Positions 1-64,000 of a stretch of DNA of 64,000 bases are shown in pieces. A program made the position numbers and the translations under genes. Numbering within the stretch: the stretch's first letter is position 1; every line of letters starts with the position of its first letter. The notes under the pieces are model-generated. The model worked only from the letters and a program-made list of their open reading frames with translations, made no database searches and was not told the DNA's origin. Origin of the DNA: Shouchella rhizosphaerae (GTDB taxonomy: Bacteria > Bacillota > Bacilli > Bacillales > Bacillaceae_D); the NCBI RefSeq assembly GCF_900142675.1, contig NZ_FRBS01000007.1, forward strand, positions 1 through 64,000. The letters are read 5' to 3'.

Positions 1-353
1 AAGGGGCCTCGCCAAATTCATTACAACCCTGTCTACGAGGAGCTCAAAGCCAAAGAAGCGGCCAAACTACATAGTGAAAGAGGAGCCACACTCTACGCGC
101 AAAGAAAAACGGACGTCGAGAGTGTATTTGGGCATGCCAAACAAAATCTCGGGTTTCGACGATTCCACCTTCGCGGGTTGGAAAAGGTGACGGTGGAGCT
201 TGGTTGGCTGGGGTTGGCCCTCAATCTGAAGAAAATGGCGGGCCTTGCCCGCCATCATTCACCGAAATACCGATCCATCCAAATAAAGGGGAGTCGAGAT
301 CAAGTCAGATCTCGACTCCCCTTCTTCATTTTAAAGGCTTTTGGGACAACCTC
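1..353 (+). mobile_element. Right end of an IS1182-like insertion sequence (partial)
   Basis: Frame 1 is open from the first base and encodes the C-terminal end of a DDE transposase. The stretch DVESVFGHAKQNLGFRRFHL carries the third catalytic acidic residue (the E in VESVFG) and the usual Phe/Arg-rich tail, followed by GLEKVTVELGWLGLALNLKK. A perfect 14-bp stem (288-301 with 308-321) follows, and CTTTTGGGACAACCTC at 338-353 resembles the terminal inverted repeat of this kind of element. The start of the gene and the left end lie outside the window. The reading frame has no stop inside the element: it stays open through the terminal repeat and stops at 580-582, inside the antisense ubiX gene. 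Either the stop is supplied by flanking DNA or this copy has lost its own. IS family by resemblance only. Confidence 0.75.
288..321. terminator. Perfect hairpin near the IS end
   Basis: GGGGAGTCGAGATC, a 6-nt loop, then its exact reverse complement. CTTCTTCATTTT follows on the + strand. It probably stops transcription entering or leaving the insertion sequence. Confidence 0.5.
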
Positions 354-370
354 TTTTACATGTAGTTCAC

Positions 371-955
371 CTAAAAACCAGGATCGCGGCGCTCTGCTTT
401 TAATCCTTGCCAGCGTTTTGCTTCAGGCAAGTGTATGCCAAATTGGTCAAGAGCGCGGTAAACGATATGGTCAACAAGATCATCAATCGTTTGCGGCTGG
501 TTATAAAAAGCAGGCATTGGCGGGACGATATGAGCCCCCATTCGCGACAAAGCCAGCATGTTTTCTAAATGTATATCATTAAGTGGCGTTTCCCGTGTCA
601 TTAATAATAGCGGTTTTCGTTCTTTTAACATCACATCAGCGGCCCGTGTAACCAGGTTGTCTGCGAGGCCTGTCCGAATTGAAGCGAGCGTCTTCATGCT
701 GCACGGGGCGATCATCATGCCATCGACTTGAAAAGAGCCGCTTGAAACCGCTGCGCCTAAATCTTTAGGCGAATACGTATAATCGGCAAGCCGTTCAACA
801 TCTTTTACGGTAAAAGACGTCTCGGCTTGGATCGTAGCAGCAGCCCATGGCGACATCACCAAATGGGACTCCACTTCTGTTTTTTGTAGTTGCTGGAGCA
901 AACGTATGCCAAAAATGGCCCCTGTAGCCCCTGTCATTCCTATAATCAGTTTCAT
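371..955 (-). CDS. ubiX: UbiX-family flavin prenyltransferase
   Basis: 194 residues, normal length for UbiX/Pad1/BsdB. The family makes prenylated FMN, the cofactor of UbiD-type reversible decarboxylases, in the cytoplasm. Visible motifs: nucleotide-binding GMTGATGA (6-13), SSGS (71-74), APCSMKTLA (83-91) and RETPLN (121-126) followed by H129 and N132-M-L. There is no ubiD/bsdC partner nearby, so the decarboxylase served is unknown. The gene stands alone, and its stop lies about 18 bases from the end of the insertion sequence, so a former downstream partner could have been lost by that insertion. This last point is inference. The gene itself looks intact. Confidence 0.88.
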   Translation of the reverse strand: MKLIIGMTGATGAIFGIRLLQQLQKTEVESHLVMSPWAAATIQAETSFTVKDVERLADYTYSPKDLGAAVSSGSFQVDGMMIAPCSMKTLASIRTGLADNLVTRAADVMLKERKPLLLMTRETPLNDIHLENMLALSRMGAHIVPPMPAFYNQPQTIDDLVDHIVYRALDQFGIHLPEAKRWQGLKAERRDPGF

Positions 956-1172
956 TCAGACCACTCCGCTTCATCATTCTCTCATGCAAGTATATGTGTG
1001 TTCTTCGTTTCTATTTCAGTATGATCGATTTTAGCTAAACAAGAAAGAGGTAGCAGCCAATCTATCATACTATACCTGTGTTTATAAATCATATGGTGGG
1101 CACGATCACTTCGCGTGGGAGTGGGTCTTTTTTGTATGCATCTTGTTTCTTCCACAGCAATAGCGACAGGAC

Positions 1173-1763
1173 CTATTCCAGCAGTGCTTTGGCTCCATTC
1201 ATTACTAAGGGCATACTTTGTTTAACGAATGATTCCGCACTTATTTGACGCCCCTCCTTGTTCCAAACGTAAGCCAATCCATACATCCCCCAACTTAACA
1301 TAATAGAAGCTGTATTGATTAAGAATTGCGCGTTTGAACTTGATAGCATCTTGTCTTTGTCTATAAAGGAAAGAAGTATCGTTTGGATTTTTTCCTTTAT
1401 TTGAGTTTCAAATACAGCTCCGAGCGATGCATTCCTTCTTTTGCACATAGCGCTTAGATCCTTGTGAAAATCGCATACACCCAGAAAGATGCTCTGGATG
1501 GTTTCTTCATTTAATACTTCGTGACCGCAAATTCTACGATTTATGATTGTCATAAATGATTCCATTAGTCTAGCCTCAAGAATTTCGAATTTATCTATGA
1601 AGTGCGCATAAAACGTTGCTCTGTTAACAGTAGCCCGCTCTGCTATATCTTTAACGGTGATCGATTCAAAATCTTTTTCTTGAATTAATGAAGCAAAAGC
1701 GTCTTGAAGAAGTCGCCGTGTACGTATCACACGAGGATCAGCTTCATTCTTTTTAGTTGTCAT
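1173..1763 (-). CDS. TetR/AcrR-family repressor, divergent from MFS pump
   Basis: 196 residues from the start chosen here. An N-terminal TetR helix-turn-helix is clear (RTRRLLQDAFASLI, then ITVKDIAERATVNRATFYAH, about residues 14-52), and the rest is a divergent helical ligand domain. The start at 1763 is preferred over an upstream ATG at 1817 because a GGGGGAGA ribosome site lies about 8 nt ahead of it. The upstream ATG also has an operator-like palindrome on top of it. The gene faces away from the transporter at 2184, with three ACAAC/GTTGT palindromes in between. It is probably a self-repressing local regulator of that pump; the inducer cannot be told. Confidence 0.87.
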   Translation of the reverse strand: MTTKKNEADPRVIRTRRLLQDAFASLIQEKDFESITVKDIAERATVNRATFYAHFIDKFEILEARLMESFMTIINRRICGHEVLNEETIQSIFLGVCDFHKDLSAMCKRRNASLGAVFETQIKEKIQTILLSFIDKDKMLSSSNAQFLINTASIMLSWGMYGLAYVWNKEGRQISAESFVKQSMPLVMNGAKALLE

Positions 1764-1804
1764 TGTTAAAATCTCCCCCAATAAAACGACATTATAGAAA
1801 GGGT

Positions 1805-1818
1805 GTTGTTTATACAAC
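1805..1818. promoter_or_regulatory. Operator-like palindrome 1 (TetR side)
   Basis: GTTGTTTATACAAC, a 5-bp inverted repeat with 4-bp spacer, about 40 bases upstream of the TetR start. The half-sites are the same as in the two palindromes at 1874-1905, in inverted arrangement. Confidence 0.55.
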
Positions 1819-1873
1819 GGTTCATGGCTATTGATGATTGCTCACCATCTGGGTGGAATTATAACATATGAAT

Positions 1874-1905
1874 ACAACGAATGTTGTTCAAACAACAAAT
1901 GTTGT
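1874..1905. promoter_or_regulatory. Tandem TetR-type operators
   Basis: ACAACGAATGTTGT (1874-1887) and ACAACAAATGTTGT (1892-1905) are two nearly identical palindromes with centres 18 bp apart. They overlap a plausible promoter for the MFS gene (TTGTTC 1884-1889, TATAGA 1905-1910). The spacing fits side-by-side binding of two TetR dimers. No experimental support is available here. Confidence 0.6.
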
Positions 1906-1910
1906 ATAGA

Positions 1911-2183
1911 TACGAATTCAGAATACTTCTTTTCCAAAAGGAGGAGGGAAACATGTTGGTTTCACAAACAAGAGATTGAGGCTTCGGCTGTCATTGTGGT
2001 ACTGGAAGATTGGAGAGTCATAACGTGCTAGTATCGGTGCCACTCATGCTTGTTGCCGCGCAAAAGGCGGCGAAGTCCGGTCATCCGACGATGAGGCCGG
2101 CAGTCGATGATGCACCTTTCTTTAACAAAATGTTTAAGGGGTAATTTGGAAAAATGGTTATTTAAAATACATCGGGAGAGTGA
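1911..2183 (+). other. Long leader of the MFS gene, no clear gene
   Basis: About 270 bases separate the presumed promoter from the MFS start. A short open stretch at about 2030-2145 (ends ...APFFNKMFKG, stop TAA) has higher GC than its surroundings and could be the tail of a decayed gene; I cannot identify it. No convincing ribosome site or terminator is seen. Confidence 0.35.
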
Positions 2184-3371
2184 ATGATGAAGAGCGCATG
2201 GAAAGTTTACGTTCTAGCCTTGATTAGCTTTTTAGTTGGAACATCCAATTACGTCATTTCTGGGATATTAGACCGGATCGCAGAGACGTTAGGAATAAGC
2301 GTTGCGACAGCAGGCCAGCTTATTACGGTTTATTCCCTGGCCTATGCGGTCGTTACACCTATATTGATGGCGCTGACGGCCAAGATGGACCGGCGCAAGC
2401 TCCTTCTTTATTCGCTAGGTCTCTTTATTGCCGCAAATTTGCTGACATATATATTTTCCGGCTTCGGTCTTTTCATTGCCGCGAGAATCATTACGGCAAT
2501 AGGCGCCGGGGTAGTCACCGTTAACGCGCTCAGCATCGCCGCCAAAATCGCTCCGTCCGGCAAGCAGGCCAGCGCCATCGCTAACGTTACTATGGGCATT
2601 ACCGCATCGCTCATCATCGGCGTCCCGCTCGGCAGAATGGTAGCCTCGGCTTTTGGCTGGAAAGCGATATTTTTGGTCATCGCAATTGTCGGGGCCATCT
2701 CCATGCTTGTCATAGCTGCAGTTTTTCCACGTATGAAGGGCGACAAACCTGTTCCACTAATCAACCAATTTGCTTTGTTAAAAAAACCTCAGGTTCTGGT
2801 AGCTTTAGCGATTACGTTCTTCTGGTTGGGAGGATATTCCCTCGCCTATACTTACATCACCCCTTTTCTGCTAGAGGTGACTCATATAAATGAATCATTG
2901 ATAAGTGCAGCTCTGTTTGTGTTCGGCATTGCCAGTTTAATTGGTTCAAAAGTCGGTGGCTACAGTACGGATAAACGTGGCATCAAATTCACGCTTATTT
3001 CAGGGATGGTGCTTCACGTCATTTCGTTGCTTTTGCTAGCCTTAGTCGGGCAATCGGTCATCGCCGTATTTGCCATTTTGATCCTCTGGTCTTTTGCCGC
3101 CTGGTCATCCGCACCTGCGCAGCAATTTAACCTGGTCTCGCTTGTTCCTGAATCCTCAGGAGTAATGTTGAGCTTGAACAGTTCCATGATGCAGCTTTCC
3201 ATGGCTGTTGGCGCAGGAATGGGTGGGCTGATCGTTAACCGTATTTCTTTGGCATCCATTACTTGGTTCGGGGTACTCGGCGTACTTATCGCCATCATTG
3301 CCGTGTTTGTTTTGTTCAGCACGGGGCTACGGTATTCGGCGGCGCAGTCAGCGGATAAAAAACTGCAGTGA
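2184..3371 (+). CDS. MFS (DHA1-type) efflux transporter, PbuE/AraJ-like
   Basis: 395 residues with about 12 hydrophobic segments. Drug:H+ antiporter-1 features are visible: TAGQLITVYSLAYAVVTPI in helix 2, then the loop 2-3 segment AKMDRRKLL, and the C-terminal half segment SAPAQQF. Overall it resembles B. subtilis PbuE (purine efflux) and related sugar/drug exporters. It sits in the cytoplasmic membrane and probably exports a small molecule by proton antiport. GGGAGAG lies just before the ATG at 2184. Control by the divergent TetR protein is likely from the shared palindromes. The substrate is not predictable; base composition is slightly higher in GC than its neighbours. Confidence 0.85.
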   Translation: MMKSAWKVYVLALISFLVGTSNYVISGILDRIAETLGISVATAGQLITVYSLAYAVVTPILMALTAKMDRRKLLLYSLGLFIAANLLTYIFSGFGLFIAARIITAIGAGVVTVNALSIAAKIAPSGKQASAIANVTMGITASLIIGVPLGRMVASAFGWKAIFLVIAIVGAISMLVIAAVFPRMKGDKPVPLINQFALLKKPQVLVALAITFFWLGGYSLAYTYITPFLLEVTHINESLISAALFVFGIASLIGSKVGGYSTDKRGIKFTLISGMVLHVISLLLLALVGQSVIAVFAILILWSFAAWSSAPAQQFNLVSLVPESSGVMLSLNSSMMQLSMAVGAGMGGLIVNRISLASITWFGVLGVLIAIIAVFVLFSTGLRYSAAQSADKKLQ

Positions 3372-3522
3372 TGCATATATGTTTTCCGTTGGACCGATAT
3401 TTCTTGGCGACATGGGACGGATTGGTATATTGGTCAACGGCACATAGTGTTTTTGGTCGAAAAGGCGCTGCAAACTGGTTAACGCTTGTCGAACTAGAAT
3501 CAATGCCAACCAAATAAAAAAC

Positions 3523-3560
3523 AAGGCCTATCGATCTCGTAAAAAGTCGGTAGGCTTTGT
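3523..3560 (+). terminator. Imperfect hairpin terminator after the MFS gene
   Basis: GCCTATCGA and TCGGTAGGC pair with one G-T wobble across a 12-nt loop, followed by TTTGT. The 273-base gap 3372-3644 holds otherwise only a 48-codon open frame from an ATG at 3371 that I do not recognise. Confidence 0.45.
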
Positions 3561-3644
3561 AACGTGGAAAAAGCAGCAGGCATGAAACGCTGCATGCTAG
3601 CAGGGGGACGAACTCATCTTAGAATGCTGCCATAAGAGCTACGC

Positions 3645-4607
3645 TTAGATGAAAACATGGGTCCGCTTCTTTATATACAACAACGCATAGGCTACGAGCG
3701 CAAGGATCGGCAACTCAAGCAAAGGGCCAATGACGAGGGCAAGGGCAATGAAAGGTTCACCAGGAAAAGCGGAAACGACTACAGCTAGAGCAAGTGGCGA
3801 ATTGCGGGCCAGAACAGTGAGCTGTAGGCTAGCTGTGTCCTTATAAGAGAATGAAAGCCATTTTCCAGTTGCTAGGGCTATGCAAAAGTTAATGATAAAG
3901 AAAAGAAAAATCGGCAGCAGCAAGCTTAATAAGTGCGAAGCGTGCTGAAATAGACTCTGGCTTTGAGAAGCAAACAATGCCATAACCGCCAATGCCAGAA
4001 AGAGCAGCTGGGCGGAAGAAAAGAACGGAGCAAGTTTTTGTTCTAAAAATCGTTTTCGTTTTTTTAATACTCCCCTTGTCCCATAAGCCAATGCAAACGG
4101 AATCACCAAAACGCCCATTGCGCCTTGGGCAGCTGACTGAAGGGAAGGCAGCTCTGTAGTTCCGCCAAAAAGTAGCAAATAGAGCGGCAAAAGCAGCAAC
4201 TGCAAAAGCAAGTTAACAGGCAATAACGAAGCAGCTAGCGGAACATTTCCTTTGGCCATAGCTGTAAAAACGAGGTACCAGTCCGTGCAAGGTGTGACCA
4301 ACAATAAAATAAAACCGAGCCATAAAGCTGGATGATCGTTGAGAAAGACGGCTCCAAGCCCCCAAGCGAGAAGTGGCGTCCAGACAAAATTAAGAAGGAG
4401 GCTTGCCCAAAAAAAGCGCTTATGTTGGAAGGACTGCTTTATTTGTTTTAACGGAATGTTTAAAAAAAGACCATATAACATTAACAGTAAGAACGGAAGA
4501 ATAAGCATTTCTGCGCTTTGGGCAATAGGGGCGATCTGGCCGAGGCAGACGCCAACAATGACCGCAATAAACAAAATGCCAGTCTGGTATTTTTCCAATC
4601 GATCCAC
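3645..4607 (-). CDS. Bile acid:Na+/ACR3-family transporter (arsenite exporter-like)
   Basis: 320 residues, about ten membrane helices and no soluble domain. The segment LLLVTPCTDWYLVFTAMAKG, with a conserved Cys after TP, and the later LTVLARNSPLALAVVV match the two re-entrant/core segments of the BART superfamily, closest to ACR3-type arsenite permeases and bacterial SBF proteins. No arsR, arsC or arsenite ATPase is nearby, so arsenite as substrate is only a family-based guess. It is a single-gene unit, with terminator-like sequence of the MFS gene downstream on the other strand. Confidence 0.75.
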   Translation of the reverse strand: MDRLEKYQTGILFIAVIVGVCLGQIAPIAQSAEMLILPFLLLMLYGLFLNIPLKQIKQSFQHKRFFWASLLLNFVWTPLLAWGLGAVFLNDHPALWLGFILLLVTPCTDWYLVFTAMAKGNVPLAASLLPVNLLLQLLLLPLYLLLFGGTTELPSLQSAAQGAMGVLVIPFALAYGTRGVLKKRKRFLEQKLAPFFSSAQLLFLALAVMALFASQSQSLFQHASHLLSLLLPIFLFFIINFCIALATGKWLSFSYKDTASLQLTVLARNSPLALAVVVSAFPGEPFIALALVIGPLLELPILALVAYALLYIKKRTHVFI

Positions 4608-4884
4608 TTAACGTGTGCTCCTTTTATACGCGTTGTTCGCTGTCATCTTATCATCAAACGTTCGCTCAGTCTATGGTGAGGGGGGCGACGAGTCCTATGG
4701 GGGAGAAGGAAAGGGAAACATGCCCCTTTCGTTAAAAACTATACAATTGAAGCTCTTCCATGTTGGCAAACAATGGGATAAAATAAAAATGGCCGAATCG
4801 CTACCTTGACGGGTCAAGAAATGAAGCGTTGGCCAACATTGCTCGTTCGAGCGATTGATCTTTCAAAAAAGGGAGAAGTGGAGT

Positions 4885-5442
4885 ATGTCTAAGAAAGTAA
4901 TAGTCGAAGAGAATCAAGTCATTATTTATCCGAATCCGGTTAAATTGGCCTTATTATGTACACTTGCCTTTCTGCTTACGGCATTGACGGCTGTTTTGGC
5001 GATGAACCAGGAAAGTTTGGTACAAGGAAGCGCGGGAATCTTTGAGACGCTTTTTCCGATTGTCGCGCCTGTAGCCATTGTCTTTTTTGGTCTTTGCTTT
5101 ATCTATCTTTTATACCGTGTATTGAAGCCAAAGCCTTCGTTGCACATTAACCAAGAAGGGATTATAGACAATGCATCAGCGGCCGGGGCAGGGCTTATTC
5201 GCTGGGAGGAAGTAGATCGGTACTTCATTTACTCTGTATTAGGGCAACATTTTCTCGGTATTGTTCCGAAAGACATAGATCGTGTGTTAGCCAAACAAAA
5301 AGGGTTTAAACAAATGGCGATGCGTATGAATCAAGGATTTGAAGCGCCAATCAACATTCCAGCCCAAGGAATTTCGGTTCCTTTAGATCAAGTGATTACA
5401 TACATGGAGCAATTCATGGAAAAACAAAAAGCCAGTGTTTGA
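4885..5442 (+). CDS. STM3941-like two-TM protein
   Basis: 185 residues. Two hydrophobic segments (about 18-40 and 58-82) are followed by a soluble C-terminal half: LHINQEGIIDNASA, then IRWEEVDRYFIY, then IVPKDIDRVLA. This layout matches STM3941-type proteins, a widespread family without known function whose soluble part looks like a membrane-associated PH-like fold. The start at 4885 is chosen because GGGAGAAGTGGAG lies directly upstream and the protein then begins MSKKVIV. The sir2 gene starts 77 bases after its stop, so the two could be co-transcribed. No function is claimed. Confidence 0.6.
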   Translation: MSKKVIVEENQVIIYPNPVKLALLCTLAFLLTALTAVLAMNQESLVQGSAGIFETLFPIVAPVAIVFFGLCFIYLLYRVLKPKPSLHINQEGIIDNASAAGAGLIRWEEVDRYFIYSVLGQHFLGIVPKDIDRVLAKQKGFKQMAMRMNQGFEAPINIPAQGISVPLDQVITYMEQFMEKQKASV

Positions 5443-5519
5443 CCAACAATCTTTGGTCTGAATAAAAGGGTAGGACAACCTATGGAGACGATGAACATTC
5501 TCAGTATGGAGGTGGTCAC

Positions 5520-6233
5520 TTGTTCACAACATCGTTACGCCAAGCGCAGAGAATTGTCGTCTTCACCGGAGCAGGTATGAGTACAGAAAGCGGTGTCCCT
5601 GATTTTCGCTCGAGCCGAGGTTTGTGGAAAGGGAACAACCCAGAGGCATTGGCGAGTTTACAAGCAATGAACGATAATCGCGAAGCGTTTGTTGACTTTT
5701 ATCGGCGGCGCATGGAGCAACTTCAGCATGTACAACCTCATAAAGGCTACGATGTGTTGGCCACATGGGAACAGCAGCTATCGGTCACCGCGATCATTAC
5801 CCAAAATACAGACGGCCTACACGAACGAGCGGGAAATCAGAGGGTACTCCCACTCCATGGATCGATTCAAAAGCTATACTGCATTCAATGCGGTCAACAC
5901 TACGACGTTGACCGCTACATGAATAACCAACCAAGCTGTTCCTGCGGTGGGTTTATTCGTCCGTCTGTTGTCTTATTCGGAGAACCGCTCGATTCAAACA
6001 TACTTGCTTTAGCGGAGCAGCATTCGATAGAGGCAGATGTTTTCATCGTGCTAGGTTCGTCCCTAGTTGTATCACCAGCTAATCTTTTTCCAAGAATAGC
6101 GAAAGAACACGGGGCAAAGCTCATCATTGTAAACCACGATTTTACCCCATTAGATACAATCGCCGATTATGTAGTCAATGATAAACCGATTGGTTCCTTT
6201 TTAGTAGAAACCAACCGGGCTTTGCAAAAGTAA
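5520..6233 (+). CDS. cobB: Sir2-family NAD-dependent protein deacylase
   Basis: 237 residues, typical for bacterial class III sirtuins. The NAD-binding motif GAGMSTESGVPDFR is at 17-30, TQNTDGLH at 94-101, the catalytic His in LPLHGS (H113), and four zinc-binding Cys at 121, 124, 140 and 142; the last pair is spaced CxC rather than CxxC. It removes acyl groups from lysines using NAD+ in the cytoplasm, with acetyl-CoA synthetase as a common target in bacilli. It starts with TTG at 5520, supported by GGAGGTG 6-8 nt upstream. A strong hairpin closes the unit at 6264. Confidence 0.9.
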   Translation: MFTTSLRQAQRIVVFTGAGMSTESGVPDFRSSRGLWKGNNPEALASLQAMNDNREAFVDFYRRRMEQLQHVQPHKGYDVLATWEQQLSVTAIITQNTDGLHERAGNQRVLPLHGSIQKLYCIQCGQHYDVDRYMNNQPSCSCGGFIRPSVVLFGEPLDSNILALAEQHSIEADVFIVLGSSLVVSPANLFPRIAKEHGAKLIIVNHDFTPLDTIADYVVNDKPIGSFLVETNRALQK

Positions 6234-6263
6234 ACGCCAGTTCCTAACGGGGTGAAAATAAAA

Positions 6264-6287
6264 CTTGCCACCTTTATCCGTGGCAAG
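6264..6287. terminator. Bidirectional terminator between sir2 and the PTS operon
   Basis: CTTGCCAC, 8-nt loop, GTGGCAAG. Read on the minus strand it is followed by TTTTATTTT, so it suits the end of the chb-type operon; the + side has a weaker T-run. Confidence 0.75.
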
Positions 6288-6387
6288 CCTGACTTTCGCT
6301 AAACGTTCCTTTCCCTGTTCGATTTAGACTTTACTCGGTTTGGCGTCGTGGTTAAACAAACGCGCTCGATGATGGTGTCGGCAACGT

Positions 6388-6684
6388 TCATAAAGCCAAT
6401 GCTTGTTGCAGCACTTTTTTTCCATCCATCGTCCCATAAGCAATTGAATCGATAACAGCGACTTTAATGCCATGGGGTTCTGCCTTTTTGGTAATTTTGT
6501 TTTCCAAATAGCGTACTTGCGGTCCAATTAAAATGACGTTTGTCGTGTCTAGCTCATTAGCCAACCCTGCTTCAGCCGTTGCCGTAATTGTGGCGTGTAC
6601 TTCTAATTCTTCAGCTGCTTTTTTCATTCTATCAACAAGCATGCTTGTTGACATTCCAGCAGAGCAAACGAGTAAAATATTCAT
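6388..6684 (-). CDS. chbB: PTS lactose/cellobiose-family IIB component
   Basis: 98 residues. It begins MNILLVCSAGMSTSM; Cys7 in the CSAGMST loop is the phosphorylation site of IIB-Lac/Chb proteins. It takes phosphate from IIA and passes it to the sugar moving through IIC. The start at 6684 follows GAGGAGCG. It is the last gene of a four-gene unit read GH4-IIC-IIA-IIB, and the IIA stop lies 2 bases before this start. The gene name is given by analogy: the GH4 enzyme plus ChbG next door favour N,N'-diacetylchitobiose over cellobiose, but either is possible. Confidence 0.88.
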   Translation of the reverse strand: MNILLVCSAGMSTSMLVDRMKKAAEELEVHATITATAEAGLANELDTTNVILIGPQVRYLENKITKKAEPHGIKVAVIDSIAYGTMDGKKVLQQALAL

Positions 6685-6685
6685 A

Positions 6686-7018
6686 TTAACGACGCTCCTC
6701 AGCAAATTTTTCGTGTAGTTCAATGATTTCCAAGCAAAGCTCTTTCGTTGTCATTGATGTCATTAAATGGTCTTGGGCGTGGATTAACAAAAGAGAAGGG
6801 GCAACTTGATCGCCTCTAGCCTCGCTTTGCAGCAAATTCGTTTGTGCATGGTGGGCTTGGTAGAATTCGTTGTCTGCTTGTTCGAGACGTTCGTGCGCTG
6901 CTGCAAATTCTCCTTTTTTCGCTAGCTGGACTCCCTCCATCGCAAATGAACGGGCGTTTCCTGAATGAAGGATGATTTGAAACGAAATTTCCTCAAGAGG
7001 CTTTTGTTGTGCCGTCAT
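6686..7018 (-). CDS. chbA: PTS lactose/cellobiose-family IIA component
   Basis: 110 residues, all-helical IIA-Lac type. LLLIHAQDHLM (77-87) contains the conserved His pair of the active site (H80 and H84). It carries phosphate from HPr to the IIB protein encoded next. The start at 7018 lies inside the 3' end of the IIC gene (26-base overlap), with GGAGATAC just ahead, so translation is probably coupled to IIC. An alternative start eight codons upstream lacks a better ribosome site. Confidence 0.88.
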   Translation of the reverse strand: MTAQQKPLEEISFQIILHSGNARSFAMEGVQLAKKGEFAAAHERLEQADNEFYQAHHAQTNLLQSEARGDQVAPSLLLIHAQDHLMTSMTTKELCLEIIELHEKFAEERR

Positions 7019-8306
7019 CGCCAGTATCTCCTTTGTCATCAAAATTCTTTTGTTCGGCTCTCATTGCTGCTTTTATAAATGGAATATAAAAAATAGTCGC
7101 AAGTGTGATGTTAAAAAGCTGGAGCACAACGCCAGCAAATGACCCACCTGTCACCAAATAGCCGCTAATGAATGGCGGCGTCGTCCACGGGACAAGCGCA
7201 ACAGTCCTTGGCACAAGTCCGCTGGCAATAGCGAGATAGGACGTGAGTGTTAAAAGTACGGGAACCGTTAAAAATGGGATGAGCATCACGGGATTTAGCA
7301 CGACAGGCAAGCCGAATAGGACGGGCTCATTAATATTAAACACCCCTGCTGGCGCTGATAATTTCCCAATCGTTCGATAATGTTTGGACGCGTTTACAAG
7401 AAAGATAGCGGCTATTAAGGCAAGTGTCGTACCTGATCCGCCCATAAACACATAGGCATCTAAAAATGGTTTCGTTACAATGTAAGGGACATCGGATGCA
7501 CTAGTGCCTTCTGCAAATAGACGAATGTTCTCTTCGAGCAAAGGAAGGTAGATCGAATCGATGATGGGTCCTAAGATGTTCGTGCCGTGCAAACCGAAGA
7601 ACCAAAGCAGTTGATTCAAAAAGGTAATAATAAATGCGGCAGGTAGCGTATTTCCTAATGCTTGCAATGGTTGTTGAATGACGGCAAAGACGAGTTCGTG
7701 AATGCTGCCGTCTGTTAGCGCTGTAATCAACATTTGCAGGCTGGAGACGACAATGAGAGTGACAGCAGCTGGTATAAGGGCCCGGAAGGATTTAACAACG
7801 CCAGTCGGGACGCCTTCAGGCATGTTAATGGTGAATTTTGAGTGATACAAAAGCCTGAAAAGTTCCGTTACAAGAACAGCCGTTAATACACCGACAAACA
7901 GACCTTGCGCTCCCGTCCAGGCATAGGAAAGGCCCCAATCATCGGTCGTTGGCGTCAGAATGATATAGCAGCCAACAGCAAGAAGTGCAGCAGACAGAGC
8001 ATCGACATCATAAGACTTAGCTAAATTGTAACTAATTCCTGCGACAACAAGCAATGAAAGGATCGCAAACGACCCATCCCAGATGTTGCCGCCAAGCGTT
8101 GTCCAGCTTTCGCCGAACAGATCGGCCATAAAGTTTTGGAAAAACGCAATGGGCAAATTGTTAATCAAGACAGCAAATGAGCCAATAATGATTAACGGCA
8201 TGATCGCGACAAAACCGTCGCGAATCGCAACTAAGTGACGTTGTGAACCGATCCGTCCCGCGATCGGAATAAAATGTTTCTCCATCCACTGCATCACTGG
8301 ATTCAT
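6993..8306 (-). CDS. chbC: PTS lactose/cellobiose-family IIC permease
   Basis: 437 residues, about ten membrane helices, the usual size of CelB/ChbC/LicC. N-terminal MNPVMQWMEKHFIPIAGRIG and the GLHGTNILGPI segment are characteristic, as is FNINEPVLFGLPVVLNP near residues 320-336, which forms the substrate region. It moves the disaccharide across the membrane while it is phosphorylated. The start overlaps the stop of the GH4 gene by four bases (8303-8306), so the two are translationally coupled. The sugar is inferred from neighbours, not from the permease sequence. Confidence 0.9.
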   Translation of the reverse strand: MNPVMQWMEKHFIPIAGRIGSQRHLVAIRDGFVAIMPLIIIGSFAVLINNLPIAFFQNFMADLFGESWTTLGGNIWDGSFAILSLLVVAGISYNLAKSYDVDALSAALLAVGCYIILTPTTDDWGLSYAWTGAQGLFVGVLTAVLVTELFRLLYHSKFTINMPEGVPTGVVKSFRALIPAAVTLIVVSSLQMLITALTDGSIHELVFAVIQQPLQALGNTLPAAFIITFLNQLLWFFGLHGTNILGPIIDSIYLPLLEENIRLFAEGTSASDVPYIVTKPFLDAYVFMGGSGTTLALIAAIFLVNASKHYRTIGKLSAPAGVFNINEPVLFGLPVVLNPVMLIPFLTVPVLLTLTSYLAIASGLVPRTVALVPWTTPPFISGYLVTGGSFAGVVLQLFNITLATIFYIPFIKAAMRAEQKNFDDKGDTGDDGTTKAS

Positions 8307-9631
8307 TGGCTAACAACTCCTTTACGATAAAATTGTGGTAAGTGGTCTTTATGGGCTTCAAGCAGTTTGTCTAAAATGGCCGTGGCTTTTTTCTCGTCGG
8401 CAACGAGTGGGTTCATAACAAGTGCATTGTACGCATCGTCATAATCGCCGGACAATGCAGCTTTAATGACGAGCTGTTCGAACGCTTTCATTTGCGAGAT
8501 GATTCCTTTGACTTGTAGAGGGATGTTCCCTACAGCAAGAGGCCTAGGGCCTTCTTTCGTAATGACAGCATTGATTTCAACGACTGCATCATCAGGCAAA
8601 TCTCGGATACTACCGTTATTACGTGTATTCACTGTTTGAATATCTTGTTTATTCGTATAAAGACTTTCTACTAAATTGCACGCCGCTTCGCTGTAATAAG
8701 CCCCGCCACGCTGTTCCAGTTCTTTTGGCTTTTCAGCTAATGCTGGATTTTCATAAGTAACAAAAAGTGATTCTTCAACTTGCTTGACGATTTGCGCTCG
8801 TGTCCCATGCTCTTTAAACGCTGCAAGATCCCTTTTCAGCACATCCTCCGTTTGGAAATAATACATATGATACGGGTTTGGAAGAAGTTGTAGTGCCCGA
8901 ACAAACTCCTTAGACCATCCAAGAGAGACAATATTTGCAGGAGAGTAATGGACATTGTCCGCCGTGAGTTTTGCTAATGCTTCGTTGGTGCGGTCTTCGC
9001 CGCGAATAAAGACACGCTTTCCAAAGACAAAATGATTCATCCCCATAAACTCGATCTCCACTTGCTCTACAGGGCAGGAGAACATCTCTGCAATTCCAGT
9101 TTTCATATTGAATGGAATGTTGCATACGCCGATTACTTTTTTATGGAGGCTATGGTGGAGCAACGCCTCCGTCACGATGCCTGCTGGGTTGGTAAAATTA
9201 ATCATCCACGCTTGCGGGCAAATCCTATGAATGTCATCGGCAATCTCAAGCAAAACGGGAATCGTGCGAAACGCTTTAAATATGCCACCTGCGCCATTCG
9301 TTTCTTGGCCGACTAGCCCATGCTCTAATGGAATTCGTTCGTCCTTTTCTCTTGCCTCCAACCCGCCTACTCGTATTTGCGTTGTAACAAAGTCAGCGTT
9401 CTCTAAAGCGTGTTGCCGGTTAAATGAGCTGCGTACGTGGATGGGATAGCCTGATTTTTCGATCATTCGTTTTGATAGCGCTTCAACAATCGCTAATTTT
9501 TTTGCGCCAGCCTCAATATCGACAAGAACGATTTCACTAATGGGCACTCGTTCATACCGTTCAATAAATCCTTCAATAATTTCAGGGGTGTAACTCGACC
9601 CACCGCCGATGATAACGACTTTAAGTGACAT
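8303..9631 (-). CDS. chbF: GH4 6-phospho-beta-glucosidase (ChbF/LicH type)
   Basis: 442 residues. The NAD-binding GGGSSYTPE is at 9-17, then NFTNPAGIVTEA (145-156), and the metal ligands C170 (GVCNIPFN) and H200 (GMNHF), all diagnostic for glycoside hydrolase family 4, which cleaves by NAD-dependent oxidation and elimination and needs Mn2+. It would split the phosphorylated disaccharide delivered by the PTS. First gene of the operon; GGGAGGAG precedes the ATG. An 18-bp palindrome sits 22 bases upstream of the start. E. coli ChbF acts on chitobiose-6-P after ChbG removes one acetyl group, and the same pair is found here. Confidence 0.9.
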   Translation of the reverse strand: MSLKVVIIGGGSSYTPEIIEGFIERYERVPISEIVLVDIEAGAKKLAIVEALSKRMIEKSGYPIHVRSSFNRQHALENADFVTTQIRVGGLEAREKDERIPLEHGLVGQETNGAGGIFKAFRTIPVLLEIADDIHRICPQAWMINFTNPAGIVTEALLHHSLHKKVIGVCNIPFNMKTGIAEMFSCPVEQVEIEFMGMNHFVFGKRVFIRGEDRTNEALAKLTADNVHYSPANIVSLGWSKEFVRALQLLPNPYHMYYFQTEDVLKRDLAAFKEHGTRAQIVKQVEESLFVTYENPALAEKPKELEQRGGAYYSEAACNLVESLYTNKQDIQTVNTRNNGSIRDLPDDAVVEINAVITKEGPRPLAVGNIPLQVKGIISQMKAFEQLVIKAALSGDYDDAYNALVMNPLVADEKKATAILDKLLEAHKDHLPQFYRKGVVSQ

Positions 9632-9652
9632 GTTTTCTCCTCCCTTGATTGC

Positions 9653-9670
9653 AGAGGAAGCGCTTCCTCT
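9653..9670. promoter_or_regulatory. cre-like perfect palindrome before the GH4 gene
   Basis: AGAGGAAGCGCTTCCTCT is an 18-bp perfect palindrome with the AAGCGCTT core of CcpA boxes. The outer bases deviate from the cre consensus, so CcpA binding is plausible but not certain. It sits in the untranslated leader of the PTS operon. Confidence 0.45.
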
Positions 9671-9686
9671 AAACCATATATATCAC

Positions 9687-9769
9687 ATTTGTAATTACTA
9701 ATCAACTTAAATTTGTAACTACCTATTTTGGCATTGTTTTTATACGAGATTACAATTTTGTGGTATGAT
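9687..9769. promoter_or_regulatory. Divergent control region with repeated ATTTGTAA boxes
   Basis: ATTTGTAATTAC (9687-9698) and ATTTGTAACTAC (9711-9722) are direct repeats 24 bp apart, 11 of 12 bases alike. GATTACAATTT (9748-9758) is a related box in the other orientation. An extended -10 (TGGTATGAT, TATGAT at 9764-9769) serves chbG. These boxes are good candidates for the site of the GntR/UTRA regulator at 10537-11289. Confidence 0.5.
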
Positions 9770-9808
9770 AGAGAAGGAAAAAGCAAGGAGTAAGAGGAGG
9801 ATCATACC

Positions 9809-10540
9809 GTGAAGCTGATTGTAAATGCAGATGATTTTGGACTATCCCGCGGTGTCAATTACGGGATCGTGGACGCCCATGAACTAGGTATCGTCACATC
9901 AACGACTATGCTTACAAACATGCCTGCAACAGACCATGCCTTTCAATTAATGGATCGTTATCCTGATTTGCAAGTGGGTGTTCATTTAACGTTGACTTGC
10001 GGGGCGCCATTAACGTCCGACTGCCCTACATTAATCAACCAACAAGGCGAGTTTCGTCTTACTAGTCAATTTCGGCAAGCAACAGATGAGATCAACGTGG
10101 AGGAAGTAGAGAAGGAGTGGAATGCACAAATTCAACAATTTTATACAAGAGGGATCACGCCTTCGCACCTTGACAGCCACCACCACATCCATACGTGGGA
10201 GCCTGTCATCCCAATAATCAAGCACCTCGCACAAACGTATGACCTGCCTGTAAGGACCGGATTTAAACAAGCACCTGCTGGCCTGCGCTTCTGGTCTGAT
10301 CTACTCGATACAAACTTTTATAAAGAAGGCGTAAACGAGGACTATTTTGCTGAACTATCCCAACAATACAAAGGGTATGATGGCACCATTGAAGTGATGT
10401 GCCACCCAGCATACATAGATGAAACGTTAAGAACATATTCTTCCTATGTTGACCACCGTGCCCGGGAGCTTAGAGTTTTGACACAAGTAAAACAAACGGT
10501 AGGACACATGCTCAAAAAAAACAAACCGACTCAGACTTAA
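9809..10540 (+). CDS. chbG: ChbG/YdjC-family carbohydrate deacetylase
   Basis: 243 residues. Metal-site motifs of the family are present: NADDFGLS near the N-terminus (D8, D9), GVHLTLT with H59, and SHLDSHHHIHTW (119-130). The family removes one acetyl group from chito-oligosaccharides; in E. coli ChbG turns diacetylchitobiose-6-P into the form that induces the operon and that ChbF can cleave. Its position opposite a GH4/PTS operon is the main argument for a chitobiose pathway here. The stop codon lies inside the hairpin shared with the convergent regulator gene. Confidence 0.87.
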   Translation: MKLIVNADDFGLSRGVNYGIVDAHELGIVTSTTMLTNMPATDHAFQLMDRYPDLQVGVHLTLTCGAPLTSDCPTLINQQGEFRLTSQFRQATDEINVEEVEKEWNAQIQQFYTRGITPSHLDSHHHIHTWEPVIPIIKHLAQTYDLPVRTGFKQAPAGLRFWSDLLDTNFYKEGVNEDYFAELSQQYKGYDGTIEVMCHPAYIDETLRTYSSYVDHRARELRVLTQVKQTVGHMLKKNKPTQT

Positions 10541-10557
10541 CCAGTCTTAGTCGGTTT
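10523..10557. terminator. Bidirectional terminator containing both stop codons
   Basis: Two 15-base arms (10523-10537 and 10543-10557, one mismatch) with a 5-base loop TAACC. A-rich sequence precedes and T-rich sequence follows, so it works both ways. The stop of chbG (10538-10540) is in the loop and the stop of the convergent gntR-type gene starts at 10537. Confidence 0.8.
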
Positions 10558-11289
10558 TTGATAATTTCGTTCAATCGTAAAACTAGCTTTTTCTCCATGG
10601 AAATACGCGATTGAATATTCGATTTTAGACTCATCCGCTAAATAAGCGTGTGTTTCAATTTGTATGCAAGGGTCGCCAACTGAAATCCTTAGCTTTGCGG
10701 CTACTTCTTCATCTGCGAGGGCGATATGCAAATGTTCTTTTGTCTGGTGAAGCGAGAGGTCCGGCTGGCTTTGCAGTAATTGATAGAGTGAGTGTTCTCC
10801 CCCTTCTTTCGTGAGCCAAGTCGTCTTGCGCCAAGGCAAATAAGCGATTTCGTATTGCAAGGGGGCATCATCTGCATAACGAATTCGTTCTAGGCGGTGG
10901 ATCGGCTCATTTTCCTCGATTTCAAGCATGGCAGACAAAAATTCATCAGAAGGAACGACTTTCAAATCAATCACTTGTATTTTTGGTTTTTTTCCTTGCA
11001 ATTGCAATTGCTCTCGATAATTCCCTTGCGTTGCAGACAACGTTTGCTTCACCCTTCTGCTGGCGACAAAGGTGCCCCGCCCTTGGATACGTTCTACATA
11101 CCCATCGATGACAAGTTGTTGTAGTGCATTTCGGATCGTCGTTCGGCTAACATCATACATCTTGCACAGTTCTGCCTCAGTTGGCAGCTGGGATTTAACG
11201 GGATAAACTCCTTGTTGAATGGCGGTAACTAACTCTTGTTTAACGAAAGCATGGAGCGACTGGTCAGTGCCTTTTTTATTCACGTTCAA
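10537..11289 (-). CDS. GntR-family regulator with UTRA domain
   Basis: 250 residues. A winged helix at about 10-75 (LPTEAELCKMYDVSRTTIRNAL, then GYVERIQGRGTFVA) is followed by a UTRA ligand domain (about 95-235, with LERIRYADDAPLQYEIAYLP). UTRA proteins of the HutC/NagR/TreR branch bind phosphosugars and repress sugar genes in their absence. The gene converges on chbG and lies between the PTS block and the chitinase, so it probably senses a chitin-derived phosphosugar. Its own upstream region has an imperfect inverted repeat, TTGGTACGACTAA (11309-11321). Confidence 0.88.
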   Translation of the reverse strand: MNVNKKGTDQSLHAFVKQELVTAIQQGVYPVKSQLPTEAELCKMYDVSRTTIRNALQQLVIDGYVERIQGRGTFVASRRVKQTLSATQGNYREQLQLQGKKPKIQVIDLKVVPSDEFLSAMLEIEENEPIHRLERIRYADDAPLQYEIAYLPWRKTTWLTKEGGEHSLYQLLQSQPDLSLHQTKEHLHIALADEEVAAKLRISVGDPCIQIETHAYLADESKIEYSIAYFHGEKASFTIERNYQKPTKTG

Positions 11290-11599
11290 TGTTGTTACTC
11301 CTTTCAGTTGGTACGACTAAGACGTTTTATGTCAACAGTTATTATAACATTTTCTAATGAATATGTATTTGCGGACGTCTAAAAGGTAGTAACAGCTAAA
11401 AATCAGATAATGAAATAGAAAAACGATTGTATGAAACTAGCAAAACCAATGAATTTACAAGTCCAATATAGATAAAAAGAACTATTTTTCGAAAATTATA
11501 ATAATGACATTGATTGTTATTGTCATTACCTTTATGATCGAATTAGTAGTAACAATTTTGAGTTGATGCTACTTAATAAATGGACTGGGGGGAGTACGA
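11290..11599. other. Control region between gntR-type gene and chitinase
   Basis: A 310-base AT-rich gap. The clearest structure is the inverted repeat TAATGACA (11502-11509) ... TGTCATTA (11521-11528), arms perfect, 11-base loop, about 75-100 bases upstream of the chitinase start. It is a possible operator for a separate regulator of the secreted enzyme. No gene is seen. Confidence 0.4.
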
Positions 11600-13396
11600 A
11601 TGGACTGGAAACGATTGAGAAAACTGCTCACACCTCTATTTGTTGTCATCTTGCTATTTGTATCTGATGGAGGCGGACAAGTAAATGCTGCAACAAAGTC
11701 AGATGACGACCCTTACAAAATTGTCGCTTATTATCCATCTTGGGGCGCCTATGGACGCGATTTTCAAGTTTGGGAGATCGATGCTTCGAAAGTAAGTCAC
11801 ATTAATTACGCATTTGCCAACATTTGCTGGGATGGCAGGCATGGCAATCCAGACCCTGCGAGTCCAAACCCGCAAACTTGGTCATGTCAAGATGAAAATG
11901 GCGTCATCGATGTACCGAACGGGTCAATTGTTATGGGCGATCCTTGGATCGATGCACAAAAGTCGAACCCAGGCGATACATGGGACGAGCCAATACGGGG
12001 AAACTTTAAGCAGTTGCAAAAACTGAAAGAAGAGCATCCCCATTTAAAAACGTTGATCTCTGTTGGCGGATGGTCATGGTCGAACCGTTTTTCTGACGTC
12101 GCCGCAACAAAGGAAACACGAGAAAACTTTGCAAATTCGGCGGTTGATTTTGTCCGTCAATACGGGTTTGACGGCGTCGATATTGATTGGGAATACCCAG
12201 TAAGCGGAGGGCTTCCAGGCAATAGCCGCCGTCCTGAAGATAAGGAGAATCATCTTTTACTCTTGCAAGAAGTACGCAACAAATTAAACGAGGCAGGCCA
12301 AGAGGACGGGAAAGAGTACTTAGTGACAATTGCCTCGGGAGCCAGTTCTGAATATGTAGAAAATAACAAGCTAGCCGAAATTGCTGAAGTGGTCGATTGG
12401 ATCAACATTATGACCTATGATTTTAACGGCGGTTGGCAAAATACGAGCGGCCACAACGCCCCACTCTACTTTGATCCTGCTACAGCTGATTCAGAGCTTC
12501 CAACACCTGAGCAATTTAATGTTGAAAGCGCTGTCGAGGGCCATTTACAGGCGGGAGTACCTGGAAATAAACTTGTATTAGGGATGCCTTTTTATGGGAG
12601 AGGCTGGATGAACTGCGAAGAAGCAAATTATGGCGAGTATCAACATTGCTCTCCCCCTCAAGAAGGAACGTGGGAAAATGGCATATTTGACTTCTCAGAC
12701 CTTGAGGACAATTATGTAAACAAAAATGGCTATCAACGCTATTGGAACGATGTTGCGAAAGTTCCTTTCTTGTACAATGCAGCAAACGGTGGCTTTATTA
12801 CGTACGATGATGTAGAATCCTTCCAGCATAAGACCGATTTTATAAAAGACAACCATCTCGCAGGTTCGATGTTTTGGGAGGTAAGCGGGGACCGAAATGG
12901 AACATTGCTTACAGCATTAGCGGAGCAACTGGACTTTAAGCCGGGAAAAGGGCAACATCCTGAAGAACCATCATTGGCGCCTCGCGATATTCGCGCCGTG
13001 GACGTTACATCCACATCCATCACCCTTTCGTGGGAACCGTTAAACGAAGCAGCGACACGGTATATCGTTCAATACGGCACAGAGGAACAAGTGACAGACG
13101 AAACGTCTCTAACGATTACCAACCTGAAACCAAGCACGGCGTATACATTTACTGTTTCTGCTGAATATGAAGATGGCAGCCGGCACACCGGACAAGCTTT
13201 AAGCGTGACGACGAAAGCAGAAAATGGCGGTGAGGCATGTGCTGCTCCTAACTGGGAACAGACGGCCGTCTACACAGGCGGAGACCAAGTCCAGCATAAA
13301 GGACATTTATATGAGGCGAAATGGTGGACGACAGGAGAAGAACCAGGAACAACAGGAGAATGGGGCGTATGGAAGTTGCTTGGAGAGTGCCGATAG
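11600..13396 (+). CDS. Secreted GH18 chitinase with FnIII and chitin-binding domains
   Basis: 598 residues. A signal peptide (about 1-31, cleavage near VNA-AT) is followed by a family 18 catalytic barrel: SVGGWSWS (154-161) and the active-site DGVDIDWEYP (191-200) with catalytic Glu198. A fibronectin type III module (about 461-545) and a C-terminal family 5/12 carbohydrate-binding module with Cys at both ends (about 547-598, AAPNWEQTAVYTGGDQV) follow. It would cut chitin outside the cell and supply the PTS encoded just upstream with (GlcNAc)2. GGGGGGAG lies before the ATG at 11600. Confidence 0.93.
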   Translation: MDWKRLRKLLTPLFVVILLFVSDGGGQVNAATKSDDDPYKIVAYYPSWGAYGRDFQVWEIDASKVSHINYAFANICWDGRHGNPDPASPNPQTWSCQDENGVIDVPNGSIVMGDPWIDAQKSNPGDTWDEPIRGNFKQLQKLKEEHPHLKTLISVGGWSWSNRFSDVAATKETRENFANSAVDFVRQYGFDGVDIDWEYPVSGGLPGNSRRPEDKENHLLLLQEVRNKLNEAGQEDGKEYLVTIASGASSEYVENNKLAEIAEVVDWINIMTYDFNGGWQNTSGHNAPLYFDPATADSELPTPEQFNVESAVEGHLQAGVPGNKLVLGMPFYGRGWMNCEEANYGEYQHCSPPQEGTWENGIFDFSDLEDNYVNKNGYQRYWNDVAKVPFLYNAANGGFITYDDVESFQHKTDFIKDNHLAGSMFWEVSGDRNGTLLTALAEQLDFKPGKGQHPEEPSLAPRDIRAVDVTSTSITLSWEPLNEAATRYIVQYGTEEQVTDETSLTITNLKPSTAYTFTVSAEYEDGSRHTGQALSVTTKAENGGEACAAPNWEQTAVYTGGDQVQHKGHLYEAKWWTTGEEPGTTGEWGVWKLLGECR

Positions 13397-13547
13397 TCTT
13401 TTCGGTGAAACATTGGCGTTCGTTTGTTGAAAAGCGAATCTACTTAGAAACGCACAATCGTCATTAAGTCATCTCTTGAGTTTGGAAACACGTCTACTTG
13501 CAATGCAAGGCAAGTTTGAAAATAACATCTCGCTACCAGCTATTATT

Positions 13548-13583
13548 GCCAACAAGGGTGAAACGCTTTTGTTGGCTTTTTTT
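13548..13583 (+). terminator. Rho-independent terminator
   Basis: GCCAACAA and TTGTTGGC pair around a 13-base loop, then seven T. It lies 150 bases after the chitinase stop and 90 before the next gene. Confidence 0.8.
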
Positions 13584-13672
13584 GCTTGTTCAAGGAACTC
13601 CTTTCTCCGACTGCAGACGGATGAACGAAAGCTGTTTTCGTTGTAAGCTGGAAGAGGAAGAGAGGGGAAGAC

Positions 13673-14065
13673 ATGGAAAAGCGTAGTGTGACAAGATGGG
13701 CGTTGTTGTCGATGTTGCTGTTTTGTGTGCAAGTGATACTCCTATCGCTCACGCCATTAGCAGAGTATGGGAATGCAGCAAATGAGTTTAACAGTATTGG
13801 CATGTGGCTTGCTGTAGCCATGATTGCTGGAATGTACATCGTTCCCCTTGGATTGTATCGAATAGGACTGCCGTTTTCAAAAGCGATCTTGGCGATTCTA
13901 TCAGGCTTTGGGATATTTATTCATTTCATTATAGTCGTGCTCCTTCTTATCTCGACATTTTTCACGGCGGCTGGAGTCGCAGCAGCAGCTTGTAGCCTGT
14001 TGTCGATAATTGTAAATGTGATCTGGTTTTTTGCCGCCTTTCGCAAGCACCGTCTGGTCCATTAA
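13673..14065 (+). CDS. Small four-helix membrane protein (DUF5391-like)
   Basis: 130 residues with four hydrophobic segments (about 10-30, 42-62, 66-90, 95-122) and short charged ends (MEKRSVTR at the start, FRKHRLVH at the end). Size and layout resemble the DUF5391 family of bacilli, though I am not certain of that assignment. GAGAGGGGAAG precedes the ATG. It is a single gene between two terminators. Function unknown. Confidence 0.6.
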   Translation: MEKRSVTRWALLSMLLFCVQVILLSLTPLAEYGNAANEFNSIGMWLAVAMIAGMYIVPLGLYRIGLPFSKAILAILSGFGIFIHFIIVVLLLISTFFTAAGVAAAACSLLSIIVNVIWFFAAFRKHRLVH

Positions 14066-14476
14066 AGCAGCTTTCCTTATTCGAGGAAGGCTTTTTGCTA
14101 TTTTAAAGGGCTATTGATCTCAGTAAAAAAAATTTTTTCTTATTTTTTGTTTTAGCCAAGAAAAAATTGCTGCTTGTGAAAACAGTATACTCAATCTTGG
14201 CTAAAAACTAGACCTCTGATCTTAAGAGTACTTAAAGTCATTCTAAGATGCCACCGTGTTTTGTTAATCATTACAAAAAAACTACAGCGTTTAAAAAGCG
14301 TCGTATGCTGCATTTTAAGCGTCTTGCCTCATTTAAAAGAGCTTTCCTATCCTAGGAAGGCTTTTTGCTATTTATATAGATGGTGACAAAATTGTAAGTG
14401 AGGTGCCGCGAATTGTAAGGCAGATCAATGGTTCTCTAAAGAGAGAAAAGAGACAATTGAATAAAAAAGAAAGAGA
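14066..14476. repeat. Gene-free region with duplicated hairpins and a long inverted repeat
   Basis: Two near-identical terminator hairpins with the same tail: AGCTTTCCT...AGGAAGGCTTTTTGCTATTT at 14069-14105 and 14340-14376. Between them TTTTAGCCAAGA (14150-14161) is repeated perfectly inverted at 14195-14206 around a 33-base loop. No gene is seen. The duplicated tail suggests that a small gene between two copies was lost or that a terminator was duplicated. Confidence 0.55.
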
Positions 14477-14833
14477 GTGAGTCCATTGAAACGCAAACTA
14501 GCTATCGCCTTCAGTATAGGAGCCATTCTAATCATTGCTGGCTGGCTTTTGTTTAAGGACAATGTGGTCGTGTTGAAAGTAAATCCATTTGTAGCAGTAA
14601 CAGATGTGTACGTAGAAATAGATGAAGACGGCACTAAAAATGAATTGGGTGACTACGTGTATGAAATACAGGGGGTTGACGAACAAGGCCAAGAGAGGAC
14701 AGTCGAATTTAAAGCAAACAAAAACTTGCGGAAAGGGGCGTTTTTGCGGTTGAAGACAAAAAAAGCGTTTGTCGATAGCTGGGAAGAAGTCCAGCTAGAA
14801 GATATTCCTGCCGAAATCCGTACGTCATTTTAA
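14477..14833 (+). CDS. YxeA-family (DUF1093) exported protein
   Basis: 118 residues from a GTG at 14477; TTG at 14486 is an alternative with better spacing from GAGAGTGAG. One N-terminal hydrophobic segment (about 9-27) acts as signal or anchor. The rest matches small YxeA-type proteins of bacilli: YVYEIQGVDEQGQERTVEF, then KNLRKGAFLRLKT and SWEEVQLEDIP. YxeA proteins are about 110-120 residues and of unknown role, probably on the outer face of the membrane. Single gene. Confidence 0.72.
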   Translation: MSPLKRKLAIAFSIGAILIIAGWLLFKDNVVVLKVNPFVAVTDVYVEIDEDGTKNELGDYVYEIQGVDEQGQERTVEFKANKNLRKGAFLRLKTKKAFVDSWEEVQLEDIPAEIRTSF

Positions 14834-15291
14834 AGAAGTATAAAAATGTTCTTTACAAGCTGTCCCAATAGTTGATTTAATAGAATGATGAAACAATCAG
14901 ATAGCATTATCGAACATAAATAATTTGTGACATCGTTAAGTGAAAAACCGGTTGCTAGCTGATAGAATAGAAAACGTTTCATGGAAAGCGTAGATGGGAC
15001 AGGACGTGTATTCATAAACAGATAAGCGAGGCAAACAACAACGTATGTAAATGTTTGTCTTCAGTCTCCGGCCAGCTTGTTTTTGGCCGTCTTTTTTATA
15101 AGTAAGCTACTGGATTAACGCCGACTACACATGCAATTTTTGGAGAGCGTATCAGGCTGTTTGCAGCCAGTTGCGTTTTCTTTGCGTGCAATGGCTCAAG
15201 GAGAGATAAAGAGGATAGGCAGGCAAAATAGCCAAAATCGTTTGTGCTTTCAAATGAGAGTAGGATGGAATCGGAGGTAGGTGGGGAGAAG
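14834..15291 (+). other. Intergenic region with a copy of a dispersed element
   Basis: 458 bases without a clear gene. Positions 14997-15067 align without gaps to 44812-44882 (50 of 71 bases identical, most differences being transitions), so this is a second copy of the element described there. It is followed directly by a terminator hairpin. An antisense open frame at 14830-15015 lacks a ribosome site and was not accepted. Confidence 0.5.
15069..15097 (+). terminator. Terminator directly after the dispersed element
   Basis: CGGCCA, 9-base loop, TGGCCG, then six T (15092-15097). It follows the conserved CAGTCT end of the element by one base, as though the element were the 3' part of a short transcript. 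Confidence 0.7.
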
Positions 15292-16518
15292 ATGAACAGA
15301 AAGGTTCATTACGCATGGATGATTGTCATCATTATCTTTTTGACATTTCTGGCAGTTCAAGGATTACGCCTTTCATTTGGCGCTTTTGTGGAACCGTGGG
15401 AAAAAGACTTTGCCCTTGATCGGGGGACAACATCGCTTATATCGACATTGAGTTTCGTTGTATACGGCGTTTCCCAACCTCTTATTGGGAAGCTAGTAGA
15501 CAAATGGGGAGCACGCCTTGTTCTCTCATTCAGCACGCTCATTGTCGGCATCAGCATTTGTTTAACCGCTTTTGTTCACCAACCTTGGCAACTGTTTGTC
15601 TTGTATTGCTTGTTCGTTTCACTTGGTGTCGGTGGTGCCTCCAATGTTGCGGCAACGGTTGTGATTACGAACTGGTTTAACGAAAAGCGAGGGTTGGCAT
15701 TTGGGATTATGGAGACAGGCTTTGGCGCCGGGCAAATGGTTCTTGTGCCCGTCTCTTTGTCATTAATCCATTGGTCTGATTGGCGGATGACGGTTGTTAT
15801 ACTTGGCTTGTTTTTAATCGTCGTCGTCTTTCCAATCATCATGTTATTTTTGCGGAACCACCCCCGTGAAAAAGGATTGGCGCCGGTTGGCGGAGAAAGG
15901 CAAGAAGAGGCAGAAATTAGCCAAGAAGGCAAAAGAGCAGACATTTCTTTTAAGCAAGTCATCGTTAAGCGTGAATTTTGGCTTGTCTTGCTGCCATTTG
16001 CCATTTGTGGCTTTACGACTACGGGGTTAATGGATACACATTTAATTCCTTTTTCCCATAACCATGGGTTTTCCACCCAAGTTGCCGGCACCGCGGTCAG
16101 CATTTTAGCAGCATTTAATGTCATTGGCATTTTAGCGTCAGGTGTTGTCGCGGACCGCTTTAGCAGCCGAAAGTTTTTGCTGTTGTTGTATTTGACGAGA
16201 GCGGTCGCGTTGTTCATTTTATTAAATAGCCATAACCCTGCCTTATTGTTTCTATTTGCGATGATCTATGGGTTGGTCAGCTTTGCCACGGTCGCGCCTA
16301 CGCAAATGTTAATCACACAGTATTTTAAACGTTATTCAGTCGGCTTTATTCTTGGATGGCTGTTTTTAAGTCACCAAATTGGTTCTGCTCTAGGAGCGTA
16401 CTTGCCAGGTTGGCTCTATTCGGAATACGGTCATTATCAGTATGCGATTTATATTTCCATTGCGTTGCTGGTGGCGGCCACCATCTGTAAGTTTCTCCTT
16501 CCTGAACCAGAAAAGTGA
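15292..16518 (+). CDS. MFS transporter (OFA/monocarboxylate-like)
   Basis: 408 residues from the ATG at 15292, which has GGGGAG in front and gives the natural N-terminus [12 protein letters not shown]; a frame start 48 bases upstream is less likely. Twelve hydrophobic segments. The opening [11 protein letters not shown], the conserved [12 protein letters not shown] loop after helix 2 and the [20 protein letters not shown]-like segment (starting SNVAAT) match the oxalate-formate/monocarboxylate branch of the MFS. It probably takes up or exports an organic anion. It is a single gene; the substrate is unknown. Confidence 0.82.
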
Positions 16519-16532
16519 ACCTAAAAACAAAT

Positions 16533-16561
16533 TTTCTTTCTCTCGTGTTCTATGCTATAAT
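16533..16561 (+). promoter_or_regulatory. Likely sigma-A promoter of rlmN
   Basis: Extended -10 TGCTATAAT (TATAAT at 16556-16561) with a weak -35 (TTTCTT near 16533), giving a leader of about 80 bases before rlmN. Confidence 0.55.
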
Positions 16562-16647
16562 TAGGGTTTGAGAATACGACTATCCGTTTGCCGTGTCATG
16601 AGGCGAACTTCGAATAAGCATGCAACGAACGAAATGAGGGTAAAAAC

Positions 16648-17718
16648 ATGTCAAAGGAATCGATTTACGGCCTTACAATGGCTCAGTTGACTGACTGGCT
16701 GATGGAGCGTGGCCATAAAAAGTTCCGTGCCACGCAAGTGTGGGACTGGCTTTATCGCAAACGGGTGACGACGTTTGCAGAAATGACCAACGTCAATAAA
16801 GACTGTCTCCAGCTCTTGGAAGACCATTTTGCGATTGAGACAATGAGCGAACATGTACGGCAAGAGTCAAAGGACGGTACGATTAAATTTCTTTTCCGCC
16901 TTCAAGATGGCAATTTAATTGAGACGGTGCTCATGCGCCACAAGTATGGCTTTTCCGTTTGCGTCACCACACAGGTCGGCTGCAACATTGGCTGTAGCTT
17001 TTGCGCGAGCGGCTTATTGACTAAAAACCGCGATTTGTCCAGCGGTGAAATTGTCGAGCAGATTATGAAAGTCCAGTTCCATTTGGATCAAGTAGGAAAA
17101 GAAGAGCGCGTGAGCCACGTTGTCGTAATGGGCATTGGCGAACCATTTGACAACTTCCAGAATACAGTCGATTTTCTTGAGATCATTAAAGATCATAAAG
17201 GGTTGGCGATTGGAGCAAGGCATATTACCGTATCAACGAGCGGCCTAGCCCACAAAATTTATGAGTTTGCCGACTTGAAACTGCAAGTCAACTTAGCTGT
17301 GTCTTTGCATGCTCCAAACAATGAGCTTAGGTCACGGATTATGAAAATCAACAAAGCGTTTCCGATTGAAAAATTAATGGATTCGATCAACTACTATATA
17401 GAAAAAACAAACCGCCGTGTGACCTATGAATACATTTTAATCAAGGATGTCAACGATCATAAAGAAGAGGCATTGCAGTTAGCTGAGCTAATTGGTGATA
17501 AACGCCACCTTTCCTATGTGAACTTGATTCCGTACAATCCAGTCGATGAGCATAGCCAATACCAACGCAGCGAACCTGAGGCCATTTCCCAGTTTTTCGA
17601 CACATTGAAGAAAAAGGGCATCAATTGCGGCGTCCGCTTAGAGCACGGCACAGATATTGATGCGGCTTGCGGCCAACTGAGAAGCAAACAAGAGAAGAAA
17701 AAAGTAAAGGTTAACTAA
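16648..17718 (+). CDS. rlmN: 23S rRNA (A2503-C2)/tRNA (A37-C2) methyltransferase RlmN
   Basis: 356 residues, normal length. The radical-SAM cluster motif CNIGCSFC gives C112, C116 and C119; C341 (DIDAACGQL) matches the Cys that forms the covalent RNA intermediate. [10 protein letters not shown] and the SVSLHAPN-like stretch [13 protein letters not shown] are typical. It methylates A2503 of 23S rRNA and A37 of some tRNAs. Own promoter and a very strong terminator make it a single-gene unit. The annotated ATG at 16648 follows ATGAGGGTAAAA. Confidence 0.95.
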
Positions 17719-17719
17719 A

Positions 17720-17762
17720 AAAGACCCCAATCCTGCAACAAAAAGGCAGGATTGGGGTCTTT
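17720..17762 (+). terminator. Strong terminator after rlmN
   Basis: A 17-base perfect stem (17720-17736 with 17746-17762), starting AAAGACCCCAATCC, with a 9-base A-rich loop. Confidence 0.92.
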
Positions 17763-17863
17763 GTGTGTTAAAGGCCCAATGATGATGGACGAATTGATTT
17801 CGCGCGGTGTTTTCTGCCTCAATCGTGTAACTAATTAAAGCCACTGTTACGAATTCCTTAGCA

Positions 17864-17893
17864 TTGACGCGGTCTCAAAAGGAACAGTAAAAT
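17864..17893 (+). promoter_or_regulatory. Likely sigma-A promoter of the kyn operon
   Basis: TTGACG (17864-17869), 18-base spacer, TAAAAT (17888-17893), about 30 bases ahead of the kynU ATG, which has AAGGAGGG in front. No leader peptide, T-box or attenuator is visible. Confidence 0.6.
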
Positions 17894-17926
17894 GAACGGG
17901 AACGATACTTATTAAGGAGGGCTCCT

Positions 17927-19210
17927 ATGCCTTGTTTTGATAGCGTTTACACAAAAGAATATGCGCAACAACTGGATGCAGTTGATCCACTTGCCCGCTT
18001 TCGTAATGAGTTTTACATAGATGAAGATAGCATATATCTCGACGGCAATTCACTTGGCTTGCTATCTACACGGGCAGAGCAGTCATTGCTTGACGTATTG
18101 GACTCCTGGAAACAGTATGGGATTGATGGCTGGACGAAAGGGAAGCATCCTTGGTTTTATTTATCTGAATCATTGGGAGAGAAAATGGCTTCCCTTGTAG
18201 GGGCGAAGGGGGAGGAAGTGATCGTTACTGGGTCAACGACAACAAATCTTCATCAATTAGTTAGCTCCTTTTTTCGGCCTGAAGGAAAGAAAACAAAAAT
18301 ACTGGCAGATGAGCTGAATTTTCCTAGTGATATTTATGCATTAAAAAGCCAGCTCCATCTTCAAGGCTTTGATCCAGAGGAACACCTTATTCAAGTGAAA
18401 AGTGATAATGGCCACCTTCTAAATGAAGAGGACATTATCGCGGAAATGAAGGAGGATATTGCTTTAATTGTTTTGCCGAGTGTTTTATATCGAAGCGGGC
18501 AAATCCTTGATATGGAACGGTTGACATCAGCCGCTCATCAAAGAAACATTCTGATCGGGTTTGATTTATGTCATTCAATTGGTGCTATTCCTCATCAATT
18601 AAGAAAGTGGGATGTGGACTTTGCTTTTTGGTGCACGTATAAACACGTAAACGGCGGGCCAGGCAGCGTAGCAGCGCTATTTGTAAACGAAAAGCACTTT
18701 GGCAGGCGTCCTGGCCTGGCCGGATGGTTTAGTTCAAACAAACAAAAACAGTTTGACATGGAGCATACGCTCACGCCCGCTGAACATGCCGGCGCCTTTC
18801 AAATTGGTACACCTCATATTTTTAGCATCGCCCCTTTGATTGGGTCTCTTGCCATTTTTGCAGAAGCAGGAATCGAACAAATTCGCAAAAAGTCGTTAAA
18901 ACTGACTGACTATATGATGACACTAATTGAGCACGAGCTTTCCGATTACCAGTTTACGATCCAAAACCCAAGGGATGAAAGACGAGGCGCCCATCTTTAC
19001 ATTGAACATGATGAAGCCGCTCGTATTTGCAAAGCGCTTAAGGAAGAAAACGTCATTCCTGATTTTCGCAGCCCGAAAGGCATTCGCCTCGCACCGGTTG
19101 CCCTTTACAATACGTTTGAAGAAGTATGGAATACCATTCAAGTATTAAAGTTCATTATGAAAGAAGAGCGTTACAAAAAATTTAAAAATGAACGGGATGT
19201 GGTTGCTTAA
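17927..19210 (+). CDS. kynU: Kynureninase
   Basis: 427 residues, full length. PLP enzyme of the aspartate aminotransferase fold that splits kynurenine into anthranilate and alanine. [11 protein letters not shown] (37-47) is the family N-terminal motif. D213 in [10 protein letters not shown] contacts the PLP ring, and the Schiff-base lysine is K239 in [12 protein letters not shown]. First gene of kynU-kynB-kynA; its stop overlaps the kynB start (TAATG). Product and cofactor assignment are secure from sequence; no anthranilate-using gene is adjacent. Confidence 0.93.
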
Positions 19211-19851
19211 TGAATCATACAAATAACATGAACCGCTGGATCGATGTATCACAGCCACTTAATGAAAAACTTGCCCACTGGCCAGGTGATTTGCCATATT
19301 CGTACCAGTTGACGTTTTCCAAACAGCAAACAGGTTCTGTCAATATTGGCCAAATGGCGATGAGTGTCCACTCTGGTACTCACGTTGATGCGCCGTTTCA
19401 TTTTAAAAATGACGGTGCCAAAATAACAGACTTGGATATTCATGTGTTTATAGGAAAAGCGAGAGTCGTTGATTTATCTAAATACGAAAAAATCGACCAA
19501 GCTGCCCTTCGTTCTCTCCATTTAGAAGGAGTAAAAAGGTTGTTAATAAAGACAGCTGTCCCTAACCAGGCAACGGCATTTCCTGAAAACATTCCATATG
19601 TAACTCCAGACGGTGCTGCCTACATGAAGGAGAAAGGGATTATACTAATTGGCGTCGATGTTCCTTCTGTTGACCCACTCGATAGTAAAGAGCTAGAAGG
19701 GCACCATGCTTTAGCAGACAATGGCATCTCTATTTTAGAAAACCTCATGTTAGATAAGGTCAAGGAAGGCGATTATGAGTTGATTGCCTTGCCTTTGCCA
19801 ATGGAAGAGGCAGATGGTAGTCCAGTACGGGCTGTTATCCGAGCCATTTAA
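19210..19851 (+). CDS. kynB: Arylformamidase (kynurenine formamidase)
   Basis: 213 residues. The cyclase-family metal motif [12 protein letters not shown] is at 54-65. Hydrolyses N-formylkynurenine to kynurenine in the cytoplasm. The ATG overlaps the kynU stop by one base, so translation is coupled. Placed between kynureninase and tryptophan dioxygenase, so its role in this route is not in doubt, although sequence alone would allow other cyclase-family amidases. Confidence 0.92.
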
Positions 19852-19865
19852 ACAGGAAGGCGGGC

Positions 19866-20729
19866 ATGGGTATGACAAACGAACAGAAGCCTTTTCCCCA
19901 ACAAACGTCACAGGAAGAAGCAGGAATCCATACCGATTTTAAAAACAGGATGACGTATGGGGAATATTTGAAACTTGATCAAATTTTAACGGCGCAAGAA
20001 CGGTTGTCGAATCATCATGATGAAATGCTCTTTCTTATTATCCACCAAGTAAGCGAGCTTTGGATGAAACTCATCCTCCATGAAACTTACGCGGCTATTG
20101 CTTCTATTAAAGAAAACGACTTGCCATCATCGTTTAAGCGCCTAGCACGCGTCTCGAAAACACAATCACAAATCATTCAAGCGTGGGACGTTCTTTCTAC
20201 GTTGACACCAACTGAATACATGGAATTTCGGGAACAACTCGGCCAGGCATCAGGGTTCCAGTCGTATCAATATCGTCTCATAGAGTTTGCTCTTGGCCAT
20301 AAAACGGGAGCGATCTTAAAAATCTACGAAAAAGACAAGGAGTTGCATGAAAGGCTGGTTGAAGCCTATCATGCACCGAGTTTGTATGACGTCTCGATTC
20401 AAGCCTTGGCAAATGCTGGCCTAGCCGTTGACCAACACGTGATAGAACGGGATTTTTCAAAACCTTATGTGGCAAATGATTCTGTCCGAGAAGCGTGGCT
20501 GACCGTCTATCGACATGTAGATCGTTATTGGAACCTCTATCAATTAGGGGAAAAACTGGTCGATATTGAAGACTGGTTACAACAATGGCGTTTTCGCCAT
20601 ATGAAAACAGTTGAGCGAATCATTGGCTTTAAAGTTGGCACAGGTGGCTCATCTGGAGTCAACTACTTAAAGAGTGTCCTTGAGCAACGTTTTTTCCCTG
20701 AGCTCTGGGATTTACGGACGGAAATTTAA
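19866..20729 (+). CDS. kynA: Tryptophan 2,3-dioxygenase
   Basis: 287 residues. Haem enzyme opening the indole ring of tryptophan. Typical segments: [11 protein letters not shown] near the N-terminus, [17 protein letters not shown] (with the substrate/haem-side His), the [13 protein letters not shown] motif and [11 protein letters not shown] near the C-terminus. AGGAAGG precedes the ATG at 19866; an in-frame ATG two codons later is possible. Last gene of the three-gene operon, so the order (U, B, A) is the reverse of the reaction order. Confidence 0.93.
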
Positions 20730-21010
20730 ACGTGTAGCGGGAGTGTCCTTCGATTCATATTTCCTTAGATCCTTTCTGCAAGAATGCTCTTTTTGCTTTG
20801 ATCGTACTCTGTAAAGGGCAATTTTAGCTATAAGCCTTAAATGAAATGAAATTCCACCGATAATAAAACTAGACGGATTGTCGTCTATCTGTCGAAAAGC
20901 ATGGAAAATTTACTAAAAATGCAAAATTTCTTGTTTACATTACTAGGTCCATTATGTTATATTTTTGGAGGATTGTTACATATATTTATAGGTTAATAGG
21001 GGGGTCTGGC

Positions 21011-21592
21011 ATGAAAAAGTATATGACACTGTCAGCGCTTGTGCTTGCATCGACATTGGCTCTTGCGGCTTGCGGGGACGAAGCTGATATTAGCGCCAGC
21101 GATTCAAATACGGATGCTGAGGCGGAAGAGACAAACACCGATAAGGAAAGCGAAGACAACAGTGAAACAGAGGCTGAAGACGGAGCTGAAGTTGACGAAG
21201 GGGAAGAAGTTTCAGGTTTTCAAATTGGCGACGAAGTAAACTTTAATGACCTTTCAATCACTGTCAACAGTGTAGATTTTAGTGAAGGCAGCGAGTGGGA
21301 GCAGCCTTCTAAGGATAAGTATGCGTACATCGATATAACGGTTGTAAATAATGGTGACGAAGACTATACGCTTTCTTCACTAATGCAATTTGAATTGGTG
21401 ACAAACGAGGGTCGCTCACAAGATATAACGATTGTAAGCGACCAAGATGGGGAACTCGACGGTACGATAGGCGCTGGTCGGACAATGGCTGGACAAGTGG
21501 TGTTTGATGTAAGTGAAGCCGACTATTATGAGCTTATTTTTGAAGAAATTCTCTTGTCAGGCCAAGCAATTTGGGAAATTCCAAACGAATAA
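21011..21592 (+). CDS. DUF4352-type secreted lipoprotein
   Basis: 193 residues from the ATG at 21011 (GGGGGG eight bases upstream). Lipoprotein signal with lipobox LAAC, then an extremely acidic linker rich in Asp/Glu (about 25-70), then an immunoglobulin-like domain: FNDLSITVNSVDF, KYAYIDITVVNNGDEDYTLS, GAGRTMAGQVVFDV. That pattern matches the telokin-like DUF4352 domain. It is anchored outside the membrane. The acidic linker suits an alkaliphile surface protein. Function unknown; single gene with its own terminator. Confidence 0.78.
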   Translation: MKKYMTLSALVLASTLALAACGDEADISASDSNTDAEAEETNTDKESEDNSETEAEDGAEVDEGEEVSGFQIGDEVNFNDLSITVNSVDFSEGSEWEQPSKDKYAYIDITVVNNGDEDYTLSSLMQFELVTNEGRSQDITIVSDQDGELDGTIGAGRTMAGQVVFDVSEADYYELIFEEILLSGQAIWEIPNE

Positions 21593-21599
21593 TAGCCAT

Positions 21600-21636
21600 A
21601 GAAAGGGCTGTCCACAAAAGGGCAGCTCTTTTCTCG
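21600..21636. terminator. Terminator after the DUF4352 gene
   Basis: AAAGGGCTG and CAGCTCTTT pair (one G-T) with a short loop, T-run after on the + strand. Confidence 0.65.
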
Positions 21637-21671
21637 TTAGAGACTGAATGAGTGGGTGTAACTCCGTTTTG

Positions 21672-22823
21672 TTAGGAAGTAGGCAGCCCTGTGCTTTCTT
21701 TAGCGTGCTTCGGCCAAAGAGGCTGTTTCTTTTTGCGTCGTTTGATTAGGCCGACGGCAACGAGAAACAGAGGCAGGAAAAAACCAGTTAAAATTGATTG
21801 AGGAATGCTTACGAATCGAAAAAATTCACGTTCTTCAATAATGCTTGTGAAATAAGTGACGCCAAGAAACAATAACAGCATCGCGATTGGCCACACTAAT
21901 GGTTTGTTTTTTTTCAAATTGAATAAATGACCAATTCCCGTTAAGATCGCATAGAAATATAGAAGTAAATTGAAGTAAATGGAGATAAACCATATGACTG
22001 TGATTGTTGCTTCAATTCGCTGGAAAAATTGGCCGACATCGATGCGCTGTGCAAGTGAAAGGGCTGGGTAAAAATCACGAGATACAACTTGCGGCGTTAA
22101 AACCGTGATGCATAGGAATGTAAACACGATTAAAATCAGGCAACCAAGAGAATAACCGAGCCAGAGCGCTTTCTCGGCTGCTTTTTTATCGGTTATATGC
22201 TTAGGGAAAATCGAAAGTTGGATGACGACGTTGCAAACGACATTGCCCATATAAATGGCGAACGCTTCGATCGTTGCTGCCATTGGAGAATGGGCAATGG
22301 GCATAATATAGCCAATATCAACGTCGTGCAAAGTTAAGCCAATTAGCAGTGTGAGTGGAACGAAAAAGAAAAGCAAACATAGCGATGCTGTCCGGGCTAT
22401 GGCTTCGATCCCGCAAATGACGCCGAATACAATGATGGACAAGCATAGCAAGTAGCATACGAAAAAAGGCGTCGACGGCAACAAAAAATGGTTAATAAAC
22501 GTAACGGCATAGCTCATAATCGCTGGGAAATGAATCAGTGGAAACAAAATATAGAAAAAGGAAGCAAGCCAACCGATAACTTTCCCGAAAGTACGCTTGT
22601 TCATGTCAAAAATGACATCAGAAGGCATCCACCGGGCAAGCAACGTGTAAAGGAAAATAATCGGAATGCCTACGATGCTGCCGATAATTGGAATAAGCCA
22701 CGCATCTTGCTGGATAAAAAAGCTCAACGACCCTGGAAGACCGAGCATTGCCGTGCTAACTGTCGCGAAAAGGACCATCGTAGCAAAAGAACGCGATGAA
22801 AATGTTTCCACTGTGTTTCTCAA
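21672..22823 (-). CDS. GerB-type spore germinant receptor permease subunit
   Basis: 383 residues and ten hydrophobic segments, the endospore germination permease family within the APC superfamily. Near the N-terminus, SFATMVLFATVSTAMLGLPG, and later LFPLIHFPAIMSYAVTFINHFL are typical. This B subunit is thought to bind the germinant in the inner spore membrane. It is last in an operon A-C-D-B; most bacilli have A-B-C, so the order is rearranged. AGGAGGAT precedes its ATG. Confidence 0.88.
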   Translation of the reverse strand: MRNTVETFSSRSFATMVLFATVSTAMLGLPGSLSFFIQQDAWLIPIIGSIVGIPIIFLYTLLARWMPSDVIFDMNKRTFGKVIGWLASFFYILFPLIHFPAIMSYAVTFINHFLLPSTPFFVCYLLCLSIIVFGVICGIEAIARTASLCLLFFFVPLTLLIGLTLHDVDIGYIMPIAHSPMAATIEAFAIYMGNVVCNVVIQLSIFPKHITDKKAAEKALWLGYSLGCLILIVFTFLCITVLTPQVVSRDFYPALSLAQRIDVGQFFQRIEATITVIWFISIYFNLLLYFYAILTGIGHLFNLKKNKPLVWPIAMLLLFLGVTYFTSIIEEREFFRFVSIPQSILTGFFLPLFLVAVGLIKRRKKKQPLWPKHAKESTGLPTS

Positions 22824-22853
22824 TTCTGATCCTCCTTTTCTTGGCGTTGCTTT

Positions 22854-23057
22854 TTAAAATGACTTAACGAGTGAAGTGAGCCCTCGGGCAATGCTCGGTA
22901 TCTCTAATCCTATTGTGTATAGTGCGCCGTATGTTGTAGCAATGGCCAAAATCGTATAAAAGACAACCTGCAATTTTCGATTGCCTTTTAAGTCGCGCCA
23001 ATTTACCCATGTGATTACAAATGCGCTTAACAGGACGCAAACAAAGGATAGCACCAT
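22854..23057 (-). CDS. Germinant receptor D subunit-like two-TM protein
   Basis: 67 residues with two membrane segments (about 1-18 and 30-55). Its ATG overlaps the stop of the C-subunit gene (TAATG at 23055-23059), so it is translated with it. Small two-TM D proteins are known next to some ger operons and modulate receptor output. Identification rests on size, topology and position, because such short proteins share little sequence. Confidence 0.7.
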   Translation of the reverse strand: MVLSFVCVLLSAFVITWVNWRDLKGNRKLQVVFYTILAIATTYGALYTIGLEIPSIARGLTSLVKSF

Positions 23058-24253
23058 TACTGTTCACCTTCTGAAAAAGAATTGATAATGCTTCCACTAT
23101 CAGTAATGGTGATAGCAATATTTATTTTTACATCGAGGTCTTGGTAGATCGAGTACCAGTCGTCCTGGATTTGCTCCCAGTAATCAGGGAATTTTCGATA
23201 CAATTCCTGTCCGATGCCAAGGATGTCCGAACCCGCTTGTTGGGTTGCGACAATCGCTTCATGAATGTTAGCTTCCATCTCGGTTTGCGCCTGTTTTTCG
23301 ACCTGTTCATAGGAAGAAGGGACGGACAAGTCCAAATCCACGCAATCTACTTCTGAAATAGTGGCTTCAAGTGAGAGATCGTATGTCACTGAAGGCATCC
23401 CATCTTTTAGCTCCATTTTTATAGCCGGATTGTTTGAATGGATTTCTAGTGCGATGTTGCCACCGCCAGGGCAAGTGAAGCTTTTGACACTATTTTCAAT
23501 TCCACTGTTTAAGTATTCAATGTCTTTGCTGTGTGGTTGAGAAAGCCACGTAATCATTTTGCTGCCTTTAAAAATAGCTAAACCATTCGTTTCGACAAAG
23601 GCAGCTGCCATGTTTTGCTCGACATTTTTCTTCGTCCTCCCTTGCTGTATATCTCCGGAAACCGTTACGCCCATAATCGAAGGATCAATGCCGACAGCCT
23701 TTATTTCATAAAACAGACGATCCATTGTCAGTTTTTTGGTACTGCTATAAGAACGGCCTGAAAACTCGACCGAATCAAAAAGGCTTTGTGCAGACAAATT
23801 TTCTAACGGTGTGAGCACATTTAAAATGTTTTCAGCGGCTGTATCTTTGGAAATTAACACGAAAAAATCAGAGCGCATTTCGTGGTCCCGATAAAAGAAA
23901 TCCAATACATGGTCTAAACCGTCTCTCGCAACATCTTCACTAAGAATCAATACTTTTAATTGGGAAACAAACGATCGCCTTGGTGTTTTTTGGATCATTT
24001 TCCGTAACGATTCATGAATCGTTTCCGATTTTTCACGGACATCCATTCCTTGTGCATAGCCTCTGCCGGTTTCCTGGGAAGCGATTTCTGCAGGGTTCAT
24101 TGCCTGCATCGTCAACACATAATCATCTCCCTCCTTATCAACAGCTATGCCGACAATTAAGGAAAGCTGATTGAGCTCCCAACGGTCCCAGCAACCACTT
24201 AAAAGAAAAAAGGAGACGACCATGATCATCGTTTTCTGTATGTTTGCTTTCAA
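23057..24253 (-). CDS. GerC-type germinant receptor lipoprotein
   Basis: 398 residues. Signal peptide with lipobox LSGC followed by WDRWELNQLSLIVGIAVDKE, the hallmark start of Ger(x)C proteins. Further on, SSTKKLTMDRLFYEIKAVGIDP and the C-terminal QIQDDWYSIYQDLDVKINI-type end match the family. It is anchored to the inner spore membrane and needed for receptor function. Second gene, 19 bases after the A subunit stop. Confidence 0.92.
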   Translation of the reverse strand: MKANIQKTMIMVVSFFLLSGCWDRWELNQLSLIVGIAVDKEGDDYVLTMQAMNPAEIASQETGRGYAQGMDVREKSETIHESLRKMIQKTPRRSFVSQLKVLILSEDVARDGLDHVLDFFYRDHEMRSDFFVLISKDTAAENILNVLTPLENLSAQSLFDSVEFSGRSYSSTKKLTMDRLFYEIKAVGIDPSIMGVTVSGDIQQGRTKKNVEQNMAAAFVETNGLAIFKGSKMITWLSQPHSKDIEYLNSGIENSVKSFTCPGGGNIALEIHSNNPAIKMELKDGMPSVTYDLSLEATISEVDCVDLDLSVPSSYEQVEKQAQTEMEANIHEAIVATQQAGSDILGIGQELYRKFPDYWEQIQDDWYSIYQDLDVKINIAITITDSGSIINSFSEGEQ

Positions 24254-24272
24254 AGCCGTTTCCTCCTTTCAC

Positions 24273-25784
24273 TCAATCTTTAGGGCTAGGCTTTGGCGTG
24301 CGTTGCCGCGTTTGATTCGACTTTGTCGTAGCTTCTGGCCGCTCATTCATCAACCACTTAGGCGCGCGGAAAAGTGTATCGGTTTGGTCTTTCCATATAA
24401 ATGGGGAAAGCCCTTTTAAATAAGGGACGCCAAATGATTTTAAAGTAGATAAATGTAAAAGCACCGCAGTAAAGCCAATGCAAATGCCTAAAAGGCCAAA
24501 AGAAGCAGCAAGAGCCATAAACCCAAATCGCAAAATACGGATTGGTACGCCAATGCTGTATGTTGGAAACACAAAACTGGCGATCGCCGTAATCGAGATA
24601 ACAATGACAACTGCTGCGGAGACAATGCCTGCTTGCACTGCGGCTTGGCCAATGACAATAGCGCCGACAATCGATACGGCTTGGCCGACTGGCTGAGGCA
24701 TGCGAATCCCAGCTTCGCGGAGAATTTCAAACGTGACTTCCATCATTAATGTTTCAACAAATGTCGGAAATGGCGTCCCCTCCTGTTGCGCGGCTAAATT
24801 GCCGAGCAGCCCTGTGGGGATCAGCTCTTGGTGGAATGTGGTGATCGCGATATAAAAAGAGGGGGCCAACATCGCGATAAAAATACACAAGAACCGTAAC
24901 AGACGAATAAGGGTTCCGATGTCAGCACGCTGTGTATGGTCTTCAGCGTTGTGAAAAAATTGCACGAATAGGGCCGGAACAATAAGAGCCATTGGCGAAC
25001 CATCACTCAGTATCGCAATTTTGCCTTCTAATAAATGAGCTGCCGTTGTATCAGGGCGCTCAGTTGAGTATACAGTCGGAAAAGGCGTATATACTTGGTC
25101 TTCAATTAATTCCTCGATGTTTCCGTCTTCTAAAACCGAATCAGTGTAGATGCGATCTAGTCTTGTATGTAGTTCCCGTAATATGCTTTTGTCGACAATA
25201 TCATTCATATAGGCGATCATGATTTTCGTTTTGGTGCGGGTGCCGATTGTTTTTGTCTCAACCCATAACTGTTCGTCGCCTATTCGCCTTCGCAATAGGG
25301 AGATATTCGTCCGCACATTTTCAACAAATCCTTCTCGTGAGCCGCGGACGACCTTTTCTGTCATCGGTTCTGATACAGGCCTTTCTTTATAAAAGGGAAT
25401 AGCGACAGCAATAGGTGTAGAAAAACCATCGATTACACAAATGGCATAGCCAATGAAAAGTTTGTCAATGAGGGGGCGGAAACAATTAAGCGTTTCTGTA
25501 TGGCCTACTTCCTCTAAATACTGTTGTGCGCTTTCAAACACAGGTTCCTTTTCATCAAAAAATTTCGCTCTGCTTATCATTTTTTCAATTGCGTCTTCAT
25601 TGCAAAGTCCCTCTACATAAATAAAAGTTGCTTTTAATGTTTGGTTTCTCCCAAACGAAAAAGGCCGTACGAGTATATCTTCGCTATGTCCGGTAGTAGT
25701 TAAAATAAAGTCAATCGTATCAGCGAGATGAGAGCTAGGCTTCTTGTTTGCTAAGTAGTCATGAGGCGGTGCGGATTGTTTCAT
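24273..25784 (-). CDS. GerA-type germinant receptor subunit
   Basis: 503 residues from the ATG at 25784, chosen over an upstream start at 25889 because AGGAGGTG lies ahead of it and the sigma-G promoter would fall inside the longer frame. An N-terminal soluble domain (about 1-240, with FSFGRNQTLKATFIYVEGL) is followed by four to six membrane segments and a short basic tail. Motifs LLEGKIAILSDGSPMALIVP and GTPFPTFVETLMMEVTFEIL are typical. Founder gene of the operon; mediates nutrient-triggered germination together with B and C. Confidence 0.92.
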   Translation of the reverse strand: MKQSAPPHDYLANKKPSSHLADTIDFILTTTGHSEDILVRPFSFGRNQTLKATFIYVEGLCNEDAIEKMISRAKFFDEKEPVFESAQQYLEEVGHTETLNCFRPLIDKLFIGYAICVIDGFSTPIAVAIPFYKERPVSEPMTEKVVRGSREGFVENVRTNISLLRRRIGDEQLWVETKTIGTRTKTKIMIAYMNDIVDKSILRELHTRLDRIYTDSVLEDGNIEELIEDQVYTPFPTVYSTERPDTTAAHLLEGKIAILSDGSPMALIVPALFVQFFHNAEDHTQRADIGTLIRLLRFLCIFIAMLAPSFYIAITTFHQELIPTGLLGNLAAQQEGTPFPTFVETLMMEVTFEILREAGIRMPQPVGQAVSIVGAIVIGQAAVQAGIVSAAVVIVISITAIASFVFPTYSIGVPIRILRFGFMALAASFGLLGICIGFTAVLLHLSTLKSFGVPYLKGLSPFIWKDQTDTLFRAPKWLMNERPEATTKSNQTRQRTPKPSPKD

Positions 25785-25822
25785 CTTAGAGGGACACCTC
25801 CTGCCTGAAGTGAGAATAGTTG

Positions 25823-25852
25823 TAGTATGTAGCATCCAACTCCTTTCTATGC
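25823..25852 (-). promoter_or_regulatory. Sigma-G promoter of the ger operon
   Basis: On the minus strand GCATA (25852-25848), 18 bases, CATACTA (25829-25823). This fits the forespore sigma-G pattern GHATR-N17/18-CATNMTA exactly, about 40 bases before the gerA-type start codon. Confidence 0.75.
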
Positions 25853-26034
25853 GTTTTATTCTGGCATTAAGTGCAAATCGAAGGCTCAATTGATGATTTC
25901 CTCTCTTTCTTTACTCGTTAACTTTTCCAATCTCATTCTTTCACGCTAGTACACTTGTGAAAAACGATCAGGTATAATAAGGATATACCGCTTTTTTGTT
26001 TGGTTTGTGCAGAAATATGTCGATTTATGTTTAA

Positions 26035-26106
26035 AAAGAACATTTTTTAATTGACAACCGCTATTTTTTGTTCTAAATTAACAATGTAGGATGTGAAAAA
26101 AGAACA
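26035..26106 (+). promoter_or_regulatory. Promoter and operator boxes of the threonate operon
   Basis: TTGACA (26051-26056), 17 bases, TAAATT (26074-26079) is a near-ideal sigma-A promoter. The sequence AAAGAACA occurs at 26035-26042 just upstream of the -35; its partial complement TTTGTTCT overlaps the -10 (26067-26074), and AAAGAACATG covers the start codon of the regulator. Three copies across one promoter suggest binding by the DeoR protein encoded first. Confidence 0.6.
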
Positions 26107-26861
26107 TGAATCCTAAAGAAAGACGTTTGTATATTCAAAAGTTGTTGGCGACCGCTGGAAAAGCAGATATTGATGAATTGGCCAAGGCCCTTGATGTTTC
26201 TCATATGACAGTAAGGCGCGATTTGGCTTTGCTTGAAGCGGAAAACCAAATTATTCGTACACATGGCGGAGCTGTGCTGCAAAAAGCACTTGTCAAGGAG
26301 ACGCCTTATGCCCGTAAAGAAACGAAAGAATTGCCAGCGAAAAAGGCAATTGCACGGGAAGCGGCACAACTTGTAGAAAACGGATCAACAGTACTAATAG
26401 ACTCGGGGACAACAACGCTTGAAATTGTTAAGTTATTGAAAGACCGGAATGATTTAACCATTATTACCAATGATATAAAGATAGCTTCACAACTGATTGA
26501 GGCAAAGCCGCGTTGTATTATAACCGGGGGTGAAGTCCAGCCCGAACTCGGGGCGCTGCACGGACCCCATGCCCAAGAGCTATTGCGCAATATTCACGTT
26601 GATTTATTTTTGCTTGGCGCCCATGCCGTCCATGCCTCAGCCGGGATCACAGCGCCTACGCTTGAAAAGGCGAAAATCAAAAAGTTGATGATGCAAGCAG
26701 CAGCAAAAACATGGCTTGTATGCGATTCCAAAAAATTTGATGAAACGTCATTCGCCCGTGTTTGTGGTTTGAATGAGTTGGAAGGAATTGTGACCGACTC
26801 GAGAATCCAAGGGCACGAGATGGAGGCATGCCATGAAAACATGCGGTTGGCGCCGATGTAG
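26106..26861 (+). CDS. DeoR/GlpR-family regulator
   Basis: 251 residues. The DeoR helix-turn-helix at about 6-55 (ADIDELAKALDVSHMTVRRD) is followed by the phosphosugar-sensing domain with VLIDSGTTTLEIVKLL, TIITNDIKIA and the C-terminal VCDSKKFDETSFARV. DeoR proteins of this type repress until a phosphorylated intermediate binds. First gene of the operon with kinase, dehydrogenase and permease; it probably senses a four-carbon acid phosphate. The start is at 26106, where an A-rich operator-like box replaces a usual ribosome site, so initiation may be weak. Confidence 0.9.
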   Translation: MNPKERRLYIQKLLATAGKADIDELAKALDVSHMTVRRDLALLEAENQIIRTHGGAVLQKALVKETPYARKETKELPAKKAIAREAAQLVENGSTVLIDSGTTTLEIVKLLKDRNDLTIITNDIKIASQLIEAKPRCIITGGEVQPELGALHGPHAQELLRNIHVDLFLLGAHAVHASAGITAPTLEKAKIKKLMMQAAAKTWLVCDSKKFDETSFARVCGLNELEGIVTDSRIQGHEMEACHENMRLAPM

Positions 26862-26879
26862 GCGAACGGGGGGAGAACA

Positions 26880-28166
26880 ATGAAAATAGGCGTTATTGCT
26901 GATGATTTAACAGGGGCGAATGCCTCTGGCGTGAAACTGGTTCGACAAGGGTTTCAAGCGTCAACGATTGTCCATAGTGCTACGTTGCCTGCCAACAGTT
27001 TCTACGATGCAGTCATTATGGATACCGATAGCCGTTACATTGAGGAAGGCGTCGCCAAACAGCGTGTTGCCCGAGCGATGGAGCAGTTGCAAAATTGGGG
27101 CGCTGCCATTTTTACAAAACGGATTGACAGCACATTAAGAGGCAACATTGGTGCAGAGATCGATGAAATGCTTAAAGGAATGGCGGAAGATGCCATAAGC
27201 ATCGTCATGCCGTCTTTTCCAGATTCCGGCCGGGCGATGGCAGGGGGCTATTTGTTGCTAGATGGCATTCCCCTTCAAGAAACATATGTGTCAAAAGACC
27301 CGATCGCACCAATTAAAAAGTCTTATGTCCCTGATTTAATCGGAGACCAATCCCATCACCAAGTGGGCTATGTCGGGCTTAGCGCTGTCATGGAAGGCCA
27401 AGAGTCTTTCTTAAATGAGCTGTCGCTCCAATTGCAAACTGGCGCACGAATCATCGTTGTTGATGCGATGACCAATGAACAGATTGATGAAGTAGCCGAA
27501 GCACTTGCGTCCAGTGGGCGAACAGTGTTGTGTGCTGATCCTGGCCCGCTGACGGCTAGTTATGCTCGAGCGATGTCCCGCGACTATGCGAAGAAAGCAA
27601 ACATTTTAGTGGCGGTCGGCAGTGCAACAAGTCTAACAGGGACGCAACTAGCGTATCTGATTGAAAAAACAGGTTCCACGCCCGTGTATGTGAACCCTGA
27701 GCCCCTTGCTAGTTATGGGGGGTCTTGGAAACAGGAAGTGGAGCGAGCAACAAAAGCTGCATTAAAGCAAGCTGAAACAGACCGCGTTCTCATTGTAACA
27801 ACACACAAGCCTGGCCAAGAACTAGTCGATTTAAAAGCAAAAGCGATAGAAGAAGGAAAGAGCAGTGATGCCCTTGCGAAACGGATTACCGATGGGCTGG
27901 CAACGATTAGCCGGAAATTGCTAACAAGCGAGCGTGTCCAGTTTGCTGGTTGTTTTACAAGCGGCGGTGATGTGACAGCATCCGTCTGTGCGCTCGGGCG
28001 CGCGAATGGCATTGCTTTAAAAGACGAAGTCATGCCCCTTGCTGCATATGGCACATTTGACGGCGGCTATTTTGACGGTTTGCCAGTTGTGACAAAAGGC
28101 GGATTAATTGGCGATAAAAAAGCGATTTACGAATGTGTCAAATTTATTGAGACAAAAGCAATGTAA
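26880..28166 (+). CDS. dtnK: Four-carbon acid sugar kinase (DUF1537, DtnK type)
   Basis: 428 residues, two-domain kinase. N-terminal GVIADDLTGANASGVKLV (4-21) and KRIDSTLRGNIGAE (79-92 region) are diagnostic. The C-terminal nucleotide-binding half has VAVGSATSLTG and FTSGGDVTA. It phosphorylates a C4 sugar acid at O4 with ATP. Paired with PdxA2 and without a first dehydrogenase, it fits D-threonate kinase better than L-threonate/erythronate (OtnK) kinases. The symbol is assigned by this context. GGGGGGAG before the ATG. Confidence 0.87.
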   Translation: MKIGVIADDLTGANASGVKLVRQGFQASTIVHSATLPANSFYDAVIMDTDSRYIEEGVAKQRVARAMEQLQNWGAAIFTKRIDSTLRGNIGAEIDEMLKGMAEDAISIVMPSFPDSGRAMAGGYLLLDGIPLQETYVSKDPIAPIKKSYVPDLIGDQSHHQVGYVGLSAVMEGQESFLNELSLQLQTGARIIVVDAMTNEQIDEVAEALASSGRTVLCADPGPLTASYARAMSRDYAKKANILVAVGSATSLTGTQLAYLIEKTGSTPVYVNPEPLASYGGSWKQEVERATKAALKQAETDRVLIVTTHKPGQELVDLKAKAIEEGKSSDALAKRITDGLATISRKLLTSERVQFAGCFTSGGDVTASVCALGRANGIALKDEVMPLAAYGTFDGGYFDGLPVVTKGGLIGDKKAIYECVKFIETKAM

Positions 28167-28184
28167 ACAAAGGAGAGGGATAAC

Positions 28185-29180
28185 ATGGCAAAACCAATTA
28201 TTGCAGTAACAATGGGCGATCCAGCAGGAATTGGACCTGAAATTACAGTTGGTTCATTGAATAAGAGCGAAATTTATGATCTTTGCACGCCTGTCGTGAT
28301 TGGCAATGCAGCAGTGCTAGAAAAACTGTTGCCTGTAGTCAAAGCAGACTTAACGATTAACAAAGTTAACACTCCAGCTGAAGCACAGGGTGAATATGGA
28401 ACAATTGACGTTATTGATTTTCCAAACCTCGGTGATTATCAGTTTGGGAAAGTTAGCGCCGAATGCGGTGCACAAGCATTTGCTTATATTGAACATGCGG
28501 TTGAGCTTTGCAAAACCAACCAAGTACAAGCAATGGCAACAGCACCGATCAATAAAGAATCCCTTAAAGCAGCAAATGTACCATACATTGGGCATACGGA
28601 AATGCTTGCTGGCCTAGCTGATGTTGCTGATCCGCTTACGATGTTTGAAGTCCGCAACATGCGCATTTTCTTTTTGACACGCCACTTGTCGTTAAAAGAT
28701 GCGATTGGACAAATGACGAAGGAACGTGTCCACGATTATTTGCTCCGCTGTGATGCAGCGCTCGCAAAGCTTGGTGTTGAAAAGCGCAAATTCGCTGTAG
28801 CTGGCTTAAATCCACATAGTGGAGAAAATGGATTATTTGGATATGAGGAAGTGGATGAAATCAAGCCAGGAATTGAGCTTGCTAAAGCAGACGGGATAGA
28901 CGCTGTCGGTCCAGTTCCTGCTGACTCGGTCTTTTTCCAAGCGTTAAATGGACGTTACGATGCCGTGCTTTCTCTTTACCATGACCAAGGGCATATTGCT
29001 GCGAAAATGACCGATTTCCATCGCACCATTTCCATTACAAATGGACTTCCATTCCTGAGGACGTCTGTCGACCACGGCACAGCATTTGATATTGCCGGCC
29101 AAGGAATTGCAAGTTCAGTCAGCATGGAAGAAAGCATTAAGCTTGCCGCTAAATACGCGCCTCATTTTAAACAGGCGTAA
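28185..29180 (+). CDS. pdxA2: PdxA2-type 4-phospho-D-threonate 3-dehydrogenase
   Basis: 331 residues of the PdxA family. Start AVTMGDPAGIGPEI (7-20); metal-binding His at 137 (HTEMLAG), 211 (NPHSGENG) and 266 (YHDQGH), all intact, so the enzyme should be active. It oxidises the 4-phospho acid at C3, and the product decarboxylates to dihydroxyacetone phosphate. True PdxA of the DXP-independent vitamin B6 route is not expected in bacilli, which use PdxST, and the sugar-acid kinase next door supports PdxA2. A hairpin follows before the permease gene. Confidence 0.88.
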   Translation: MAKPIIAVTMGDPAGIGPEITVGSLNKSEIYDLCTPVVIGNAAVLEKLLPVVKADLTINKVNTPAEAQGEYGTIDVIDFPNLGDYQFGKVSAECGAQAFAYIEHAVELCKTNQVQAMATAPINKESLKAANVPYIGHTEMLAGLADVADPLTMFEVRNMRIFFLTRHLSLKDAIGQMTKERVHDYLLRCDAALAKLGVEKRKFAVAGLNPHSGENGLFGYEEVDEIKPGIELAKADGIDAVGPVPADSVFFQALNGRYDAVLSLYHDQGHIAAKMTDFHRTISITNGLPFLRTSVDHGTAFDIAGQGIASSVSMEESIKLAAKYAPHFKQA

Positions 29181-29184
29181 CCGA

Positions 29185-29235
29185 CTGGGCTGCGACGAGC
29201 AGCCCAGCTAATTATCTTATTATAAAGCGCTTACA
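29185..29235 (+). promoter_or_regulatory. Intercistronic hairpin and cre-like box before the GntP gene
   Basis: CTGGGCTGC (29185-29193), 5-base loop, GCAGCCCAG; there is no T-run, so it is more likely a processing or stability stem than a terminator. ATAAAGCGCTTACA (29222-29235) matches the CcpA consensus at 12 of 14 positions. Confidence 0.5.
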
Positions 29236-29252
29236 AGAAGGAGGAAACACTT

Positions 29253-30620
29253 ATGGAAGTATCTGAAACACAAATGATGGTCGGCCTCGTGTTAGCTATC
29301 GTTGTGCTCATTTTTCTTGTCGTTAAAACAAAGGTTCATGTCTTTTTGGCTTTAATTATTGCTGCTTCAATTACAGGGCTCGTTGGCGGAATGGCGCCTC
29401 CAGACGTGGTGAATGCCATTACAGAAGGATTTGGCAGCACGCTTGGCTCGATTGCAATCGTGATTGGTTTTGGCGTGATGATGGGCCGAATTCTTGAAGT
29501 ATCAGGTGCAGCTGAACGGCTTGCCTACACGATCGTTAAAGTTCTTGGAAAACGTAAGGAAGAGTGGGCGATGGCCATTACAGGCTATATCGTCGCGATA
29601 CCGATCTTTGTTGATTCAGCCTTTATTATTTTGAGTCCACTTGCGAAAGCGTTGTCAAAAAAGACAGGAAAATCAATTGTCGCTCTTGCTGTTGCTCTCG
29701 CCGGTGGCGCAGTTGTCATTCATAGTGCTGTTCCACCGACACCGGGTCCCCTTGGAGTTGCAGGAATATTCGATATTGACATCGGTTGGATGATTATCTC
29801 TGGCATGTTGTTTGCCATTCCAATTGTCATTGCGATGGTCATTTACGCAAAATGGCTTGGCAAGCGGATTTACCAAGTTCCGAGCGAAGACGGAATGGAT
29901 TGGATTCGTCCCGAAAAACAGCTAGATGTAGAACAATGGTTGGAAGAAAAAGAACAAAAAGAGCTGCCTTCATTGCTCCGCTCGTGCTTGCCAATCGTGG
30001 TGCCGATCGTGCTGATCTTTATGAATACTACATTAAATGCAATGGAAGCATCAGGCCCATTTGTCGACTACATGACCTTTTTTGGTTCGCCTGTCATTGC
30101 AGTAGGAATCGCTGTACTGCTTGCTATCTACGGCTTGTTCGGCCATATCCAGCGCTCAGAAGCATTGGAGCGGATGGAAGAAGGCATTAAGCAAGCGGGT
30201 ATCGTATTGCTTGTCACCGGCGCAGGCGGTGCCCTCGGCTTTGTCTTAAGACAGACAGGCGTAGGCGAGCATATTGGAGAAATCGTCGTAAACACAGGAA
30301 TCCCTGCAATTATGCTTCCTTTCGTCATTGCTACACTCGTTCGCTTTATTCAAGGCAGCGGCACTGTCGCGATGATTACAGCTGCATCCATTTCAGCGCC
30401 AATTTTAGCCGATATGGATGTCAATATGGTGCTTGCTGGACAAGCAGCCGCTCTCGGTTCATTATTCTTCTCTTATTTTAATGATAGTTTGTTCTGGGTA
30501 GTCAACCGCACAATTGGCATTAAGCAGGCGAAAGAGCAAATCCTTGTCTGGTCAGTGCCGACTACGATTGCCTGGTTTATCTCCCTTATTATGCTACTCA
30601 TTGCAAATATGTTCGTTTAA
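29253..30620 (+). CDS. GntP-family gluconate/sugar-acid permease
   Basis: 455 residues with 12-14 membrane segments. GntP features: IAIVIGFGVMMGRILEVSGAA near residue 70, PIFVDSAFIILSPLAKALSK (113-132 region), HSAVPPTPGPLG (153-164 region) and RFIQGSGTVAMITA. Proton symporters for gluconate-like sugar acids; here it most likely imports D-threonate (or erythronate) for the two enzymes encoded before it. GGAGGAAAC precedes the ATG; a terminator follows. Confidence 0.9.
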   Translation: MEVSETQMMVGLVLAIVVLIFLVVKTKVHVFLALIIAASITGLVGGMAPPDVVNAITEGFGSTLGSIAIVIGFGVMMGRILEVSGAAERLAYTIVKVLGKRKEEWAMAITGYIVAIPIFVDSAFIILSPLAKALSKKTGKSIVALAVALAGGAVVIHSAVPPTPGPLGVAGIFDIDIGWMIISGMLFAIPIVIAMVIYAKWLGKRIYQVPSEDGMDWIRPEKQLDVEQWLEEKEQKELPSLLRSCLPIVVPIVLIFMNTTLNAMEASGPFVDYMTFFGSPVIAVGIAVLLAIYGLFGHIQRSEALERMEEGIKQAGIVLLVTGAGGALGFVLRQTGVGEHIGEIVVNTGIPAIMLPFVIATLVRFIQGSGTVAMITAASISAPILADMDVNMVLAGQAAALGSLFFSYFNDSLFWVVNRTIGIKQAKEQILVWSVPTTIAWFISLIMLLIANMFV

Positions 30621-30625
30621 GGTGG

Positions 30626-30653
30626 AAAGCTTCCTATGCGGGAAGCTTTTTCT
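30626..30653 (+). terminator. Terminator of the threonate operon
   Basis: AAAGCTTCC, 6-base loop, GGAAGCTTT, followed by TTCTTTT. Confidence 0.85.
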
Positions 30654-31421
30654 TTTGGCTACTGGTTGCAGTAACTATGAGACTGGAAAAACGGTTGTCC
30701 AACAGGGCCTTGGTGAAAGAAAAAAGGAAGGGGTGATTGTGCGTTACTTCCTTGTTAGGACTGCGCTGCACATACGTAAACAGAATAATGAAGAAGTTGC
30801 GCACCGATTGCATTTCCATTGAAAGACTTAGCAGAAAACATTATCGGTAAATCGGTCAAGATTTCTGAGGGAAGCGTGATCCTTAGTATTTTCCAAATAT
30901 AGAGTTATCCGAAAAAGACCGCCCTTTTTTGTGGATGGACTACCATGTATTCTGGCCTACCTTACATTGTTTAAAATTACGGAATTAGAAAGCATGTGCA
31001 AAAGATGTACTTTTTATTAATTTAACAATTTTAAAATGTATTTAAAGAAACATGTTTCTACTAAATAGAAAGGAGAGATTTTTTATGACAGTAATCTACC
31101 GTGTATTAATGACTTGGCGGGTATTCTATGAGAGCTGTACTCACTGCTATACTTTACTGCTTGTTCAAGAGGATTTAGATGAAAACTGCTCTATAGCATC
31201 TGTTTTTTACCATAGGGGTAATTGCTCTAGCGTGTTTTAAAATATCATCACTGTAGAAATCAATCAACATAACGAGGTTGTTGCTGATCCACACAGTCAG
31301 AAGGTCACTTTCTTAGCCGTTATTACTTATTTGGACTATAGTATAAATACCTTTTTATATTTTTTGTCTCACTATCATTAGAAACTAAAAGGATATATTT
31401 GCTTATTAAGGAGCTGTTAAT
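30654..31421 (+). pseudogene. AT-rich gap with gene remnants
   Basis: About 770 bases without an intact gene. At 30736-30820 the frame RTALHIRKQNNEEVAHRLH looks like the start of a helix-turn-helix protein; after a one-base shift the stretch FPLKDLAENIIGKSVKISEG (about 30811-30870, stop at 30897-30899) reads like its continuation, so a broken XRE/HigA-like gene is possible. At 31085 a 51-codon frame has a good AAGGAGAG site but no recognisable product. Near 31205-31250 a hydrophobic fragment (LFFTIGVIALACF) has no start. All calls here are tentative. Confidence 0.3.
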
Positions 31422-33731
31422 ATGGATGAAATGGTGTTGCAAGTTCAAAAGTTCGTTAATGTCAATTATGCTCATAGACCTAATTTTGGAAGTCCCGTTG
31501 AAGAAAATGGACGTACCAGTTGGGAGATCATGTATGCTTTAACTCGTGCTCTTCAAATCGAATTAGGTATAGAGAATCCAGTCAATTCATTTGGTCCCAC
31601 GACCTATAGGTTATGTCCAACGCTACGAGAAGGCGATGAACATGAATTTGTATGGATTTTACAAGGAGCTATGTGGTGTAAAGGGTATAGTCCAGGGGGA
31701 TTTACAGGCAAGTTTGGTCCAGGAACCGCTGCAGGTGTTCGGAAAATGCAGGAAGAAGCTGGAGTACCTGTAAATGGAATTGTAGACCCTGACATTTTTA
31801 AAGCCATGTTGAGGATGGATGCTTATCGAGCGGTAGGTCCTTCAGCAGATGAGAATGTCGTAGATATGCAACGTTATTTGAATGGAAAGTATTATAAATA
31901 TACAGGTATCCTTCCAGCGGATGGAAATTATTCACGAGATACAAATACTGCTTTAATATATGGCTTGCAAATTGAAAGCAACGTGGCAGGTGCCAATGGG
32001 CATTTTGGAGAAGGAACAAAAGCTGCTACACCAACAATTAAATTAGGAGATAGTCGTGTAAATCATGTCCGATTAGTACAGTATGCTATGTACGTTAACA
32101 ATTACCATCCGGGGAATTTCAATGGAACATTTGATGAAGCTATGCAAACAAGGTTAAAAGCATTTCAAGGATTTCATATGCTCCCTCAGAATGGTATAGT
32201 CGATCTTAACACATGGATGTCTTTGTTAGTTAGCACAGGAAATCCAGATGTTAAGGGGAAAGGAATAGATACATCAAATACCATTACCCACTCTAGAGCA
32301 GAGACTCTAAAAGCAGACGGGCGGGAAATGGTTGGGCGATATTTAACGGGGTCATTTGCGCTTTCATCTGCTGAATTAAACACATTGTTTAGCAATGGAT
32401 TCCGGGTGTTTCCTATCTATCAGCGTTTTGCGGACAATGTTGAATGGTTTTCTTACAACCAAGGTATTATTGATGCAAGAGATGCAGTAAGAGCTGCTAC
32501 AGCTTTGAAATTTCCATATGAAACAGTCATTTATTTTGCGGTTGATTTTGACGTGTCTCTTAGTCAAATAAATAGCCATATTATCCCATATTTTGATGGC
32601 GTTAATGAGGAAATTCGAAGAAATCGTAATGCAGGTGCATCTTATCGGATTGGTGTTTATGGGCCACGTTATGCTTGTACAGTTTTAATGAATCAAAATT
32701 TAACTGTATATAGTTTCGTAAGTGGTATGTCTACAGGATTTTTTGGAAATAAAGGTCATGTCTTACCGTTGAATTGGGCATTCAACCAAGTGAAAGAACA
32801 TTTTATTGGTTCTGGGTCAGGTAGATTAGCGATCGACAACCTAATTGTTTCAAATAGGGATAGAGGAGTGAATGCTAAAGATCATAGTGTTGAAAGTCCA
32901 GAAGTTAATGATTATGTTCAATACAATAAACCGTTCATTGAAAAATTGAGAGAATTATATAATTTTTCTTATGAAAATTCAGACGGGGACAATCGAATAG
33001 CCAACATCTTAGTATTAAATTATCTAAGAAGCGAAAATTATAATTCAAGCGTTTGGACTCCTATAGCTGGTGCCATTGATTCTACTTTTGTAGAGACAGC
33101 GGAAAGACGTTTTGGCAAGCCGTCAAGTTTCCCTGTTCTCTATGATCCAGTTACAGGGACGGATATGGATTTTATGCATATGGCTGCAACGCTTAATGCA
33201 ATATTATTCCAAAAAACATTCATTATTGGCGATTTTACGGCATCACTTTCAGATTTTGCAGGTTGGTTAGGGGATTTGATTACCGTAGTAGATAATGCAA
33301 AAGATGCTTACAAAAATGGGAATTTCACTTCAGTGTATAGCGCAGCAAGACATTATATTGGTCATACATCGGATGCGGCAGGAACATTCCCATTAGAGGA
33401 TTTATTGGGAGATATGGATGCAATCAATATTGGTAGGGCCTTAGATATGAATGATAGAACCTCAAATCTATTCGAAGAAATGGATACCTATTATCGTTTA
33501 GGCTACAGACGTAGGTTTAAAGCAGCTGCTCGCGCACGATTTGATTATAATAGGGAACAGTTCTATAACGAGGCGAAAAGGTATTTAACAACTTCGCAGC
33601 CTGCAATTGCTTTTGCGCGAAGCCAATTTAAATCTGCATTTAATGTATCTGATTGGACAGATAACGAGGCGGACAGTGTTGCGCAAGCATTTAGAGATGT
33701 TTGTGCAGAGTGGCTTGATAAAGAGGATTAA
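31422..33731 (+). CDS. Peptidoglycan-binding + DUF1906 glycoside-hydrolase-like protein with novel C-terminus
   Basis: 769 residues, no signal peptide. Residues 1 to about 285 contain several peptidoglycan-binding-like repeats (GGFTGKFGPGTAAGVRKMQE; GNFNGTFDEAMQTRLKAFQG). About 290-490 is a DUF1906 (GH25-like) barrel: KGIDTSNTITHSRAETLKAD, YETVIYFAVDFDVS with the acidic pair, and YRIGVYGPRYAC. The last 275 residues, which are helical and contain FTASLSDFAGWLGDLITVVD, match nothing I know. The gene is AT-rich with a non-host look and lies in a remnant-filled region near a phage-type regulator. It might be an endolysin-like or interbacterial cell-wall effector; the export route is unclear. Confidence 0.75.
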   Translation: MDEMVLQVQKFVNVNYAHRPNFGSPVEENGRTSWEIMYALTRALQIELGIENPVNSFGPTTYRLCPTLREGDEHEFVWILQGAMWCKGYSPGGFTGKFGPGTAAGVRKMQEEAGVPVNGIVDPDIFKAMLRMDAYRAVGPSADENVVDMQRYLNGKYYKYTGILPADGNYSRDTNTALIYGLQIESNVAGANGHFGEGTKAATPTIKLGDSRVNHVRLVQYAMYVNNYHPGNFNGTFDEAMQTRLKAFQGFHMLPQNGIVDLNTWMSLLVSTGNPDVKGKGIDTSNTITHSRAETLKADGREMVGRYLTGSFALSSAELNTLFSNGFRVFPIYQRFADNVEWFSYNQGIIDARDAVRAATALKFPYETVIYFAVDFDVSLSQINSHIIPYFDGVNEEIRRNRNAGASYRIGVYGPRYACTVLMNQNLTVYSFVSGMSTGFFGNKGHVLPLNWAFNQVKEHFIGSGSGRLAIDNLIVSNRDRGVNAKDHSVESPEVNDYVQYNKPFIEKLRELYNFSYENSDGDNRIANILVLNYLRSENYNSSVWTPIAGAIDSTFVETAERRFGKPSSFPVLYDPVTGTDMDFMHMAATLNAILFQKTFIIGDFTASLSDFAGWLGDLITVVDNAKDAYKNGNFTSVYSAARHYIGHTSDAAGTFPLEDLLGDMDAINIGRALDMNDRTSNLFEEMDTYYRLGYRRRFKAAARARFDYNREQFYNEAKRYLTTSQPAIAFARSQFKSAFNVSDWTDNEADSVAQAFRDVCAEWLDKED

Positions 33732-33758
33732 AAAACATGGCTTTCGGGCCATGTTTTT
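33731..33758. terminator. Terminator after the DUF1906 gene
   Basis: AAAAACATGGC, 6-base loop, GCCATGTTTTT; works in both directions. Confidence 0.85.
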
Positions 33759-34048
33759 TATCTCCAAGTAAAGAACAGAATCAGAAGTAGTAAAACTACC
33801 CACAACGTATATAAAAATAATGGTGCCCCTACAATGAGCATAATGATTCTGTGTTTTTTATTGTTATTTAAAAAGATTAAAATCAACAAAAGATAGGGTA
33901 AGTAAAAATATAGTGTAGAACGGAGCAATTCGATATACAAAAATGGTGTAATAGATAAAGGAATGACAGTTATTAAAATAATAAGATTTAGCTTTCTTCT
34001 TATCTCATTTTGTTTACTTAGATTAGACAAATTATCACTATCCTTCAA
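33758..34048 (-). CDS. Small AT-rich membrane protein
   Basis: 96 residues with three hydrophobic stretches (about 20-38, 45-60, 67-95) and a charged N-terminus. The only in-frame start at the 5' end is TTG at 34048 and no ribosome site is visible, so the call is weak. The stop lies at the foot of the hairpin shared with the DUF1906 gene. A holin- or immunity-like partner of the convergent cell-wall protein can be imagined, but there is no sequence evidence. Confidence 0.4.
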   Translation of the reverse strand: MKDSDNLSNLSKQNEIRRKLNLIILITVIPLSITPFLYIELLRSTLYFYLPYLLLILIFLNNNKKHRIIMLIVGAPLFLYTLWVVLLLLILFFTWR

Positions 34049-34250
34049 AAGGATTTTAACAAAAATTAGTTTGTAAAACCAATGATAGATTCATGGTATT
34101 TTTAGGCTATAAACATGATACCGAAAGAATTAAAAGAATTAAATATATTAAAATAGAAAAAGTTCTACCTCTGGTTTCAAGCCATTACATATTACATATA
34201 TTCTATACCTCCCTAGCGTAAGTAACAACGATAAAGACTTTTATAATAGG

Positions 34251-34295
34251 TTGATTTTAACGTAAGAGTTATGTATTATAGGAACAGGTGTTCCT
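34251..34295 (+). promoter_or_regulatory. Promoter with LexA-like SOS box
   Basis: TTGATT (34251-34256), 17 bases, TATTAT (34274-34279), then the palindrome AGGAACAGGTGTTCCT (34280-34295) at the expected transcription start. Its core GAACAGGTGTTCC matches the B. subtilis LexA consensus CGAACRNRYGTTYC in 13 of 14 positions. A phage repressor could bind instead. Confidence 0.55.
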
Positions 34296-34324
34296 ATTTA
34301 ATATACAAAGGAGTTGTTCTAGAA

Positions 34325-34711
34325 ATGAATACTTCGAACATGAAATTAAAGAGTGGGACTATAAAGCATATTGAAAATGAGATTAAGACTATTAAAGAAA
34401 CTAAAAAAGAGTTAACAAAAATGTATATGGAGTGTGAGGGTGAGGACAGGAACCACATACCAAGAAAAAGTCTAACAGTTGCTTTCTATAATAAAAGGGC
34501 CCGTAAAATGCAAGATATTATAGATGCCATTAATGAGACCTATAATGAAGCGACTAAAGATCAACAAAAAGTGATTGAACTTAGGTATTGGAGTCAAAAG
34601 AATCTGACTTGGGAAGGAATTGCAATAGAGCTGAATATGCATAGAAATACAGCTCAAAATTATAAAAACGATTTTATAGAGATGGTCGCAGCTAGGTTAG
34701 GATGGACGTAA
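34325..34711 (+). CDS. RinA/ArpU-like phage late-gene regulator
   Basis: 128 residues from the ATG at 34325 (AAAGGAG ten bases upstream). The N-terminal half is helical and charged (HIENEIKTIKETKKELTKMY). The C-terminal half has a sigma-70 region-4-like helix-turn-helix: VIELRYWSQKNLTWEGIAIE then NMHRNTAQNYKNDF. This is the layout of RinA/ArpU proteins that switch on phage late or packaging genes. No packaging or structural gene follows, so this is probably a relic of a prophage or mobile island. The promoter overlaps a LexA-like box. Confidence 0.72.
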   Translation: MNTSNMKLKSGTIKHIENEIKTIKETKKELTKMYMECEGEDRNHIPRKSLTVAFYNKRARKMQDIIDAINETYNEATKDQQKVIELRYWSQKNLTWEGIAIELNMHRNTAQNYKNDFIEMVAARLGWT

Positions 34712-34860
34712 AACGTGTATTCAGGACAAGAAGATCTTCGAAAAATTGGAATATTTTTGGTTGAAGGTAGAGTCGATTAGGCCTTTACTTACGGAAATTT
34801 ATTGATCTTGAGGTAGTATTCTATTCAAGTTTTCGCAACCTACCCTCTGTACTCAAAAAA

Positions 34861-34898
34861 ACGGCCTTCCCATTGTCTTCAATCTAAAGGAAGGCCGT
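34861..34898 (-). terminator. Terminator of the ABC importer operon
   Basis: ACGGCCTTCC and GGAAGGCCGT (10 bp perfect) around an 18-base loop; on the minus strand seven T follow. The gap 34712-34967 holds nothing else I can support. Confidence 0.8.
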
Positions 34899-34967
34899 AA
34901 ATATTTCCCTTTCGCACGCGTTAAATTCGAGGAATGGTAATTCTCGCATTAGGTACGAAGGTGTACC

Positions 34968-35798
34968 TTACTCCTTCACAGCTCCTTCCGCGACACCTTT
35001 CATAAATTGCTTGCTGAAAATGATGAATAAGACAATGAGTGGCAATGTCGCCATCAATGTGCCTGTCATGATGATCGCGTAATCGGTGTCATACACCCCA
35101 TTTAGTTGTGCGAGCATGACTTGTAGTGTATAACGGCTTGGTGAGTTAATCGTAACGAGCGGCCATAAATAGTCATTCCAGACACCGATGAATGTAAAGA
35201 TGCCGAGAAAGGTGAGCGCTGGCCGCAACGAGGGCAGCGCTACATTCCAGTATAGGCGGAACGTGTTGCAGCCATCCAATCTTCCTGCTTCAAGCAATTC
35301 GTCAGGAACCGCGTCCTGGCAGAATTGGCGGATCCAAAAGATTCCAAACGCACTGGCGAGGCCAGGAATGATCAACGCTTTGTACGAATCGACCCAGCCA
35401 AACTCGGCAATCAGCAGGAAAGACGGGACAAAGCTCATTTGTGAAGGAATCATCATCGTTAACAGCAAAGCAGTGAACAGCATGTTTTTTCCTGGAAAAC
35501 GAAATTTCGCGAATGTAAATCCGGCAAGGGAACAAAAGAATAACACGCCAATGACCGTGATGGTTGACACAAATAACGTGTTAAAAAAAGCTTGGTAAAA
35601 GTCAATCGAAGCCAGCACATTCTTCACATTTGTAAACAGTTCATGGCCGAAAGTCAGTTTTGGAGGAAATCTTAAAATATCGCTTGTTGTATTCGTGGCC
35701 ATGACGACTAGCCAGTAAAACGGGAAAATCGAGATAATGACGCCAATAAGCAAGACAAAATGGGTTAATGCTTTCGTGAGAAATTTATCGGATGCCAT
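34968..35798 (-). CDS. Sugar ABC transporter permease (MalG/MsmG type)
   Basis: 276 residues, six membrane helices. The EAA loop is present as DELLEAGRLDGCNTFRLYWN (about 165-185), contacting the ATPase. CUT1-family inner permease. Start near 35798 follows AGGAGGAAA. Third gene of the importer; no ATPase is encoded here, so a shared MsmX-type ATPase from elsewhere is expected. The sugar is unknown. Confidence 0.9.
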   Translation of the reverse strand: MASDKFLTKALTHFVLLIGVIISIFPFYWLVVMATNTTSDILRFPPKLTFGHELFTNVKNVLASIDFYQAFFNTLFVSTITVIGVLFFCSLAGFTFAKFRFPGKNMLFTALLLTMMIPSQMSFVPSFLLIAEFGWVDSYKALIIPGLASAFGIFWIRQFCQDAVPDELLEAGRLDGCNTFRLYWNVALPSLRPALTFLGIFTFIGVWNDYLWPLVTINSPSRYTLQVMLAQLNGVYDTDYAIIMTGTLMATLPLIVLFIIFSKQFMKGVAEGAVKE

Positions 35799-35810
35799 CT
35801 GATTTCCTCC

Positions 35811-36740
35811 TTATGCTTTCTGGACTAGTTTCCAATTAATAAGGGAGAACAAGGCGATGATGATGAACATGGCCCATGAAACTGCCGAAGCATAACCAAA
35901 TTGGTTATTTAAAAATCCTTCATTATACATATAAAGTGTCATCGTCATGCCAGCTCCGCCAACACCGCCAGAATTGCCTAGTAATATTTGCGGCTCGGTA
36001 AAAATTTGCATCGAGCCGATTGTTGTCATGATGACCGTAAACAAAATGATTGGGCGCAGTAAAGGAATGGTAATGCGAAAGAAAATTTGCGTTTTATTGG
36101 CTCCATCAATTATGGCAGCTTCATAAAGGGTTTTTGGGATATTTTGCAAGCCAGCTAAATAAATGATCGCATTATAGCCGACAAACCGCCAAACAACCAT
36201 GGAGGCGATGACGACTTTCACTAAGAAACCTGAGTTCAGCCATTCGAGAGGCGCGATGCCAATGAGTGAGAGCAAGTAGTTCATTAAGCCGTATTGGTTG
36301 CTGAAAATCGTTTCGAAGATAATCGCTACGGCAACAATGGAGGTGACATTCGTGATAAAGAACATCGTTTGGTAGGTGCTCCTCCCTTTGAGGGAAGGGA
36401 GATTAAGTAAGAAAGCGATAACTAAAGCAAAGAACAACATAGGAATGCTTGAGAGGAACCAAATCGCAAATGTGTTTCCGACAGCTTGCCAGAACTCAGC
36501 ATCGCCAAGCAAATATTGAAATTGGGACAGGCCGACAAATGTCTTTTCGCCTAATCCAGACCAACTGTGGAAAGACAGATACAAGGAATAGAAGATTGGA
36601 AAAATGCCAAAGACCGCAAATAAAAGAAAGAAAGGAGAGATGAACAGATAGAGGGTGCGTTTTTTCCATATTTCAGCCCAAAGAGAAGGCTTATATTGAC
36701 GGAGCATCTCATCGAGTTCTGTTTGTGGTTTAGTGATCAT
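35811..36740 (-). CDS. Sugar ABC transporter permease (MalF/MsmF type)
   Basis: 309 residues from the ATG at 36740 (AAGGAGGA seven bases ahead); the longer frame overlapping the binding-protein gene is not needed. It has a soluble N-terminus, then six helices with LYLFISPFFLLFAVFGIFPI first. The EAA loop reads KTLYEAAIIDGANKTQIFFR. It pairs with the MalG-type permease encoded 12 bases downstream. Confidence 0.9.
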   Translation of the reverse strand: MITKPQTELDEMLRQYKPSLWAEIWKKRTLYLFISPFFLLFAVFGIFPIFYSLYLSFHSWSGLGEKTFVGLSQFQYLLGDAEFWQAVGNTFAIWFLSSIPMLFFALVIAFLLNLPSLKGRSTYQTMFFITNVTSIVAVAIIFETIFSNQYGLMNYLLSLIGIAPLEWLNSGFLVKVVIASMVVWRFVGYNAIIYLAGLQNIPKTLYEAAIIDGANKTQIFFRITIPLLRPIILFTVIMTTIGSMQIFTEPQILLGNSGGVGGAGMTMTLYMYNEGFLNNQFGYASAVSWAMFIIIALFSLINWKLVQKA

Positions 36741-36753
36741 CGCGTATTCCTCC

Positions 36754-38001
36754 TTATTGATCGATTCTTGACAGTTCCCGTTGCGCTTTCTTCTGTGCAT
36801 CCTCCCAAGCCTTCTCTGGATTCTTATTGGCTCGATCGATCAGCACCATCTCATCATTAAAAATCGTGCGAAACTTGCCGTAATGTTCTCCATAGAAAGT
36901 AGGAGGGACGTTTTTCGCCGACTCAACAAAAACATCCGCTACTACTTGGTCGCCATAAAAAGGATCAGGTTCACGCAAAAGCTCTGACTCAAGCGTCTCA
37001 ATCGCAGAAGGAAAAAGATTGACGTCTAAAAAATGGTCGAGCTGGGCATCTGGTGATACAAGCCATTTTGTAATCGCCACTGCCTCATCTTTGTGGGCGG
37101 AGCTATCAAGAACGCCAATAAAGGAACCACCGTTATTGCCGTCTCCGCCAGGGGCTCTCGTAACACGCCATTTCCCTGCTGTATCAGGAGCAGCATCCTG
37201 TAAAATTTGCGATTCCCAAACTGCTCCTACCCGTGAAGCAACATCGCCCCCGTTTAAAGCGGCATTGACTTCTTGCCCTTCTGTCAGACGTGCAGACAGG
37301 CCTTCTTCGTGGATGCGGACTGCTGTATTCCAAGCATATTGAATCGCTTCTCCATCGCCGATGTAAGTGCCGTCTTCAGCAAAGTATTTGTCTGATTGCT
37401 GCTCAATCACTTGCAAATAAGGTTTTGTAATCGATTCAAACATATGGACACCTGTTGTTTCTTTCATTTGAATGCCCGCCTCGATATAATCCTCCCATGT
37501 CTGCAATTGGGCATGCACTTCATCGGGTTCGGTAGGCAATCCCGCTTCCTCAAATAAGTCTGCTCGGTAATAAAGGGCAGTTGGGCCAGTGTCTATCGGC
37601 AGGGCAATGAGCGCACCGGTTTCTGGGTCTTGTACAGCCTGCCATTTCCAATCCAAGTACTCCTGCTCTAATTGATCTGCGCCATAATCCAGCAAATTGA
37701 CAAACTCTTCGGCGTAAGCGATATACTCATAGGCCCAGTCATTCATGGCGACAATGTCAGGCCCCCTCCCCGCAATGAGTGCCGTATGCAACTTCGTCTT
37801 GTATTCATCTCCGCCGATCTTTTGGGCATCAATCGTCACATGAGGAAAGGCTTCTTGCGTCTTCGCAATCACATCATCACTCAGGCTGCGGTTCCAATAC
37901 CAAAGTGTAATGACCGGTTTAGACTCGCCTGACATAGGGGCAAATTGACAACTAGAACAAACAAGGAGCGACACACTGAAAAACAGGAAAAGACGTTTCA
38001 T
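36754..38001 (-). CDS. Sugar-binding lipoprotein of ABC importer
   Basis: 415 residues. Lipobox LVCSSC with Cys18, then PVITLWYWNRSLSDDVIAKT and IAGRGPDIVAMNDWAYEYIA, the family 1 solute-binding signature. Anchored outside the membrane, it delivers the sugar to the two permeases encoded next. First gene of the operon; a perfect cre box lies 35-48 bases upstream, so glucose repression through CcpA is likely. No glycosidase is linked, leaving the sugar open. Confidence 0.9.
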   Translation of the reverse strand: MKRLFLFFSVSLLVCSSCQFAPMSGESKPVITLWYWNRSLSDDVIAKTQEAFPHVTIDAQKIGGDEYKTKLHTALIAGRGPDIVAMNDWAYEYIAYAEEFVNLLDYGADQLEQEYLDWKWQAVQDPETGALIALPIDTGPTALYYRADLFEEAGLPTEPDEVHAQLQTWEDYIEAGIQMKETTGVHMFESITKPYLQVIEQQSDKYFAEDGTYIGDGEAIQYAWNTAVRIHEEGLSARLTEGQEVNAALNGGDVASRVGAVWESQILQDAAPDTAGKWRVTRAPGGDGNNGGSFIGVLDSSAHKDEAVAITKWLVSPDAQLDHFLDVNLFPSAIETLESELLREPDPFYGDQVVADVFVESAKNVPPTFYGEHYGKFRTIFNDEMVLIDRANKNPEKAWEDAQKKAQRELSRIDQ

Positions 38002-38035
38002 GGTGGAACCTCCTTCTAAGGATCATTGGCATGTA

Positions 38036-38049
38036 TGACAGCGCTTACA
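38036..38049 (-). promoter_or_regulatory. cre box of the ABC importer operon
   Basis: Minus strand TGTAAGCGCTGTCA fits the CcpA consensus TGWNANCGNTNWCA at all 14 positions. Confidence 0.75.
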
Positions 38050-38257
38050 AAATAGTTGAAACCAATGAAAATATAAATGTAGATTATACTATACTGTATT
38101 TTCAATAAATAATACATGTTTATTTTTGACAATAACAAGTTGGAACAAAACCACTCCTTAAAAGCGCTCGTATAGCAAGGATGGGCCTTCATCTATAAAA
38201 ACGAATTGGTGGTATGTTAATATTAGGTGTAGAGGAAGCGGAAGGAGTAATGATTGA

Positions 38258-38461
38258 ATGCTTGAGTTGGATAAGATGATTGATAAAGTAAACGGCTTGA
38301 AAGAAGAACACGCAAAGGGAATCATGAAGATTATTTGTGGCAAACTGGATATTTTAAAACATGCGGATGGTCAATATACAGAGGAAGAGTTTGTTAAAGA
38401 TGTTCGATCAATGATTGAGAATTTTCCTGAATTAAAGGAGGAAGAAGAGGATAATAGATAG
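38258..38461 (+). CDS. Small acidic protein, unknown
   Basis: 67 residues, predicted helical, with an acidic tail (FPELKEEEEDNR). GAAGGAG lies ten bases before the ATG. No family recognised. It overlaps by one base a 24-codon frame encoding a lipoprotein-like peptide, which suggests a two-gene unit closed by the hairpin at 38591. Length, ribosome site and codon pattern make a real gene likely. Confidence 0.55.
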   Translation: MLELDKMIDKVNGLKEEHAKGIMKIICGKLDILKHADGQYTEEEFVKDVRSMIENFPELKEEEEDNR

Positions 38462-38535
38462 TGGGAAAATCTCAAGGTAGTTGTGTGCTTTTCCCTTTGT
38501 TAATGGTGGTCATGCTATCTGCTTGCCACTTTTAA
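38461..38535 (+). CDS. 24-residue lipoprotein [10 protein letters not shown] peptide
   Basis: GTG start at 38461 overlaps the last base of the preceding stop codon (TAG), allowing coupled translation; AGAGG lies nine bases upstream. The product is MGKSQGSC, then a hydrophobic core FPLLMVVM, then the lipobox LSAC and only two more residues (HF). It is almost nothing but a lipoprotein signal peptide. Such peptides are released as pheromones in some Firmicutes. Too short for certainty. Confidence 0.4.
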   Translation: MGKSQGSCVLFPLLMVVMLSACHF

Positions 38536-38590
38536 CCCAAACGTGAACGAGCGAATCGTTTCTATGCAAACCATCGGGGCTAATTACACA

Positions 38591-38617
38591 AAAAATCCGA
38601 GTATCAACTCGGATTTT
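38591..38617. terminator. Bidirectional terminator downstream of citM
   Basis: AAAAATCCGAG, 6-base loop, CTCGGATTTT. T-runs occur on both sides, so it can stop both the small-peptide unit and citM. Confidence 0.8.
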
Positions 38618-38628
38618 AACATTTTCCC

Positions 38629-39960
38629 TTAAATAGAAATGACGCCTAACAAGATGGCTGCTAAAACCATAAATAGGGTTGAGCCGAGGCCCCATTTTAG
38701 AGCAAAGCGTTGATTTTGCCCATAGTCAATGCCAAGCATCCCAACAAGGAGATAGCCAGCAGCGTACAACGGGCTTAGTACGTGAGTTGGTTGGCTCAAG
38801 ACAGAAGCCCTGGCAATTTCGGCAATGGGAATTTGGTAATTATTTGCCGTTTCAGCAATAATAGGAACAATGCCGAAATAGTACGGGTCATTGGCCATAA
38901 AGTACGTAAATGGGATACTTGTTAAAGCCGTAATGAGCGGCAGTTGCGTACCAAGCTCTTCCGGAATAATGTTAACGAGTGAGGTTGCCATCGCATCGAC
39001 CATCTCTGTTCCATTCATAATGCCTGTAAAAATGCCTGACGCAAACACGAGAGCGACAACAGAAAGGACATTGCCGGCGTGAGCCACTATACGTTCTTTT
39101 TGTTCCGTTAGGTTCGGATAATTAATCATTGTTGCAATAGCAAAGGCGATCATAAACAGTACCGGGAGTGGAAGCACTCCGGCAACTAAAGCAACAAGCA
39201 AAGCAACAGTTAAGAAGGCATTTACCCAAATAAGGCGCGGACGTTGCAATGACTTTAGTTCGTTTTCGCTCGCAACAGCAGCGGCGACTTGGCTTTCCGA
39301 AGCATGGATATCTACAGCAGTTGGTTCGCCAATTTGCTGGATGCCAAGGCGTTTGCGTTCCTTCAAGCCAAAATAAATAGCAACAAGTAAAGCGAAAACA
39401 ATCCCGAATGCCATTACTGGGATCAACGGCAAGAAAACTTCTTCTGTCGTTAACTGCAATGAACTGATTACCCGGGTAGTTGGTCCGCCCCAAGGCGTCA
39501 TATTCATAACGCCAATCGAGAGAAGCGCCAAAGTCGCTAACATATACAAGTTCATTTTAAGCTTTTTGTATAATGGAAGCATCGCCGTTACGGTAATAAT
39601 AAATGTAGTCGTGCCATCACCGTCCAAAGCAACAAGCGATGCCAAGCAAACCGTGCCAATCGCAATCTTTAGCGGATCGCCTTTGACAACACGCAAAATC
39701 AAATTGACAATGGGATCAAACAAACCGGCATCGATCATGATGCCGAAAAAAAGGATGGCGAATACGAGCATGACACCAGTAGGAGCAACTTGTGAAATGC
39801 CGTCCAACATCATTTCGCCGATGCCCAAATAAAAGCCGCCAATTAAGGCAAATGCAATTGGAACAATTATTAATGCAAGCAAAGCTGACATTCGTTTCGT
39901 CATAATTAAAGCCATAAAAACAACAATCATGCTGTAGCCTAAAACTGCAAGCATAGACAT
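38629..39960 (-). CDS. citM: CitMHS-family metal-citrate:H+ symporter
   Basis: 443 residues from the ATG at 39960 (an ATG two codons later is equally spaced from GGGGAG). About 12 membrane helices. LVALDGDGTTTFIITVTAM and MNMTPWGGPTTRVISSLQ are the family signatures. It takes up citrate complexed with Mg2+ or a similar divalent ion with protons. It lies downstream of citS-citT, the same arrangement as in B. subtilis, where CitT activates citM when citrate is present and CcpA represses it. A cre-like box lies 15-28 bases before the start. Confidence 0.9.
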   Translation of the reverse strand: MSMLAVLGYSMIVVFMALIMTKRMSALLALIIVPIAFALIGGFYLGIGEMMLDGISQVAPTGVMLVFAILFFGIMIDAGLFDPIVNLILRVVKGDPLKIAIGTVCLASLVALDGDGTTTFIITVTAMLPLYKKLKMNLYMLATLALLSIGVMNMTPWGGPTTRVISSLQLTTEEVFLPLIPVMAFGIVFALLVAIYFGLKERKRLGIQQIGEPTAVDIHASESQVAAAVASENELKSLQRPRLIWVNAFLTVALLVALVAGVLPLPVLFMIAFAIATMINYPNLTEQKERIVAHAGNVLSVVALVFASGIFTGIMNGTEMVDAMATSLVNIIPEELGTQLPLITALTSIPFTYFMANDPYYFGIVPIIAETANNYQIPIAEIARASVLSQPTHVLSPLYAAGYLLVGMLGIDYGQNQRFALKWGLGSTLFMVLAAILLGVISI

Positions 39961-39974
39961 TCTCCCCTTCCTTT

Positions 39975-39988
39975 TGAAACCGCTTTCT
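39975..39988 (-). promoter_or_regulatory. cre-like box before citM
   Basis: TGAAACCGCTTTCT as written on the + strand, 13 of 14 matches to the CcpA consensus, located in the leader just upstream of the ribosome site. Confidence 0.6.
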
Positions 39989-40117
39989 TTTTTTATTAAT
40001 GTAGCAAGGAAGGTGCGAAAGCGATAGTTTACTTGCGTTTTTTGCATAAGTGGCTATTATTTTCATTTTTTTCATTCTCGGCAGTCGTAGAAAAAATGAT
40101 CGAAAAAAGCAAGCCGC

Positions 40118-40840
40118 TTATTTGCGTGCTGCTTGCTTATAGCGCCGTTCTGGCCGGCCCACATGTCCATAAACGACATCCACTTTGACAGCGCCGATCG
40201 AAACAAGGTATTCGAGATACCGTCTTGCTGTGGAGTGGCTAGTGCCAATGCGTTTGCCGACTTGCTCAGCGTTTAGGCTTTCACTTTCAGTAATATGTAC
40301 GAGTGCTTCTTCCACGTTTTTTAACGTATGCTTGTCAATTCCCTTTGGGAGTGGCCCAGACGTACGCAGGCCAACATTGGAAGCCGGTTGGCCCGTTTTA
40401 TCATGGTGGAACAAACGTTGAATGTCTCTTTCGGCATCGGTACTTTTCGGCTTGCCTTTCGTTCTCGCTGCTTTGTATTCCTCAAGTGTTTGGAAAAAAC
40501 GATCTACAATAATTGGTTTTAGCATATAGCTAAATGCGCCTCCTCGTTTGGCCTCTCCTACTGTTTGGGCATCGTTAGAGGCAGTAATAAGGATGACGTC
40601 GACATGATGGTCAAGTTGCTTAATGTGAAACAGCAAGTCGATGCCGTTAGCGTCGGGCAATTGAACGTCGAGCAACACTAAATCTGGCGTAATGACTTGG
40701 AGAAGCTGTTTTGTCGCTTTCGCTGTTTCCGCTTTTCCAACAATCGTAAAATCTAGTTTGCTTTGAATCAATTGTTCGTAAACAGAAGCGGCGACTGGAT
40801 CATCTTCAACAATCAGCACGCCGATGGAAGGGGTTTGCAT
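40118..40840 (-). CDS. citT: Citrate-responsive response regulator CitT
   Basis: 240 residues. The receiver domain (about 6-125) has the acidic pair D13-D14, phospho-acceptor D58 in LVLLDVQLPD and K108-type lysine in YMLKPI. The C-terminal helix-turn-helix (SLNAEQVGKRIGTSHSTARR, about 190-210) is of the CitB/DcuR type. Activated by CitS and expected to switch on citM. GAGGAGCG lies before the ATG; 51 bases separate it from citS. Confidence 0.9.
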   Translation of the reverse strand: MQTPSIGVLIVEDDPVAASVYEQLIQSKLDFTIVGKAETAKATKQLLQVITPDLVLLDVQLPDANGIDLLFHIKQLDHHVDVILITASNDAQTVGEAKRGGAFSYMLKPIIVDRFFQTLEEYKAARTKGKPKSTDAERDIQRLFHHDKTGQPASNVGLRTSGPLPKGIDKHTLKNVEEALVHITESESLNAEQVGKRIGTSHSTARRYLEYLVSIGAVKVDVVYGHVGRPERRYKQAARK

Positions 40841-40891
40841 AGTTTGATTCGCTCCTCTGATTTGTTTCCTTATAAAGATGCATTGTATGAT

Positions 40892-42484
40892 TTACAGTCT
40901 TTTATGTTTAGGTATAGCAATCGTCATACGCATGCCGCCCCCAGGGCGTTCGGCCATGAACCAAGTGCCATGAAGCTGGTGAAGGGCGTGTTGCATGATG
41001 GTTAAACCAAGGCCGTGCTGGCCCTCGCTTTTGCTTGTTGCCCCTGTTTCCAAATAGTGCGCTTCTTCTTTAGGGGTCATACCCTTGCCGTTGTCTTCAA
41101 TATCCATAATCATATCATTCCCAAAATCGGTAAAAGCAATATGGACATGGGCGTTTGCTCCTTGGTGAGCAACAGCCGCCTCTAAGGCATTGTCAATTAA
41201 GTTGCCGATGACAGTCACAACATGGTCGCTTTTGATTGTCGCAGGATAATCGAGCCAAGTGCTTCCTTCTGCAAATGTAAGGGCTGCTTTCATTTCTTTG
41301 GCACGGTTTACTTTGCCAAGCAAAGCTGCGACAATAAGCGGGTCTTTCACAGAAGCCATGAGGAAGGTGACTGTTTCTTGCAACTCTGTTACTTCCGCTT
41401 TCATAAACGCTTTTGCTTCTTCGTATTTCTCAAGCAGCAATAAGCCATTTAATGTATTAAGCTTATTCAAGTATTCATGGGTTTGCGCTCGCATATGTTC
41501 GGTATGTTGCTTAATCTCCAACAATTCATTTGCCAGGTCCTCTACTTCTGAAAACGGGCGGATCGTCAACACAAAGCCGATTGCTGCATGTTTAGCTAAA
41601 ATTGGCGCCGCATCAACAATATAAAGAGTGTTAGCGATTAATAGCCTCTGTTGGGTAATCTTTTCCGGGTTTTCAGCAGCTTGTTTAATAAACGCTTGCA
41701 ATTGAGGTTCAGTTAATTCGCCATCCACATGGCTCCCTAAAATTACTCGTGCACGTTTATTTGCTGAAAGAATCTGGAGATCGGGGCCAACTGCCAGCGT
41801 TGCGTCCCCTACCGATTCGAGAATTGCTTGTTTTTCCGAAAAGGCGCGCGAGATTTCCTCCGGTTCTAACCCGAAGATAAGTTTTTTGACGCGTCTAGCG
41901 ATATAGAGTGCGCCGGGAATGCCAATCAAGAGGGCTAAACCGCCAAAGCCAGCAACGCGCAGTTGGTAAAAAAGAATGTCATCCTTAATTTCAGTCGTTA
42001 GAAAACCAACTGATGAAACGCCGATAATGTTTCCTTCTCTATTGAAAATCGGCGTTTTGGCTTTTACAGCCTCGCCAAGAATTCCATTGCCAATAAAAAC
42101 GGTTGATTTGCCGGCAAGAGGCGCTTCGTTGCTTGTTTCTGTCTTCTGGCCAATTTGGTTTTCATGAGGATGAGAATACCGAATCCCTTCCGTATTGGCA
42201 ATAACAACATAATCGGCGCCCGTGCGCTTGCGCAATGTTTCAGCAATTGGCTGAATCCGTGCTGCTGGATTTTGGTCGGCAAACGCATCAATAATGTCCG
42301 GGTGTTCAGCGATTAGTTCCGCTGCCGCCAGTGCTTTTTCTCCCGTGGTTCGCTCAATCATCCCGTCGATAATGGATGAAAAGAACACCGTTACAAGCAG
42401 CAATGAAACGAGAAGAACAATAGCCATTAATGCAGTCATTTGCCCAAAAAGACCCAAGCGTTTCAATTTACGTGGAAAAGCCAT
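40892..42484 (-). CDS. citS: Citrate sensor histidine kinase CitS
   Basis: 530 residues from the ATG at 42484; AGGAG is nine bases ahead of it but directly abuts the alternative ATG at 42493. First membrane helix (about 13-35), an extracytoplasmic PAS/PDC-like ligand domain with HPDIIDAF and ADYVVIANTEGIRYSHPHEN, a second helix near 170-190, a cytoplasmic PAS domain, then the DcuS/CitA-type dimerisation segment (THEYLNKLNTLNGLLLLEKY) and an ATPase with LIDNALEA, DNGKGM and HGLGL motifs. The conserved phospho-His is in QTHEYLNKL. Senses external citrate. Confidence 0.9.
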   Translation of the reverse strand: MAFPRKLKRLGLFGQMTALMAIVLLVSLLLVTVFFSSIIDGMIERTTGEKALAAAELIAEHPDIIDAFADQNPAARIQPIAETLRKRTGADYVVIANTEGIRYSHPHENQIGQKTETSNEAPLAGKSTVFIGNGILGEAVKAKTPIFNREGNIIGVSSVGFLTTEIKDDILFYQLRVAGFGGLALLIGIPGALYIARRVKKLIFGLEPEEISRAFSEKQAILESVGDATLAVGPDLQILSANKRARVILGSHVDGELTEPQLQAFIKQAAENPEKITQQRLLIANTLYIVDAAPILAKHAAIGFVLTIRPFSEVEDLANELLEIKQHTEHMRAQTHEYLNKLNTLNGLLLLEKYEEAKAFMKAEVTELQETVTFLMASVKDPLIVAALLGKVNRAKEMKAALTFAEGSTWLDYPATIKSDHVVTVIGNLIDNALEAAVAHQGANAHVHIAFTDFGNDMIMDIEDNGKGMTPKEEAHYLETGATSKSEGQHGLGLTIMQHALHQLHGTWFMAERPGGGMRMTIAIPKHKRL

Positions 42485-42571
42485 AAAAGCCATCTCCTAT
42501 CGTGTTCATAAAAGATCAAGCCTTGCCGATTGCGCTTACATATGGTAGCGTTAGTATATCAAAACAATCAC

Positions 42572-42668
42572 TAAAACCGCTAGGGGTGCTTCGAATGATG
42601 GAAGCTGAGAGAGGCAAACGCCTTAACCCTTATCACCTGATCTGGTTCGGACCAGCGGAGGGAAGCGG
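42572..42668 (+). ncRNA. TPP riboswitch (THI element)
   Basis: All conserved parts are present: GGGGTGC (42583-42589), GCTGAGAG (42604-42611), the AACCCTTATCACCTGATCTG block (42625-42644) and CCAGCGGAGGGAAG (42652-42665). P1 pairs CCGCT (42577-42581) with AGCGG (42664-42668). It binds thiamine pyrophosphate in the nascent RNA and should switch off the downstream salvage genes. Confidence 0.95.
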
Positions 42669-42719
42669 GCACGTTTTCTCGACATGCCACCCGCTTCTTT
42701 TTTAAGTAGCGGTTTTTTT
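42662..42719 (+). terminator. Expression platform of the TPP riboswitch
   Basis: The sequence alternates AGCGG (42664), CCGCT (42691) and AGCGG (42708), then seven T. The first AGCGG can pair with P1 or with CCCGCTTC (42690-42697). CCGCT can instead pair with the last AGCGG to form a terminator before the T-run. TPP binding (P1 formed) would thus free CCGCT for termination. The first hairpin is itself followed by six T, so it could also terminate. Confidence 0.7.
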
Positions 42720-42745
42720 GTGTGGAAAAGGAGGACAACAACCAG

Positions 42746-44023
42746 GTGGAATCGTTGCTTAAGCAAGTGGAAGAACGGGAAGAGGAGCTCATTCGGCTTG
42801 TGTCTGATTTGATTTCCTATCCGACCATAGCCCCTCCAGCCCGAAATACGGCCGATATCCAACAGTATATTGAGAGCTATTTGCGTGCTGCGGGGATGGC
42901 TGTCGATAAGTGGGAATCGTACCCAGGCGATTGGAATATCGTGGCGAAGAAGGAAGGCACAGATAGAACGAAGTACCATAGCCTCCTTTTAAATGGCCAT
43001 GTCGATGTCGCTACAGTCGAAGAGGAAGAAAAAAGCCAATGGAAATACGCTCCTTTTTCTCCTAGGGTAGAAGAACGGACGCTGTATGGCCGTGGTGCCG
43101 CCGATATGAAAGGCGGGCTTGGTGCTTGTCTGTTTGCGTTGCGTCTTTTGCATGATCATGGCATTGAACTAAAGGGCGACGTCCTGCTTGAAGCAGTTAC
43201 AGGCGAAGAAGTCGGCGAGGCTGGCACGAAACAATGTTGTGAGCGAGGCTATACGGCAGATTATGCACTTGTAGCCGACACAAGCAACTGCCGTGTCCAT
43301 GGACAAGGCGGTGTCATTACTGGCTGGATTACCGTAAAAAGTGACTCGACTCACCATGATGGCACGCGGCGGAATATGATCCATGCCGGTGGTGGCTTAA
43401 AGGGAGCTAGTGCGATTGAAAAAATGGCTAAACTGATTGCTGCTTTGCAAGAACTGGAGCGCCACTGGGCTGTGACAAAGTCGTATCCAGGTTTTCCGCC
43501 TGGAACCAATACGATTAATCCAGCTGTCATTGAAGGCGGGCGCCATCCAGCGTTTATTGCTGATGAATGCAGGTTGTGGGTAACGGTGCATTTTTATCCA
43601 AATGAATCTGCCGAAGAAGTGGCCAACGAAATTGAAGCCCATCTTCTTGCTACAGCTAAAGCGGATGTGTGGTTGAAGGACCACCTTCCAACCTTTACTT
43701 GGGGCGGCGCCTCTATGATTGAAGACAAAGGGGAAGTATTCCCTGCTTTTTCAATCGATGAAGCTCATCCTGCATTATCTGTTTTAAAGACCGTCCATCA
43801 GACTGTTTTCGAGGCTCCATTGGAAATAGAAATGTCAACTAGCGTGAACGATGGTGGCTGGTTGGCCGAATATGGAATGCCGACGATTTGTTATGGGCCT
43901 GGGAAATTAGCACACGCCCATGGCGTGAATGAACAGCTTGACATTGATGAACTCGTCCGTTATACGAAAGCGCTTGTCGCCTTCATTTATAAATGGTGCA
44001 ATACCGAAAAAAGGGGAGAATAA
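42746..44023 (+). CDS. ylmB: YlmB-type formylaminopyrimidine deformylase (M20 family)
   Basis: 425 residues from GTG at 42746, the same length as B. subtilis YlmB. AAGGAGG lies 11 bases ahead; the frame also has a GTG at 42722 without a ribosome site. Metal ligands of the M20 peptidase fold: NGHVDVA (His), GRGAADMKGG (Asp), TGEEVGEAG (Glu pair) and a late HGVNE His. It releases formate from formylaminopyrimidine so that TenA can complete thiamine salvage. The general fold also fits acetylornithine deacetylases; the riboswitch and tenA decide the function. Confidence 0.88.
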   Translation: MESLLKQVEEREEELIRLVSDLISYPTIAPPARNTADIQQYIESYLRAAGMAVDKWESYPGDWNIVAKKEGTDRTKYHSLLLNGHVDVATVEEEEKSQWKYAPFSPRVEERTLYGRGAADMKGGLGACLFALRLLHDHGIELKGDVLLEAVTGEEVGEAGTKQCCERGYTADYALVADTSNCRVHGQGGVITGWITVKSDSTHHDGTRRNMIHAGGGLKGASAIEKMAKLIAALQELERHWAVTKSYPGFPPGTNTINPAVIEGGRHPAFIADECRLWVTVHFYPNESAEEVANEIEAHLLATAKADVWLKDHLPTFTWGGASMIEDKGEVFPAFSIDEAHPALSVLKTVHQTVFEAPLEIEMSTSVNDGGWLAEYGMPTICYGPGKLAHAHGVNEQLDIDELVRYTKALVAFIYKWCNTEKRGE

Positions 44024-44026
44024 CTT

Positions 44027-44698
44027 ATGAAGTTTTCAGAACGTATTCGTAAAAACGCTGATCCGATTTGGCAAGCGAGCCACAATCATCCGTTTGTCCA
44101 AGGAATTGGCCACGGCACTCTTGAACTAGAAGCATTTCAATATTATATGTGCCAGGATTATAAATATTTGATCGAGTATGCCCGCGTTATCGCCCTTGGC
44201 ACGGTACTGGCACCTGATTTGGAAACGATGTCTGGTTTTGCGAAAGCGCTTGATGAAACGCTTAACAGCGAAATGGATCTGCATCGCGCATATGCGAAGC
44301 GCCTCGGAATTACACAGGAACAGTTGGAACAGACAGTTCCTGGCCCAGTAACGCTTGCTTATAGCAGCGCGATGATGGCTGAAGCACAAAAAGGATCCCT
44401 TGCCGAGCTCATTGCGGCGATTTTGCCGTGTGCTTGGAGCTATTATGAAATTGGCACAGCGCTCGCGAATATTCCAGGCGCCACAGAACATGAGGCATAC
44501 GGAGAATGGGTGAAAATGTACTCTTCGCCAGAGTTTGGCGCAATTGCGGACTGGCTGATTGCCAAGCTAGACGAGCTTGCCGCAGAAAAGAGCGAGGCCG
44601 AACTAGACCGGATTGAAACGATCTTTATGAATACGAGCCGCTATGAATATATGTTCTGGGATATGGCTTATAAACAAGAAAACTGGCCGATCGGTTAA
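44027..44698 (+). CDS. tenA: Aminopyrimidine aminohydrolase TenA (thiaminase II)
   Basis: 223 residues. Catalytic C135 in LPCAWSYYEIG, D44 in CQDYKYL, and the C-terminal RYEYMFWDMAYKQENW motif are all present. It converts aminomethyl-pyrimidine to HMP, feeding ThiD. Starts three bases after the ylmB stop region, so both are under the TPP riboswitch. The stop is followed at once by an A-run and the first copy of a 23-bp direct repeat. Confidence 0.93.
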   Translation: MKFSERIRKNADPIWQASHNHPFVQGIGHGTLELEAFQYYMCQDYKYLIEYARVIALGTVLAPDLETMSGFAKALDETLNSEMDLHRAYAKRLGITQEQLEQTVPGPVTLAYSSAMMAEAQKGSLAELIAAILPCAWSYYEIGTALANIPGATEHEAYGEWVKMYSSPEFGAIADWLIAKLDELAAEKSEAELDRIETIFMNTSRYEYMFWDMAYKQENWPIG

Positions 44699-44700
44699 AA

Positions 44701-44906
44701 AAACGCTGTGCCCTGTTAGCGGGCATAGTGGAGGTTGTCGACAAAGTCGACAAAATCATCAGACTGATAGAAAACGCTTGTCAGACGAGGAGTGCAGGCG
44801 AGGGAAGATGCGAATAGAACGGGGGTTCATGAGCATATGACCGAGACAATCGACGAAGTATGCGAGCGTTTGTCTACAGTCTGAAACGCTGTGCCCTGTT
44901 AGCGGG
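44701..44906. repeat. 160-bp dispersed element between 23-bp direct repeats
   Basis: The 23 bases at 44701-44723 (AAACGCTGTGCCC...) recur exactly at 44884-44906. The 160 bases between contain end sequences that are partly inverted repeats of each other: CAGACTGATAGAAAACGC (44760-44777) and GCGTTTGTCTACAGTCTG (44866-44883), 13 of 18 complementary. The right half (44812-44882) is 70% identical, ungapped, to 14997-15067. Either a small mobile (MITE-like) element with long target duplication or a conserved structured RNA. Confidence 0.6.
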
Positions 44907-44918
44907 GCACAGCGTTTC
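44884..44918. terminator. Hairpin at the acyltransferase 3' end
   Basis: AAACGCTGTGCCC and GGGCACAGCGTTT pair perfectly around CGCTAACA-type loop sequence. The acyltransferase stop codon lies in the loop (44899-44901). There is no T-run on either side, so it may be a stability element rather than a terminator. Confidence 0.5.
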
Positions 44919-45954
44919 CTTGTAAGGCGTGTTGCTTCTGCAACCGCCCCTGCCTTTTCAATGGTGCTTTTCCAAGCAGCCATGGGTATTTCTGCAACAA
45001 ATAGATAAATGGGACGACAAGGACAATCGTAACGACTGTGAAAAACAACGTCCAAGGCAAACTGTTAGCGGTGCTTAAGTCAACTTGAAATCCGTAATAA
45101 AGGGCAGCGCGGACAAAGTTTAGCATTGGCAAGTGGATAAGCAAGATCACAATCGAGTTTTGGCCGAGAAACAATAGTGTCTTTGAGTGCTGCAGCTTAG
45201 GAATGAGCACAAGAAAGGCGGCGATGCCTGCAATTGCAGCTAAATAAAAGTAGCCGAATTCGCCAAGTACATTTGCCCGCATGTCAACACGCTCTGTATT
45301 GAGCGCTTGGACGAAAGACACCAATATAAATAAGGGCATGGCAATAAGCAGTACTCTTGGCCATGGGAGCGTCTTCCATAAATGTTTTGTCAAATGGCCA
45401 AGGCCGTAAAATACAATCGCCGTTAAAGCAACGAAAATGTTCCAAGGCAATGCAAACGAAAGCATGGTCGACCCGTAACCGGCGATAGCAGCGACAATGA
45501 GAAACGTCGCAATGAATCTTCCTTTAGACAGGCGATAGTAAAGAAAAAAGAGCAATTCGACAACAAATAGGCAAGTGAGAAACCAAATGGCCGGGTTGTA
45601 CGTAAGTTGATAATTCCCAGGTGTCGACAAAAAGATGCCGACAAACGGATTAATTGGATTGACGTCGTCACCAGCAGTGAAAGGAAAATGTCTTGTCATG
45701 CTGTACCAAATGAGATAAGAGGCAGCTGAAAAAACGAAGTATGGCCATAACAGGCTTCGTGCTTTTTTCTTAATAAAGGCCCAAATACTCATGGAATGAG
45801 GACGAAATACTGCTCCAGACAAGTAAAAAAACAAAGGCATATGAAAGGCAAACAAAAAGGCTTTAAGCGTTTCGTCGATGGGCGCATGGCTCATGACAAC
45901 AAGAACAATGCCAAGCCCTTTCGCCGCATCGATCCATTTAATTCGGCTGTCCAT
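44899..45954 (-). CDS. Acyltransferase-3 family membrane protein
   Basis: 351 residues from the ATG at 45954 (AAAGGGG eight bases ahead). About ten membrane helices. The first segment RIKWIDAAKGLGIVLVVMSH carries the conserved His of the family, followed by FHMPLFFYLSGAVF and an Arg/Lys-rich loop FIKKKARSLLWPY. Such enzymes O-acylate cell-surface sugars. The last six codons lie in a hairpin and in one copy of the 23-bp repeat, so the present C-terminus may have been reshaped by that repeat. Confidence 0.82.
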   Translation of the reverse strand: MDSRIKWIDAAKGLGIVLVVMSHAPIDETLKAFLFAFHMPLFFYLSGAVFRPHSMSIWAFIKKKARSLLWPYFVFSAASYLIWYSMTRHFPFTAGDDVNPINPFVGIFLSTPGNYQLTYNPAIWFLTCLFVVELLFFLYYRLSKGRFIATFLIVAAIAGYGSTMLSFALPWNIFVALTAIVFYGLGHLTKHLWKTLPWPRVLLIAMPLFILVSFVQALNTERVDMRANVLGEFGYFYLAAIAGIAAFLVLIPKLQHSKTLLFLGQNSIVILLIHLPMLNFVRAALYYGFQVDLSTANSLPWTLFFTVVTIVLVVPFIYLLQKYPWLLGKAPLKRQGRLQKQHALQGNAVPR

Positions 45955-46205
45955 CAAAGCAACCCCTTTCTGTATCAACTTCCAGGTGTGGCTCTACAAT
46001 GCTAGTATACACATCCTCTGTTTTCGAAAAACCTTGTGAGCAAAACTTACATAGGGCTATAGGGTGGTGCAGTCATTTGCTTGTAGTTTGCGGTAATTTT
46101 TGAAGAGTGTTACGTAACTTGAAATCGCGATGTGACCGAATTGTAATAGTATGAAAATGACAACTAAGAAAATGTACGTTAGAAATCTTAACAAAAACAC
46201 TTGTG

Positions 46206-46219
46206 TAAAAGCGCTTTCT
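46206..46219 (+). promoter_or_regulatory. cre-like box of the yhf operon
   Basis: TAAAAGCGCTTTCT, 12 of 14 matches to the CcpA consensus, placed between the presumed -35 and -10. Confidence 0.5.
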
Positions 46220-46234
46220 ATGATAATGTTTCAT

Positions 46235-46255
46235 TGTACAAAAAACAGTATATTG
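46235..46255 (+). promoter_or_regulatory. Candidate YhfZ operator, copy 1
   Basis: TGTACA, 8 bases, TATATTG. The same arrangement occurs in reverse orientation at 47203-47223 and 53334-53354. It lies at the presumed transcription start and 13 bases before the yhfZ ATG, a position suited to self-repression. Confidence 0.6.
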
Positions 46256-46267
46256 GTGGAGGTGAAC

Positions 46268-47185
46268 ATGAACGAAGCACTTCTGTCAAAAAAAGGGAAA
46301 ACATTACTAAGAGTTGCGTCCCTGTTACTCACGATTGAGAAAGGCCAACGGATTCCGAAAGTCGAATCTTTAGCACAAGAACTAAATGTAGGACGAGGCA
46401 CTATACAAAGTTCTTTAAAAATACTGGAAGAAGCGAAGGCGATTGAGCTTTTGTCCCGTGGTCACTTGGGCACATTCCTGTTACAGAAAGATGTCTCGAA
46501 ATTATTGGAGTTTGCTGGTGTCAACACGATTACGGCGGTTATGCCTTTGCCGTACTCGAAAAAATACGAAGGCTTGGCGACCGCTCTGACGACTGTTTTC
46601 CATAACATGGGCATTCGCTTAAACCTTGCCTTCATGAGAGGAAGCAACCCGCGCCTTGAAGGAGTCAAAGAAGGACGCTATGATTTTGCCGTTGTTTCGT
46701 TTATGGCTGCCAAAAATGCCGTAGAAAAGGCAAACATCACGATTGAAAAAAGGCTAGGCGCCCAATCTTATGTCAGCAAGCATAAAATCTATTTTGCTGA
46801 CAGCGACAAAACCGAAATTGAAGATGGCATGAGAATCGGTATTGACTCAAAATCGGCTGACCAAAGAACGTTAGCTGAAGCGGAAGCACAAGGAAAGAAG
46901 GTAACATTTGTAGAAACGACGTACATGCACTTGCTGCAAAGTCTAGAAGCTGGATTGATCGATGCGACCGTGTGGAATGCAGATGAAGTGCAGCGCCCGA
47001 CACTTTATGCAAAAGAACTTACTTCTTCTCTTGCAGTCAGAAACTCGCAGGAGATTAGTGAAACGGCGCTTGTGGCCCATGGAGATAAACAAACGATTTC
47101 TTATTTGTTAGGATTAATAGACAAACAAGAACTGTTAACGATCCAGAAGCAAGTCGTTGAAGGGGAGATCATTCCTTCTTATTAG
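46268..47185 (+). CDS. yhfZ: YhfZ-type GntR-like transcriptional regulator
   Basis: 305 residues from the ATG at 46268 (GGAGGTG five bases ahead). The N-terminal winged helix (about 20-75: RIPKVESLAQELNVGRGTIQ) is of YhfZ/GntR kind. The remainder resembles a periplasmic-binding-like ligand domain (FDFAVVSFMAAKNAVEK-type stretch, DATVWNADEVQR), the usual YhfZ C-terminus. It heads the operon and probably controls it; three copies of one operator candidate are found in the locus. The effector is unknown. Confidence 0.85.
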   Translation: MNEALLSKKGKTLLRVASLLLTIEKGQRIPKVESLAQELNVGRGTIQSSLKILEEAKAIELLSRGHLGTFLLQKDVSKLLEFAGVNTITAVMPLPYSKKYEGLATALTTVFHNMGIRLNLAFMRGSNPRLEGVKEGRYDFAVVSFMAAKNAVEKANITIEKRLGAQSYVSKHKIYFADSDKTEIEDGMRIGIDSKSADQRTLAEAEAQGKKVTFVETTYMHLLQSLEAGLIDATVWNADEVQRPTLYAKELTSSLAVRNSQEISETALVAHGDKQTISYLLGLIDKQELLTIQKQVVEGEIIPSY

Positions 47186-47200
47186 GAACTTTCCTTCACA

Positions 47201-47223
47201 TTCAATATACAAAAAAATGTACA
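47201..47223 (-). promoter_or_regulatory. Candidate YhfZ operator, copy 2
   Basis: CAATATACA, six A, TGTACA between yhfZ and yhfY, just ahead of the yhfY ribosome site. All 23 bases are identical to copy 3 at 53332-53354. Extended by one base it is an imperfect palindrome (AATATACA/TGTACATT). Confidence 0.6.
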
Positions 47224-47244
47224 TTATATTAAGGAGGGTTGAAG

Positions 47245-47592
47245 ATGGAATTGTATACACGTTTGCAGATTTTAAAAGAAGCAGGAACGATCACGGACAA
47301 AGCATACCGTGTCACCACCCAAGTAGTGGACGAGCAAGTTCCTGACCACTTGCATGAGAATTATGCAATGTTAGTGACCCATTTGGCAATGGCGTTGACA
47401 AGAATTGAACAGAACGAAGCGTTGACTGGTCCAGGGGATGCCGTTATGGAAGAAGTCCTTGCTTCCCCACATTTGCCTGCTGCTAAGGAGGCCGTCGAAA
47501 AAATTGAATCCCTTGTTGGCGAACCGCTCCCTAAAGAAGAACAGCAGTTTCTCTATATGCATTTTGTCAGCACATTTTCGTCTGTTTCATAA
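47245..47592 (+). CDS. yhfY: PRD-domain protein YhfY
   Basis: 115 residues, a single PTS-regulation-domain-like helical bundle. THLAMALTRI (about 45-54) has the His expected in PRDs, and FLYMHFVST near the end gives a second. There is no DNA-binding part. PRDs are phosphorylated by PTS proteins, so this could tie the pathway to PTS status; whether the His are used is unknown. AAGGAGGG precedes the ATG at 47245. Second gene of the yhf operon. Confidence 0.8.
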   Translation: MELYTRLQILKEAGTITDKAYRVTTQVVDEQVPDHLHENYAMLVTHLAMALTRIEQNEALTGPGDAVMEEVLASPHLPAAKEAVEKIESLVGEPLPKEEQQFLYMHFVSTFSSVS

Positions 47593-47643
47593 GGAAAGCA
47601 GTATAGTGAGAAATTAAACCAAAAACTAAAGGAGTGTTTTTCG

Positions 47644-47997
47644 ATGAAAATTGTTATTGGCGGCCAAGTAGAAAAGAAGGAAATAGAGAAATTAATTAAA
47701 GAGAAGAATCCTGATATTGAAACCGTTGTCAAGTCTGATCTAGAAGCAGCGATGCTGCTCAAACAAGGCCAAGCAGATTACTATTTTGGCGCATGCCATA
47801 CTGGGGGCGGCGGTGCTTTGGCGATGGCGATTTCGTTGGTTGGCAAGGCAAGCTGCCACACGATTTCGATGCCTGGGAAACCACCTGTGAAAGAAAAAGT
47901 TGAACAAGCCGTGCAGGAAGGCGGCAAGGCATTTGGCTTCACCGGCGATCATAAAGAAAAAGCGGTCGAATATTTACTCGATGCGTTAAAAGCTTAA
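47644..47997 (+). CDS. yhfU: YhfU (DUF2620) protein
   Basis: 117 residues, small alpha/beta protein starting MKIVIGGQVEK. A glycine-rich loop GACHTGGGGALAMAISLVG (about 49-67) with Cys and His next to it, and a second Cys-His pair (SCHTISMPG), are conserved-looking. The family is always found with YhfT and is of unknown function; the loop looks like a phosphate- or nucleotide-binding site. AAGGAG precedes the ATG. Confidence 0.85.
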   Translation: MKIVIGGQVEKKEIEKLIKEKNPDIETVVKSDLEAAMLLKQGQADYYFGACHTGGGGALAMAISLVGKASCHTISMPGKPPVKEKVEQAVQEGGKAFGFTGDHKEKAVEYLLDALKA

Positions 47998-48022
47998 TAT
48001 AAAGAGCTAACGGAGGGATACC

Positions 48023-49318
48023 ATGGTAGATGTAATTTTGCTCATTGCAATCGGTGCGCTAAGCGCAGTGATGGCCAATTTAGGAATCGCCGTTTTTAAT
48101 GATGGGTTGCGCCCAATTGTACCAGAGAACTTGGAAGGGCGCATGTCACGGAAGGAATTAGGAGTAACCGCATTTGCAATGAGCTTTGGGCTTGTCATTG
48201 GTTTCGGCATTCCTATATCTATTGCTGGCAGCATTATTTTGATCCATAGCATTTTGCTAGGAACGGATATCATTGGTCTGTCAATCGCAAGAGGCAAATT
48301 TTCCACAATGGCAGCAGGTGTGTTAGGGGGACTTTACGGAGCAGGCATCTATTATGGGCTTCAAGTCGTTGTTGATTTGTTTGCTCGCTTGCCGCTGAAC
48401 TTTGTAGATGGCTTCAATTTGGTTGGCGAACCGGTTGTTGTGGCCTTTATGGTCTTCCCAGCGATTGCTGTTGCTTTGCAGTTCTCTGTCAAGAAAGGGG
48501 TTGTCACGTTTTTGGTGGCAGCGCTTGCCCGGCAGCTGATTGTATTTTCCAATGAAAAAGGCCTTATTGAAATTGGTGGTTCATCGGTGACCCTTAGTCC
48601 GGAAGGGATTGCCCTCGTTGTAGGAATGGTGTTTTTAATGGCGTTTGCCATGCAGGAAAAATCGGATGACACAAGCATGGAACAAATGGCGACATTGTTT
48701 GTCGACCGGGTGAACCGGATTAAAAAGTTTGCAGTTGTGCTCATGGCATCAGGTGCGTTGCTTGCTGCAGCTGCAAATTTGTTAATTGTATCTGGAGATC
48801 CGATCACACTGAATTTGCTTGCAGATGGCCGGATTAATGAGGGAGGCATTGCCGCACTAGCGAAAGCACTTGGCTTTGTGCCACTCATTGCCAGCACCGC
48901 TATTGCTACAGGCGTATATGGTCCAGCCGGGTTTACACTCGTTTTTGCTGTTGGTATCTTTTCGCCAAACCCGTTTATTGCCGCGGCGATTGGTGCGATT
49001 GTGATCTTGCTTGAAGTCCTGCTGTTATCAAAGTTAGCGAAGTTTCTTGACCGTTATCCAGGCGTGCGTGCTTCTGGGGAAAATATCCGTACCGCGATGA
49101 CACGTGTTCTTGAAGTAGCATTGCTCATCGGCGGCGCCAATGCGGCAAATGCGATTGTCCCTGGATTTGGCTTCTTTGCCATCGCCGGATTTTATTTACT
49201 AAACGAAGCCGGAGGCCGCCCAATTGTACGGATGGCAGTAGGCCCTGTTGGCGCGATAGCTGTTGGAATTATTGGCAACATCTTAGCCTTATTAGGGATT
49301 TTCACGCCACCAGCATAG
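48023..49318 (+). CDS. yhfT: YhfT-type polytopic membrane protein
   Basis: 431 residues and 11-12 hydrophobic segments. It opens MVDVILLIAIGALSAVMANL and contains several Gly/Ala-rich helices, for example GKFSTMAAGVLGGLYGAGIY. This is the transporter candidate of the yhf cluster; it is not related to any transporter family I can name. YhfU (small, soluble) and YhfT (membrane) encoded side by side recall a two-part permease. GGAGGGAT before the ATG. Confidence 0.82.
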   Translation: MVDVILLIAIGALSAVMANLGIAVFNDGLRPIVPENLEGRMSRKELGVTAFAMSFGLVIGFGIPISIAGSIILIHSILLGTDIIGLSIARGKFSTMAAGVLGGLYGAGIYYGLQVVVDLFARLPLNFVDGFNLVGEPVVVAFMVFPAIAVALQFSVKKGVVTFLVAALARQLIVFSNEKGLIEIGGSSVTLSPEGIALVVGMVFLMAFAMQEKSDDTSMEQMATLFVDRVNRIKKFAVVLMASGALLAAAANLLIVSGDPITLNLLADGRINEGGIAALAKALGFVPLIASTAIATGVYGPAGFTLVFAVGIFSPNPFIAAAIGAIVILLEVLLLSKLAKFLDRYPGVRASGENIRTAMTRVLEVALLIGGANAANAIVPGFGFFAIAGFYLLNEAGGRPIVRMAVGPVGAIAVGIIGNILALLGIFTPPA

Positions 49319-49333
49319 AGGAGAGGAAAAACG

Positions 49334-50254
49334 ATGATTGAAACGGTGAGGGGACCGATTAAGCCCGAAGAACTTGGCATATGTGCTTGCCATGAGCATG
49401 TCCATATTGATTTAAGCCATATTAAAAAGTCTAATGACACCGCATTAACCGATTATGACCGTGTAAAAGAAGACGTAGCCCGTTTTATTAAAGCCGGCGG
49501 AAAAGCCTTTATTGAAATGACCAATGTCGGCATGGGGCGGAACATTCAATTTATGCGGCGTTTATCTGAAGAGCTCGATATGCATATTGTGGCCAGTACA
49601 GGCTGTTACAAAGACCCGTTTATTCCGGCGGAGGCCCTTTCATGGAACCGGGAGCAATTTGCAGCGTTTATGTTGCAAGAGATTGAGGAAGGCATTGATG
49701 GTTCTCCAAGCAAGCCCGGTGTTATTGGAGAAATCGGCAGCAGTTTAAATGAATTCAAACCAGTGGAGACAGAGTTGTTTCATGGGGCAATCATTGCAGC
49801 GAAGGAGAGCGGTTTGCCGTTGGCCACACATACCACATTGGGGACAATGGCGCTTGAGCAAGTCGAGCTGTTCGCTAAGGAAGGGTTGCCGCTCGACCAA
49901 GTAATTATTGGGCACCAAGATTTAAATGAAAACGATGACGTGGTGCTTGAAGTCCTAGCAGCTGGCTGTTACGTCGCTATGGATACGATTGGCAAAGAAA
50001 ATTACCGTTCTGATCAGGAACGTCTCACTTCGCTGTTGCGCTTTATCGAAGCAGGCTATGGGGACAAAATTATGTTATCCACTGATATCACAAGAAATTC
50101 CCACCTTTTTGCTGCCGGCGGGCAAGGCTTTGATTACACGCTACGGGAGTTTCAACCGAGAATGGAAGCGTCTGGGCTGTCGCAGCAGGAAATACGAAAA
50201 CTTTTGATTGAAAACCCAGCAAACGCGTTTTCAAAGAGGGAAGGGACATCATGA
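49334..50254 (+). CDS. php: Phosphotriesterase homology protein (Php/YhfV)
   Basis: 306 residues, amidohydrolase-superfamily barrel. Metal ligands: CHEHVHIDL (HxH at 20-24 region), the bridging acid in GVIGEIGSS, His in ATHTTLG and in IIGHQDLN, and the late Asp in MLSTDITRN. A Glu in place of the carbamylated Lys of true phosphotriesterase is typical for E. coli PHP. It is probably a lactonase or esterase acting on a phosphorylated or acyl substrate. The stop overlaps the yhfS start (50251-50254, ATGA). Confidence 0.88.
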   Translation: MIETVRGPIKPEELGICACHEHVHIDLSHIKKSNDTALTDYDRVKEDVARFIKAGGKAFIEMTNVGMGRNIQFMRRLSEELDMHIVASTGCYKDPFIPAEALSWNREQFAAFMLQEIEEGIDGSPSKPGVIGEIGSSLNEFKPVETELFHGAIIAAKESGLPLATHTTLGTMALEQVELFAKEGLPLDQVIIGHQDLNENDDVVLEVLAAGCYVAMDTIGKENYRSDQERLTSLLRFIEAGYGDKIMLSTDITRNSHLFAAGGQGFDYTLREFQPRMEASGLSQQEIRKLLIENPANAFSKREGTS

Positions 50255-51357
50255 AATACAGCGAGGCACTGTTGGAAAATCGGTCAATGGAAGAAGCGCA
50301 GTCTCTTCAATTTAAAATGGTCGATGAAATAACAAAAGAGTTTACCGACAACGAATTTTATCAACTTGGCGATGTCGGGCTGCATCCTGATTTTGGGCGC
50401 CCGCAAACCACAGCTAAAGCAGAGCGTGTGTTAGCTCAAGTATTTGACAGCGAAGCTTGTGCACTTGTCCGTGGTAGCGGCACAGGGGCGATTCGCCTCA
50501 TTTTAGCGGAATTAGTGGCAGCAGGCGATACATGCCTTGTTCATACAGCGCCAATGTACATGACGACAAAAGAAACATTTCGGCAGCTTGGACTGAAGCA
50601 AGAAGCGGTTGACTACAATGATCTTTCTGCTTTTAAAAGCGCCGTGGCTGCTACAGAAGCAAAGCTCGTTTATGTCCAACATGCACGTCAGGCTCCTCAT
50701 GATACGTATCAGCTTGGTGAAGTCATTGAAGCGGCGAAAACGATACGTCCTGATTTGCCAGTCGTAGTCGATGACAACTATTGCGCCTTCAAGATGCCAA
50801 AAATCGGCTGTGAATATGGCGCGGATTATTCGACTTTTTCTGGTTTTAAATTGCTTGGGCCAGAAGGGATTGGCGTTATTGTTGGAAAAGCAGCAGCGAT
50901 TGAACGCCTCCATGCCCGCAATTATTCAGGAGGGGGCCAAGTACAAGGCCATGAAGCTCATGAGCTGTTACGGAGCTTGACGCTAGCGCCAGTCATGTTG
51001 GCGACGCAAAATGAACAAGTCGAAGAACTTTATCAACGTATTAAAAATGGTGCTTTGCCTGGAGTCGAAGATGTTTACATGGTCAATGCCCAGTCTAAAA
51101 ACGTGATGATTGAGCTTGCTGAACCGATTGCGAGCCAAGTCATTGCCAACGCGGCCCGTCTTGGTGCAGCCACCTATCCAGTCGGCGCGGAGTCCCGTTA
51201 TGAGTTGGCCCCAATGGTGTACCGTCCATCTGGCAGCTTTAGGGAAGCAGATCCAAAGTTAGAAAAGCATGGCCTGCGTGTTAACCCGATGAAATCAAGT
51301 GCAAGCACTGTTCTGCGCATCTTACACTTGGCTGTGAAAGAAGCACAGAAAGGATGA
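50251..51357 (+). CDS. yhfS: YhfS-type PLP enzyme (aminotransferase fold)
   Basis: 368 residues, fold type I PLP enzyme. RGSGTGAIRLILAELVAAGD is the phosphate-cradle region (about 70-89); VVVDDNYCAFK the aspartate that holds the ring nitrogen; the Schiff-base Lys is in DYSTFSGFKLLGPEG. Resembles cystathionine-lyase/L-threonine-aldolase relatives more than classic aminotransferases. Four-base overlap with php. The reaction is unknown; two PLP enzymes in a row suggest amino-acid chemistry. Confidence 0.85.
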   Translation: MKYSEALLENRSMEEAQSLQFKMVDEITKEFTDNEFYQLGDVGLHPDFGRPQTTAKAERVLAQVFDSEACALVRGSGTGAIRLILAELVAAGDTCLVHTAPMYMTTKETFRQLGLKQEAVDYNDLSAFKSAVAATEAKLVYVQHARQAPHDTYQLGEVIEAAKTIRPDLPVVVDDNYCAFKMPKIGCEYGADYSTFSGFKLLGPEGIGVIVGKAAAIERLHARNYSGGGQVQGHEAHELLRSLTLAPVMLATQNEQVEELYQRIKNGALPGVEDVYMVNAQSKNVMIELAEPIASQVIANAARLGAATYPVGAESRYELAPMVYRPSGSFREADPKLEKHGLRVNPMKSSASTVLRILHLAVKEAQKG

Positions 51358-52527
51358 ATGCAAGAGATGTTTACTAGCATGATCGCTAAGCGTAACCCGA
51401 AGTTGGTGGAAGCAGCCGTCTGCCTTCATCAAAGCGGAGCTCTTGCGCCTAATACCCATTTAATCGATCTCGATGCGCTTGAACGAAATGCCGCCATTCT
51501 TGCGAAGACAGCGGAAGAATATGGCATGACGCTGTATTACATGACGAAGCAGATCGGCAGAAGCGGCTTTGTCGGCAAACACATTGAGAAAAGCGGCATT
51601 CACAAAGCTGTTGCTGTCGATATCGATGAAGCAATTCAACTAAAGGACGGCGGCTGTGCGATCGGCAACTTAGGGCATTTGGTCCAACCTGGCAAAAACC
51701 AATGGCCATTTGTGTTAACAGATATGAAACCGGAAGTCGTCACGCTCTTCTCACTTGAACGGGCTAAACAATTAAATGAAGCCGCTGTGCAAGCAGGAGT
51801 AGTACAAGACGTTATTGTCCGTGTTATCAGCAAAGGAGATTGCGTTTTTCCAGGCCAATATGGCGGCTTTTTATTGGAAGAATTGCCTGCAGCAATCAAA
51901 GAGTTAACGGCATTAACAGGAATTCGCTTAATCGGTGTGACGAGCTTTCCCGTTTTAGCGTATACCGCTGGAGACAATAGCTACCATTATGCAAGCAATG
52001 CGCAAACGATTGTCAAAGCCGTCGGTCTTCTCCAACAAGCTGGAGTGGAAGTGAAGCATGTGAATACGCCAAGCGCCACGAGTGTAAATACAATCCCAAT
52101 GCTTAAACAACTTGGCGCAACACACGCAGAGCCAGGCCATGCCCTTACTGGTACAACGCCGTTGCATGCCTACCGCGAGGATTTAGCTGAGCTGCCGGCT
52201 ATGGTGTATGTCTCTGAAATTTCTCACCAGGACCAAACCCATGCTTATACGATTGCTGGGGGATTTTACCCACGCTCAAATATGGCTTATGCGTTTTACG
52301 GTGATTCACCTAAGACGATTTTCAATAAAGCGGAAGTCGATCTCGTTTCACCTGGCAATATTGATTATTATGGTGCATTGAAGCGTGAACAGGGAATGCA
52401 GACAGGTGATACGGTTGTGTATGCTTACCGTTCACAAGTGTTTGTGACCCGTTCCCACGTTGCCTTTGTCAGAGGTGTGGCAAACGGCAAGCCGGTTATC
52501 GTCCATCAGCAAAAAAGGGGGATGTAG
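51358..52527 (+). CDS. yhfX: YhfX-type PLP enzyme (alanine-racemase fold)
   Basis: 389 residues, fold type III PLP barrel plus C-terminal beta domain. LIDLDALERNAAIL then LYYMTKQIGRS holds the cofactor Lys in place of the usual K in alanine racemase. HVNTPSATSVNTIPML and GATHAEPGHALTGT form the phosphate-binding side. The ATG follows the yhfS stop directly (TGAATG); an ATG 9 bases later is also possible. Racemase or decarboxylase; the substrate is unknown. Confidence 0.85.
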   Translation: MQEMFTSMIAKRNPKLVEAAVCLHQSGALAPNTHLIDLDALERNAAILAKTAEEYGMTLYYMTKQIGRSGFVGKHIEKSGIHKAVAVDIDEAIQLKDGGCAIGNLGHLVQPGKNQWPFVLTDMKPEVVTLFSLERAKQLNEAAVQAGVVQDVIVRVISKGDCVFPGQYGGFLLEELPAAIKELTALTGIRLIGVTSFPVLAYTAGDNSYHYASNAQTIVKAVGLLQQAGVEVKHVNTPSATSVNTIPMLKQLGATHAEPGHALTGTTPLHAYREDLAELPAMVYVSEISHQDQTHAYTIAGGFYPRSNMAYAFYGDSPKTIFNKAEVDLVSPGNIDYYGALKREQGMQTGDTVVYAYRSQVFVTRSHVAFVRGVANGKPVIVHQQKRGM

Positions 52528-52531
52528 CTAT

Positions 52532-53725
52532 ATGGGAAAAGCAACGTTGCTCGTGTTGGATGGCTTTGGTGTTGGCGCAATGGCAGATTGCCGTGAAACC
52601 AAACCAGAAGACATCCACGCCTCCACATACGCCCATCTACAGGAAACCGTCGGACTAAATTTGCCTACGCTCATGAAAATGGGCTTAGGAAAAATCGTCA
52701 ACAATGAAGGCGAAGCCATTGCCGCTTATGGCAAAAGCAAACTTGCCCATCACGGAGCGGATACATTTATGGGCCACCAAGAACTAATGGGGTCGAAGCC
52801 AGGAAAACCAGCTAAGCGCCTCATGAAAGACGTTGGGCAGCAAATCGCCGACGGTTTAATCGCAAATGGGTACCATGTAGAAGAACTAATCGAAGGCAAG
52901 CCGATTTTGCTAGTTGACGGCGCTGTCGTCGTAGGAGACAATTTAGAGTCGGCACTCGGCAATATCATTAATATGACTGCTGATTTAACCCAAATTTCCT
53001 TTGAAGCGGCAACAAAGATGGCTGCTGTAGTCAGAAAGCATGTGGATACAAGCCGTGTGATTGTATTTGGAAACGAGTCTGTGCCGCTGACAGACATTGT
53101 AGCCGCGGCAGAAGAAGGGAAACCAGGCCAGTGGGGCATTAATGCGCCTAAAACAGGTGTATACGGCGAAGGGTATCAAGTGCTCCATTTAGGTTATGGC
53201 GTGACATTTGAAAAGCAATTTGCCTATTTGGCCGAACAAGCAGGAAAGCCAGTTTATCGAATTGGCAAAACAGCGGATGTTATTCAGGCGCAAGGCTTTG
53301 CAAACCCTGTCGTCCATACGCCTGAATTGCTTTCAATATACAAAAAAATGTACAATGAAGCGGAAGAAGATGCTGTTTTCCTCGTGAATGTCCAAGAAAC
53401 TGACTTGGCCGGTCATAAAGAAGATCCGTCATGGTATAAAGAAGTGCTTGAAACGGTCGATCATTTTTTGGCTGAGTTTTTGCCGACACTGGCAGAACAC
53501 GACCTACTTATCGTTACAGCCGACCATGGAAATGACCCGACTTGCGGCCACTCCCAACATACGAGGGAGCACACCCCTATACTCGTATATGGAAAACAAG
53601 TTCAGCCAGTATGTTTAGGTGTTCGAGACACGATGGCCGATATTGCGGCGACACTAAGTGACTTTACAGGCGTACAAACGCCCGAATTTGGTACAAGTTT
53701 CTTGCCGGAATTAACGGGGAAGTAG
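52532..53725 (+). CDS. yhfW: YhfW phosphopentomutase-like enzyme
   Basis: 397 residues from the ATG at 52532, which gives the natural start MGKATLLVLDGFGVGAM. Alkaline-phosphatase superfamily, phosphopentomutase branch: metal Asp in LVLDGFG, TFMGHQELMGSKP with the phospho-acceptor Thr, QETDLAGHKED, and TADHGNDPTCGH near the C-terminus. It probably moves or removes a phosphate on a pentose-like compound. Last gene of the operon. It carries a 23-base copy of the operator candidate in its coding sequence (53332-53354). Confidence 0.87.
   Translation: MGKATLLVLDGFGVGAMADCRETKPEDIHASTYAHLQETVGLNLPTLMKMGLGKIVNNEGEAIAAYGKSKLAHHGADTFMGHQELMGSKPGKPAKRLMKDVGQQIADGLIANGYHVEELIEGKPILLVDGAVVVGDNLESALGNIINMTADLTQISFEAATKMAAVVRKHVDTSRVIVFGNESVPLTDIVAAAEEGKPGQWGINAPKTGVYGEGYQVLHLGYGVTFEKQFAYLAEQAGKPVYRIGKTADVIQAQGFANPVVHTPELLSIYKKMYNEAEEDAVFLVNVQETDLAGHKEDPSWYKEVLETVDHFLAEFLPTLAEHDLLIVTADHGNDPTCGHSQHTREHTPILVYGKQVQPVCLGVRDTMADIAATLSDFTGVQTPEFGTSFLPELTGK
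53332..53354 (-). promoter_or_regulatory. Candidate YhfZ operator, copy 3 (inside yhfW)
   Basis: All 23 bases identical to 47201-47223, within the codons for SIYKKMY of yhfW. A match of this length in unrelated coding sequence is not expected by chance. It may allow looping with the promoter copy 7 kb upstream, or act as a roadblock. Confidence 0.55.
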
Positions 53726-53744
53726 AGGGGAAATCATTTTAGTG

Positions 53745-53775
53745 AGCCTGTCAACAAAGTTGACAGGCTTGATTG
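53745..53775 (+). terminator. Terminator of the yhf operon
   Basis: AGCCTGTCAAC, 3-base loop, GTTGACAGGCT (11-bp perfect stem) followed by TGATTGTGTT. Weak T-run. Confidence 0.7.
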
Positions 53776-53888
53776 TGTTGATAAAGTCAATAACGAACTT
53801 AATGATCTCTCCAAAGTATAGGACCGCGTAAATGATGACAGTGGCACGGTCCCGTACGGCAACGCAAGGCGCTTGCATGTTTCTTCCT

Positions 53889-55835
53889 TTATTTATGGAC
53901 AAGCTCCTCATTCTTCCAGTCGAGCTTTAATAACGGAGAATTACCTTGGATAAGTAAGGTAAATATGATGGAAAGGCCATGTTTCGCATATTGATCATGT
54001 TCACTATCATCGGCATTGAAATAACTGCCCAAATGAAAGGCTGTGAAATATTCATTCCAATTTAAATAGGCCTGTTGCGATTGTTGGGCAGCCTTTAACA
54101 TTATCTCATTTGCTTCTGTTTTTGATAACCAGCCTAGACGTCTGCCGACGCGACACAAGTAAATGCTCCAAGCCCAGTCTACTGCTGCAACTCCTGCTTC
54201 TGTTAACGTATGAATTCCCCGATTCGCTATAAAGAATTTCGGATAGTCAGGGTCATCCTTCGTTAAGGATTGGACGAACCGGGTCCGTGCTTCTTCTGAT
54301 AAAGGCGTCAGCTGATCGAGATAGTAATCGAATTCTTGGCGGGTCCCAACGTCCATTAACCATTGAATCCTTTGTTTTAACTCGGCGGCACTGGAAACCT
54401 CCCATTTTTCTAACACTTTTTGCAAAAACTTTTTCCCGATCAGGCGATCTCTAACATAGGTAAAGTCGTATACAGTAAAATAATGATTAAGAAAATCACT
54501 TTCGATGCAAGCTGCGGAAAGACAGCGGAAATAAAGAGCTTGCCGTCTTTTCTTTGTTTTTTTGAACATCCCTGCCGGCTTAAGGAATACCAATGCCACT
54601 CTCCCAAATTCCCAAAGGATCGGGATTAGAAAAAGCGCAGTATAGTGAAAAGGGATGGGCGGGATAAGCATAATAAGAAAAACGAACACGTATATCCATG
54701 CTCTCCGTAGAACCATAAATAAATAAAAGAGCATATTATTCAAGCGTCTTTTCTTTTTGGACGTCGGTTCCGGGAGTTCAATTTGCTCATTTCTTGTTTT
54801 TTCATTGAGCACTCTTGATCGATATGGAAAAAACTCCGGCCGATCAGGATGTAATTCAATTGCCTTCTCAATCCACTGATGGGCTGTTACTTCATCGTTT
54901 AATTCTAAATGGCCTTTAATCTTTAAAAATAATCCCTCAACGTGATGCTCGTGGTAGGCAAGAAGTTGGTCACAGTCGGCAATGACTTTGTGAAAGTCTT
55001 TGAAGTGAAAATGCAGCTGAGCGCTATAAAGCAATCCATCTGGGTCTGCTGGAGATAATGCCAGCTTTTCCTGGAACATGTGCAAAGCAGCCCGGTAATC
55101 GTTGTTTCGTAAATAGTAGACTCCCTTTAAATGCCATAAGTCAGGGTCACGGGCAAACAATTGGAAGGCCCGGTCAATTGCTGCTTTGGCGGCTTCTAAT
55201 TGATCATTACGTAAATAAGCTTGTGCATCCGCCCGTAATTGAAGGTAGCGCTCATAATCTATATCGACTTCTTTTTGGAAACAATCATAGCCTACTTGTT
55301 GATAATGGGCTATATTTTCGATCAAAAAGGATGTCGTTTCTTCCCCATAGCGTTCTTGCAATTGTTCCTTTTGTTCAGACCAATGGAATGTTTGTTCAAG
55401 AAGCTGCCAAACGGAGGAGGGTAAATAAGGATGCTCCTGTAAAAAATCAATTAACTCATCTTGAAGCTGTTCCGAATGTTGCACGTTCCAAATAATGTCT
55501 GCCTGCAGTAACGTTTCCCAGTTATCAATCTCAAGACGTGCGAAAAAATCATCATAGAGGTTCTGAACCTTTTTGATAAATTCGTCTACTGGGTGTTCTG
55601 GAATCACTGCCTTCTCATCCAATGCCCAGTCTTGTAAAGGTTCAGCCGTCTTTGTCGCTGTATGTACAATCCCTTGCTTAGCCTGTTTCATGGCAAAATC
55701 ATAGGCTTCCCTAAGCTGCTGATAGCCTTCAGGATCTTCTTCCGGATGATGTTTTTTTAGCCCTTTCGCATAGGCTTTTTTAATAGCTGTTAGATTATCC
55801 GTTGGTTCGATTTCTAACGTTTCCCAAGCGGTCAT
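53889..55835 (-). CDS. Membrane J-like protein with TPR repeats, partner of HscC
   Basis: 648 residues from the ATG at 55835, which overlaps the hscC stop (ATGA). Residues 3-50 form a J-like domain (WETLEIEPTDNLTAIKKAYA) in which the catalytic HPD is replaced by HPE (30-32), followed by EDPEGYQQLREAYDFA. Then come TPR-like repeats (about 200-355: AAIDRAFQLFARDPDLWHLK), two to three membrane segments (about 380-430) and a soluble C-terminal domain. E. coli HscC likewise works with membrane J-like proteins (DjlB, DjlC). It probably recruits the Hsp70 to the membrane. Confidence 0.82.
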   Translation of the reverse strand: MTAWETLEIEPTDNLTAIKKAYAKGLKKHHPEEDPEGYQQLREAYDFAMKQAKQGIVHTATKTAEPLQDWALDEKAVIPEHPVDEFIKKVQNLYDDFFARLEIDNWETLLQADIIWNVQHSEQLQDELIDFLQEHPYLPSSVWQLLEQTFHWSEQKEQLQERYGEETTSFLIENIAHYQQVGYDCFQKEVDIDYERYLQLRADAQAYLRNDQLEAAKAAIDRAFQLFARDPDLWHLKGVYYLRNNDYRAALHMFQEKLALSPADPDGLLYSAQLHFHFKDFHKVIADCDQLLAYHEHHVEGLFLKIKGHLELNDEVTAHQWIEKAIELHPDRPEFFPYRSRVLNEKTRNEQIELPEPTSKKKRRLNNMLFYLFMVLRRAWIYVFVFLIMLIPPIPFHYTALFLIPILWEFGRVALVFLKPAGMFKKTKKRRQALYFRCLSAACIESDFLNHYFTVYDFTYVRDRLIGKKFLQKVLEKWEVSSAAELKQRIQWLMDVGTRQEFDYYLDQLTPLSEEARTRFVQSLTKDDPDYPKFFIANRGIHTLTEAGVAAVDWAWSIYLCRVGRRLGWLSKTEANEIMLKAAQQSQQAYLNWNEYFTAFHLGSYFNADDSEHDQYAKHGLSIIFTLLIQGNSPLLKLDWKNEELVHK

Positions 55836-57535
55836 CGAGAGTACATCCACCTTTCAATCGTTTCCAACTGCTCATTGAATATTGTTGCTGCTTTTTTGAT
55901 TTCTTTTTCATTCTGAGTCAGCAATACCCGTTCAAATTCCCGTAAAAAGAGGGCTACTTTATCTCGTTCCTCTCCAAGCATTTCTTCATATAGCCGTTCT
56001 CCTTTAGCGAGCAGCAACCTATTTTCTGTCCGATCTCTCGGATGAATTTTAATATTTTCTAGTTCTTTTAATCTGGCTTCAATCTCTTCCTTAGAAAGGT
56101 CTCCAGCATTTTGCTCAATGACGACTCTTTTTTTCGCTCCAGTAGCTTTACTGACCACTTCAACCTCAAGAATGCCGTTGATATCGTATGTATAACGGAC
56201 ATCAATGGCTTGTGTCCCGGCGGGAGCTGGAGGTACTTGGATAGAGAGTTCTCCCAGTTTGATATTATTGGCGACTTTCCTGCTTTCCCCTTGATAAACC
56301 TCGACGTTAAGCACTTTTTGATTGTCTTGGACCGTATACAATTGCTCTACCCGGCTAACCGGGATTGGCGTATTGCGTTCAATAATCGGAAAGAAATAGC
56401 CACTTTCTGTTTTGCCATTTCCGAAATCTTCCACAACGTGTGTTCCAAGGGTATAGGGGCATACATCCGTTAAAATCACTTCTTCCAACGTTTTATCTCT
56501 TTCTTTTAAAGCAACTTGAATAGCGGTTCCTAAAGCAACGGTTTGGTCAGGGTGTATATGTGTATAAGGCATCCGGCCAAACATTTTGGAGACGACTGAT
56601 TTAATAAGCGGCATGCGTGTTGCCCCTCCAATTAAGATGACAGCGTCCATGTCGCTTGGCAATAAATCAGCGTCACGCAATGCCCGTTCAATCGGGTAGC
56701 GCAGCCGCAAGAGCAGTTGATTCGAAAGTTTTTCAAAGTCCTCCTTGCGAAGCGTCGTTTCATATGTCTTGCCATCAATCGTAACGCTCATCGAACTGGA
56801 GGATGACTCGCAGAGGGCGAGTTTGCATCGTTCAGCCTGCGTATAGAGAAATGACATCGTTTTTGCATTTAGTGCACTTTTATCTAATTGATGGGTATCG
56901 ATAAAATACGTGATTAATAGATTGGTAAAGTCCTCGCCACCAAGATAGTTATCACCGGCAATCGATTTAACTTCAATAATCCCTTCGAATAATTCAAGTA
57001 TCGATACGTCAAATGTTCCACCGCCTAGATCAAACACCAAAAATTTCGTTTCCGGTTTTTCTTGGTTTAGTCCGTAAGCAAGTGCAGCAGCTGTCGGTTC
57101 ACTGATAAGCCGCTCCACTGTTAGCCCGGCAAGTTCAGCCGCTCGTTTGGTTGCTTTTCGTTGGGCATCATTGAAATAAGCGGGGACGCTGATCACGGCG
57201 TTTGTGATTTTCTCCTGGAAATAGGATTCCGCATCTGCTTTTAATACTCGGATGATAAACGATGAAAGTTCTTCAGGGGTGAAAGTGTGAGCGCCTAACG
57301 TATACTTTTTATCTGTACCCATGAACCGCTTAAAGATCGAAGCGGTTAAATGCGGGTGGGTTAAGAGGCGTTCCTTTGCAATTTGCCCTATTAAGACCTC
57401 GCCATTTTCATCTACACTTACGACAGAAGGAGTAAGGTATTCTCCTAAAACATTAGGTATAAGGCGAGGCTGATCATGATCCCAGTAGGCTACTAAACTA
57501 TTGGTTGTTCCTAAGTCAATTCCGATTGTTACCAT
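55832..57535 (-). CDS. hscC: HscC-type Hsp70 chaperone
   Basis: 567 residues, shorter than DnaK (about 610) as usual for HscC. The nucleotide-binding domain has IGIDLGTTNSLVAYW (4-18), VISVPAYFNDAQRKAT, FDLGGGTFDVSIL and ILIGGATRMPLIKS. The substrate domain (about 380-500) is followed by a short helical lid without the DnaK acidic tail. ATP-driven chaperone with a specialised J partner encoded next in a four-base overlap. Its targets are unknown; it is additional to the housekeeping DnaK. Confidence 0.9.
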   Translation of the reverse strand: MVTIGIDLGTTNSLVAYWDHDQPRLIPNVLGEYLTPSVVSVDENGEVLIGQIAKERLLTHPHLTASIFKRFMGTDKKYTLGAHTFTPEELSSFIIRVLKADAESYFQEKITNAVISVPAYFNDAQRKATKRAAELAGLTVERLISEPTAAALAYGLNQEKPETKFLVFDLGGGTFDVSILELFEGIIEVKSIAGDNYLGGEDFTNLLITYFIDTHQLDKSALNAKTMSFLYTQAERCKLALCESSSSSMSVTIDGKTYETTLRKEDFEKLSNQLLLRLRYPIERALRDADLLPSDMDAVILIGGATRMPLIKSVVSKMFGRMPYTHIHPDQTVALGTAIQVALKERDKTLEEVILTDVCPYTLGTHVVEDFGNGKTESGYFFPIIERNTPIPVSRVEQLYTVQDNQKVLNVEVYQGESRKVANNIKLGELSIQVPPAPAGTQAIDVRYTYDINGILEVEVVSKATGAKKRVVIEQNAGDLSKEEIEARLKELENIKIHPRDRTENRLLLAKGERLYEEMLGEERDKVALFLREFERVLLTQNEKEIKKAATIFNEQLETIERWMYSR

Positions 57536-57623
57536 GGAAACTCCTCCTCAACTTTCATAGCTATCTTACTATAAGTGAAAAAAAAGGGGAATAAGAAGAG
57601 CGCTTCAAGACAGCTGGATGAAA

Positions 57624-57665
57624 AACTGAAAGGCCTGGGGGCTCATTTCCGCAGGCCTTTCAGTT
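57624..57665 (-). terminator. Terminator after the butanediol dehydrogenase gene
   Basis: 14-bp perfect stem (AACTGAAAGGCCTG with its complement at 57652-57665) and a T-run on the minus strand. Confidence 0.88.
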
Positions 57666-57670
57666 GGTTC

Positions 57671-58444
57671 TTATCTATAAACCAGGCCGCCATCCGTTAG
57701 TATTGCTTGGCCTGTAATATAATCAGCTTCATCGGATGCAAGGAAAGAAACTAAGTTTGCTACGTCTTCCGGTGTTTGGTATCGTTTCAAGGCGATTTGT
57801 GAGGAGTATTGTTCAAATGCTTCACCTGGTTTTAGATCGTCGCTATACTTCACCATTTCTTCATCAATTCGATCCCACATTTTCGTTTTAGCTATGCCGG
57901 GACAATAAGCATTAACAGTAATTTGATGTTTGGCTAATTCCTTAGCAGCTGAATGAGTGAAAGATTTAACCGCATGCTTTGTTGCAGAATAGGTTCCAAG
58001 CATTTCAAAAGATTCATGTCCAGCTATGCTACAAGCATTGATGATTTTCCCTTTTGATTTTTGGTTTATAAATTGTTCTGCCGCTGCTTGAGTGCCAAAA
58101 ACCACACCATTTACATTAATGCTGAATAATTTGTTGAGTTGGTCTTCCGTAATTTCTAAAAATGGAGATACCGCATCAATACCAGCGTTGTTTACAAAGA
58201 CATCTAAACGACCAAATGTATTTACAGCTTCTTTTACCAAATTGAATTGGTCCTCTCGTTTAGCAACGTCTCCTTTTACGCCAATCACGTTATACCCTTT
58301 TTTACCGAACTCTGAGACAGTTTCATTTAATAGTGATTCATTAATATCATGGAGAACAACGCTAAATTCATCTTTACACAATCTTTCCGCAATCCCTTTA
58401 CCTAAGCCGCCTGCAGAACCAGTTACAATTGCTACTTTTGCCAT
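57671..58444 (-). CDS. budC: SDR family acetoin/2,3-butanediol dehydrogenase
   Basis: 257 residues. Rossmann [15 protein letters not shown] (8-22), NNAGID at 88-93 region, catalytic Ser in NACSIAGHE and Y-x-x-x-K in [10 protein letters not shown]. The segment [17 protein letters not shown] resembles the MW-x-x-I-D region of meso-2,3-butanediol dehydrogenases/diacetyl reductases (BudC, ButA). Interconverts diacetyl, acetoin and butanediol with NAD(H). Single gene with a strong terminator. Other SDR specificities cannot be excluded. Confidence 0.8.
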
Positions 58445-58668
58445 AGTCTATCCCTCTTTTTTAAATTAAAATAGCTAAGGATTGGTTCCTTGCCGTAATA
58501 AAATTATAACAAAAAGTACATATTGCTTTAACTTTTTTGCTTGGTTTGATATAAAAAATACCATAACTTCAATGAAGGGTTCTTTAAGTTTATCCCTTTT
58601 TTATAAAACCAGGTCAGAAAACGTCATTTTATCGAAAGTGGAGAAAAAATAGTGGAAAGAGGTTACAT

Positions 58669-59541
58669 ATGAGCACGATAAAACATCATAAGTCGAAAAA
58701 ACTTAAACTGATTTTGCGGGGAATGGCCATCGTGCTTGGTGGGTTTATTGCCGCATACGGGTTAGAAGCGGTCTTAATCCCGAACAACGTTTCTGATGGG
58801 GGGGTCACTGGCCTAAGCATCGTAGGTTCACAGTTATTTGGATTGCCGTTAGGTGTTTTAATTGCGGTCATCAATATCCCTTTTATTTGGTTAGGTTATA
58901 AACAAATAGGCAAAAGTTTTGCCATTTATTCGATTATCGGGATCGCTTCATTAGCGGTTAGCACCAGTCTTATGCACCATATTCCCACGATTATTGAAGG
59001 GGATACGTTGTTGGTTACCGTTGTGGGCGGTATTGTCCTCGGTTTTGGGATGGGACTGGCATTGCGCAATGGTGGGGCATTGGATGGGATTGATATGCTG
59101 GCTGTGCTGCTTTCCCGAAAATTACCGTTTGGGACAAGCGATCTAATCCTTTTCTTAAATTTGTTTGTATTTATTTTTGTTTCAACTGTATTTGGTTTGC
59201 AAGGCGCCATTCTTTCCGGTATTGCTTATTTTATCGCCTCTAAAGTGATTCACGTCGTTGAGGTTGGTTTAAGTGGGTCTAAAACCTTTAAAATCATTAC
59301 AACCCAACCTGAATTAATGGGGGAGACGATACGTGACCGCTTAGGCCGAAGTGCCACGTACAATGAAGTATATGGCAGTTATACGAAAGAAAAATTTAGG
59401 GAAATCACTTGCGTCATTAACCGCTTGGAAGAAAGTAAAATGAAAGAAATTATTCAAGAAATTGACGAAGATGCGTTTGTGACTGTATATGACGTTGCAG
59501 AAGTGAGGGGCGGCAATTTCAGAAAACGTAATATTCATTAG
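58669..59541 (+). CDS. YitT-family membrane protein (DUF161/DUF2179)
   Basis: 290 residues. Five to six membrane helices with the repeated DUF161 motif (AAYGLEAVLIPNNVSDGGVT; GGALDGIDMLAVLLSRKLPF) followed by a soluble DUF2179 domain (about 215-285: FKIITTQPELMGETIRDRLG, then FVTVYDVAEVRGGNF). Bacilli have many paralogues of unknown function. AGAGG precedes the ATG. Single gene. Confidence 0.87.
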   Translation: MSTIKHHKSKKLKLILRGMAIVLGGFIAAYGLEAVLIPNNVSDGGVTGLSIVGSQLFGLPLGVLIAVINIPFIWLGYKQIGKSFAIYSIIGIASLAVSTSLMHHIPTIIEGDTLLVTVVGGIVLGFGMGLALRNGGALDGIDMLAVLLSRKLPFGTSDLILFLNLFVFIFVSTVFGLQGAILSGIAYFIASKVIHVVEVGLSGSKTFKIITTQPELMGETIRDRLGRSATYNEVYGSYTKEKFREITCVINRLEESKMKEIIQEIDEDAFVTVYDVAEVRGGNFRKRNIH

Positions 59542-59894
59542 CGACAGGATCTTGGCGATTTTTCACGGTCTCGCAGACCGACCGTACTTAAACTGATTCA
59601 AATAAGGATGCGAAGGAGGCCCGTTTTAAATGTGGACTCACTCATAGGCCGAGAGTTATTCTGGTCTCCTTCTCTTCTCCCGCTAGAAAGATGTTTTTCC
59701 TTGTTCTGAAACATTTGTCTTTTTTGTTGTATAATCGTGCTAATGGCCACTAGCACGATGATCGTGTCGAACTTTCGGTATGGCCTTAGGGGAAGTCGTG
59801 GAATTGCCTGCTGCAAGGTGAGCTGTTGCGGCAAAATCGGCATTTTTGCAAAGTGGTTCCAAAGGGGAAAAGGACAAGAGGTGGGGAGAGAAAC
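59542..59894 (+). other. Upstream region of ylmA
   Basis: 353 bases without a supported gene. A TATAAT (59730-59735) is followed immediately by the inverted repeat CGTGCTA...TAGCACG (59736-59757), so the first bases of the transcript may form a hairpin or bind a repressor. The -35 is not clear. Confidence 0.45.
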
Positions 59895-60707
59895 ATGGTT
59901 ATCGATTTAGAAAATGTCTCGTTTCAAAAAGCGAAAAAACCTATTTTACAGGACATTTCATGGCAAGTAAGGCCTGGGGAGCAATGGGCGATATTAGGCG
60001 CAAATGGATCAGGAAAAACCTCGTTATTAAAGCTGATTACAGGGTATGAATGGGCATCTGCTGGAAGGATATCGGTATTAGGGTCTGTTTTTGGCTCTGT
60101 CAATATCCATGAGTTGCGGAAGAGGGTTGGCTGGGTCAGTGCTTCTCTTGACCAGCGTTACCAAATGCATGAAGGGATGCCATGTGCAGATGTGATTGTC
60201 AGTGGCGTTCATGCCTCGATTGGTGTTCACGAAGCGATCACAAAAGCAGATGGGGAAAGGGCGTTAGCGCTAGCACGCTCAATGGGGTTAGAACATGTTG
60301 CTTTCTCGCCTCTAAGCCAGCTTTCGCAAGGGGAACGCAAGAAAGCTTTTATGGCGAGGGCGTTAATCAATGAGCCAGAATTGCTGATTCTGGATGAAGC
60401 AACAAGCGGGCTTGATTTGTCTGCGCGGGAGCAGTTGCTCGCTGAAGTAGAACGGATGTTGACAAGAAAACAAGCGCCAACGTTGCTGTATGTGACTCAT
60501 TATCCAGAAGAAATTCTTCCGTCCATCAGCCATGTATTGCTCCTGAAAAAGGGGAGAGTCCTTGCTGCGGGCAGGAAAGAAGAAGTATTGACAGCTAGCC
60601 TAATAAGTGAGGCGTTGGGGCTGCCTCTTACGGTCGAGTGGGCAAATGGACGGCCATGGGTAAAAGCAACAACCGCATTTGCACATGGGCTGGACAACGG
60701 AGACTGA
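59895..60707 (+). CDS. ylmA: ABC transporter ATP-binding protein YlmA
   Basis: 270 residues from the ATG at 59895 (GGGGAGAG ahead). Walker A GANGSGKT (35-42), signature LSQGERKKAFMARAL, Walker B LLILDEATSG, and the C-terminal VTHYPEEI switch. Close in length and pattern to B. subtilis YlmA/ModF-like stand-alone ATPases. No permease or binding protein is encoded next to it, so the role is unknown; it could serve another transporter or act in the cytosol. Confidence 0.8.
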   Translation: MVIDLENVSFQKAKKPILQDISWQVRPGEQWAILGANGSGKTSLLKLITGYEWASAGRISVLGSVFGSVNIHELRKRVGWVSASLDQRYQMHEGMPCADVIVSGVHASIGVHEAITKADGERALALARSMGLEHVAFSPLSQLSQGERKKAFMARALINEPELLILDEATSGLDLSAREQLLAEVERMLTRKQAPTLLYVTHYPEEILPSISHVLLLKKGRVLAAGRKEEVLTASLISEALGLPLTVEWANGRPWVKATTAFAHGLDNGD

Positions 60708-60760
60708 GAGAACGTTGCGATATTTAATGAAGAAAGTCGTTTCATTAGGAGAACTTACAA

Positions 60761-60806
60761 AGGCTGCCAAAGACGTTATTGTACGATCTTTGGCAGCCTC
60801 TGTTTT
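60761..60806. terminator. Shared terminator of ylmA and the AraC-type gene
   Basis: 13-bp perfect stem (AGGCTGCCAAAGA with 60787-60799) followed by TGTTTTTTT. Confidence 0.9.
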
Positions 60807-60807
60807 T

Positions 60808-61701
60808 TTATTTGACGATTTTTCTTGCATATAACTGCGATAAATCGCCGTTGCGCCGGAATTGGGTTGCACTTGAACCGGTGTAACGTCTGAATACTTT
60901 GTGGAAATAATTGTCGTCTGGATAGCCGACATCTGCAGCAATTTGTTTGATTGTCCGGTTTGTATGAAGAAGAAGCGAACAAGCTTTGCGCATGCGCAAG
61001 TCTGTCACATAGGATATTGGTGTTGTGTGCAATTGCTTTTTAAATAAACGTGTCAGTGTATAACGGGAAACGCCTACTTCTTCTGCAATGTTATCCAGGC
61101 AAATTTGTTCATGATAATGGGCTTCGATATAAGCGAGGGCACGCTGGTAATGATAGGGCTCATTTTGCGGCCGCTCTTCTGCCATGGCCCGAAAACATTC
61201 AATTAAAAATTGGTACCCTTGCGTTGCGGCCAAATAAGGATCGCGCAGCCCGTCCGCTTTTGTGTCCGCATAAATCGAATATAGGGAGCGGATAAGCGGC
61301 GAATTTGGTGGCAGTGAAACAATCGGCCCTGACTTTTGGATCAGCCGTTGCCAAATGTCTTGCACAGATGCCCCTTGCAAAGAAATGTAAATGAATTCCC
61401 ACGGTTCTTTCGCATTTTCAGGGTAGTAGTAGCGATGGTCACTTGGTACAGATACAATAAACGCCTGATGTTGGCCAACGGTGTAACGCTCCTTGCCGAT
61501 TTCCAGCACGCCTGAACCAGCAATTGTATATTGGAAAATAATGCTGTCATTATCTTTAGCGCGTTTGTTCCCGTCCCAATAGTAACTTGTGTCGGTTTGC
61601 ACTTCCCAACCGACGTTCCATAAATTGAGCAAGCCAGTCTCAGGGAATAAATGGAAAGTAAAAGAATGGGACCCTCTTGTAAATGGTTGTTGTTTATTCA
61701 T
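60808..61701 (-). CDS. AraC-family regulator
   Basis: 297 residues. N-terminal cupin-type ligand domain (about 50-110: IFQYTIAGSGVLEIGKERYT, FIVSVPSDHRYYYPEN) and C-terminal double helix-turn-helix (about 190-285: ICLDNIAEEVGVSRYTLTRL; IKQIAADVGYPDDNYFHKVF). Divergent from a sugar ABC importer, so it is probably its activator, like MsmR or RhaR. AGGAGG-like sequence (GGAGGCTCCC on the minus strand) lies just before the start. Confidence 0.88.
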   Translation of the reverse strand: MNKQQPFTRGSHSFTFHLFPETGLLNLWNVGWEVQTDTSYYWDGNKRAKDNDSIIFQYTIAGSGVLEIGKERYTVGQHQAFIVSVPSDHRYYYPENAKEPWEFIYISLQGASVQDIWQRLIQKSGPIVSLPPNSPLIRSLYSIYADTKADGLRDPYLAATQGYQFLIECFRAMAEERPQNEPYHYQRALAYIEAHYHEQICLDNIAEEVGVSRYTLTRLFKKQLHTTPISYVTDLRMRKACSLLLHTNRTIKQIAADVGYPDDNYFHKVFRRYTGSSATQFRRNGDLSQLYARKIVK

Positions 61702-61781
61702 TTGGGAGCCTCCTCATACATCCTTATTATGGTCTATACCGCAAAATATTACCCTCTTTCGCAAAAATGTTACTAGCCAAA

Positions 61782-61886
61782 AGAAAGCGCTAACATTGTA
61801 TACTTATTATATACCAACTTTCGTAGATGTATAGAAGAACGCGTCAGAAAATTGGTCGTTCTTAATTATTTATGTAAACGTTTACT
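61782..61886 (+). promoter_or_regulatory. Two cre-like boxes before the second ABC importer
   Basis: AGAAAGCGCTAACA (61782-61795) and TGTAAACGTTTACT (61873-61886). The second matches the CcpA consensus in 13 of 14 positions and lies between promoter and ribosome site. It could also be a LacI-family operator. Confidence 0.55.
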
Positions 61887-61911
61887 CTAAAGTGAAAAAG
61901 GAGGCTTTTCA

Positions 61912-63189
61912 ATGAAAAAGGTTATATGCTCATCTCTGTCTGTTGCACTTGCGACTGGTTTGCTCATCGGCTGTAGTGGTAATACTTCAGGCGGGGGAGG
62001 CGCTGATGGAAAAGTAGAACTGACATTTTCGGCATGGGGCAATCCGGCTGAGCTAAAAGTGTACAATCGTGCAGTCGATGCCTTTAATGACATGCAAGAC
62101 GAGATCGAAGTCACGCTCACTGGTATTCCGAATGACAATTACTTTCAAACATTGACAACACGCCTCCAAGGAGGGCAAGCGCCTGATATTTTCTACGTTG
62201 GAGCAGAGGATATCTCAACGTTAATTGAGAACGGAACGATTGAACCGCTGTCCGACTTTTTGGAGACAGAAGATTCTTATGTGAAAGCAGATGAGTTTAC
62301 CGATGACATTTGGGGAGCGTCACGGAAAGACGAAACGATATACGGACTGCCTGTTGATTGTAATCCGTATTTAATGTACTACAATAAAACATTGCTTGAA
62401 GAAGCTGGCGCAAAGTCGCCGCAAGAATATTACGAAGAAGGCAATTGGAACTGGGAAGCGTTTGAAGAAGTCACTGCAAAATTGCGTGACCACGGCAAAT
62501 ACGGATTTGTCCAAGAGGGTGGACACCCACACTTGCTAAACTGGATTTGGACAAATGGTGGCGAATTTGCGACAGATGACGAAGTCATAGGCGACGCTGA
62601 TCCAAAAGTGCTGGAAGCGTTCGAGTTTGTCCATCGTATGGTAGAAGAAGGCAACTTTATTTTTGCAGGGACACTGCCAGAAGGACAGGGCATGGATGCG
62701 ATGTTTATGTCGAACCAAGTTGGCTTTGTAGGGGCCGGACGCTGGCTGACACCAATGTTTTTGGAAACAAGCATTGATTTTGATTATATTCCATGGCCTT
62801 CGAATACAGAAAATACGTTAGAAACGGCGAATATTGCCACTGCGTATATGGCTGCAAACTCAAAAAGTGAGCACGTTGAAGAGGCAATGAAGTTCATCTC
62901 GTTTTACACTTCCCAGGAAGGCCAGGAAACACGCCTTGATGGTGAAGGCAACGCTGTCCCTTCCGTTACTGGAATTGATGAAGTGGTATTAAACCAAGAT
63001 AAACCAGAGCATGGCCAGTACTTACTCGATGCCCGCGAAGCAGGGCGTGTCGTCAGTCTTGAATATACATCGCCGGGGCTCCATAGGGACATAAATGATG
63101 TATACGAATTGATGCTACTTGGCGACAAGACGCCTGAAGACGCTCTTAAAGAAGCGACGGAAATTGCGAAAGCTGCGTTAGAAGAGTAA
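61912..63189 (+). CDS. Sugar-binding lipoprotein of second ABC importer
   Basis: 425 residues. Lipobox LLIGC (Cys21), a glycine-rich linker, then ELTFSAWGNPAELKVYNRAV and RLQGGQAPDIFYVGAEDIS, family 1 solute-binding signatures; near the C-terminus, EDALKEATEIAKAALEE. First gene of an importer read away from the AraC gene; GGAGGC precedes the ATG. Delivers an oligosaccharide or glycoside of unknown identity. Confidence 0.92.
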   Translation: MKKVICSSLSVALATGLLIGCSGNTSGGGGADGKVELTFSAWGNPAELKVYNRAVDAFNDMQDEIEVTLTGIPNDNYFQTLTTRLQGGQAPDIFYVGAEDISTLIENGTIEPLSDFLETEDSYVKADEFTDDIWGASRKDETIYGLPVDCNPYLMYYNKTLLEEAGAKSPQEYYEEGNWNWEAFEEVTAKLRDHGKYGFVQEGGHPHLLNWIWTNGGEFATDDEVIGDADPKVLEAFEFVHRMVEEGNFIFAGTLPEGQGMDAMFMSNQVGFVGAGRWLTPMFLETSIDFDYIPWPSNTENTLETANIATAYMAANSKSEHVEEAMKFISFYTSQEGQETRLDGEGNAVPSVTGIDEVVLNQDKPEHGQYLLDAREAGRVVSLEYTSPGLHRDINDVYELMLLGDKTPEDALKEATEIAKAALEE

Positions 63190-63248
63190 CAGCCAAGGGG
63201 CCTTGTGCCCCTTGAATTCTTGCGCATCGATTAAGGAGGAGCTGGAGA

Positions 63249-64000
63249 TGTATACAAAACGGGAAAAATGGTGGGGCTATGCGTTCATCGCTCCCCAGCT
63301 GCTGGGCATGATTGTGTTTTCATTGCTTCCACTCATATTCGCATTTGCCCTCAGTTTCATGAGTTGGGACGGTTTTGGGGAGCGGACGTTTGTCGGCTTA
63401 GATAATTATATTCAACAATTTCAAGACCCTGTTTTTAGGACAGCTATGCGAAATACGACGCTTTATTCGTTGTTCGTCATTCCTGGAGGCATTATTGCCG
63501 CCCTAGGCGCTGCGCTTGCATTAAATAAAGTCAAAGGCAAAGATTTTTATCGAATGCTGTTTTTCATGCCTGTTGTAACTAGTTCTGTATCGATCGGGGT
63601 TATTTGGATGTGGCTCTTAAATGGGGATATTGGCTTGATCAATCAGCTCCTCGCCATGGCCGGCATTGACGGACCAAACTGGCTGACTGATCAAAAGCTT
63701 GTGTTGCCTTCGATTGCTGCCCTTAGCATTTGGTGGGGGCTTGGGACAAACATGGTCATCTTTTTAGCAGGGTTGCAAGGGATTTCCCGCAGTTATTATG
63801 AAGCGGCTGACATTGATGGGGCGACACCGTGGCAAAAATTCCGGCATATTACGTTTCCGCTACTATCGCCAACGACTTTTTTCGTGGCGATCATGATTGT
63901 GATTGCCTCCTTCCAAGTGTTTGACCAAGCTTATGTCATGACTCAAGGCGGCCCTGGAAAAGCGAGTTATACGCTTGTGTACCATATTTTTGACATGGCG
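63249..64000 (+). CDS. Sugar ABC transporter permease (MalF type), cut by window end
   Basis: ATG at 63249 with AAGGAGGAG ahead; open to the last base, 250 codons seen and no stop. It begins MYTKREKWWGYAFIAPQLLG, then six expected helices of which five are visible; the EAA loop reads YYEAADIDGATPWQKFRHIT. 59 bases after the binding-protein gene, so the same operon. The second permease must lie beyond 64000. Confidence 0.9.

Follow-up and report, generated by a model that had tools for sequence, protein, structure and literature searches.

The yhf operon of this Shouchella genome holds three copies of one 24-bp palindrome: on the presumed transcription start of yhfZ, between the regulator gene and its enzyme genes, and inside the last gene, yhfW. 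We read them, with somewhat more confidence than doubt, as operators of YhfZ that would serve promoter repression at site 1, a roadblock at site 2 and an auxiliary role at site 3. What the sequence itself establishes is the palindrome, where its copies lie, how widely it is conserved and that site 3 has been retained against codon drift. The window, meaning the whole analysed stretch of 64,000 nucleotides, has the following features there.

46201-46229, plus strand: predicted promoter TTGTGT-17-TAATGT, a consensus match only, weak (score 5.4)
46232-46255, no strand: site 1, putative operator where yhfZ transcription presumably starts, matrix score 25.9
46268-47185, plus strand: yhfZ, regulator with domains HTH_41 and YhfZ_C, by profile match
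47203-47226, no strand: site 2, putative operator after the yhfZ stop codon, ahead of the next gene, matrix score 25.5
47245-47592, plus strand: PRD-domain gene in the yhfY position, by profile match
47644-47997, plus strand: yhfU (DUF2620), by profile match
48023-49318, plus strand: yhfT, by profile match
49334-50254, plus strand: php, phosphotriesterase family, by profile match
50251-51357, plus strand: yhfS, PLP enzyme, by profile match
51358-52527, plus strand: yhfX, alanine racemase-like, by profile match
52532-53725, plus strand: yhfW, metalloenzyme superfamily, with site 3 inside, by profile match
53334-53357, no strand: site 3, putative operator in the yhfW coding sequence, in the codons for SIYKKMYNE, matrix score 23.1

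The eight genes thus run in the order yhfZ, PRD-domain gene at the yhfY place, yhfU, yhfT, php, yhfS, yhfX and yhfW, and yhfZ is the head gene. Operons of this kind range from E. coli to several classes of the window's phylum. The window's YhfZ is 98% identical to those of Shouchella tritolerans (L066) and S. clausii (L067).

The palindrome in the window and its genome

The unit is an imperfect palindrome of 24 bp, (C)AATATAC-N8-GTATATT(G), with 7-bp arms, an 8-bp spacer and one flanking base per side. Our scoring matrix covers these 24 positions and was built from 60 distinct sites with no Shouchella genome used. Over the 64-kb window, this held-out matrix gives 25.9, 25.5 and 23.1 at the three sites and 8.9 at the next-best place.

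The preliminary description had located all three copies correctly, and copies 2 and 3 are indeed identical across 23 bases. It treated them as forward and reverse forms of a motif, a distinction that falls away as each copy is itself an imperfect palindrome. It judged the 23-base identity to go beyond chance; the 23-mer at up to 3 mismatches occurs only at sites 2 and 3 in the own genome of 4.24 Mb, with 0 in the backward control. Its search pattern stood in part: exact matches lie only at the three sites in the window, but at 3 mismatches there are 22 against 18.9 expected, which is no enrichment. It is the matrix from other genera, not the mismatch-tolerant pattern, that sets the three sites apart.

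The core pattern alone is not enriched in the own genome either, with 34 places forward and 66 in the backward control. Among the 34 listed matches, the operon's three sites rank first by a 22-base matrix (24.2, 23.0 and 20.2), and the next is 17.6 at C7:270508. The L070 genome is similar: a selection of 13 made by eye from its 35 listed places was scored, and the operon's three come on top (26.7, 24.2 and 22.8), with 17.5 for the next. That all of the best three own-genome matches fall in the yhf operon argues against binding by another factor encoded elsewhere. So do the occurrence of the motif at yhfZ loci throughout the phylum sample and the altered arms in E. coli, where the recognition helix also differs. 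We consider such a foreign factor quite improbable.

Sites 1 and 2 among relatives

With the own genome counted, a YhfZ_C family match over the cut-off turned up in 5 of 13 genus genomes and 6 of 41 family genomes; in the samples of the order and the class, it turned up in 35 of 397 and 22 of 398. The first set comprised 57 loci (55 stretches plus L066 and L067) with genes mapped in all; two of them, L103 and L104, have a yhfZ-like gene without the operon. One shared palindrome, the unit given above, emerged from the non-coding DNA upstream of and behind yhfZ in these loci. When up to 3 of 14 positions may mismatch, the palindrome is present upstream of yhfZ in 49/57 and in the gap behind yhfZ in 37/57. 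As a control, 200 permuted palindromes were found upstream in 4.1 loci on average and in 36 at the highest.

The second set lies outside the window's class and came from 398 phylum-sampled genomes; leaving the own genome aside, YhfZ reached E 1e-30 or better in 12 of them. None of these 12 loci contributed to the matrix. The upstream site is present in 10 of them, the one behind yhfZ in 9. Over all 69 loci with yhfZ, the upstream site occurs in 64 (score at least 15) and the site behind yhfZ in 46 (score at least 12), although 53 of the 69 supplied matrix sites and so their counts are not independent. All 46 have both sites, while 23 loci miss the one behind yhfZ. The preliminary description had staked its idea on the motif being in the promoter and the yhfZ-yhfY gap of relatives, and the idea survives with both places occupied in 46/69 loci. 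Sites 1 and 2 appear to represent an ancient operator.

Five of the 69 loci lack an upstream site inside 160 bp. Three of them have it 1.15-1.18 kb further up (L089, L102 and L121, with scores of 31.4, 34.3 and 22.8), and the matrix scan found no site close to the yhfZ start in the other two, L135 and L145. In L124, the site precedes an ORF at 6676-7758, amidase-like by eye. In L137 and L144, yhfS is the next mapped gene behind yhfZ and the site behind yhfZ is still present. The distance between sites 1 and 2 runs from 963 to 1116 bp in 37 loci, and six Rayleigh tests (p 0.12 to 0.54) gave no helical phasing, a feature that lac-type looping would show chiefly where loops are short.

Transcripts presumably include sites 1 and 2, and start codons are near, so these two could in principle be RNA hairpins near ribosome-binding sites. 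The arms do not covary, however, with 0.840 of cells paired against 0.849 after shuffling and 1746 of 2000 shuffles as high; the gap sites alone give 0.863 against 0.852, with 536 of 2000 as high. The folding is ordinary (z 0.42, -0.78 and -0.93), and site 3 is distant from every start codon. A structured RNA element was rejected on the absent covariation and the ordinary folding, and we regard the hairpin as highly improbable.

Predicted promoters differ between the two places. In 48 upstreams, the mean promoter z is 1.75 relative to mononucleotide shuffles, and the 22-bp core begins 3 bases (in 18 of them) or 8 bases (in 10) after the end of the best promoter's -10 box. Since the predicted -10 box is mostly just before the site, site 1 fits a steric repressor site. 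The candidate operator falls in the start region of the regulator's own gene, as in autoregulation, the promoter being a predicted one that in the window scores low.

The 37 gaps behind yhfZ have a mean promoter z of -0.05, and the best promoter score before site 2 in the window is 4.5. Both values speak against an internal promoter that drives the enzyme genes separately with site 2 as its operator, by which yhfZ and the rest would form two units, each under one operator. Such a promoter may nonetheless be served by site 2 in some lineages, because L073, L076 and L108 have a good predicted one just before or within the gap site (z 2.5 to 2.8). Also in its favour, the yhfY-U-T genes of L090 are about 6 kb away with a site scoring 24.9 near them. 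As a general account, the internal promoter is unlikely, and a roadblock at site 2 appears more likely than it.

The site within yhfW

Site 3 lies in frame in yhfW, and the same codons score 23.1 in L068, 24.8 in L066 and L067 and 25.7 in L070. It is thus present in the window and in 4/4 genus relatives having YhfZ. L066 and L067 differ from the window there by a single synonymous substitution (TAC to TAT), which brings them closer to the consensus. Among the loci compared, site 3 is found only in this genus. It occurs in 0/58 of the non-Shouchella loci with yhfW in the fetched stretch (58 of the 65 non-Shouchella loci), and is absent from L069 of another genus of the same family. The coding scan, 459,882 bases over all 69 loci, gave no match above 12.8 in the mapped genes of the 65 non-Shouchella loci, this highest score being in yhfS of L081.

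One rival is that sites 1 and 2 are YhfZ operators and site 3 is an inert look-alike, spelled by the YKK(M/L)Y peptide and A-rich codons. The conserved peptide does give TAC-N8-GTA with common codons. The PhoB sites within E. coli genes are reported to be for the most part inert, weaker and not conserved (PMC10294691). The retention in L066-L068 was discarded as evidence of selection for lack of power, as these close relatives would retain the site anyway with P of about 0.5.

The most distant genus relative, L070, offers the test between the two. It has 72% identity to the window over the eight proteins, and its synonymous codons are randomised; at the 267 yhfW residues identical between the two, 90 codons agree where 95 are expected if independent. 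Site 3 is nevertheless at full strength in L070, with 4/9 residues different.

Chance attains such scores seldom. Among synonymous encodings weighted by the operon's codon usage, a score of at least 23 has P of 0.0014 for the window peptide and 0.010 for the L070 peptide. Synonymous-codon shuffles of the eight genes gave a coding score of at least 23 in 7/2000. When the codon substitutions between the window and L070 elsewhere in the operon were resampled in 200,000 draws, L070 reached at least 23 with P of 0.00046, this null being thin for some codons (ATA is based on 11 cases). The place of the L070 test was fixed beforehand by the window, whereas the window's own P was computed once the site was known.

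At site 3, the window also employs the rare codons ATA and TCA, which make up 0.08 of its Ile and 0.17 of its Ser codons, a choice that again disfavours an inert spelling. An inert site 3 is rather unlikely in the face of the L070 score and its P of 0.00046 to 0.010. Because it is at full strength at the same codons in L070 despite the codon drift and has low P under the nulls, site 3 is probably under selection, with this one distant relative as the test. The preliminary description supposed that the yhfW copy is kept on purpose and proposed a synonymous-codon comparison, and the retention in L070 and the codon nulls lend it support.

Intragenic sites can govern promoters in other bacteria (PMC10294691), so site 3 could govern a sense or antisense promoter inside yhfW. 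There is no promoter-like match around 53300-53450 on either strand, and the best sense score before site 3 is 2.8. With none predicted, a promoter at site 3 was rejected and appears very improbable. A service to a downstream neighbour gene was rejected as well, as the genes downstream of the window's operon were not found in 12.5 kb behind the L070 operon. With different neighbours there, site 3 seems to serve the operon. The distal site is comparable in strength and apparently kept by selection, as lac-type looping would have it, on the witness of one distant relative.

Candidate binder, mechanism and known systems

YhfZ scores above the curated cut-offs for HTH_41 and YhfZ_C, and also for Pfam GntR (31.3 bits against a cut-off of 27). 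Its one solved relative, 2OZZ, aligns to query residues 77-305 only. The recognition helix reads GRGTIQ or GRGTVQ in these loci and SSVGLTQ in E. coli K-12. In a 16-kb stretch of the latter, the two best matrix matches score 10.1 each, at the yhfZ start and the yhfY-yhfX gap, and the next 3.0. These two sites share the geometry seen elsewhere but have TTC/GAA in the arms. Palindromes alone are frequent, with 7 or 8 of 8 pairs at 19 places in the same stretch.

In Cetobacterium, with the helix LSLGTIQ, a promoter-like stretch is followed by TTATTTTC-N8-GAAAATTA, which was singled out by its position from 28 palindromes there. Vibrio halioticoli and Microbacterium showed no clear site at their YhfZ loci. 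The helix Arg is present in 64/69 loci, and the helices of L135 and L145, which have no site near the start, read TGNGTVQ and TGSGTVQ. A strict rule of helix Arg for operator TAC was dropped, as it is broken by L098 with Asn at that place and a normal operator. From the linkage, the position and the loose match between recognition helix and arm, YhfZ is likely the binder of the three sites.

We infer the binder, the repression, the roadblock and the bridging alike from these observations. A YhfZ dimer would read the 24-bp palindrome with each winged helix on one arm. On site 1, it would block initiation, because the site is on the presumed transcription start, and would so repress its own gene and the operon; repression here is likely. 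On site 2, it would most likely halt RNA polymerase between the regulator and the enzymes, since the site is behind the yhfZ stop codon and mostly without a promoter of its own. Then yhfZ could be read at a trickle with the enzymes off.

Site 3 is most likely auxiliary, by bridging or roadblock. It would either bridge over the operon and so increase the occupancy at sites 1 and 2, or act as a second roadblock near the operon end. Of these steps, bridging across 6 to 7 kb is the one we are least sure of. The looping or roadblock control by YhfZ that the preliminary description suggested would fit the three sites. More tentatively, and rather against the odds, YhfZ of this genus may tie the promoter and the regulator/enzyme junction to the last-gene site, so that the 7-kb operon forms one repression loop with its distal anchor written by selection into enzyme codons.

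With an operator defined this precisely, YhfZ can be put to the test, and its inducer can be searched for. Two thirds of the loci retain a site at the junction of regulator and enzyme genes, apparently a means to express the repressor while the operon is shut. Site 3 is a candidate intragenic operator with evidence of codon selection, and so a clean case for the role of such sites.

The preliminary description knew of no described YhfZ operator, and our literature search on YhfZ and the yhf genes and families, thin on subscription journals, likewise found none, nor any paper describing the regulation of the yhf operon. A resistance screen names YhfZ a putative transcription factor (PMC12147183), and E. 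coli yhfZ belongs to a BIME-related attenuator cluster (PMC2965389). The yhf genes are in an expression table (PMC11728337) and in a riboswitch candidate table (PMC4448311). The yhf passages of these papers hold no operator.

The arrangement resembles lac and gal in having one repressor, a promoter operator and auxiliary ones, one of them within a coding sequence. The lac system has auxiliary operators O2 in lacZ and O3, and gal has OI in galE. A lac-type auxiliary intragenic operator is about 0.4 kb away and in the first gene, whereas that of yhf lies in the last gene at a distance of 6-7 kb. The yhf regulator is moreover of another family, and its looping is only proposed. LacI at O3 reportedly acts as a roadblock, by one study.

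With GntR-type winged-helix regulators, YhfZ shares the Pfam GntR match and a palindromic candidate operator at the promoter of its own gene. The arms here are 7 bp long and 8 bp apart, whereas the palindrome of a textbook GntR site is shorter and tighter. YhfZ differs also in having its own C-terminal family, YhfZ_C.

The proposed roadblock is akin to that of LacI, whose operator downstream of a promoter can stop RNA polymerase, as described for LacI test systems, not YhfZ, in two reports (PMC4132739, PMC5477534). There, inhibition by a LacI roadblock reaches 25-fold and is readily added to promoter control (PMC4132739), and looped LacI is a stronger roadblock (PMC5477534). Like site 3, the intragenic PhoB sites of E. 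coli are binding-site sequences within genes. Those sites are reported to be mostly weaker and unconserved (PMC10294691), whereas site 3 scores like sites 1 and 2 and is retained in L070.

Variant and additional operator-like sites

Two yhfZ loci carry further copies of the operator-like palindrome, five in L072 (-325, -206, -43, +1027 and +1034 from the yhfZ start, as oriented) and four in L074 (-323, -42, +1028 and +1035), and in both an overlapping pair lies downstream of yhfZ (+1027/+1034 and +1028/+1035). Locus L145 has variant sites with the arms GCATTCTG behind yhfZ, at +1031 and +1149 from its start, and the recognition helix of its YhfZ reads TGSGTVQ.

At locus L124 a site precedes an ORF ahead of yhfZ.

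6621-6644, operator-like site
6676-7758, ORF, amidase-like as judged by eye

An annotated amidase is found within the yhf operon of Cetobacterium (L132).

In the window's own genome (G000), the fourth-best of the 34 pattern matches is C7:270508-270529, scoring 17.6 over 22 bases, and its core recurs in genome G001 at C1:2296035.

Cre-like boxes near the yhf promoter

Putative catabolite-type (cre-like) boxes occur close to the yhf promoter, at about 46205-46220 in the window and in yhfZ upstreams within loci L066-L122. Against the cre consensus, a box with at most one mismatch is present in 16 of the 53 yhfZ upstreams versus 1.7 expected from mononucleotide shuffles. The boxes of the three Shouchella loci L066-L068 are GTAAAAGCGCTTTCT, with two mismatches, and GTAAAAGCGCTTTCT is read in the window too.

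A candidate pair in E. coli

The E. coli K-12 locus (L123) has two palindromes with the geometry of the operator-like palindrome but with TTC/GAA arms.

12349-12372, palindrome at the yhfZ start
11007-11030, palindrome in the yhfY-yhfX gap

They are a candidate operator pair for the E. coli YhfZ. One study counts the E. coli gene yhfZ among the members of a BIME attenuator cluster (PMC2965389).
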